Shown: positions 1 to 25,498 of the stretch, piece after piece | How the letters are laid out: each line of letters begins with the position of its first letter | How positions within the stretch are numbered: position 1 is the stretch's first letter | Source of the DNA: a virus | Reading direction: 5' to 3' (one strand) | Virus record (IMG/VR): IMGVR_UViG_3300047564_005329 | Coordinates: 1-25,498 of that record | DNA length: 25,498 nt | Made by a program: the position numbers and the translations under genes | Notes under the pieces: model-generated | The model's input: only the letters and a program-made list of their open reading frames with translations | What the model was told of the DNA's origin: nothing | Databases searched by the model: none

Positions 1-1093
1 CAAGCAAGGAGAGGAAAATATCTTCCAGACGCAAAACGTTGCACTAAGTCAGAACGCTCTAGATTCATTGAGGACACTTGCTGATACACGTGCTAAAGCA
101 TACCTAGATGGCATTCAAAACAAGGCTGCGTTAAATTTTGATCCTACTTTTTATTTTAATCCAACCGGAAACGAAGATCGCGTTGCCGATTACGCCCAGC
201 AAGCTCAAGAGGTTGCTGCTGATTGGGAGGCAGCTAAAAAAGGAGATCCCTACTGGAAGCAAGAAGCATATCGATACGGCATTGATGTTAATAACAAAGA
301 TCAATTTGCAAGGTTGCATTACGAAGTAAAAGGAACAGAGAAAGGATATGACGCAGCCAAAGATGTGATTACCCTGGAGGATGCATCCAACTACATTTCA
401 AACAGTATTATTCCTGCAGTTATTGATAAACAAATTGCATTGAATGATACTGCGTTTTTAAAACTTGTTACACCAGAAGAGTTTGCCAACAAAATTCTCG
501 AAGGTGTTGATCCTTCTCAGAATGCAGAGTGGCAAAAAGTACTAACACAATTTGGTCTTCAGAATACCGGACAGGGCGTTGAAGATGTCAAGAATTACAT
601 CATTGAAGCATTGAGGACTGGCTCTGCTGCAACGATTCGTAAATCAATTGATTACTTAAATCAGAAGCGTTTAACACCTACACAAGAGCGTCTTGGTATT
701 ACATATATTCAAAGGCCAGAAGACGCAAAGAAAACAACAATCTCTGGTGAAACAATGCTTTATAAAACGTTTAGGAATGCTGGGTATAGGGGCACAGAGG
801 ATGATTTTTACACGACGTTTATGCCAGACGTTGATCGCAATGAACAAATCACATTAACCAAAGCAACAACATCTGGTGGCCTGACGGGTTCTGGTTTTTC
901 TTTCTCAGATCCCTTCCAAGCATTGTCTTCTATTTCTTCTATGGAAGGCATGTTTTCTCCGACTACCAGTGGTGCCAAATCAGCGTATAGTACACTGTTT
1001 GAAGACACAATGAAAGATACAACAACGGAGAAAAGTAAATCAGGTCAAGATATCTTGTCTGATTTTACATCTATGTTTAAAGGATTTATGTAA
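1..1093 (+). CDS. Virion structural protein, C-terminal part (5' end outside window)
   Basis: The reading frame is open from base 2, so the gene starts upstream and only its last 363 residues are seen; the in-frame TTG at 68 is not needed as a start. The protein is soluble, with no membrane segment. A segment near residues 205-280 of the 68-start numbering (LTPTQERLGITYIQRPED, then TFRNAGYRGTEDDFYTTFMP) resembles, from memory, the C-terminal part of large structural proteins in cyanophage virion operons. The last 70 residues are rich in Ser, Thr, Gly and Phe, as in assembly tails. The stop TAA overlaps the next ATG (TAATG), so the two genes are translationally coupled. A virion role is inferred from this resemblance and from the neighbouring small virion-type and lysozyme genes. 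Confidence 0.6.
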   Translation, partial: KQGEENIFQTQNVALSQNALDSLRTLADTRAKAYLDGIQNKAALNFDPTFYFNPTGNEDRVADYAQQAQEVAADWEAAKKGDPYWKQEAYRYGIDVNNKDQFARLHYEVKGTEKGYDAAKDVITLEDASNYISNSIIPAVIDKQIALNDTAFLKLVTPEEFANKILEGVDPSQNAEWQKVLTQFGLQNTGQGVEDVKNYIIEALRTGSAATIRKSIDYLNQKRLTPTQERLGITYIQRPEDAKKTTISGETMLYKTFRNAGYRGTEDDFYTTFMPDVDRNEQITLTKATTSGGLTGSGFSFSDPFQALSSISSMEGMFSPTTSGAKSAYSTLFEDTMKDTTTEKSKSGQDILSDFTSMFKGFM

Positions 1094-1365
1094 TGGCAGA
1101 TAAACATAAGAAGGCGGCTAAGGCCGCTAAGCTCCATAAAGATTCAATGCCTTGCAATAAACCCAGGCGTGATGTCCAGGGCGGCAAAAAATCTGTAGTT
1201 AAAGCATGTGAAAATGGACAGGAAAAAATTGTTCGTTTTGGGGATGCCAACATGGAGATCAAACGAGACGATCCAGCGCGTCGTAAGAGTTTTCGTGCGC
1301 GTCACAACTGCGATGAACCAAAGAGCAAACTCACGGCTGGCTACTGGTCATGCAAAGCCTGGTGA
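1093..1365 (+). CDS. Small basic conserved phage protein
   Basis: This 90-residue protein is rich in Lys and Arg. It starts with ATG at 1093, inside the stop codon of the gene before it. The core KSVVKACENGQEKIVRFGD followed by RRKSFRARHNCDEPK and a C-terminal AGYWSCKAW belongs to a small family found in many marine and T7-like phages, usually near structural genes. I recall it as a domain of unknown function (possibly DUF6321) but cannot verify the number. Three Cys residues (near 20, 39 and 73, plus one near the C-terminus) could bind a metal. The role is unknown; a nucleic-acid-binding or virion-associated protein would fit the charge. Confidence 0.75.
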   Translation: MADKHKKAAKAAKLHKDSMPCNKPRRDVQGGKKSVVKACENGQEKIVRFGDANMEIKRDDPARRKSFRARHNCDEPKSKLTAGYWSCKAW

Positions 1366-1401
1366 TCAACGCTAAATTGATTCTGTCCGGTTGATTTCAG
1401 C

Positions 1402-1527
1402 ATGGCCAAGCCCAAGTCCAACGTCATCCATATCGAAGGCAAGCCCAAAACCACGTCAATTGGACAAGGTTTAAACAGCCGTCCTCGTCGGCGCGGCAAA
1501 AAGAAACTTAGGGGGCAAGGGAAATAA
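1402..1527 (+). CDS. 41-residue basic peptide, cyanophage family
   Basis: ATG at 1402 to TAA at 1525-1527 encodes 41 residues. The order is a short hydrophilic N-terminus, then TSIGQGLNSRPRRRGKKK and a terminal LRGQGK. The pattern of a Ser/Thr-Ile-Gly start, an SRP-like turn, a Lys/Arg block and a closing RGQG(K/R) recurs in tiny proteins of marine myo- and podoviruses, so I take it as real despite its size. It lies between the basic 90-residue gene and the lysozyme gene on the same strand. The strongly basic composition suggests binding to nucleic acid or to an acidic virion surface. No function is established that I know of. Confidence 0.65.
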   Translation: MAKPKSNVIHIEGKPKTTSIGQGLNSRPRRRGKKKLRGQGK

Positions 1528-1533
1528 AAATTG

Positions 1534-1541
1534 TGTATATT
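1534..1541 (+). promoter_or_regulatory. Candidate -10 promoter element before lysozyme
   Basis: TGTATATT lies 23 bases before the lysozyme ATG. Similar TG-TATAnT strings occur before other gene blocks (4989-4996 minus strand, 11839-11847, 12191-12199, 22661-22668). No convincing -35 box is visible. The call rests on recurrence only. Confidence 0.3.
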
Positions 1542-1564
1542 GGTGATAACTATTTGTTATTACC
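1542..1564 (+). promoter_or_regulatory. Hairpin abutting the lysozyme start codon
   Basis: GGTGATAAC (1542-1550), a five-base loop, then GTTATTACC (1556-1564) form a nine-pair stem in RNA with a single G-U wobble. The ATG follows with no gap, and the stem covers the whole region where a ribosome-binding site would sit. No Shine-Dalgarno sequence is seen. By analogy with phage T4 gene e, whose early transcripts hide the lysozyme start in a hairpin, this could hold back early translation; that role is inferred. Confidence 0.55.
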
Positions 1565-2212
1565 ATGGCTGATTTTGCGCATGCCATTAACCTGATTCGT
1601 AAATACGAAGGGTTTAACGAAAAGGCATACGCAGATCCTGCCACTGGTGCCGAGCCCTACACCATTGGGTTCGGCACTCAATTTTATCCGGATGGTTCAC
1701 CTGTTAAACAAGGCCAACGCTGTAGTAAAGAAAAAGCATTGGAATACTTGTTTCACGAGGTGAGCATCATTGATACTGAATTGCAGAGGTTAAATCTGGG
1801 CTTGGATAATTCCATGCGCCAGGCCTTGATTTCGTTTGTACACTCCATTGGTTGGGAACCATTCCTGTACAGCGAGATTGTTGATGCCATCGAACAAGAA
1901 GATTTCAAGACGGCATCTGATTCCATGAGCCGCTGGATCTTTGATGAATACCATCACGTCGTTGGTGGCCTTATCGATCGCCGCCGGGAAGAGGTTAATC
2001 TGTTCCTTCAGGACATCGATGCAAACCCCTGGTCCTCAACCGAAATCCTTCTGACGGCATTCCGTAACTACACTGCAGCACCGCACCAGGTCAGAGCAAT
2101 CCGCCGCCTGGAAGAGAGCCTCAATCCTTACGTCCTCTCAGAATTTGCCAATAACTTCTGCATCGACCAAGATCCCTGGGTGGACGATTACGACTCTGTC
2201 TTTGACAATTAG
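1565..2212 (+). CDS. GH24 lysozyme (endolysin)
   Basis: This is a T4-type muramidase that cleaves the MurNAc-GlcNAc bond of peptidoglycan at lysis. The catalytic pattern is clear: Glu15 in RKYEGF, Asp24 in YADP and Thr33 in YTIGFGT, matching the Glu-8-Asp-5-Thr spacing of T4 lysozyme closely. The glycosidase domain covers about residues 5-155, ending in GGLIDRRREEVNLFL, which is typical of the family. An extra 60-residue C-terminal part (AFRNYTAAPHQVRAIRRLEE onward) is not part of a minimal GH24 enzyme and may bind the wall or a partner. There is no signal peptide, so export would need a holin; a candidate lies at 13626-13790. A hairpin touches the start codon. Confidence 0.93.
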   Translation: MADFAHAINLIRKYEGFNEKAYADPATGAEPYTIGFGTQFYPDGSPVKQGQRCSKEKALEYLFHEVSIIDTELQRLNLGLDNSMRQALISFVHSIGWEPFLYSEIVDAIEQEDFKTASDSMSRWIFDEYHHVVGGLIDRRREEVNLFLQDIDANPWSSTEILLTAFRNYTAAPHQVRAIRRLEESLNPYVLSEFANNFCIDQDPWVDDYDSVFDN

Positions 2213-2242
2213 ATGTAGCATTTGACGAGTAGTCTTAGAATA

Positions 2243-2560
2243 ATGCAAAAGGATTCAGCAGGACAGATGGAGCGTTCGGTCGAACCACGGGAGTTTGAGC
2301 TTCCACTGGAACTGCAATTTTCAATGCGTAAAGCAGAACTTCAGGCCCAAGAATTGACATGGGAAGAATTGTATGCCGCACTGCTGAATCTCTACCATCA
2401 ACGGCTGATGGAATGGCATGCCGTCAAGACACTACTCAATGACGAAGAGATTGAGCTAGATTTCGACATCCCCACAGAACTGGAACTGCTGGAACTCGCC
2501 ACCGTCTGTATTTCAGACGATGACGAGGATGAAGATGATGACGAGCTTCAGCCCTTCTGA
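2243..2560 (+). CDS. nblA: NblA-like phycobilisome degradation adaptor
   Basis: Starting at ATG 2243 (an upstream TTG at 2222 would add seven residues), the protein has 105 residues. Residues 18-67 line up with cyanobacterial NblA, a 55-65 residue helical protein that links phycobilisomes to the Clp protease: ELPLELQFSMR matches the family's ELSLEQQFSIR, then comes a LLNLYHQR helix matching LVKLYEQM, then KTLL matching the terminal LLK. The conserved Lys after the Leu pair is Asn here. About 38 residues follow that NblA lacks, ending in a very acidic DDDEDEDDDE tail. NblA has been reported in freshwater cyanophage Ma-LMM01. The 3' end overlaps the convergent gene by 13 bases. The family match is strong by eye; activity is inferred. 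Confidence 0.75.
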   Translation: MQKDSAGQMERSVEPREFELPLELQFSMRKAELQAQELTWEELYAALLNLYHQRLMEWHAVKTLLNDEEIELDFDIPTELELLELATVCISDDDEDEDDDELQPF

Positions 2561-2988
2561 GCTTCGTCGAATTTAATGAGGCGGTCTAAGTACCACTGAC
2601 CTTTACGCAAAGATTCAGTTCCGCCCTTATGGCGTTCACGCCAGCCGTATTTCATCAAATTGCCTTTGCAGTAACCACGGAATTCTTCTGGGGTTAATGC
2701 AGCTTCAATGGCTTCAATGCACTCAATTTCGCCATCCGTATAATGAGCCGGATGGTTGACGTTATCTTCTTTGAGGAGTGGAGAAGACTCTCGTGCAATC
2801 TTGTGTTCTTCCACAGGTGCAGGTGTTGGTTCCACCGCCCAGGGTACAGGGCACACACCGTCCTTGCATTCCATAACAACTGTTCGATCTTCTGAAGTAT
2901 CTGCGTTTGGTGGAATTGGCTCAAAGACAGGGAAAGCGGGAAGTGAATTCCTGCCTGTAGCACCCCTGGTAACTTCTTTTGTTTTCAT
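2548..2988 (-). CDS. DUF3310 protein, T7 gp1.7-like
   Basis: The 146-residue protein has a Pro-rich, probably disordered N-terminus (about residues 15-75, with a CKDGVCPVP segment) and a C-terminal DUF3310 domain. The domain is recognised by NVNHPAHYTDGEIECIEAIE, then GNLMKYGWRERHKGG and KGQWYLDRLIKF. In T7 the gp1.7 protein carrying this domain phosphorylates dGMP and dTMP, so a role in nucleotide supply during replication is plausible, in line with the dCTP deaminase at 4381-4968. It is convergent with the NblA-like gene and divergent from the HNH gene at 3065, whose leader begins about 10 bases from this start codon. Confidence 0.8.
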   Translation of the reverse strand: MKTKEVTRGATGRNSLPAFPVFEPIPPNADTSEDRTVVMECKDGVCPVPWAVEPTPAPVEEHKIARESSPLLKEDNVNHPAHYTDGEIECIEAIEAALTPEEFRGYCKGNLMKYGWRERHKGGTESLRKGQWYLDRLIKFDEAQKG

Positions 2989-2997
2989 TTAAAACCT

Positions 2998-3036
2998 GTT
3001 AAAATTTCAGGGCAGCGGAACCGACATTCCCTGCCC
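2998..3036 (+). promoter_or_regulatory. Conserved stem-loop leader of HNH gene, copy A
   Basis: GTTAAAAT (2998-3005) is followed by a stem: GGGCAG, a bulged C, GGA, an eight-base loop, TCC and CTGCCC (3010-3036). The same architecture with a different loop precedes the paralogous HNH gene at 18264 (minus strand). A GGCAACCA stretch and a weaker AACC/GGTT hairpin follow before the ATG. There is no T-run, so it is not a normal terminator. It may be an RNA control element or part of the mobile unit. Confidence 0.65.
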
Positions 3037-3064
3037 AAGGCAACCAACCACCGGTTACATCGTT

Positions 3065-3625
3065 ATGGTAGCAGAAGTAAAAACGTGTCGCAAAGGCTTG
3101 CATGCATATGATGCAACCTTGAAAAAATGTCCAGATTGCGCAAGAATTTCCAGAAAACAACGTTACTGGAAAAACAGAAATAATGAACTTTTACAAAATA
3201 AAAAATGGCGTGAAAGCAACAAAAAATACGTCAGAGCATATAGAAGGAAATGGTACCAACAAAATAAAAGTTACTTTCAAAAGTGGTGGAATAAAAATAA
3301 AGAAAAAGGCAGTTTAAAACGGGAAGAATGGAAAAGAAAGAATAAACACAAATTAATTGAAAGTTACAACAGAAGGCGCGCGCTTAAGTTAAACGCAGTT
3401 CCTCAATGGGTGGACGTCGTTAAAATTCAAAACATCTACAAGGAGGCCTCTGTTCTAACAAAAATAACAGGAATACAACATCATGTAGATCACATTTATC
3501 CACTAACAAGTAAATACATGTGTGGTTTACATGTACATACAAATTTACAAATATTAACAGCCGCAGAAAATCTTTCTAAGGGGAATCGGGTTTGGCCTGG
3601 TCAACTTGACTGCCAAAAAGATTAG
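3065..3625 (+). CDS. HNH homing-type endonuclease, copy A
   Basis: The 186-residue protein begins with a zinc-ribbon-like Cys pattern (CRKGLHAY, then CPDCAR, residues 8-25), continues through a very basic Lys/Trp-rich linker (about 28-115), and ends with an HNH nuclease module, HHVDHIYPLTSKYMCGLHV followed by TNLQILTAAENLSKGN. The His-His-x-Asp-His pair and the downstream Asn residues fit the metal-binding catalytic core. It is a clear paralogue of the gene at 17569-18264, sharing the nuclease end through LDCQK and the leader hairpin. It appears to be a free-standing mobile endonuclease placed between unrelated genes. The stop overlaps the convergent gene at 3622 by four bases. Confidence 0.85.
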   Translation: MVAEVKTCRKGLHAYDATLKKCPDCARISRKQRYWKNRNNELLQNKKWRESNKKYVRAYRRKWYQQNKSYFQKWWNKNKEKGSLKREEWKRKNKHKLIESYNRRRALKLNAVPQWVDVVKIQNIYKEASVLTKITGIQHHVDHIYPLTSKYMCGLHVHTNLQILTAAENLSKGNRVWPGQLDCQKD

Positions 3626-3969
3626 CGGCTAATGCCACGGCGCTTTCGTGACATCTCGATCATTTCCGCGCTGGGCTCGCCGAGCTGCAGCACTAAGCTT
3701 TTCGGCCGTGGATTGGACGCTGGATACGCTTCCATCGCTTCCTCCACTGATGGAATGTAACCCGTCGTTCCGGGCCGTTGCCCCTCGAGATTGAGTGGAT
3801 TCCTTTCCAGTCCTTGCTGACATGCTGTTAGCCCTCGGTTGTACATATCATACAGAGGGACGTCATTTTCTTCATTGTCGATTGGTGCACCAAAATCTTC
3901 TGGTGACAGACAACGACAGTTCAGTTCATCTTGAACAAAACTATCCAAGAATCCAGCAGCAGCGTGCAT
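3622..3969 (-). CDS. Hypothetical protein, 115 residues
   Basis: I do not recognise this protein. ATG at 3969 gives 115 residues with no membrane segment. The second half (GYIPSVEEAMEAYPASNP, then LGEPSAEMIEMSRKRRG) looks like genuine coding sequence, with a basic C-terminus. It is convergent with the HNH gene, with a four-base overlap, and divergent from the gene at 4010 across a 40-base gap that must contain any promoters. No other frame in this interval makes a better protein. Its function is unknown. Confidence 0.6.
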   Translation of the reverse strand: MHAAAGFLDSFVQDELNCRCLSPEDFGAPIDNEENDVPLYDMYNRGLTACQQGLERNPLNLEGQRPGTTGYIPSVEEAMEAYPASNPRPKSLVLQLGEPSAEMIEMSRKRRGISR

Positions 3970-4009
3970 GGCTATATGTGGCTTGATTTATTCCTTCTAC
4001 AATATTAAT

Positions 4010-4384
4010 ATGGCTAAGTTCTTTGATTCCACATACGATCCGCGTCAGCTCTCTGGTACATCTGGAGCCGAAGTTTCGGACCTCAGACCAGAGCAGGCAT
4101 ATGACACCGATTTGCGGCGCGTGGAAGAAGATGAACGATCCTCTGCGGCTTCCGTTAATAAAGATCAGGATCGTGTTGCCAAATTTATGCGTGCTGCACG
4201 AACCGCTGGTAAGTTCCGGCAATCAGCCAGCATCGATGAGCCAACCATTCGCGGTAAGGTTGCCAGGCGTCCTGCCAGTATCGATGGATCTGAGGTCCCA
4301 ACTCGTGGTGATTCCGGTGGGCGTGCCGGCAGTGTAGGCTACGCCCAGAAACCATTACCTCAATTCGGCAAGCCGTTTGTTTAA
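4010..4384 (+). CDS. Hypothetical disordered basic protein
   Basis: The frame is open from ATG 3968, but that start would overlap the divergent gene; ATG at 4010 (MAKFFDSTYDPRQLSG) is the better start and gives 124 residues. The protein is rich in Arg, Ser, Asp and Gly, with a charged helical stretch (VEEDERSSAASVNKDQDRVA) and a low-complexity Gly/Arg/Pro end finishing QFGKPFV. It is not recognised. A TATTAATAT sequence ends directly at the start. The 3' end overlaps the convergent dCTP deaminase by four bases. Small disordered proteins like this are common around phage structural genes, but that is only context. Confidence 0.55.
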   Translation: MAKFFDSTYDPRQLSGTSGAEVSDLRPEQAYDTDLRRVEEDERSSAASVNKDQDRVAKFMRAARTAGKFRQSASIDEPTIRGKVARRPASIDGSEVPTRGDSGGRAGSVGYAQKPLPQFGKPFV

Positions 4385-4968
4385 ACTTGCGAAAACACTA
4401 CTTCGTTTGGTTGATCCTGGTATTTGCCCTTGCGGTCTTGGTAGCTTACCTCGCAGGGATTACCACGATAGAACAGGAGCTGCGTAATTCCTTCGTTCGC
4501 GTAAATCCTGTTATACAGTCCAGTGCAATTACTAATTTCCAGCGTTAAGTAGCCCTGCCAGCCACTCTCTGCTGGTGTGATGTTCACCAGGATTCCCGAC
4601 CGTGCGTAAGTAGATTTACCTACGGCAACTACAGTGACATCACGCGGGAGTTTCAGCCGCTCATAAGCAACGCCCAGGCAGTAACCGTACGGAGGCAGGA
4701 GGAAATACTGACCACGGTCATCCTCAAGAAGCTCAGTAGGACGCAAAATATCAGGATCGAAATTTTTTGGATCGCAATCCCCAGCCTGGATCTTGCCAAA
4801 AATTAAACACTGCTTGGAGGACAGGCGAATGTCATATCCGTATGACGACAAGCCGTAGCTGAGAAGCTTGCGATCTCCTTCTTTGCTGACCAGGTGATCA
4901 ACAAATGGGTCAATCATTCCCTCTTCAAGGGCAAGTTGTTTGATTTCCCAGTCGGCAAGTACGCTCAT
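4381..4968 (-). CDS. dcd: dCTP deaminase
   Basis: The enzyme converts dCTP to dUTP, the precursor of dTMP, and so feeds thymidine synthesis during phage replication. At 195 residues it matches the size of bacterial Dcd. Signature segments are GLSSYGYDIRL near residue 40, GKSTYARSGILVNITPAE near 117 (nucleotide-binding Ser and Arg), LTLEISN with the likely catalytic Glu, GITQLLFYRG, and the C-terminal VSYQDRKGKYQDQ. All expected landmarks are present. It is the last gene of a minus-strand block (6839 to 4381), with a 32-base gap before it that holds a possible promoter of its own. Whether it can also hydrolyse dUTP cannot be told by eye. Confidence 0.93.
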   Translation of the reverse strand: MSVLADWEIKQLALEEGMIDPFVDHLVSKEGDRKLLSYGLSSYGYDIRLSSKQCLIFGKIQAGDCDPKNFDPDILRPTELLEDDRGQYFLLPPYGYCLGVAYERLKLPRDVTVVAVGKSTYARSGILVNITPAESGWQGYLTLEISNCTGLYNRIYANEGITQLLFYRGNPCEVSYQDRKGKYQDQPNEVVFSQV

Positions 4969-4988
4969 ACGTCTTTTGATTCCTGTTC

Positions 4989-4996
4989 AGTATACA
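4989..4996 (-). promoter_or_regulatory. Candidate -10 element for dCTP deaminase
   Basis: On the minus strand TGTATACT lies 20 bases before the dcd ATG, inside the 32-base gap after the preceding methyltransferase gene. It matches the TG-TATAnT strings seen before other genes in the window. No -35 box is clear. Confidence 0.3.
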
Positions 4997-5000
4997 GAAA

Positions 5001-5588
5001 TCAAAGGAGAACTCGTCCTTTAGGCGAATACAAATCCACAAATTTTTCTGTAGCTTCATCGACGTTGTCGATAGGCGGAAAGTATACCAAAAATGAGGTG
5101 CACGTGCTACGTTTCTTGATTTCATCCCCGATGTGAAACATTAAGATTGGAGGCGTCCGCAGGATACAAACTGGAAAATCAAATAGTTTTTGTTCGTAAC
5201 GAATCATGTCAGGGCAGTTGGTAAAATACAGACCCTGCTTAATCTGACGCGCCATCCACTGCTTATACATCTTGCGGAACCACACCGCGTGGGATGAGAC
5301 AAGAGTCGGTGAGCTGGAACGTGTCATCTTCCAGCGCGAACGTTTTGCCTCCCAAAAGTATGTGCCGCTTGGCGGGAAGAGATACACACTTCCGTACCAC
5401 TGTTGCTCGTTAAGTCCGTCGTCAGTTGGTGTGTAATATTCCGTTGCACCAACGTATTCATTGGCAAATTTAGAACTAGCTACATCAAGGTCAATTCCAT
5501 CCATCAACGCATGGGCTGTAGAGACAAGATCTTCGTTGGTAATTACTTCAGCGTTCTCTTGACGAGCACCAATTCCAGCAACGCCCAT
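5001..5588 (-). CDS. Phage Dam-like adenine methyltransferase, degenerate motif IV
   Basis: The layout fits the phage N6-adenine-methyltransferase family: DLDVASSKFANEYVGATEYY near residues 33-52, then DDGLNEQQWYGSVYLFPPSG, WFRKMYKQW, a QGLYFTNCPDM segment, DFPVCILRTPP and a C-terminal SPKGRVLL. In active members the strand before the catalytic loop ends in (D/N)PPY. Here it reads FPPS, so both the acidic/amide residue and the aromatic residue are replaced. It may be inactive, have altered chemistry, or belong to a related non-catalytic family. Its ATG overlaps the stop of the upstream gene (TAATG), so it is part of the minus-strand operon. Confidence 0.65.
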   Translation of the reverse strand: MGVAGIGARQENAEVITNEDLVSTAHALMDGIDLDVASSKFANEYVGATEYYTPTDDGLNEQQWYGSVYLFPPSGTYFWEAKRSRWKMTRSSSPTLVSSHAVWFRKMYKQWMARQIKQGLYFTNCPDMIRYEQKLFDFPVCILRTPPILMFHIGDEIKKRSTCTSFLVYFPPIDNVDEATEKFVDLYSPKGRVLL

Positions 5589-5974
5589 TATTTTTCCGAC
5601 ACTTGAGTATAGTCAACCTCAAAATAGCGCATGCCCTCAGCATCGTTGATGATATAACCAGCTTTTTCTGTTGGATCAATCTTTTGTGCGGCACCAAGGA
5701 TGCGGCGGAAGCTTTCGGCCATGTCACCATCATTGCTACGTTCACACTCCTCTTGTGCTGCGTGCAACTCCTTGAGTGTCAGGAAAAACATTGAACGTTC
5801 CTGGTTCTGGGGCTGGAACACCATCACGCCAGGACCTTCTGCTTCCCACATCTTGCAGTAGTGCTGGCCCATGTCACCAAGAATCAACTTCATGGTGGCA
5901 TCCAACATCTTGGCCTTCTTGTCGTCAAGTTCAGGCCCGATGACAGAAGCAATTAATTTTTCACGGCGATTCAT
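5588..5974 (-). CDS. Hypothetical protein, 128 residues
   Basis: I do not recognise this protein. It has 128 residues, mixed charge and no membrane segment. Helices are likely around residues 5-35 (KLIASVIGPELDDKKAKML) and 63-95 (FLTLKELHAAQEECERSNDG), with a short beta-rich middle (GPGVMVFQPQ). TAATG overlaps at both ends tie it to the genes on either side, so it is almost certainly translated as part of the operon with the HTH protein and the methyltransferase. No catalytic motif is visible. Confidence 0.7.
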   Translation of the reverse strand: MNRREKLIASVIGPELDDKKAKMLDATMKLILGDMGQHYCKMWEAEGPGVMVFQPQNQERSMFFLTLKELHAAQEECERSNDGDMAESFRRILGAAQKIDPTEKAGYIINDAEGMRYFEVDYTQVSEK

Positions 5975-6426
5975 TAGATTAATTTCTGACGTACCAGTGA
6001 TTCCAGAAGTTTAGCGGTTGGCTGGTACAACACAACCATCTTGCCCAAGACACCGCGCTTCTTGACGAGCTTCCCGTTTTCATCCCTGACCTTATCGAAT
6101 TCTCCAGAACGGATCAAATATTCGGCAACGCAACGGAGTCTCCTTTTGAGGGGCAACTCTGCTTGGGGGAATTTACCACAGATTGTGTCGGGTGCCATAT
6201 CCTTAAATGCCAGGCGCAATCTGTTGGCTAAGGTCATGCCTGAATTAAGGTCCTCTTCTTCGTAGTTACGAAGATTCTCTAGGTATCGCTGGAGGGATGC
6301 ATCATCAAATGATCCACCAGGCGGCAGAAACATTTCCACCTGACGTGCCAGTGATTCAGGTAATACTTGCAAACAGTTCTCAACTGTGATTTTACTGATA
6401 CAAACAGTCGTAAAGCGGTGTGCCAT
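5974..6426 (-). CDS. Hypothetical protein with possible winged-helix C-terminus
   Basis: The 150-residue protein joins both neighbours by TAATG overlaps. The N-terminal half (about 1-75) contains a helical segment LQRYLENLRNYEEEDLNSGM. The second half reads like a winged helix: LKRRLRCVAEYLIRSGEFDKV, then a basic turn KLVKKRGVLGKMVVLYQ that would form the wing, and a closing helix. Together with the HTH gene just upstream this suggests a DNA-binding early gene, perhaps in replication or transcription control. The fold call is from pattern only; I know no named family for it. Confidence 0.65.
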   Translation of the reverse strand: MAHRFTTVCISKITVENCLQVLPESLARQVEMFLPPGGSFDDASLQRYLENLRNYEEEDLNSGMTLANRLRLAFKDMAPDTICGKFPQAELPLKRRLRCVAEYLIRSGEFDKVRDENGKLVKKRGVLGKMVVLYQPTAKLLESLVRQKLI

Positions 6427-6839
6427 TAGATGACCTCACCACGTTCGGATGTTTGATATTTCTGCGGATGGTTATAAAAATCAGTCAAAATTGCTTCACG
6501 GTTTTTGGAGAAGGATTGAACAAGTCTGCTCCAGGGAATACGGAATAAAGCTTTTTTATTTCCGTCTGGCATGATGTTGACATAATGAATGCCTTCCACC
6601 CAGCCCTTCTCGGGATTTTTCCTGCCAATTGCAATCCAATTGCGGATGGTCTGATCGGATACACCTAAACGTCTGGCACATTCCTCGGTCGATAAATACT
6701 CATCGGCGTAGGCGTCTGGATCCAACGAATTGGTTTTGCCTTCTGCATGACGGTCATGCCACATGGAACTAAGAACATTCTTGATTCCTCTTAGTTCCCA
6801 CGCAATGTCTTCAAGACCTTTACGTATTCCGTTTTGCAT
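6426..6839 (-). CDS. Helix-turn-helix DNA-binding protein
   Basis: A MerR/excisionase-type helix-turn-helix lies at about residues 47-75: YLSTEECARRLGVSDQTIRN followed by WIAIGRKNPEKGW. A strand ending in FRIPWSRLV resembles the closing part of this fold, where excisionases carry a similar R(I/V)P segment. The first 45 residues are helical and charged; the last 35 are polar. The start at 6839 has a plausible Shine-Dalgarno (AAAGGA) eight bases upstream. It heads the minus-strand operon and diverges from the gene at 6892, so it may regulate the 52-base region between them. No integrase is present in the window, so an excisionase role is not supported. Confidence 0.75.
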   Translation of the reverse strand: MQNGIRKGLEDIAWELRGIKNVLSSMWHDRHAEGKTNSLDPDAYADEYLSTEECARRLGVSDQTIRNWIAIGRKNPEKGWVEGIHYVNIMPDGNKKALFRIPWSRLVQSFSKNREAILTDFYNHPQKYQTSERGEVI

Positions 6840-6891
6840 AACATCAATCCTTTCTGTTAGATGCTAATGTGTGGAAAGATTTATTGCTTAC

Positions 6892-7203
6892 ATGGAAGAT
6901 CAAATTCCCCCCAGCCAGCCACCCATTCAATTTTCACCTCAACCAGAGATCACACCTGAGCAACTTGCAGAACTGAAGGAGCGTGCTCGCCAGCTGGCAA
7001 TCCAGCAAACCATCGCTCAACAAGCTGCAATGCCGAGGCCACAACCTCAGACACAACCGCAGGTGGTCTACGTGCGCCGCAACCTGACTGTCGCCGAGCT
7101 GCTTGTGGTATTCGTGATTGCTTGCGGCATTGTCACCGGTGTTCAAGCAGGCTGGAATTTTGTTTCCAATTTCTTACCACGCCTTGAGATTAGGGTGAAG
7201 TAA
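6892..7203 (+). CDS. Small single-span membrane protein
   Basis: ATG at 6892 (MEDQIPPSQPP) is preferred over the in-frame GTG at 6871 and gives 103 residues. The first 60 residues are rich in Pro and Gln and contain a helical stretch (LKERARQLAIQQTIAQQAA). One transmembrane helix follows (ELLVVFVIACGIVTGVQAG, about residues 70-90) and then a short basic C-terminus. The shape, with a long soluble N-terminus and a single late membrane span, would suit a membrane-anchored virion or lysis factor, but I recognise no family. It starts the plus-strand block containing the tail fibres. Confidence 0.65.
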   Translation: MEDQIPPSQPPIQFSPQPEITPEQLAELKERARQLAIQQTIAQQAAMPRPQPQTQPQVVYVRRNLTVAELLVVFVIACGIVTGVQAGWNFVSNFLPRLEIRVK

Positions 7204-7221
7204 GACCTGGAATAACGGAAC

Positions 7222-7227
7222 TATAAT
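7222..7227 (+). promoter_or_regulatory. Candidate -10 box before first tail fibre
   Basis: A consensus TATAAT lies 29 bases before the GTG start of the tail-fibre gene, in the 53-base gap. A second TG-TATACA string sits at 7243-7250 but is too close to the start to be the main promoter. No TTGACA-like -35 is obvious. Confidence 0.35.
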
Positions 7228-7256
7228 TGATTTAAAGGTATTTGTATACATAAGTA

Positions 7257-9041
7257 GTGGCCAACCGCAGAATTAGTGACCTGCAAGAATTAGCAGGCCT
7301 CAACCTTGATGAAGGGGATCTGTTTACGGTTGTCCATATTAATGAGGTTGATCCGGCGTTAAAAAACAAAAAGATCACCGTCTCTGGAACCAAGCAATAT
7401 TACAATCTTTACTATTTACCGCGCACTGGTGGCACCATCAGTGGTTCTGTTTCTATTCAAAATGACCTCACAGTCAGCGGAAACTTAACCGTTACAGGTG
7501 CCATCGTCAGCGCTCAGACCTTTACCGTTAGTGGTCTGACGGTCCAGAATGACGCAACAATTAGTGGTGCTGTCACTGTTGGCACCCTGACTGGTTCGAT
7601 TGTTCAAGGCAACAGTCTTTACGGCATCAATACAACCACCACAACAATCACAGGTACTGCCGCTAATTTCACCAGTGGTCGGTTCCAGTACATCTCTGGT
7701 GCCACCATTACAGGTGATACGACACGCGTTAATACACTCACTGGTATCTGGGGCGATTTTACCGGCACGCTGAGCGGCGCCACAATCACTGGTAATACAG
7801 CAAGATTCTCAACGGTTACCGGAGTATCTGGCACCTTTGCTTCTGGGACATTTACGTCTCAAGTTTCTGGTGCAACAGTTACCGGAAATACTGGACGTTT
7901 TACGACACTCACTGGAATCTCTGGTGTCTTCACATCACAAGTCAGCGGTGCAGTCGTTACGGGCGATACGGCACGCGTCAGCAGCATCACGGGTGTCAGC
8001 GGCGTTTTTACTAACACTCTATCTGGTGCTACAATCACCGGCACAGTTGGTAATTTCACAACTGGTGTTTTCCAAACACTGACAGCTGTTAACCAAAGCT
8101 TCAGCAACCTGATTATCAGCGGTGATTTTACCGTTCTCTCGGGTATCTATGTCTCCGGCTCTGGCTACATTGAGTCCGGTTTAAGGGTCAACAACACAAT
8201 CAGTGGCGTCACCTTCACTGGTACAACAGTTAACGCTGTAACAATTAATGCAAGTTCCGGGAATTTCCAAAACGTCAGTGGAAATACAATTACTGGAACA
8301 ACCATTAATTCTCCAACAATTTCTGGAGGAACTGTTACTGGCACTACAGCTCAATTCACAGTAATTACGGGTGGAACAGCAGGGTTCACAACTGTTACCG
8401 GCACTACGGTTACCGGCACAACTGCCAACTTTGTTACCGGTGTTTTTACAACACGAATCAGCGGTGTAACACTACTGGCAACTACAGGTCAAATTGGCAC
8501 TTTAACGGGTGACACCGCAGGATTTACATCTGTAACTGGCACTACGGTTAGCGGTACAACAGCAAACTTTGTATCCGGCACCTTTACATCTCGAATTAGC
8601 GGCGCTGCGGTCACCGGTGATTCAGCTGGATTTGGCACCGTCACTGGCAATACGGTTACCGGAATTACGGCCAATTTTGTCTCTGGTGTTTTCAGCACAC
8701 AAGTCAGTGGAGTTACATTCACTGGAACAACTGCTCAATTTACGGTTGTTACTGGTAGCACCGCAGGATTTACAACAGTTACAGGCGCCACTGTCACTGG
8801 TACTACTGCGAATTTCAACACAGTATCTGGCACAACGGTCACCGGTGGTAATGCAAACTTTGTATCCGGGACATTCTCGACACGCATCAGTGGAGGGGCT
8901 GCCGCGTTCACAAGTATTACAGGCAATACTCTTGCAATCACCACGCCATCTGGCGCAACACCTGCCATTGTTTGTTCTGGTGTTGTATCTGGTGGAACAA
9001 GTGGTTTTGTTATTGCCGGGCCGTTAATTATTCTTCCATAA
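7257..9041 (+). CDS. Repeat-rich tail fibre protein
   Basis: The 594-residue protein starts with GTG at 7257; the N-terminus MANRRISDLQELAG followed by EGDLFTVVHINEVDP is, from memory, typical of cyanophage fibre attachment domains (residues 1-60). From about residue 58 to 560 it is built of degenerate repeats of roughly 18-25 residues around SGATITGNTARFSTVTGVSG, rich in Thr, Gly, Ser and Val, which predicts a beta-solenoid or triple-stranded shaft. It ends in a short hydrophobic VIAGPLIILP and has no obvious globular receptor tip, so the next fibre gene may supply the tip. The repeats also produce long open frames on other strands that are not genes. Confidence 0.85.
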   Translation: MANRRISDLQELAGLNLDEGDLFTVVHINEVDPALKNKKITVSGTKQYYNLYYLPRTGGTISGSVSIQNDLTVSGNLTVTGAIVSAQTFTVSGLTVQNDATISGAVTVGTLTGSIVQGNSLYGINTTTTTITGTAANFTSGRFQYISGATITGDTTRVNTLTGIWGDFTGTLSGATITGNTARFSTVTGVSGTFASGTFTSQVSGATVTGNTGRFTTLTGISGVFTSQVSGAVVTGDTARVSSITGVSGVFTNTLSGATITGTVGNFTTGVFQTLTAVNQSFSNLIISGDFTVLSGIYVSGSGYIESGLRVNNTISGVTFTGTTVNAVTINASSGNFQNVSGNTITGTTINSPTISGGTVTGTTAQFTVITGGTAGFTTVTGTTVTGTTANFVTGVFTTRISGVTLLATTGQIGTLTGDTAGFTSVTGTTVSGTTANFVSGTFTSRISGAAVTGDSAGFGTVTGNTVTGITANFVSGVFSTQVSGVTFTGTTAQFTVVTGSTAGFTTVTGATVTGTTANFNTVSGTTVTGGNANFVSGTFSTRISGGAAAFTSITGNTLAITTPSGATPAIVCSGVVSGGTSGFVIAGPLIILP

Positions 9042-9075
9042 GCTTGGTTAATCCAGTAGACTGGAGAACCAGCTT
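9040..9075 (+). promoter_or_regulatory. Long hairpin between fibre stop and HNH-AP2 start
   Basis: AAGCTTGGTT (9040-9049) pairs with AACCAGCTT (9067-9075) with one bulged T. Inside, CCAG and CTGG (9053-9064) pair around a four-base loop. The structure begins in the fibre stop codon and ends seven bases before the endonuclease ATG at 9083. It lacks a strong T-run, so RNA stability or translational control is as likely as termination. Confidence 0.5.
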
Positions 9076-9082
9076 TGCTTAA

Positions 9083-9613
9083 ATGACAAAACCTAAGCCA
9101 TTACTTAGTTTTGAGGAGTTGGATAGTGTTTTTAAAATTGATGAAACAAGCCCATCAGGTTTAAGGTGGAAAAAGGGAAAAAGTACAGGATTGAAAGCAG
9201 GTGGCATTAGAGATGGCCAATACTGGTTTGTTAAATACAAAGGAGAATGTTGGTCTTGCCAGAGAATTATTTGGATGCTTGCTTTTCAACAAGATCCTGG
9301 AATCATGGAAATTGATCACATAGATCAAAATAAACAAAATAACAAGCTAGAAAATTTACGTCTTGCATCAAAAGCTTCTAATTGTCATAATAGACAGTTA
9401 TGCCAAGAAATTAAAAACAAAAAAACAAGTAAATACAAAGGGGTTTATTGGCACAAACCCCGAAATCGATGGCGGGCAAGAATCGTAGTAAGAAGAAAAG
9501 CAATAGAACTTGGCAGATACATCAATGAAATTGATGCTGCTAAAGCATATGACAGAGCAGCAAAAAAGTTTTATGGAGAGTTTGCAGTCTTAAATTTTCC
9601 CAAGGACAAATAG
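9083..9613 (+). CDS. HNH-AP2 homing endonuclease
   Basis: The 176-residue protein has an HNH nuclease domain (about 25-100), seen as IIWMLAFQQDPG, MEIDHIDQNKQNNKLENLR and NCHNRQ, and an AP2/ERF DNA-binding domain (about 115-172), seen as SKYKGVYWHKPRNRWRARI, then GRYINEIDAAKAYDRAAK and FYGEFAVLNFP. The Asp-His of IDHID and the Asn residues after it are the expected catalytic elements. AP2-HNH proteins are typical free-standing homing endonucleases of phages. It sits exactly between two tail-fibre genes and is AT-rich compared with the second fibre, which supports recent insertion. It does not share the leader of the HNH genes at 3065 and 18264. Confidence 0.92.
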   Translation: MTKPKPLLSFEELDSVFKIDETSPSGLRWKKGKSTGLKAGGIRDGQYWFVKYKGECWSCQRIIWMLAFQQDPGIMEIDHIDQNKQNNKLENLRLASKASNCHNRQLCQEIKNKKTSKYKGVYWHKPRNRWRARIVVRRKAIELGRYINEIDAAKAYDRAAKKFYGEFAVLNFPKDK

Positions 9614-9644
9614 TCAGTTAAAATAGAGAAAAATAGTAAGACAA

Positions 9645-11537
9645 ATGCCGTACGGTATCTTAAAGTGCGACACCATTACATTTACTTCTAGTGGTGTTGA
9701 TAAGAGTGTAAGCATCTCCGGCTTAGTCCAGAACCCGACGTTCAGCGGAAATATCACATCGACTGGCACCATCTCCGGTGTAACAATCCAGGGTGGAACA
9801 CTGGTTTCTGGGGCAACTGTCACTGGTTCTGCTGGTCAATTCACAACAGCAACCGTTGTTACAGGTGTGTTTGCTTCTGGTACAGCAGCTGCACCTTCTA
9901 TTACATTTGCAGGAGATTCCAACACCGGTCTGTACAGCCCCGGCGCTGATCAGGTGGCGATCAGCACTAGCGGGACGGGGAGGTTGTTTATCGACTCCTC
10001 CGGCAGGCAGTTGGCTGGCACATCTGCTGCTATTACCACAATGGGGTCGCCTGCAGGAGGTATTACCCCTCAACAGCAGTTAGTAGGGTCGTCTTTTGCA
10101 ACGGCAAGTGCGGCCATTATTCGGTCTCAAGGTGGCAGCGCGCAACTTTTTATTGCTGCTGGTTCATCAGTCGCTAACGTATTAAGTGGAGACCGAATAG
10201 GCGGCATATATTTTGACGGCTACCATACTGATGGTTACTATCAAGCTGCCTCTATTGAAGGCAACGTAGACGGCACCCCCGGCACCAACGACATGCCGGG
10301 AAGGCTTGTCTTCTCGACCACGGCCGATGGGGCTTCGAGTCCTACGGAGCGCCTCCGCATCACCAGCGACGGGAAGGTGGGGGTGGGGACCAGTGCACCA
10401 TCTCAACAGCTTGATGTGCGCGGGCCTGTAGGAAATACAGCATATTTTGCCGCCTTTGGAGACGCCAGCCTTCCCAGAATCCTCGTTGGATACAACCCAA
10501 CGGGTGGAGCTGGCACAACTGATGCCGCAGCAATCAGTGCAGACAGTATCGGCTCTCTTAACTTATTTACAAGAACAGGTGTTGCCAACAATATTATTCT
10601 TGGCACTAGCACTGGAACTGGTGCAGCGGTCGAACGCGCCCGCATCGACTCCTCCGGCCGCCTGCTGGTGGGGACGAGTGCAGGAAGGACGATTGGCACC
10701 GGCAACTTTCAAATACAAGCCGAAGGCACAGGAGCTGAATCTGGAATTTCATTAACCAGAAACACAAGTAGTTCAGCTTCCTCAAATTTACGTTTTGTCA
10801 AAAGCAGGGGTACAACAGCTGGGTCTACGACGATTGTTCAAAGTGGCGACGATCTGGGAGTGCTCAGCTGGTGGGGCACAGACGCAGTAGGTGCCGTTGA
10901 AGCTGTAAACATTAAAGCAGTGGTCGACGGCATCCCCGGCACCAACGACATGCCGGGCAGGCTTGTCTTCAGCACCACTGCCGATGGGGCTTCAACTCCT
11001 ACGGAGCGGATGAGGATTACCAGCTCAGGTAATGTCCTCATCGGAACTACATCCACCACAGCCAACGGCGGTGTGCTGCAGGTTTCGAACGGCATCACCT
11101 TCCCCGCCACGCAATCGGCCTGCTCGGATGCCAATACGTTGGATGATTATGAGGAGGGTGTTTTTACACCAACAGTAGCTGGCTCAAGCACAACTGGAGT
11201 AGGCACATACACTGTGCAGTCTGGTAAATACATCAAAACAGGAGGTCTGGTCTACATTGAAGTGGCGATGACATGGACAGCACACACAGGCACTGGGCAG
11301 CTGTGGTTTACGAGCCTTCCTTTCGCCTCTCCCTCCACAGGCAATGGACCTGGAGTTTCTTTTGGACGCATAAGTAATATTGCTCTTACTGCCAATAATT
11401 TACTTTTGGGTTACGTTGCAAGCAACTCTACGATTATACCTTTGCGTCAGTATCCGGTAGGCGGCGGCGCAGAAGCCACTGTGCCACTGGACACTGCTGG
11501 AGAAGTTAACTTCTCTGTGTCTTACATGGTTGTTTAA
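9645..11537 (+). CDS. Tail fibre / receptor-binding protein, modular
   Basis: The 630-residue protein has an N-terminal segment (1-75) with the same Ser-Gly-Thr-Val repeat style as the first fibre. A shaft follows, containing ITFAGDSNTGLYSPGADQVA and repeated modules that end in a GRLVFSTTADGAS and RITS pattern. The C-terminal domain (about 490-630) reads GVFTPTVAG, GTYTVQSGKYIKTGGLVYIE and GQLWFTSLPF, a jelly-roll-like tip common in phage tail fibres and likely to bind the host receptor. Two 99-base direct repeats lie inside the gene. GC content jumps between modules, which points to domain shuffling. No intramolecular chaperone signature is seen. Confidence 0.88.
   Translation: MPYGILKCDTITFTSSGVDKSVSISGLVQNPTFSGNITSTGTISGVTIQGGTLVSGATVTGSAGQFTTATVVTGVFASGTAAAPSITFAGDSNTGLYSPGADQVAISTSGTGRLFIDSSGRQLAGTSAAITTMGSPAGGITPQQQLVGSSFATASAAIIRSQGGSAQLFIAAGSSVANVLSGDRIGGIYFDGYHTDGYYQAASIEGNVDGTPGTNDMPGRLVFSTTADGASSPTERLRITSDGKVGVGTSAPSQQLDVRGPVGNTAYFAAFGDASLPRILVGYNPTGGAGTTDAAAISADSIGSLNLFTRTGVANNIILGTSTGTGAAVERARIDSSGRLLVGTSAGRTIGTGNFQIQAEGTGAESGISLTRNTSSSASSNLRFVKSRGTTAGSTTIVQSGDDLGVLSWWGTDAVGAVEAVNIKAVVDGIPGTNDMPGRLVFSTTADGASTPTERMRITSSGNVLIGTTSTTANGGVLQVSNGITFPATQSACSDANTLDDYEEGVFTPTVAGSSTTGVGTYTVQSGKYIKTGGLVYIEVAMTWTAHTGTGQLWFTSLPFASPSTGNGPGVSFGRISNIALTANNLLLGYVASNSTIIPLRQYPVGGGAEATVPLDTAGEVNFSVSYMVV
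10269..10367 (+). repeat. Direct repeat copy 1 in tail fibre
   Basis: This 99-base segment encodes DG-PGTNDMPGRLVFSTTADG, then a Pro-Thr-Glu-Arg and RITS end. It is GC-rich and closely matches 10926-11024 at both DNA and protein level. Such in-frame repeats can recombine to change shaft length. Confidence 0.85.
10926..11024 (+). repeat. Direct repeat copy 2 in tail fibre
   Basis: This is the second copy of the 99-base module at 10269-10367, in the same frame and of the same length, 657 bases further on. Most differences are at silent or conservative positions. Confidence 0.85.
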
Positions 11538-11584
11538 ACCCCAGCCCGCAACGGCTCAAAACTACGCCTAAACCTGTCTCATCC

Positions 11585-11589
11585 GGAGG
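11585..11589 (+). promoter_or_regulatory. Shine-Dalgarno site that decides the 11599 start
   Basis: GGAGG ends directly before an in-frame ATG at 11590, too close to serve it, and nine bases before the ATG at 11599. The second ATG is therefore the likely start. It is one of the few strong Shine-Dalgarno sites in the window. Confidence 0.7.
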
Positions 11590-11598
11590 ATGACCCTA

Positions 11599-11841
11599 AT
11601 GGCTACTTTCACCGAACGTCACGAGCACCAGCTTGAAATCATCCCGCCCTACTCGATCATCCAGTGCCGCCGCGCTGACATCATCGAGAAAGATGGTGTG
11701 GAAGTTGGTAAAACATATCACCGCCACGTCCGCGTCCCTGGCGAGGACGTGAGCGATGACTGTCCTGAACTGCAAGCAGTTGCTGCTGCACTGTGGACAC
11801 CACAAGTGATTGCCGATTACCAGGCATCACTAAACAACTGA
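11599..11841 (+). CDS. Small protein after tail fibre
   Basis: ATG at 11599 is placed by the GGAGG site and gives 80 residues (MATFTERHEHQLEIIPPYSI onward). The sequence mixes beta-like segments (EIIPPYSIIQCRRADIIE, VGKTYHRHVRVPGED) with a C-terminal helix (ELQAVAAALWTPQVIADYQA). Small proteins of this style follow tail fibres in cyanophage genomes, I believe as virion or fibre-accessory proteins, but I cannot name a family. It belongs to the plus-strand series of three small genes leading to the lysin. No membrane segment is present. Confidence 0.7.
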   Translation: MATFTERHEHQLEIIPPYSIIQCRRADIIEKDGVEVGKTYHRHVRVPGEDVSDDCPELQAVAAALWTPQVIADYQASLNN

Positions 11842-11847
11842 TATACT
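11839..11847 (+). promoter_or_regulatory. Candidate extended -10, TGATATACT
   Basis: A TGnTATACT string begins in the stop codon of the 80-residue gene and ends 17 bases before the next ATG at 11865. The same pattern, TGCTATACT, precedes the following gene at 12191. Confidence 0.35.
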
Positions 11848-11864
11848 GAATAAAAACATTTATC

Positions 11865-12185
11865 ATGGCTGACACATTTACTTGGGGTGTTGCTAACCTC
11901 CGCCGTAAACTCAGTGATGGCGCTGTCACTACTGTTGATTGGACACTCACTGCTGAACGTACAGTCAGTGGTGAAACACTCAGCGCTGGCTGCTATGGAT
12001 CTGTTGGCCTTGGTGCTCCAGATCCCAATAATTTCATTGACTACGACAACCTGACCCCACAAATCGTCAATGGTTGGGTGGAAAATGCTCTTGGCGCTGA
12101 CCAAGTAACATCTATGAAAGATGGTTTAACTGGTCAACTGAATGTTCGGGAAAACCCAACTGAAGGCGCTGGTGTACCCTGGTGA
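11865..12185 (+). CDS. Small conserved phage structural-type protein
   Basis: The 106-residue protein has the pattern VTTVDWTLTAERTVSG, SAGCYGSVGLGAPDP, NFIDYDNLTPQIVNGWVENA and a C-terminal Asn-Pro, then GVPW. This matches a small tail-associated phage family I remember as a domain of unknown function (DUF7936, number unverified). The usual members have the same order: a beta-rich first half, a helix with GWV, and a terminal G-x-PW. A candidate extended -10 promoter lies just upstream. The exact role in the virion is not known to me. Confidence 0.72.
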   Translation: MADTFTWGVANLRRKLSDGAVTTVDWTLTAERTVSGETLSAGCYGSVGLGAPDPNNFIDYDNLTPQIVNGWVENALGADQVTSMKDGLTGQLNVRENPTEGAGVPW

Positions 12186-12190
12186 TTTGT

Positions 12191-12199
12191 TGCTATACT
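12191..12199 (+). promoter_or_regulatory. Candidate extended -10, TGCTATACT
   Basis: TGCTATACT ends 21 bases before the ATG at 12221, inside the 35-base gap after the preceding gene. It matches the TGATATACT string at 11839-11847. Confidence 0.35.
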
Positions 12200-12220
12200 T
12201 TTTGAAGTCATTGTTTTGTT

Positions 12221-12403
12221 ATGGCTTGCAAGAAAAGCGAACTTGTCTCTGCTATTAATTCCTTTGGTGCTGCACGCGCTACTGGCGACGGCAATCTGAT
12301 TGCATTCTCTGGTAACCTGCTCGGCCAACTTCTGGAAACTCTTGAGTTTGACGCAGAGGATGAAGCAACAGAAGCTCCGGTTGAAGTTGTTGATGAAGAT
12401 TGA
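12221..12403 (+). CDS. 60-residue acidic protein
   Basis: The N-terminal half, ELVSAINSFGAARATGDGNL followed by IAFSGNLLGQLLETLEF, forms two likely amphipathic helices joined by a Gly-rich turn. The last 16 residues are acidic (DAEDEATEAPVEVVDED). I recall close relatives in cyanophages next to fibre and lysis genes, but none with a proven role. It has its own possible promoter and is followed after 45 bases by the two-domain lysin, whose leader hairpin lies in that gap. Cys3 is the only cysteine. Confidence 0.72.
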   Translation: MACKKSELVSAINSFGAARATGDGNLIAFSGNLLGQLLETLEFDAEDEATEAPVEVVDED

Positions 12404-12417
12404 GTTCCAGTGAAGTT

Positions 12418-12447
12418 GACCTAGAGTAGGTAAATAAACTCTAGGTC
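12418..12447 (+). promoter_or_regulatory. Perfect 10-bp hairpin before the GH73-M15 lysin start
   Basis: GACCTAGAGT (12418-12427) and ACTCTAGGTC (12438-12447) pair perfectly around a ten-base AT-rich loop. One base separates the stem from the ATG at 12449. The stem fills the ribosome-binding region and there is no T-run after it, so a translational block fits better than a terminator. The lysozyme gene at 1565 has a hairpin in the same position. Confidence 0.65.
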
Positions 12448-12448
12448 G

Positions 12449-13462
12449 ATGACAATAAAACTCACAGATGCTGCAAAGTACTACGACGAATTACCACATC
12501 AGGTAAGCGCGTGGAATTGGCTCCAGGGGGAAGTTGATCCTTCCACTCTGGAGTCTTTTGCTACCAAATATCGCAACGCACCAAAACCTGTCACTTACAC
12601 CAACGATTGGAATGGTGTCATGACAGCAGGTAAAGCTGCTGGCGCCAAGTACCCAGAAGTTGTGGCAGCTCAGTGGGCACTGGAATCATCGTGGGGTAAA
12701 CATGTTTCTGGTACACACAACTACTTCGGATTGAAAGGGGCTGGCACCAACGTCAACACACAAGAATTTATCAACGGTCAATGGGTGACAATCAATGCGG
12801 GCTTTATTAATTTCCCTGACCTTTACACCTCTGTTTGTTATCTTGTCGATCGTTGGTACAAAGACTACAGTCGATACCAAGGAGTCAACAGGGCTAAAAG
12901 TCGAAATGAATGCGCTCATCTCCTCGTTAAAGAAAATTATGCCACGGATCCTCAATACGCCACAAAATTAATTCAAATCATGGATCGGGAACTGCAAACT
13001 CCCGGTACCACACCAAAACCCACAGATCCACCCGCAGCACAACGCTTCAACCCTTGGAGCCCATTCACCTACAAGATCACACCACACATCACGTATGGTG
13101 AGTTAACTCTGAACCAGGAGGCACGCCGGTTTACCAAGCAGCATCAATGTGATACAGCATTAGAACTGTGCCGATTCCTGGAGCGTGTGCGTAATGAATT
13201 TGGTGGTAAACCAATTGTCATTACTAGTGGTTCAAGACCTGAACCCATCAATACACAAGTAGGCGGTGCCAAGAATAGTGAGCACACTTACAATGAACCA
13301 TCAAAAGGTGCAATAGATTTTTACATTCAAGGTGCCAGCATCTACGCTGTGCAAGAATGGTGTGACTACAATTGGCCTTTTTCAGTTGGGTATGGCGCAC
13401 CTAAGGGATTCGTGCACCTGGGGATCCGACCTGGTAAACCAAAAGTCAGATGGGATTACTGA
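12449..13462 (+). CDS. Two-domain lysin: GH73 glucosaminidase plus M15 peptidase
   Basis: The 337-residue protein has a short N-terminal helical module (5-42, with AWNWLQGEVDPSTLESFATK), a GH73-like glucosaminidase domain (about 50-185) with likely catalytic Glu79 in AAQWALESSWGKH and the NYFGLKG motif, a Pro/Thr linker (186-206), and an M15-type zinc peptidase domain (207-330). The zinc ligands are probably His279 (SEHTY), Asp290 (AIDFYI) and His323 (FVHLGI). It could cut both glycan and peptide parts of the wall, so it is a second lysin beside the GH24 enzyme, or a virion-borne wall-entry enzyme given its position after the tail fibres. There is no signal peptide. Confidence 0.88.
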   Translation: MTIKLTDAAKYYDELPHQVSAWNWLQGEVDPSTLESFATKYRNAPKPVTYTNDWNGVMTAGKAAGAKYPEVVAAQWALESSWGKHVSGTHNYFGLKGAGTNVNTQEFINGQWVTINAGFINFPDLYTSVCYLVDRWYKDYSRYQGVNRAKSRNECAHLLVKENYATDPQYATKLIQIMDRELQTPGTTPKPTDPPAAQRFNPWSPFTYKITPHITYGELTLNQEARRFTKQHQCDTALELCRFLERVRNEFGGKPIVITSGSRPEPINTQVGGAKNSEHTYNEPSKGAIDFYIQGASIYAVQEWCDYNWPFSVGYGAPKGFVHLGIRPGKPKVRWDY

Positions 13463-13463
13463 G

Positions 13464-13625
13464 GTGAAGAAATATAAGGAACCCCGGATACGGGTCAATA
13501 TCTGCTGGGAAGTTGGTGAAGAAAAAAAGTGCGTAACCCTGTCAAAAGAACAGGCTTACGCAACAAGAGAATGGGTTGAAAAAAATGATGGGGTCGTGTT
13601 CTGGTTTCAGGCGCTACCTGATTGA
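13464..13625 (+). CDS. Small protein coupled to the lysin
   Basis: The frame extends upstream inside the lysin, but the non-shadow part begins at GTG 13464, two bases after the lysin stop codon. It gives 53 residues (MKKYKEPRIRVNICWEVGEE onward) with alternating strand and helix and an end of GVVFWFQALPD. There is no membrane segment and no known family. Its stop is directly followed by the stop of the opposing gene at 13626, so the two are convergent with no gap. The very close spacing suggests translation is coupled to the lysin. ATT at an earlier codon cannot be excluded as the start. Confidence 0.55.
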   Translation: MKKYKEPRIRVNICWEVGEEKKCVTLSKEQAYATREWVEKNDGVVFWFQALPD

Positions 13626-13790
13626 TCAGCGCTGCTTGGCACGGCCAATCACGAGGCCAAGAATTTCAATAATACGATAAGCTTTACGGGCAAGCTTGTC
13701 GTCTTTAGGTGTTGGGGTCAAAGCGCAAATAGCAGATGCGGCGGCGTGAATGGCAAGGGCCACCTCAAGATATTTGTTCATGTGTTCCAT
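13626..13790 (-). CDS. Candidate holin-like small membrane protein
   Basis: ATG at 13790 to TGA at 13626 encodes 54 residues. A hydrophobic helix near the N-terminus (YLEVALAIHAAASAICALTP, about 7-26) is followed by PTPKDDKLARKAYR, a second hydrophobic helix (IIEILGLVIG) and a basic end (RAKQR). The LTPTPKDD turn after an Ala-rich helix recurs in small phage proteins that I recall near lysis genes. Size, one to two membrane spans, a charged C-terminus and position beside the lysin fit a holin, though it lies on the opposite strand from both lysins. A second ATG three codons later is an alternative start. Confidence 0.6.
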   Translation of the reverse strand: MEHMNKYLEVALAIHAAASAICALTPTPKDDKLARKAYRIIEILGLVIGRAKQR

Positions 13791-13822
13791 ATAAATAATT
13801 AGGTTGTCTTTATTTTATACGA

Positions 13823-13966
13823 TTAGCAGTCGTAAATCTTGCACGATCCGGCATGCGGATGATCTTTACAGTATTCTTTAAACTTTTGATGCGTGGTTAG
13901 TGGTGGGATATCGATCTGACATTGCTTGAATAATTTGCAAACCAGCCAGTTGTAGTACTTCATCAT
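13823..13966 (-). CDS. 47-residue Cys-rich protein
   Basis: ATG at 13966 (or the next codon) gives 47 residues, starting MMKYYNWLVCKLFKQCQIDI and ending HPHAGSCKIYDC. Five Cys at about 10, 16, 33, 42 and 47 plus two His could bind zinc. The closing C-K-(I/V)-Y-D-C pattern reminds me of small cyanophage proteins of unknown role. The start overlaps the stop of the upstream gene, so the two are translationally coupled on the minus strand. No membrane segment is clear, though the N-terminus is amphipathic. Coding looks genuine because the frame is closed by TAA before an AT-rich gap. Confidence 0.6.
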   Translation of the reverse strand: MMKYYNWLVCKLFKQCQIDIPPLTTHQKFKEYCKDHPHAGSCKIYDC

Positions 13967-14895
13967 GAGGATGTCACCAGGGGTAAATAGATATCAGGGA
14001 ATCGATCATCCTGCTGGTGATCACGCTCCCATGCAGTCTGCCATTCAGATAACGAATGAATGTGCTGGTCTTCTCCAGTATAGTTCTCTGTTAAGTCAAG
14101 AAGAATATAGTCAACAACAGAATCTGGATTTGGTGTCACAGTGTTGTTATCAACAAACCATGTGGAACCGTTGGGAATGGTTACCGTTATTCCAGAGTTA
14201 ATTGTTGCAAGAATGTTGGTATACGCATTAAACCCAGTTGGCAGTGTGTAATCAACTGCAAATGTTGGGCCAATGTTTAAAGTGTTTTCAGTATCAATAG
14301 AATTCTCATACACCAAATAGTTTGTGCCACCAGTCTCTAGCAGAAGTTCTGGCTCTAGGTCTTGAACTTCAACAACAACACCAACCTCGTAGTCAATTGG
14401 TTCGTTGCGTGTTGTTGAGATGCAGATCAGATAATTCCCTGGTCCCAGGGGATAATATCTTTCATCTGCAGTATCAAGCCTATTGAGATTGAATGTGTTG
14501 TACAGGTCGGACTGTGCATTCATCACATGTCCGACATACGGGTAATAAATTTCTCCCTCTACAAGTTCAGGGATACTATCCTGCTGGAAAATTGCACGAC
14601 CCTGGATTGGTGTGTTGTCTAGTTCGTATGCAGAAACTTGAATGTAATTAGGACGTGGCTGACTTTTGGTCAGGATGATCCAGGCGTTAGTGCCTAGGCC
14701 AATCTTGAACCAGTGGTTGTACGCACCCCCGCCAAAGCCACCATTAGAACTTTGGTTGGTATCGCGGTAACCAATGACTTTATTTTGCGGGCCAAGCGAA
14801 CCACGCAGACAACGAAGCGACGTCTGGCTAAAAGTGCCGAGATTGAGGGGGTTGTCTTGTGTTCGTTGGCGTTGTGATACCTGACTACGCGACAT
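13963..14895 (-). CDS. Possible virion adhesin with PPC-like beta domain
   Basis: This 310-residue, beta-rich protein has a first domain (about 40-185) that runs SSNGGFGGGAYNHWFKIGLG, NAWIILTKSQPRPNYIQV, RAIFQQD and LGPGNYLICISTTRNEP. That order resembles the bacterial pre-peptidase C-terminal domain, a beta sandwich of the collagen-binding type. A second part (200-275) has ITVTIPNGSTWFVDNN, and the end is EWQTAWERDHQQDDRFPDIY followed by LPLV, an ending I associate with cyanophage structural proteins. A fibre or surface-binding role fits, but it is on the strand opposite the fibre operon, so it would be transcribed separately. No enzyme motif is visible. Confidence 0.55.
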   Translation of the reverse strand: MSRSQVSQRQRTQDNPLNLGTFSQTSLRCLRGSLGPQNKVIGYRDTNQSSNGGFGGGAYNHWFKIGLGTNAWIILTKSQPRPNYIQVSAYELDNTPIQGRAIFQQDSIPELVEGEIYYPYVGHVMNAQSDLYNTFNLNRLDTADERYYPLGPGNYLICISTTRNEPIDYEVGVVVEVQDLEPELLLETGGTNYLVYENSIDTENTLNIGPTFAVDYTLPTGFNAYTNILATINSGITVTIPNGSTWFVDNNTVTPNPDSVVDYILLDLTENYTGEDQHIHSLSEWQTAWERDHQQDDRFPDIYLPLVTSS

Positions 14896-14910
14896 TATTG
14901 TGTTGTACTA

Positions 14911-15585
14911 TTACCCTCCTTCATCATAATCGGGAGCATCTTTTGCATCCAAAGGATGATTGATTGTTGGTTTGTAAGAAGCTTCAATTAACTTGTGGAT
15001 CTGACCTGTGGCACGTGCCTTGGTAACTGCCATCAACTTGGCGGGATTTAACTCACGATCAAATGGGGTCATGGCTTGCGGCGGAAACAAGCGATTCCAG
15101 CTGGAGACCAGATGTAGTGGGTTGCCGCACCAGGGGTTTTTGCAGATGCGTGTCACTGGCATGGAGCCGATGTCTCCCCAGGAGCACACATAAATTGCTT
15201 TGTGTGGCGACATGTTTTCAGAGAGCTGCTTGGAATACGCAGCCCTATAGGACGGAAAACACGTGCGTTTTGGGGTTTTTGCTCCAGGGACATTCATGAG
15301 CCAGCAGTCCTCCCAGTCACGCACCTGGATGAACTGCCACAGCTTCATGATTTGTTTTTTGTAGTACGGATCGATGTAGTTGACGTCATACCCACAGAGA
15401 TTGGATTGGATCTTGACAGCGCAGTGGTAACACCAGTGACCATCGACATCACGAATGGTATGGCTGAAGGGACACGGAAATCCCTTGTAATACCCATGAG
15501 ACTCAAGTTGAGAATTGCTGAGTTCGTTGATCCGTGGGACGTAACGGAAAACAGCGGTTGATTTGTGAGTGAGAAGGTTTGCCAT
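14911..15585 (-). CDS. Zinc-binding HNH-like protein of cyanophages
   Basis: The 224-residue protein carries two metal-site clusters: CPFSH with DGHWCYHC (about residues 38-56), and RICKNPWCGNPLHLVSSWNR (about 145-165). The second cluster has the Cys-x4-Cys-x-Asn-Pro-x-His-Leu order of HNH nucleases of the treble-clef class. Between them lies FPSYRAAYSKQLSENMSPHK, then YVCSWGDIG. From memory the whole arrangement is conserved in T4-like cyanophage proteins of unknown function, so it may be a fixed phage gene and not a recent invader. It overlaps the upstream HNH-like gene by a TAATG. Nuclease activity is inferred from the motif only. Confidence 0.65.
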   Translation of the reverse strand: MANLLTHKSTAVFRYVPRINELSNSQLESHGYYKGFPCPFSHTIRDVDGHWCYHCAVKIQSNLCGYDVNYIDPYYKKQIMKLWQFIQVRDWEDCWLMNVPGAKTPKRTCFPSYRAAYSKQLSENMSPHKAIYVCSWGDIGSMPVTRICKNPWCGNPLHLVSSWNRLFPPQAMTPFDRELNPAKLMAVTKARATGQIHKLIEASYKPTINHPLDAKDAPDYDEGG

Positions 15586-15917
15586 TACTCAGCAAGAATT
15601 GGACAGGGCTTCGGTGGTTTGCGGGCAGGTGGTTTGCGGCTTGCAAACAGCTCTAAGCGGTTGTCTTTGGTCTCATTAGAAGACTCATGTTTGACGTCGT
15701 AGTTGTTGGGTAGTTCACCTGTACGCATGTAATAAACGATTCGGTGCGCCAGGTACAGCTGGTTGTCCACGAAGAGCTGGTAGTAGCCCGTCCTCTTGTT
15801 GAGGCGTCCTGCCTGCTCCCCCCGCTTGTAGCCGGCCTTTGGGACGGCCCACTCCAGTCCTGACGGGTATTTATCGGACAGGGAGAACAGCTCCTCCAGG
15901 TGCCAGAGGGGTGGCAT
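15585..15917 (-). CDS. Degenerate HNH endonuclease-like protein
   Basis: ATG at 15917 gives 110 residues; an in-frame TTG at 15959 would add 14. The protein follows the HNH homing-endonuclease plan: LEELFSLSDKYPSGLEW, a GYYQLFVDNQLYLAHRIVYY segment, then NNYDVKHESSNETKDNRLEL. The usual (I/V)DH at the catalytic turn is V-K-H here, so the conserved Asp is lost, and the DNA-binding C-terminus is replaced by a short Pro/Lys tail. It is probably inactive or decaying. Bases 15781-15900 are about 62% G+C by hand count, against about 32% in 15961-16020, a sign of foreign origin. It overlaps the next gene by TAATG. Confidence 0.65.
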   Translation of the reverse strand: MPPLWHLEELFSLSDKYPSGLEWAVPKAGYKRGEQAGRLNKRTGYYQLFVDNQLYLAHRIVYYMRTGELPNNYDVKHESSNETKDNRLELFASRKPPARKPPKPCPILAE

Positions 15918-15978
15918 CTCCACGTAGAAGCGGGACACGTTGCAGTAAACCGAGAACAAACAAGGATTCTATTCGGTT

Positions 15979-16122
15979 CTAAGCAGAATGACATTTTGAT
16001 ATCAAAGTGTAATGGTTTTTTCACGGTTTTTGATTTGCTTCCAATTTCCTTTACTCATTTTGAGTCTCATAAGACCGTTAAAAACCCATTACACTTTTGG
16101 GCCAAAGTGTAATTCTGCTTAG
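15979..16122. repeat. Long inverted repeat, 48-bp arms
   Basis: Arm 1 (15979-16026) and arm 2 (16075-16122) are reverse complements at 39 of 48 positions with no gaps, separated by a 48-base AT-rich loop. Outward, weaker pairing continues for about 12 bases. Each arm is itself partly palindromic and carries AAAGTGTAAT or ATTACACTTT (16005-16014, 16088-16097, 16104-16113, plus one degraded copy near 15990). Three of the nine arm differences would be U-G pairs in a plus-strand RNA. It lies in a gene-free stretch (15918-16307) and could be a replication origin, a multi-operator site, a non-coding RNA or a remnant of a small mobile element. Confidence 0.75.
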
Positions 16123-16228
16123 GACCAGGTAGAAACGGCTTTTGTTCTAGGTTTACTGCACCACCTCCACCCTCTAGTCTCACCTTCCAACCAAAAACCA
16201 AGTCCCCGTGGGACCCCACTGTCATATA

Positions 16229-16245
16229 AGTCTCAACCTGAGACT
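16229..16245. repeat. Short perfect hairpin, 7-bp stem
   Basis: AGTCTCA and TGAGACT pair around a three-base ACC loop. It lies 10 bases beyond the T-run end of the terminator at 16256-16279 and has no T-run of its own. GAGTCTCA also appears in the loop of the long inverted repeat near 16061. Confidence 0.45.
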
Positions 16246-16255
16246 ACTTGCCGAC

Positions 16256-16279
16256 AAAAAACCCCCTGTTTCCAGGGGG
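16256..16279 (-). terminator. Rho-independent terminator for glycosyltransferase
   Basis: Read on the minus strand: CCCCCTG, a GAAA tetraloop, CAGGGGG, then six T residues. It starts 28 bases after the stop codon of the GT4 gene at 16308 and is the strongest terminator in the window. It ends the minus-strand block of 21398-16308. Confidence 0.92.
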
Positions 16280-16307
16280 CTGTACAGATATTCCCGAAGC
16301 AAACGTA

Positions 16308-17585
16308 TCAGACCAGAGCCAGCTCCTTCTCTTTTTTTTGTTTTTGTTTCCGGTTTTTGCGACGTTTGGGGGCGATGGGGGGAGCATCCACCGTGTGATC
16401 CACCTCCTTCAGCACGTCTTCAAAGATGCCGCCAAACTGAGACGCAACTGTATCCCATGCGAACTGAGGATCAGTCACTCGTAAGTGACAGAGTTCAGCT
16501 GTTGCGTCCAGCTTCTCGCGATTCTCGTAGAGATCCGTCAAAATCTCCGCCAGATGGTCAGCAGAGGGGCATGGCATCTCACGTCCATAGTTCACGTCAA
16601 CGTCCACGTGCTCGTTCTTAATAAGCCTTCCATAGCCCTCAAACACTTCTTTGGTGCTGGTATGGTTGGGCACTACTTGCGCCACCTTGCAGGCGGCATG
16701 CTCAAAGTTGACAAGTTCCCAGCCACCACCTTTGGTGGTGTTAATACCAACATCACAAGCGTTATAGATAGTATTTAATTCTTCAACAGAAACGGACGGA
16801 GGACTAGGACTAGTTGTTGTAAGAATGATGCGACCATTGGGATCTAGCTTTTGTTTTTCCATTTCTCGCGCAAACAGCTGCAAAATATCCCAGCCCTGAT
16901 CTTTAACCCCACAATGCAGATATAATTGAGCATCGGGTTTGTCTTTTGCAAATTTTGCAAAAGCTGTGATTGTAATATCTAACCGCTTACGGAATTGATT
17001 ACGATTTCCATTAAACACTACAAATGAATCCGGTTTAATCCCAAGACGTTGACGAGCTTCCAGTTTATCCATCGGATAAAAAACAGCTGCATCAAGCCCG
17101 TGAGGAATAACAGCAATAGGACGGTTTACTCCAGCTTTAATAAATTCGTGCGCTCCAAATTCGGTAAAAGCAATTAAACCATCCCAATCATTGATATGCG
17201 GGTCAATTCCTCCAAGCCAGTTATAGCTATCCATTGTTAAATATCCAACAAACTTAAATTGTTTTTGTTGGTGTAAATCTTGGATTTGCCGATATTGTTC
17301 AGACACAATCCAAGGATCATTAAGACTGAAGACAATATCCGGACGCTCACGCTCGACAATCTCACGGATACGTTGCTCGCCAAAAGGTGCCTGCTGGAAC
17401 CGATTGGATGCCGGGTACATCTTAAAGTCTTGCTGCTCTTCGCATGGATCGCCATGCCAGTTACATGCAAGAACAACAAATTCAAAATCATCCCTAAGGC
17501 GTGGGAGGATGGCTCCAGACACACGCCCAAAACCAGTTGTTGCTACAAAATCAGCAATCCAAAGAATTTTAGGTTTTTTGGTCAT
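16308..17585 (-). CDS. GT4-type glycosyltransferase
   Basis: The 425-residue protein has the GT-B two-domain plan. The N-terminal domain (about 1-180) opens with KILWIADFVATTGFGRVSGA. The C-terminal domain (about 185-400) has VFNGNRNQFRKRLDI for the phosphate-binding region, AQLYLHCG, and the acceptor/donor-binding stretch VSVEELNTIYNACDVGINTT followed by GGGWELVNFEHAACK, where the Glu residues of the E-x7-E motif lie. The last 20 residues are Lys/Arg-rich. It would transfer a sugar from a nucleotide-sugar donor to an unknown acceptor, perhaps a virion protein or host surface glycan. Its start overlaps the end of the HNH gene upstream by 17 bases, and a strong terminator follows it. Confidence 0.85.
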   Translation of the reverse strand: MTKKPKILWIADFVATTGFGRVSGAILPRLRDDFEFVVLACNWHGDPCEEQQDFKMYPASNRFQQAPFGEQRIREIVERERPDIVFSLNDPWIVSEQYRQIQDLHQQKQFKFVGYLTMDSYNWLGGIDPHINDWDGLIAFTEFGAHEFIKAGVNRPIAVIPHGLDAAVFYPMDKLEARQRLGIKPDSFVVFNGNRNQFRKRLDITITAFAKFAKDKPDAQLYLHCGVKDQGWDILQLFAREMEKQKLDPNGRIILTTTSPSPPSVSVEELNTIYNACDVGINTTKGGGWELVNFEHAACKVAQVVPNHTSTKEVFEGYGRLIKNEHVDVDVNYGREMPCPSADHLAEILTDLYENREKLDATAELCHLRVTDPQFAWDTVASQFGGIFEDVLKEVDHTVDAPPIAPKRRKNRKQKQKKEKELALV

Positions 17586-18264
17586 TGAGAAGGTTTGTAA
17601 GTTCTTTAGGAAATATATCGCAAATCAAACCTTTTTGACAGTCAAGTTGCCCAGGCCACACTCGATTTCCTTTACTGCAGTTTTCTGTTGCAGTCAATAT
17701 TTGTAGATTGGTTTCCACATGCAAGCCACACATATAGTCAGAGACCATTGGATAAACATGGTCTACATGATGCTCAATTCCAGTTTCAAGAGTTAAACGC
17801 CTTGCTTCTCTATAAAAGTCAGAAATTTTTTGCTGGTTTGCCCACGCAACAAACCGCTGTTTGCGTTTGGCATTTTTTAATTTGTCGTATGCTAAGCGTT
17901 TATGTGGATTTTGTTTTAACCATTTCTTTGTTTTTTGTTTTTTCTTATTTCGCCATTCACTATCTTGCTTCCAACGTTTTCTTTTTTGAGCATTAATTTG
18001 TTTACGGCGTTTTTCTCGAAATTCTTGATTAGCTTGATAATGCGCTCTTTTTCTTGCGTTGCATTTTTCTTGCGTTTTTCTTTCCTGTGTTAATGCACTC
18101 TTGATTCGATTAGCTCTGAAAACTGGATCAGTTTGATATTTATTCTTAGCATAAGCTCGCCTGCAGTCAGGACATCCCCTCCCATTGCCCGCTGGGATGT
18201 ACCAATGCAGTTTTTTGCGGCACAGCTTGTAGCCTTCACCAGGACAGTCGTTTAAAATACCCAT
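17569..18264 (-). CDS. HNH homing-type endonuclease, copy B
   Basis: This 231-residue paralogue of the gene at 3065 has a Cys pattern (LCRKKLHWY, then GCPDCRRAY, about 14-37), a long Lys/Arg/Gln-rich linker (40-150), and the same nuclease core, HHVDHVYPMVSDYMCGLHV followed by TNLQILTATENCSKGNRVWP. The shared part ends at LDCQK, where copy A stops one residue later. Copy B runs on for 20 more residues (GLICDIFPKELTNLLNDQKT) and overlaps the glycosyltransferase start. It lies just downstream of the primase-helicase and has the same leader stem-loop as copy A. It is probably a mobile free-standing endonuclease. Confidence 0.87.
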   Translation of the reverse strand: MGILNDCPGEGYKLCRKKLHWYIPAGNGRGCPDCRRAYAKNKYQTDPVFRANRIKSALTQERKTQEKCNARKRAHYQANQEFREKRRKQINAQKRKRWKQDSEWRNKKKQKTKKWLKQNPHKRLAYDKLKNAKRKQRFVAWANQQKISDFYREARRLTLETGIEHHVDHVYPMVSDYMCGLHVETNLQILTATENCSKGNRVWPGQLDCQKGLICDIFPKELTNLLNDQKT

Positions 18265-18287
18265 GTGACCAGTTGGGTGGTTGCCGT

Positions 18288-18314
18288 GGGCAGGGAGTTG
18301 GCGCTCCGCTGCCC
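18288..18314 (-). promoter_or_regulatory. Conserved stem-loop leader of HNH gene, copy B
   Basis: On the minus strand the order is GGGCAG, a bulged C, GGA, an eight-base loop (GCGCCAAC), TCC and CTGCCC, exactly the architecture of copy A at 3010-3036. GTTAAAAT precedes it and GGCAACCA follows it in both copies. The ATG is 23 bases further on. It begins about 15 bases after the primase stop codon. Confidence 0.65.
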
Positions 18315-18328
18315 GTTTATTTTAACAA

Positions 18329-20980
18329 CTAAAACGTTTCCTCTACCACTTCTTCTGCTATTTCTTGGTGATCTTTCTTTTTGTCAAGGACATCACCATA
18401 GTGCGGCCTCCACTCATCCTTATTCAGTCCCACCTCAACGATCGACGGAAACTTGGCGTACTTCTGATCGGATGCACGGCAGGCAATGTTAACGACACGC
18501 ATGCCCCTACGATCCTTGAATTTGTAAACGTTGAGTCCCAGCTGATGAACACATACGTCCATCAACAGGGTTTCAAATCGCGTACGGCCCAGGATGTTGC
18601 TGTTGCTGGCGCAAGCGAACTCACAATAGCTCGCATAGAGTTGCGTATCCCAGCCGGTGTACACATTTGATGTGCCACCCACGGCCCTCTTGGCAAGACC
18701 CACAGCAGCAGAAATGCCTGGATCAAACACCACACAGTGTTCCATCCAATCCATAATCTGGTTGGACTTCAGGATTTGATCACGATGATGGCGAGCAAAG
18801 AAATCAACTTTCTTGTTGGTCTCCATCAGGTACTCACGCATCTCAAGTTCTGGCATATCCAGGACCCAATTCACAAGCCCAGGAATGAGAGGAGCAAAGT
18901 CACCGAAAGGACGACCCCTGTCGTCCATATCAATAAGAGTACGTTGTTCTGCAGAGCTGCCAGTGAAAGGGCGATCAAAAGGAATGGTGAGGCGACGACG
19001 AGCCAAACCAGAAGTCGGATCAGTAGTTTGGATGGGTTCATTGGCGGTAATCATGACCAGGCCATTGAATTTGAATGGCTTCTGTGACCCCGCTTGGAAC
19101 TTGCGTTCGTTACGGATGAGGTCACGACCTGTGATTGCTTTGAGTACGGAGACCGAGCCACCATACCGCTCCACATCATTGAAGAGTAGTAGCTTCTTCT
19201 TATAGAGGTTGGCAGTCTCAAACCTGTTCTTCTCCAGATGCTCCAGAGAAGAGATCATGGCATTGTCGTCACCAACCAATGCGTGGGCAAGGTTGCTATA
19301 GGTGGACTTACCGGACTTACCAGGGCCAACAATCTCTACGAACTTTTGGATTTCTGAGTTGCTGAGGAGCACTGCCCGCAACCAAGCCCGCAAGACTTGC
19401 ACGCGCTCCCAGTTGTTGTCTTGTGCATTTTTGAGCCACTTGATGATTGGTTCACAGGTTGCACCTGGGTCGTAGTCGTAGGGCAGTTGTTGGGTGATGT
19501 AGAGCTCCCGGTTGAAGGGCAGGAGTTCACGTGTTTCGACGACAAGGATTCCATTGGTGAAAAGCAGGAGGTCATTACCTTCGTACCACTCATCAAAGTA
19601 GATGCTGATACGAAGCTGATCTAATACGTCATTAATGAGACGCATGCTGTAACCATCTGGGACCAAATCTTCCCGCATGGCTTCCAACAGATCACGAATT
19701 AGACCCCGCATTTCATTGTCAGTCAGCTGGGACCAAAGCCCAGGACTTTGATGCTCGTAATGCAAGAATGCATCGCGAGCTTGACTGTAAACTAGATTTC
19801 CTTTAAAGTGACCGATCAACGCATTGGCAATTAAGTCCGATGAGAAATTACGCTTTTTACTCTTCCCTTCTTCTTCTTTTGTTTTCCTCCATTCCCGCGT
19901 CTGCTTCCGTTTCCCCCTCGTTTGAATTTCTGGAACAATATCCTCAAGGACTTCTCCAACCGTCATTACGTCATCCTCTAATTGATCGATTAACTGAGCC
20001 TGATATTCGAGTGTCGCATCATCAACACTCATCGCACGGTGCTCTTCCGAGAACTGAACCCCCTGCTCCTGGGCAATGTGAATAAGGGTACCGAGGCCCC
20101 GACCACCACCTTTTGAGAAGGACAACCAACGCCTGTGGCACTCACCCTCCTTGTACTTATCTGATTGCTTGGACCATTCATCCCAGTCATCAAGCAGTGA
20201 TTCGTCCAAGGAGTGGAGTGCTTGGCCGACTGCGATCCAGATGTCGTAGTCATCTACAACTTCTGTTGGCATTTTCCACATGCCCTCCCGCGCAATTTTG
20301 ATGTCACGATCCAGTGAGATCTGTGCGTTGACTGCAAATGTCGGGCCAACCAGTCGTGTAGTTTCCTTAGCAGGAACCCCCTGCTTCACATTCTTATTAA
20401 CGATTTCATTCAGCAGCCAGTCCGGAAATTCAGGCAGCTGATCAATCCACTCAAAACCTTGACCTTCTGCGGTGAAGTAACCATCCGTTTCCGGATGCAG
20501 ACCCATCAGTACACCCTGGCACCGAGTCCACAAGATCTCAAGTTTTTCTTTATTTTCTTGCGCATGCCATACATATTTATTACGGACAAAGTGCTTATGC
20601 TTCTCGCGATCAATCTTGTATAGCTTACGTTCGCGACCGTCTTTACCACTGCGGATGGTCAGGGTATTGGGAAGTGCGTCGGCAAATGGTTTACCGGATA
20701 ATTCTTCGACCAGTTGGTAAACGCTTGGTCCATCGACGTCAGCCCATACCAAACCATAGGGGTAATTAAAAACAGGGCCAGAAAGTAATCCGACAGCTTT
20801 GCAGTCGCCTGATATGATTTCTTCTTCAATCTCTTTGGCGGTAAATGGTTTGTTCTGCCAGCCAGCAACGTACGGGTTCTTGTTCGCGCCAAGTGGCGTG
20901 AGCGGCCACTCAATGGGGAGGTAGTCAAGACGAATTTCTCCAGGGCGTAAGGATTGTTGCGGAGTTGCAGGCATAGTCAT
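18329..20980 (-). CDS. Primase-polymerase / SF3 helicase (D5-type)
   Basis: The 883-residue replication protein has an N-terminal primase-polymerase-like domain (about 20-220) with PLTPLGANKNPYVAGWQ and the GLVWADVDG acidic pair, and a primase C-terminal-2-like region (about 235-320) with DDYDIWIAVGQALHSLDE and GLGTLIHIAQEQG. A charged linker and a D5 N-terminal region follow, then an SF3 helicase (about 500-690). Its Walker A is GPGKSGKST near 552, Walker B is KKLLLFNDVE, and sensor 1 is LVMITANEP. Such fusions prime and unwind DNA at phage and plasmid forks. Its ATG overlaps the stop of a 59-residue gene (ATGA). The HNH copy B unit follows its stop codon. Confidence 0.88.
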   Translation of the reverse strand: MTMPATPQQSLRPGEIRLDYLPIEWPLTPLGANKNPYVAGWQNKPFTAKEIEEEIISGDCKAVGLLSGPVFNYPYGLVWADVDGPSVYQLVEELSGKPFADALPNTLTIRSGKDGRERKLYKIDREKHKHFVRNKYVWHAQENKEKLEILWTRCQGVLMGLHPETDGYFTAEGQGFEWIDQLPEFPDWLLNEIVNKNVKQGVPAKETTRLVGPTFAVNAQISLDRDIKIAREGMWKMPTEVVDDYDIWIAVGQALHSLDESLLDDWDEWSKQSDKYKEGECHRRWLSFSKGGGRGLGTLIHIAQEQGVQFSEEHRAMSVDDATLEYQAQLIDQLEDDVMTVGEVLEDIVPEIQTRGKRKQTREWRKTKEEEGKSKKRNFSSDLIANALIGHFKGNLVYSQARDAFLHYEHQSPGLWSQLTDNEMRGLIRDLLEAMREDLVPDGYSMRLINDVLDQLRISIYFDEWYEGNDLLLFTNGILVVETRELLPFNRELYITQQLPYDYDPGATCEPIIKWLKNAQDNNWERVQVLRAWLRAVLLSNSEIQKFVEIVGPGKSGKSTYSNLAHALVGDDNAMISSLEHLEKNRFETANLYKKKLLLFNDVERYGGSVSVLKAITGRDLIRNERKFQAGSQKPFKFNGLVMITANEPIQTTDPTSGLARRRLTIPFDRPFTGSSAEQRTLIDMDDRGRPFGDFAPLIPGLVNWVLDMPELEMREYLMETNKKVDFFARHHRDQILKSNQIMDWMEHCVVFDPGISAAVGLAKRAVGGTSNVYTGWDTQLYASYCEFACASNSNILGRTRFETLLMDVCVHQLGLNVYKFKDRRGMRVVNIACRASDQKYAKFPSIVEVGLNKDEWRPHYGDVLDKKKDHQEIAEEVVEETF

Positions 20981-21156
20981 TGGCAGTTATTGACCTTTAC
21001 TTTAAAGTCTCGTTCAGCAAAACTCGTCTCCTTTAAAAGGATGTAAGCATGTAGATGCATGGGAGACGGAAGACAAAAACAATCCCCATCAGCCGCATTA
21101 GACATGAGGCTTTGGAGCGTATGCATCCACTCCCCGAGCGCGACATGAACGTCCAT
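20977..21156 (-). CDS. 59-residue protein coupled to primase-helicase
   Basis: ATG at 21156 to TGA at 20977 encodes 59 residues (MDVHVALGEWMHTLQSLMSN onward). It ends ETSFAERDFKVKVNNCQ, and its stop shares the ATGA of the primase start, which is strong evidence that it is a real operon member. The middle has two Cys (CFC) and a His-rich stretch (SPMHLHAYILLKE). There is no Shine-Dalgarno; later ATGs at codons 11 and 18 are possible starts. The family is not recognised. Position suggests an early or replication-linked role. It lies opposite a sequence that superficially resembles a structured RNA on the plus strand. Confidence 0.6.
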   Translation of the reverse strand: MDVHVALGEWMHTLQSLMSNAADGDCFCLPSPMHLHAYILLKETSFAERDFKVKVNNCQ

Positions 21157-21230
21157 CGGAGGTGTTGTTTTGATTGTTTACTTATCCTACGGCCAGGAAA
21201 TCGATACGCCGTTACACCAATCTGAAATCT

Positions 21231-21398
21231 TTATGTCTTATCTGCGTCACACCCTGAGACCTTAAGTAATTCGTTGTGTTTCATCAAACGTTCATAAATT
21301 AACACGGGATCTTCCTTCGTGACGACTGCACACTCTGTCGCAACAGACCAAGCAATACGCTTTTGCTTCTCAATTGAATTCTCTGGATTCCAAGCCAT
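21231..21398 (-). CDS. 55-residue protein, first gene of primase block
   Basis: The open frame extends further upstream on this strand, but it would run under the divergent gene, so ATG at 21398 (MAWNPENSIEKQKRIAWSVA) is the likely start. The 55 residues are mostly helical and soluble: TECAVVTKEDPVLIYERLMK followed by HNELLKVSG. It lies 74 bases before the 59-residue gene on the same strand, with its promoter presumably in the 50-base divergent gap. No family is recognised. The alternation of charged and hydrophobic residues supports a folded helical protein. Confidence 0.55.
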   Translation of the reverse strand: MAWNPENSIEKQKRIAWSVATECAVVTKEDPVLIYERLMKHNELLKVSGCDADKT

Positions 21399-21424
21399 TG
21401 TGTTATAGCTACCTAATTTATAAT
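21398..21424 (+). promoter_or_regulatory. Candidate sigma70-type promoter
   Basis: TTGTGT at 21398-21403 and a consensus TATAAT at 21419-21424 are separated by 15 bases, slightly short of the ideal 17. The ATG of the coiled-coil gene follows 24 bases later at 21449. It lies in the gap between divergent genes. Confidence 0.4.
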
Positions 21425-21448
21425 ACAAATAACCATTTAATAATTGAT

Positions 21449-21796
21449 ATGGACATTGCCGGCAAGTACATGGGCAAAGGTTCCGAGCGTGGTCAAGAAC
21501 GTCGGGCAGCAGGCATGAAGCGTGCAGCAGAAAACAAAACAGCAGCTGAACGCCGCAAAGAAGAAGCTCGTAAGCGTGCAGAAGAAAGCCGTAAACGCTT
21601 AGAGGAAGCAAAAAGAAATGAAGATCGTCGCTTAAAAGATAAAGAAAAACGGCAAGCAGCCGCCAAACGCGAACAGCAACAAGCTCGTATAGAGCAAATC
21701 CGTGCCAAAAAATCTGCTAAATCTGCAGATCGCGGACAGGGTTTAAGCCGTGGCGGTGATGCGTCCCGTGGCGGTGGTTTAAAGCGCGGCCGCTGA
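21449..21796 (+). CDS. Basic coiled-coil protein
   Basis: The frame is open from 21374 but that part overlaps the divergent gene; ATG at 21449 (MDIAGKYMGKGSERGQERRA) is the natural start, giving 115 residues. Residues 15-90 form one long, very charged helix of Lys, Arg, Glu and Ala (ERRKEEARKRAEESRKRLEE), likely a coiled coil or single alpha-helix. The C-terminus is Gly/Arg/Ser-rich (DRGQGLSRGGDASRGG) and basic, like nucleic-acid-binding tails. A consensus -10 box precedes it. Scaffold, packaging or DNA-compaction roles are possible; none is shown. The stop directly abuts the stop of the convergent nuclease gene. Confidence 0.7.
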   Translation: MDIAGKYMGKGSERGQERRAAGMKRAAENKTAAERRKEEARKRAEESRKRLEEAKRNEDRRLKDKEKRQAAAKREQQQARIEQIRAKKSAKSADRGQGLSRGGDASRGGGLKRGR

Positions 21797-22651
21797 TTAA
21801 ATTAGATCCGCATCCGCAGTACCATACTCCTCTACTTGACGGTAATACTCCTCAACAATCTTGTACCAATCATCGTGCAGGATGTTGAGGAAATTCCTGG
21901 AGATCTTAAACACCTGAGTACGGACTGGCGTTGATACAAGGATGGCTGCCTGCTGGACCTTGATACCCAGTGTTTGGGTAATGGCAAGGTCGTAGGCAGC
22001 CAACTGTTTGCAGGTCTTTTTAAATTTCATGTGACCGCCGAGGAGATCACGCCATTCAGGCGATCCCTTATCAAGGTCTTTCGGCCACTTACGGCTGTAT
22101 GGTTTGACGCTGGTCTTTAAGTCAGCAAGAGTAAGCTTATTGTTAACCACACCAATGATGTCGGGAGCACCAGCCCAAGCTCGCCCGTCAGGATCGCAAC
22201 CCCACACGCGAGCAACGTCATCGCCGCCAACGGTAAAATCAAAGCGAGAGTCCACAGGGGATTCTGCCCAAAGAACCTCCTGAAATTGATCCAGGATTTT
22301 AGGCATGCCTTGCCAAAATTCTTGATATGCATTGGGAATGTCCGGAGATTTGTTACCTTTGAGGTACTGCTCCATGCCGTAGTGAACGGCAGTACCTCGC
22401 TCAGCAGCAGCCTCTTTAACACCCGGATTTGCTTTTGACCACATTTCAAGCTTCCGTTTGTTTGCTTCGGAAGCTGTCTCTGAGATGATTGTAGTTACGG
22501 ACGGTGCAGGTCCAGATGGTAATGGAGTCGTGTAATGGCGCCTGCCATTAAGCGTAATTCTGGCTGCGGTCCTGTTCAGGTCCCGCATTACTTCAGGTTG
22601 CTGTTCCTTGGCTTTGATCCAAGGTTTTGATGTATTCAGTTTAGCAACCAT
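21797..22651 (-). CDS. PD-(D/E)XK nuclease, RecB/Cas4-like
   Basis: The 284-residue protein has the core order of RecB-family exonucleases: RGTAVHYGMEQYL (about 87-99) supplying the early His/Glu, an LWAESPVD strand, WAGAPDIIGVVNNKL with the motif II Asp near residue 164, LTLADLKTS with the Asp-x-Lys catalytic pair near 176, and a Gln-x3-Tyr segment (KKTCKQLAAYDLAI). No Cys cluster of the Cas4 iron-sulphur type is seen. It could process DNA ends during phage recombination or replication, working with the primase-helicase encoded nearby on the same strand. It is divergent from the HLIP operon, sharing a 52-base gap. Confidence 0.83.
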   Translation of the reverse strand: MVAKLNTSKPWIKAKEQQPEVMRDLNRTAARITLNGRRHYTTPLPSGPAPSVTTIISETASEANKRKLEMWSKANPGVKEAAAERGTAVHYGMEQYLKGNKSPDIPNAYQEFWQGMPKILDQFQEVLWAESPVDSRFDFTVGGDDVARVWGCDPDGRAWAGAPDIIGVVNNKLTLADLKTSVKPYSRKWPKDLDKGSPEWRDLLGGHMKFKKTCKQLAAYDLAITQTLGIKVQQAAILVSTPVRTQVFKISRNFLNILHDDWYKIVEEYYRQVEEYGTADADLI

Positions 22652-22660
22652 TACCGGTTT

Positions 22661-22668
22661 TGTATATT
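22661..22668 (+). promoter_or_regulatory. Candidate -10 element before the HLIP operon
   Basis: TGTATATT lies 35 bases before ATG 22704 in a 52-base gap between divergent genes and matches the string before the lysozyme gene. No -35 is evident. Confidence 0.3.
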
Positions 22669-22686
22669 AACCTCAGTCTACATACG

Positions 22687-22707
22687 TTATTCGCAAACTG
22701 CGAATGA
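22687..22707 (+). promoter_or_regulatory. Hairpin enclosing the first start codon of the HLIP operon
   Basis: TTATTCGCA (22687-22695) and TGCGAATGA (22699-22707) pair around an AAC loop, giving nine pairs in RNA with one U-G. The ATG at 22704 lies inside the 3' strand, so the start codon itself would be base-paired. The DNA core TTCGCA/TGCGAA is a perfect palindrome. Confidence 0.5.
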
Positions 22708-22805
22708 AAGACTTCACCTACGGCATTGCCGCCATCTTAGGCGCTATTCTTGTTGTCACAGGCATTGACGCCTACGTTTTCATCCGAGAAATCCTGGCAC
22801 GATAA
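22704..22805 (+). CDS. 33-residue single-span membrane peptide
   Basis: ATG at 22704 to TAA, overlapping the HLIP start (TAATG), encodes 33 residues. One hydrophobic helix (YGIAAILGAILVVTGIDAYV, about 6-25) is flanked by MKDFT and a basic FIREILAR tail. Size and shape resemble the one-helix subunits of photosystems and cytochrome b6f, but I could not match it to a named one such as PsbM, PsbT, PsbY, PsaM, PetN or PetM. Strict coupling to the HLIP gene suggests both are made together, probably for the thylakoid membrane. That shared role is an inference. Confidence 0.65.
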   Translation: MKDFTYGIAAILGAILVVTGIDAYVFIREILAR

Positions 22806-23053
22806 TGACCGCACTTAACAAAGTCAAGCTGTTTATCGAAGGTTGGTGGTCCTGCATCTCCTGGATCGTTAAAGAAATCATTAAGGAATATTGCCCAGAC
22901 TTAAACTTTAAGAGCATCCCCACCCATCCGAATGATTATCTCTGGTTTGCAGAGCGGTGGAATGGAAGAGCCGCCATGCTTGCGGTGGTCTTCATCTTGC
23001 AGTGGGAGCTTCTTTCCAAGCAATCCATCTGGCATTTCCTCGGTGTCCTGTAA
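22805..23053 (+). CDS. hli: High-light-inducible protein (HLIP)
   Basis: The 82-residue protein ends in the chlorophyll a/b-binding-like motif of HLIPs: FAERWNGRAAMLAVVFILQW (residues 48-67), with ligand residues Glu50, Asn53 and Arg55, then a helix and the usual closing HFLGVL. HLIPs sit in the thylakoid membrane, bind chlorophyll and carotenoid, and protect photosystem II under stress; cyanophages commonly carry them. The N-terminal 45 residues are longer than in many phage HLIPs and contain a WWSCISWIVKEIIKEYC hydrophobic stretch. The Gly after AML in the consensus is Ala here. It is coupled at both ends, with the 33-residue peptide and the next small gene. Confidence 0.88.
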   Translation: MTALNKVKLFIEGWWSCISWIVKEIIKEYCPDLNFKSIPTHPNDYLWFAERWNGRAAMLAVVFILQWELLSKQSIWHFLGVL

Positions 23054-23180
23054 TCTCACGCGGTTCTACTACGAGATTGAGGGCTGGCCTGTGGTGGAGG
23101 ACATTGAGACAATTGAAGCAGACGAGAAGGAACTGGAGTTGACGCGGCAGGATGTGGAGTACACCCGCGTTGATCTCTAA
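23043..23180 (+). CDS. Small acidic protein after HLIP
   Basis: The open frame begins inside the HLIP gene; the likely start is GTG 23043, overlapping the HLIP end by 11 bases, giving 45 residues (MSCNLTRFYYEIEGWPVVED onward). It is acidic (IETIEADEKELELTRQDVEY) and probably helical. Its TAA overlaps the ATG of the glycosyltransferase, so it is embedded in a coupled operon, which is the main reason to accept it. The family is not recognised. ATG at 22932 is rejected because most of that extension would run under the HLIP motif. Confidence 0.55.
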   Translation: MSCNLTRFYYEIEGWPVVEDIETIEADEKELELTRQDVEYTRVDL

Positions 23181-23908
23181 TGCTTGAGAACATTTGTACT
23201 GCTGTTCTGCGTGACGGCAACAAGCTGTACGATCACTTCAAATCCATTGACTGTGACGTCAAGCGTTACTTCATCATCGACAACTCTTGCGGCCAAGACC
23301 CAAGCGTCCTGGAAGCCATTGACCTAATTCAGCAGAACAAACCCAAATACATCAAAGAAGTAATTGTGTTGAAATCAACACAAAACACAGGATATTCTGG
23401 TGCACTTAACACAGCTATCCGTCAGAACGTCGACTGTGATTACTGGTTATTTACCGGTTTTGATTGGTATCCAGAACCTGGTTCATACGGTTCTATTGCT
23501 GTACTCGCCTCCGATTTCCAACACGGAGCCACCCTTGGTACTGGTGATGATGAGATGTGTGGCATCCTACTAAAGCCTTCCATCATTACCAAGGTTGGTC
23601 TGATGGATGAGAATTTTTACCCCGGTTACTTTGAGGATAATGACTACCGCTACCGCCAGCGCCTCTCTGGAACATTCCTTGAGTACTTCCCGCTTCCCAG
23701 CAAGCACCTCACCAGCAGCACATTGAAGAGTTCCCCTACATTCCAACGCAAAAACCATATGACATTTCAGAAGAATCTTGATTACTATGTACAGAAATGG
23801 GGCGGAACTCCTGGTAATGAACAGTACAACTCACCTTTCGACAAAGGATATCCAGTCGACTATTGGCAGTTCAATCCCAGGCGCATCCACAGTCTCTGGT
23901 GGACGTGA
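23180..23908 (+). CDS. GT2-type glycosyltransferase
   Basis: The 242-residue protein follows the GT-A plan of family 2: an N-terminal nucleotide-binding strand (KRYFIIDNSCG), STQNTGYSGALNTAIRQN near 67-84, FTGFDWYPEPGSYG where the metal-binding acidic pair would be (only one Asp, then Trp), and VGLMDENFYPGYFEDNDYRY (about 139-158) with the catalytic ED region. The end, VQKWGGTPGNEQYNSPF with a final NPRRIHSLWW, looks natural. It starts the sugar-modification part of the operon and is followed by two methyltransferases, so it may add or extend a methylated sugar. The acceptor is unknown. Confidence 0.8.
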   Translation: MLENICTAVLRDGNKLYDHFKSIDCDVKRYFIIDNSCGQDPSVLEAIDLIQQNKPKYIKEVIVLKSTQNTGYSGALNTAIRQNVDCDYWLFTGFDWYPEPGSYGSIAVLASDFQHGATLGTGDDEMCGILLKPSIITKVGLMDENFYPGYFEDNDYRYRQRLSGTFLEYFPLPSKHLTSSTLKSSPTFQRKNHMTFQKNLDYYVQKWGGTPGNEQYNSPFDKGYPVDYWQFNPRRIHSLWWT

Positions 23909-25052
23909 CGGACGTACGCTCCTGGATCTTGGCGCCATTCCTCTCGTCAACAAATACCACGAGACAGAAGAGGAAGCAATGCGTGCAACCAAGTACCCAT
24001 TGCATGCCAAGATTAAGGATGACAAGACGATCAACCTGACGGTTGATGTGCCGCCTGAAATTCTGTATAGCGGATACAAATACAACTCAAGTGTCAATGC
24101 CCCATACGTAGAGCACTGCCGCAAGATGTTCAAGTCTTTTGAGCACTTGAACCACGGCACCATTATTGACATTGGCGGCAATGACGGCACACTCCTCAAG
24201 ACATTTAAAAAAGAATCCAAGCAACCACTGGAGCTGATCAACGTTGATGCCAGCGAAAGCTTTCAAGAGGTCAATGAAAAGGCTGGGATCCGTTATGTGA
24301 ATGCATTCTTCTCCGATGAGCTGGACCTCCCGAAGGCAGATGTCATAACATCGACCAATGTCTTCCAGCACACCAAGGATATTGACAAGTTCCTGCGAGG
24401 AATCGTCAAGTTTCTTGATGGCATCTGGATCCTTGAGTTTCCTTATACTCTGCGGACTCTTGAGACCTATCAGTTTGATCAGTTTTACCACGAGCACTAT
24501 TACTACTGGTTGGTAACACCACTGGCCAAACTCTTCAAGGCCTATGGCCTGAAGATTATTCATGCCCAAGAGCAAACCATTCATGGCGGCAGCATGCGCT
24601 TGTGGATGACCAACAAGGAAGCGTCCGCTCCCGATGGGGCAGCCGACCGTTTTATTGTTGAAGAAACCAATTACAACTACAGCTTCTTCAATACCTATAC
24701 CCAGTTCAAGATCCAGAAAGACCAACATTACATTCGACACCTAGAAGGACGGACCGCCTTCTTTGGTGCGGCGGCCAAGGGTTGTGTGTACATGAATGCC
24801 CTCAACCTTAATGTCACCAACATGCCTGACGCATACATCGTAGATGACACAATTGCCAAGCAAGGATATTACGTTGGTGGCACTGGCTTCCAGATTAAAG
24901 ATCGCCTCTACCTCTTTGATGACCAGCCGGAGAACTTAATTATCCTGGCGCATAACTTCAAAGATTACATTGCACAAACATTGCGCCCGCATTACAAGGG
25001 CCGTATTATTACAATGTTTCCAGACATTACCGTTGACGAGTATCAGCCATGA
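23817..25052 (+). CDS. Sugar C-methyltransferase family protein
   Basis: The protein matches NDP-hexose C-methyltransferases. LLDLGAIPLVNKY at the front corresponds to the family's LDLG-x-(Q/M)PLAN. The SAM-binding loop is TIIDIGGNDGTLLKTF, followed by VITSTNVFQHTKDI. The central signature is FDQFYHEHYYYWLVTPLAKL then TIHGGSMRLWM. The C-terminal domain has FFGAAAKGCVYMNALNL and AYIVDDTIAKQGYYVGGTGF. The usual N-terminal zinc Cys residues are absent. The start is uncertain: ATG at 23817 overlaps the glycosyltransferase gene by 92 bases in another frame, earlier ATGs overlap more, and the homology begins only near 23899. It ends in an ATGA overlap with the next gene. Confidence 0.78.
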   Translation: MNSTTHLSTKDIQSTIGSSIPGASTVSGGRDGRTLLDLGAIPLVNKYHETEEEAMRATKYPLHAKIKDDKTINLTVDVPPEILYSGYKYNSSVNAPYVEHCRKMFKSFEHLNHGTIIDIGGNDGTLLKTFKKESKQPLELINVDASESFQEVNEKAGIRYVNAFFSDELDLPKADVITSTNVFQHTKDIDKFLRGIVKFLDGIWILEFPYTLRTLETYQFDQFYHEHYYYWLVTPLAKLFKAYGLKIIHAQEQTIHGGSMRLWMTNKEASAPDGAADRFIVEETNYNYSFFNTYTQFKIQKDQHYIRHLEGRTAFFGAAAKGCVYMNALNLNVTNMPDAYIVDDTIAKQGYYVGGTGFQIKDRLYLFDDQPENLIILAHNFKDYIAQTLRPHYKGRIITMFPDITVDEYQP

Positions 25053-25498
25053 GCAGTGTTAGTTGGGAGAAACCCTCCAAGCCCCTCACCAAAATTATTG
25101 AGGAGTATAACGTCAATGGGTTTGAAGCTCCCGGTGGCACTGACAAAAACACCATCCACAACTACACCGGAATCTATGAGCACATCCTTTCACATTATGT
25201 GAAGCGAGAGGGTCAGCTCCTTGAGATTGGTGTGCAGCATGGCGGCTCGTCACTGCTGTGGCAGAAGTACCTGCCCAAGTTCACGATCTGCATGGTTGAT
25301 ATCCATGACATTGTGAACCCACGGATCTGGGACTTGATGGATCAAAACAAAAACGATTACGCATTCTATGAAAACAATGCGTATGACAAAGGTTTTGTGA
25401 AGCAATTAGCTGAGGAGTGGGGCGACTTTGACGTCATTATTGACGACGGTCCTCACACGCTTCAAAGCCAGCTGTTTGCCGTTGAGCACTATCTGCCA
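25049..25498 (+). CDS. TylF-like O-methyltransferase (3' end outside window)
   Basis: ATG at 25049 overlaps the previous stop, and the frame is open for 150 codons to the window edge. A SAM-binding loop LLEIGVQHGGSSLLWQKYLP (residues 66-85), an acidic VDIHDIV, and a DFDVIIDDGPHTLQSQL segment near 130 are typical of macrocin-O-methyltransferase and related class I enzymes, where the paired Asp residues and following His bind metal and substrate. It continues the operon of glycosyltransferase and C-methyltransferase, so a sugar hydroxyl is a likely target. The C-terminal part cannot be judged. Confidence 0.75.
   Translation, partial: MSSVSWEKPSKPLTKIIEEYNVNGFEAPGGTDKNTIHNYTGIYEHILSHYVKREGQLLEIGVQHGGSSLLWQKYLPKFTICMVDIHDIVNPRIWDLMDQNKNDYAFYENNAYDKGFVKQLAEEWGDFDVIIDDGPHTLQSQLFAVEHYLP

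Follow-up and report, generated by a model that had tools for sequence, protein, structure and literature searches.

Upstream of a small HNH_3-like gene in a viral genome lies a large inverted repeat, and we asked what function such an element may serve. The window, that is the whole stretch of DNA analysed, comprises 25,498 nt of a 25.5-kb IMG/VR virus record. A preliminary description of the region had left an origin of replication, an operator array, a structured RNA and a non-autonomous element all open; the analyses presented here favour an element of the operator type and contradict the debris of a mobile element.

Lineage of the window

Over 97% of its length, the primase-helicase of the window is 61.5% identical to its counterpart in Synechococcus phage S-EIV1, the sole phage record covering most of this protein, and S-EIV1 was also the only phage record with a homologue of a second gene of the window, designated geneB. 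Since both the primase-helicase identity and the only phage homologue of geneB point to S-EIV1, the window is, judged by these similarities, a member of the S-EIV1 lineage of cyanophages. A megablast search of the whole window against the phage collection gave no match. Among the genome contigs searched, geneB was found in one 4.5-kb contig of a lake MAG, and within what was searched the gene is essentially confined to the S-EIV1 lineage. In the S-EIV1 record (L115, KJ410740.1) the geneB homologue at 7027-7725 (tblastn 7033-7704, minus strand) is annotated as a shorter minus-strand gene plus two small plus-strand genes, which is probably a mis-annotation. Most knowledge of S-EIV1-like phages comes from metagenomes, and their regulation is, as far as we are aware, unstudied.

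Geometry of the inverted repeat

The inverted repeat is far beyond chance. Its hairpin score is 40 and every other hairpin in the window scores below 14, while the gapped score is 42.8 as against at most 10.9 in shuffled sequences. Folded as RNA, the element has a minimum free energy of -78.1 kcal/mol (z -10.1), and none of 200 shuffles was as good. The ungapped arms of 90 nt each are complementary at 70 of 90 positions and are separated by 40 nt, and the symmetry extends to arms of 106 nt (79/106 complementary). The repeat reported in the preliminary description is thus real, but the extent given there covers only the middle of the element, and several of its dimensions have to be revised: the 48-nt arms, said to be identical at 39 positions, are complementary at 37/48; the stretch between them is 72 nt long instead of a 48-base loop, and its inner part also pairs (13/16); and the outward pairing, described as weaker, is as strong as that of the core (20/26). 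The element is AT-rich, with 36.8% GC versus 46.7% for the window, and an Rfam search with it gave no match. That it does not resemble a terminator was correctly noted, the intrinsic terminator of the upstream glycosyltransferase (GT) gene being a separate sequence (Table 1).

Table 1. Coordinates of the element, its motifs and the adjoining genes in the window.
Feature	Position	Strand	Remarks
geneB	14911-15585	-	224 aa; Zn-finger and His-Cys/HNH-like protein; phrog_1872 endonuclease match
HNH_3-like gene	15585-15938	-	117 aa; GTG start
Whole quasi-palindromic element	15941-16160	none	arms 15941-16030 / 16071-16160; gapped arms 15941-16033 / 16067-16160
Motif a, outer copy	15947-15960	+	AAACCGAGAACAAA
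Promoter-like site	15966-15994	-	ATGTCA-17-TAGAAT; 9/12 matches, a weak fit (1.4 expected over the stretch scanned)
b-b' palindrome, right half in gene sense	15988-16013		decayed AAAATGTCAT 15988-15997 (-); AAAGTGTAAT 16004-16013 (+)
Motif a, inner copy	16016-16029	-	AAACCGTGAAAAAA
Motif c, central palindrome	16064-16075	-	GTCTTATGAGAC
Motif a, inner copy, decayed	16072-16085	+	AGACCGTTAAAAAC
b-b' palindrome, left half in gene sense	16088-16113		AAAGTGTAAT 16088-16097 (-) and 16104-16113 (+)
Motif a, outer copy	16141-16154	-	AAACCTAGAACAAA
Motif c, palindrome between terminator and element	16229-16245	-	AGTCTCAGGTTGAGACT (GTCTCA-N-TGAGAC)
Intrinsic terminator of the upstream GT gene	16256-16281	-	separate from the element
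Glycosyltransferase (GT)	16308-17585	-	conserved upstream neighbour

Conservation of the element among relatives

Relatives were gathered with GT, geneB and primase, which yielded 112 loci, 63 of them distinct. Most of the distinct loci carry, between GT and geneB, an inverted repeat with a gapped hairpin score of at least 20, shuffled sequences scoring about 8-17. Hairpin scoring gave nothing significant in L108 and L032, and in the weaker cases (L155-L180) a-like and b-like motifs, judged by eye, occur in the same order with less symmetry. The element was the sole inverted repeat above threshold in 8 of 9 long (full-length) relatives, S-EIV1 included; in the ninth, G007, no inverted repeat passed the threshold by the ungapped measure. 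A check for further copies, proposed in the preliminary description, revealed one element per genome and no second copy. The place of the element is likewise conserved, as nearly every relative found shares the slot formed by the GT stop, the terminator, the element, the small HNH_3 gene and geneB.

Searches with the DNA of the element against phage records returned chance matches only, and the exact element pattern was not found in IMG/VR because the sequence of the element turns over. In seven relatives (L155, L157, L158, L165, L167, L172 and L180) an extra ORF, cupin-like by eye, was observed between GT and the element, upstream of HNH_3; the left border of the element is therefore a place of insertions. 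The primase genes of G006 and G014, otherwise full-length, contain an in-frame TAG and TAA, respectively, by sequencing error, pseudogene formation or recoding.

Recognition motifs and their concerted change

Analysis of the arms revealed a dyad in which two kinds of motif, a and b, alternate with four copies each in the layout a-b-b'-a'/a-b-b'-a'. The three exact copies and one decayed copy of AAAGTGTAAT listed in the preliminary description were found as described, while a second four-copy motif resembling AAACCGAGAACAAA had been overlooked. In gene sense the complete order is GT stop, terminator, GTCTCA-N-TGAGAC, a, b-b', a', the GTCTTATGAGAC centre, a, b-b', a' and start codon. Searching the genomes for the motifs, as had been suggested, indicated that a and b are essentially absent outside the element; S-EIV1 carries one extra b-type copy directly upstream of geneB, beside the sequence TGCTATAAT.

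Motif a is species-specific, and the recognition motifs vary between phages. A close clade of six relatives (L022, L026, L027, L029, L030 and L031) was compared. Five positions of a vary among them, with the readings ACACA, CCGGA, CCGGA, ACACT, ACACT and AGACT. Within a genome these letters are identical in both outer copies and in the inner copy of direct orientation, and the fourth copy agrees with them in part, so that the copies of one genome change in concert. Between a and b, the spacers are asymmetric and largely invariant among these phages. In L026, L027, L030 and L031 motifs a and b have recombined independently of each other. Direct similarity of a to a is clear in many HNH_3-bearing phages, and was not clear in S-EIV1, L007, L011 and L038; self-palindromy of single arms, compared with shuffles, was significant in some phages only.

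The GTCTCA-N-TGAGAC palindrome, motif c, also recurs across the lineage, in front of the element as well as in the middle of it, and its species specificity is lower than that of a and b. A TCTCATGAGA-like sequence occupies the centre of the element in 28/52 relatives against a background of 0.4%, and the upstream palindrome was found in 19/52 against a background of 1%.

The downstream gene and a promoter-like sequence

At the expected codon the HNH_3 gene begins with ATG, GTG or TTG in all 54 readable loci, and the element abuts this start: among loci scoring at least 20, the median distance from its right edge is 1 nt (range -32 to 84), and in the window the GTG lies 2 nt beyond the element. 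In phages without HNH_3 (L011, L038, L084 and L092) the element lies 5-44 nt before geneB, while in S-EIV1, L007 and L008 it ends 120-138 nt before geneB and a b-type motif stands immediately upstream of that gene.

The right half harbors a candidate promoter whose -35-like hexamer is supplied by the decayed b copy. Only the right half, read in sense orientation, has a raised promoter-like score, and the rise is modest (7.69 vs 6.48 in shuffles; 5.73 vs 5.69 for the antisense left half), the sigma-70-like sites being weak and the sigma-70 consensus perhaps not being that of the phage itself.

Proteins encoded downstream and elsewhere in the window

The HNH_3-like protein matched PF13392 at 25 bits (cut-off 24.8) over profile positions 1-34 of 46 only. 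Its H84 is kept among relatives (Y in L036). When the protein was examined for the D-H...N arrangement of I-HmuI, which we take to be the active-site residues of that enzyme, neither the D before the His nor an Asn at the N96 position was found. geneB is highly conserved among relatives. Its signature C-x4-C-x-N-P-x-H-L aligned weakly to I-PpoI (E 1.2), and a near-invariant R146 (K in L039) occupies the position of the catalytic His98 of I-PpoI. The closest PDB chains to its AlphaFold2 model (pLDDT 79.7) were the DNA-binding domains of NFI and SMAD MH1, and I-PpoI, all of them weak (VIA Z at most 4.3, I-PpoI-type fold Z 3.7, best Foldseek E 0.14). Because family matches are combined with missing catalytic residues, both proteins appear to be related to endonucleases and to lack a canonical active site, and both may have lost catalysis.

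Other reading frames of the window were also noted. An AP2 and HNH_3 protein at 9083-9613 (plus strand) aligns to I-HmuI (1u3e); since D, H and N are all kept, it is probably an intact free-standing homing endonuclease, located between structural genes. The product of 17569-18264 (minus strand, between primase and GT) matches phrog_1035 (endonuclease VII), and that of 3065-3625 (plus strand), without a Pfam match, is similar to it by eye; both are possibly F-CphI-like homing endonucleases. The long proteins encoded at 7257-9041 and 9645-11537 (plus strand), which contain many short repeats such as SGATITGDTARF, are probably tail or fibre proteins.

Function of the element

The best explanation of these observations, to which we assign a probability of slightly less than one half (about 0.48), is that the element serves as promoter-operator for an operon that regulates itself and encodes degenerate relatives of homing endonucleases which bind DNA. 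The operon would consist of the HNH_3-like gene and geneB, whose products would have lost catalysis and kept DNA binding. One or both of these proteins, probably as dimers, would bind the two b-b' palindromes and the four a copies, and the bound protein would cover the promoter-like sequence of the right half and so hold expression down. Shifts in protein specificity would then make the motifs vary between phages and match within each genome. Similarity of the inverted repeats tracks that of HNH_3 and of geneB beyond GT (partial Mantel r 0.33 and 0.32, respectively); this correlation does not pick the binder, because both proteins correlate equally and close linkage alone could cause it. When HNH_3 and geneB of the close clade were compared with motifs a and b, the similarity of neither protein followed the motifs cleanly. 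The weak sigma-70-like sites, the weak structural matches of geneB and the gap of 120-138 nt before geneB in S-EIV1, L007 and L008 also speak against this explanation.

A replication origin or a partition-like site, in which a rapidly evolving initiator would use a and b as iterons and the dyad would be opened or nicked to start replication, is unlikely. Palindromic, species-specific iterons are typical of initiator/origin pairs, and the single site per genome, its AT-richness and a primase-helicase gene about 2 kb away would all suit such a role. Against it, an origin has no need to adjoin the start of a downstream gene that is not always the same, and an initiator gene was not identified. 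The GC-skew check suggested in the preliminary description did not point to an origin, as the extremes of cumulative skew are scattered between genomes and show no consistent tie to the element. On the GT side (plus strand of the window) local GC skew is lower in 9/9 genomes; this step was not counted in favour of an origin because on the larger sample it is mostly coding-driven (the average difference in third-position skew is 0.12, with one direction shared by 46 of 63 non-independent loci), and its sign is not that of the usual bidirectional origin.

An RNA hairpin is a shade less likely than an origin. Read-through transcripts would fold and block translation of HNH_3, and transcripts from the right-half promoter would lack the 5' arm, as for the homing endonuclease genes of T4. 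The very stable fold, the stem ending at the start codon and the promoter-like site within the 3' arm are all consistent with this, and endonuclease genes of T-even phages are under hairpin translational control, as in seg43(25) of Aeromonas phage 25, where a very stable hairpin lies just upstream of the ribosome-binding site (PMC2988022). The concerted change of motif a, which we count towards the operator reading, includes compensatory changes: in the close clade five consecutive a pairs all vary, yet are complementary in 6/6, and the covariation score of 0.186 (0.089 shuffled) was reached by 0/500 shuffles and lies above every slid register too. The pairing is concentrated in the motifs, with a paired at 97% and the spacers at 51%, and wobble pairs are not enriched, A.C mismatches numbering 159 and G.T 103 in gene sense in an alignment scored for Watson-Crick pairs only. 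As the mismatches come from loci that are not phylogenetically independent, we state only that G-U is not over-represented on the gene-sense strand. In the window, moreover, a terminator precedes the element. Pairing does not demand that the outer copies equal the directly oriented inner copy of a, which favours a protein with several copies of one site; gene conversion between copies could also homogenise them and would need to be confined to the short motifs. A multi-site protein-binding element acting at the DNA level thus appears, from these patterns of variation, to fit better than an RNA stem.

A little less likely still is a bolder proposal, in which the S-EIV1 lineage would use the element as its replication origin or as an essential centromere-like site, and two domesticated homing endonucleases, by now catalytically dead, would read it. 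The specificity of these proteins would turn over between phages, and relatives infecting the same cell could then neither use nor silence each other's site.

Quite improbable is a role as target site or immunity site for the nuclease-like proteins encoded next to the element, serving homing, recombination or competition between co-infecting phages. Two nuclease-family genes adjoin the element, motif specificity turns over fast and other free-standing endonuclease genes occur in the lineage, but the canonical catalytic residues are missing in both proteins. Furthermore, wherever a contig holds both flanks the HNH_3 gene always has GT upstream and geneB downstream; confined to this one syntenic slot, it is therefore, as far as synteny tells, not a hopping gene here, and the element persists in phages without it.

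Debris of an IS, MITE or other non-autonomous element has only the look of terminal inverted repeats in its favour and was rejected as most improbable, the element being single in each genome and kept in the same place lineage-wide, with neither dispersed copies nor a variable position; the preliminary description had named such debris, or a lack of conservation in relatives, as grounds for abandoning its reading.

Significance and comparison with known systems

Operators and hairpins before phage endonuclease genes are already known. In the accessible parts of the literature that deals with relatives of S-EIV1 or with inverted repeats conserved in phages, no description of the element was found; what appears new, within those parts, is a lineage-wide dyad of four sites whose code changes in concert in each genome and which precedes degenerate endonuclease relatives. 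The element offers a natural data set of dozens of matched site and protein variants in which the motif has changed repeatedly and all copies have followed. Such a pattern is what a fast-changing lock and key of protein and DNA would be predicted to leave. Should geneB or the HNH_3 protein prove to be the binder, selfish endonucleases would have turned into DNA-binding regulators, and protein-DNA co-evolution would be directly testable.

The geneB product carries a Cys-His signature that aligns weakly with that of the His-Cys box enzyme I-PpoI, to which its model is weakly near, and unlike I-PpoI it has extra zinc-finger-like residues at the N-terminus and an Arg in place of the catalytic His. 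From general knowledge, iteron-type origins and P1-type parS resemble the element in their clustered, repeated and inverted species-specific protein sites; unlike these systems, no initiator or ParB partner was identified here and skew does not single out the site.

I-TevI, encoded in the td intron of phage T4, autorepresses via an operator upstream of its own gene that overlaps the promoter (PMC2988022), and the element likewise lies upstream of and adjoins, at a median of 1 nt, a gene of an endonuclease family. In contrast to the proteins encoded downstream of the element, I-TevI is a GIY-YIG enzyme that keeps catalysis, and its operator is one site, whereas the present element is a dyad of 220 bp with four sites whose motifs change in concert throughout the lineage. 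As with I-TevI, I-TevII, I-TevIII, segB, mobE and seg43(25) (PMC2988022), a very stable inverted repeat stands directly before the start codon of an endonuclease-family gene, with a promoter, here a candidate one, inside the repeat. The T-even systems are RNA hairpins that cover or flank the ribosome-binding site, whereas in the present element the symmetry is concentrated in the recognition motifs, with no G-U bias.
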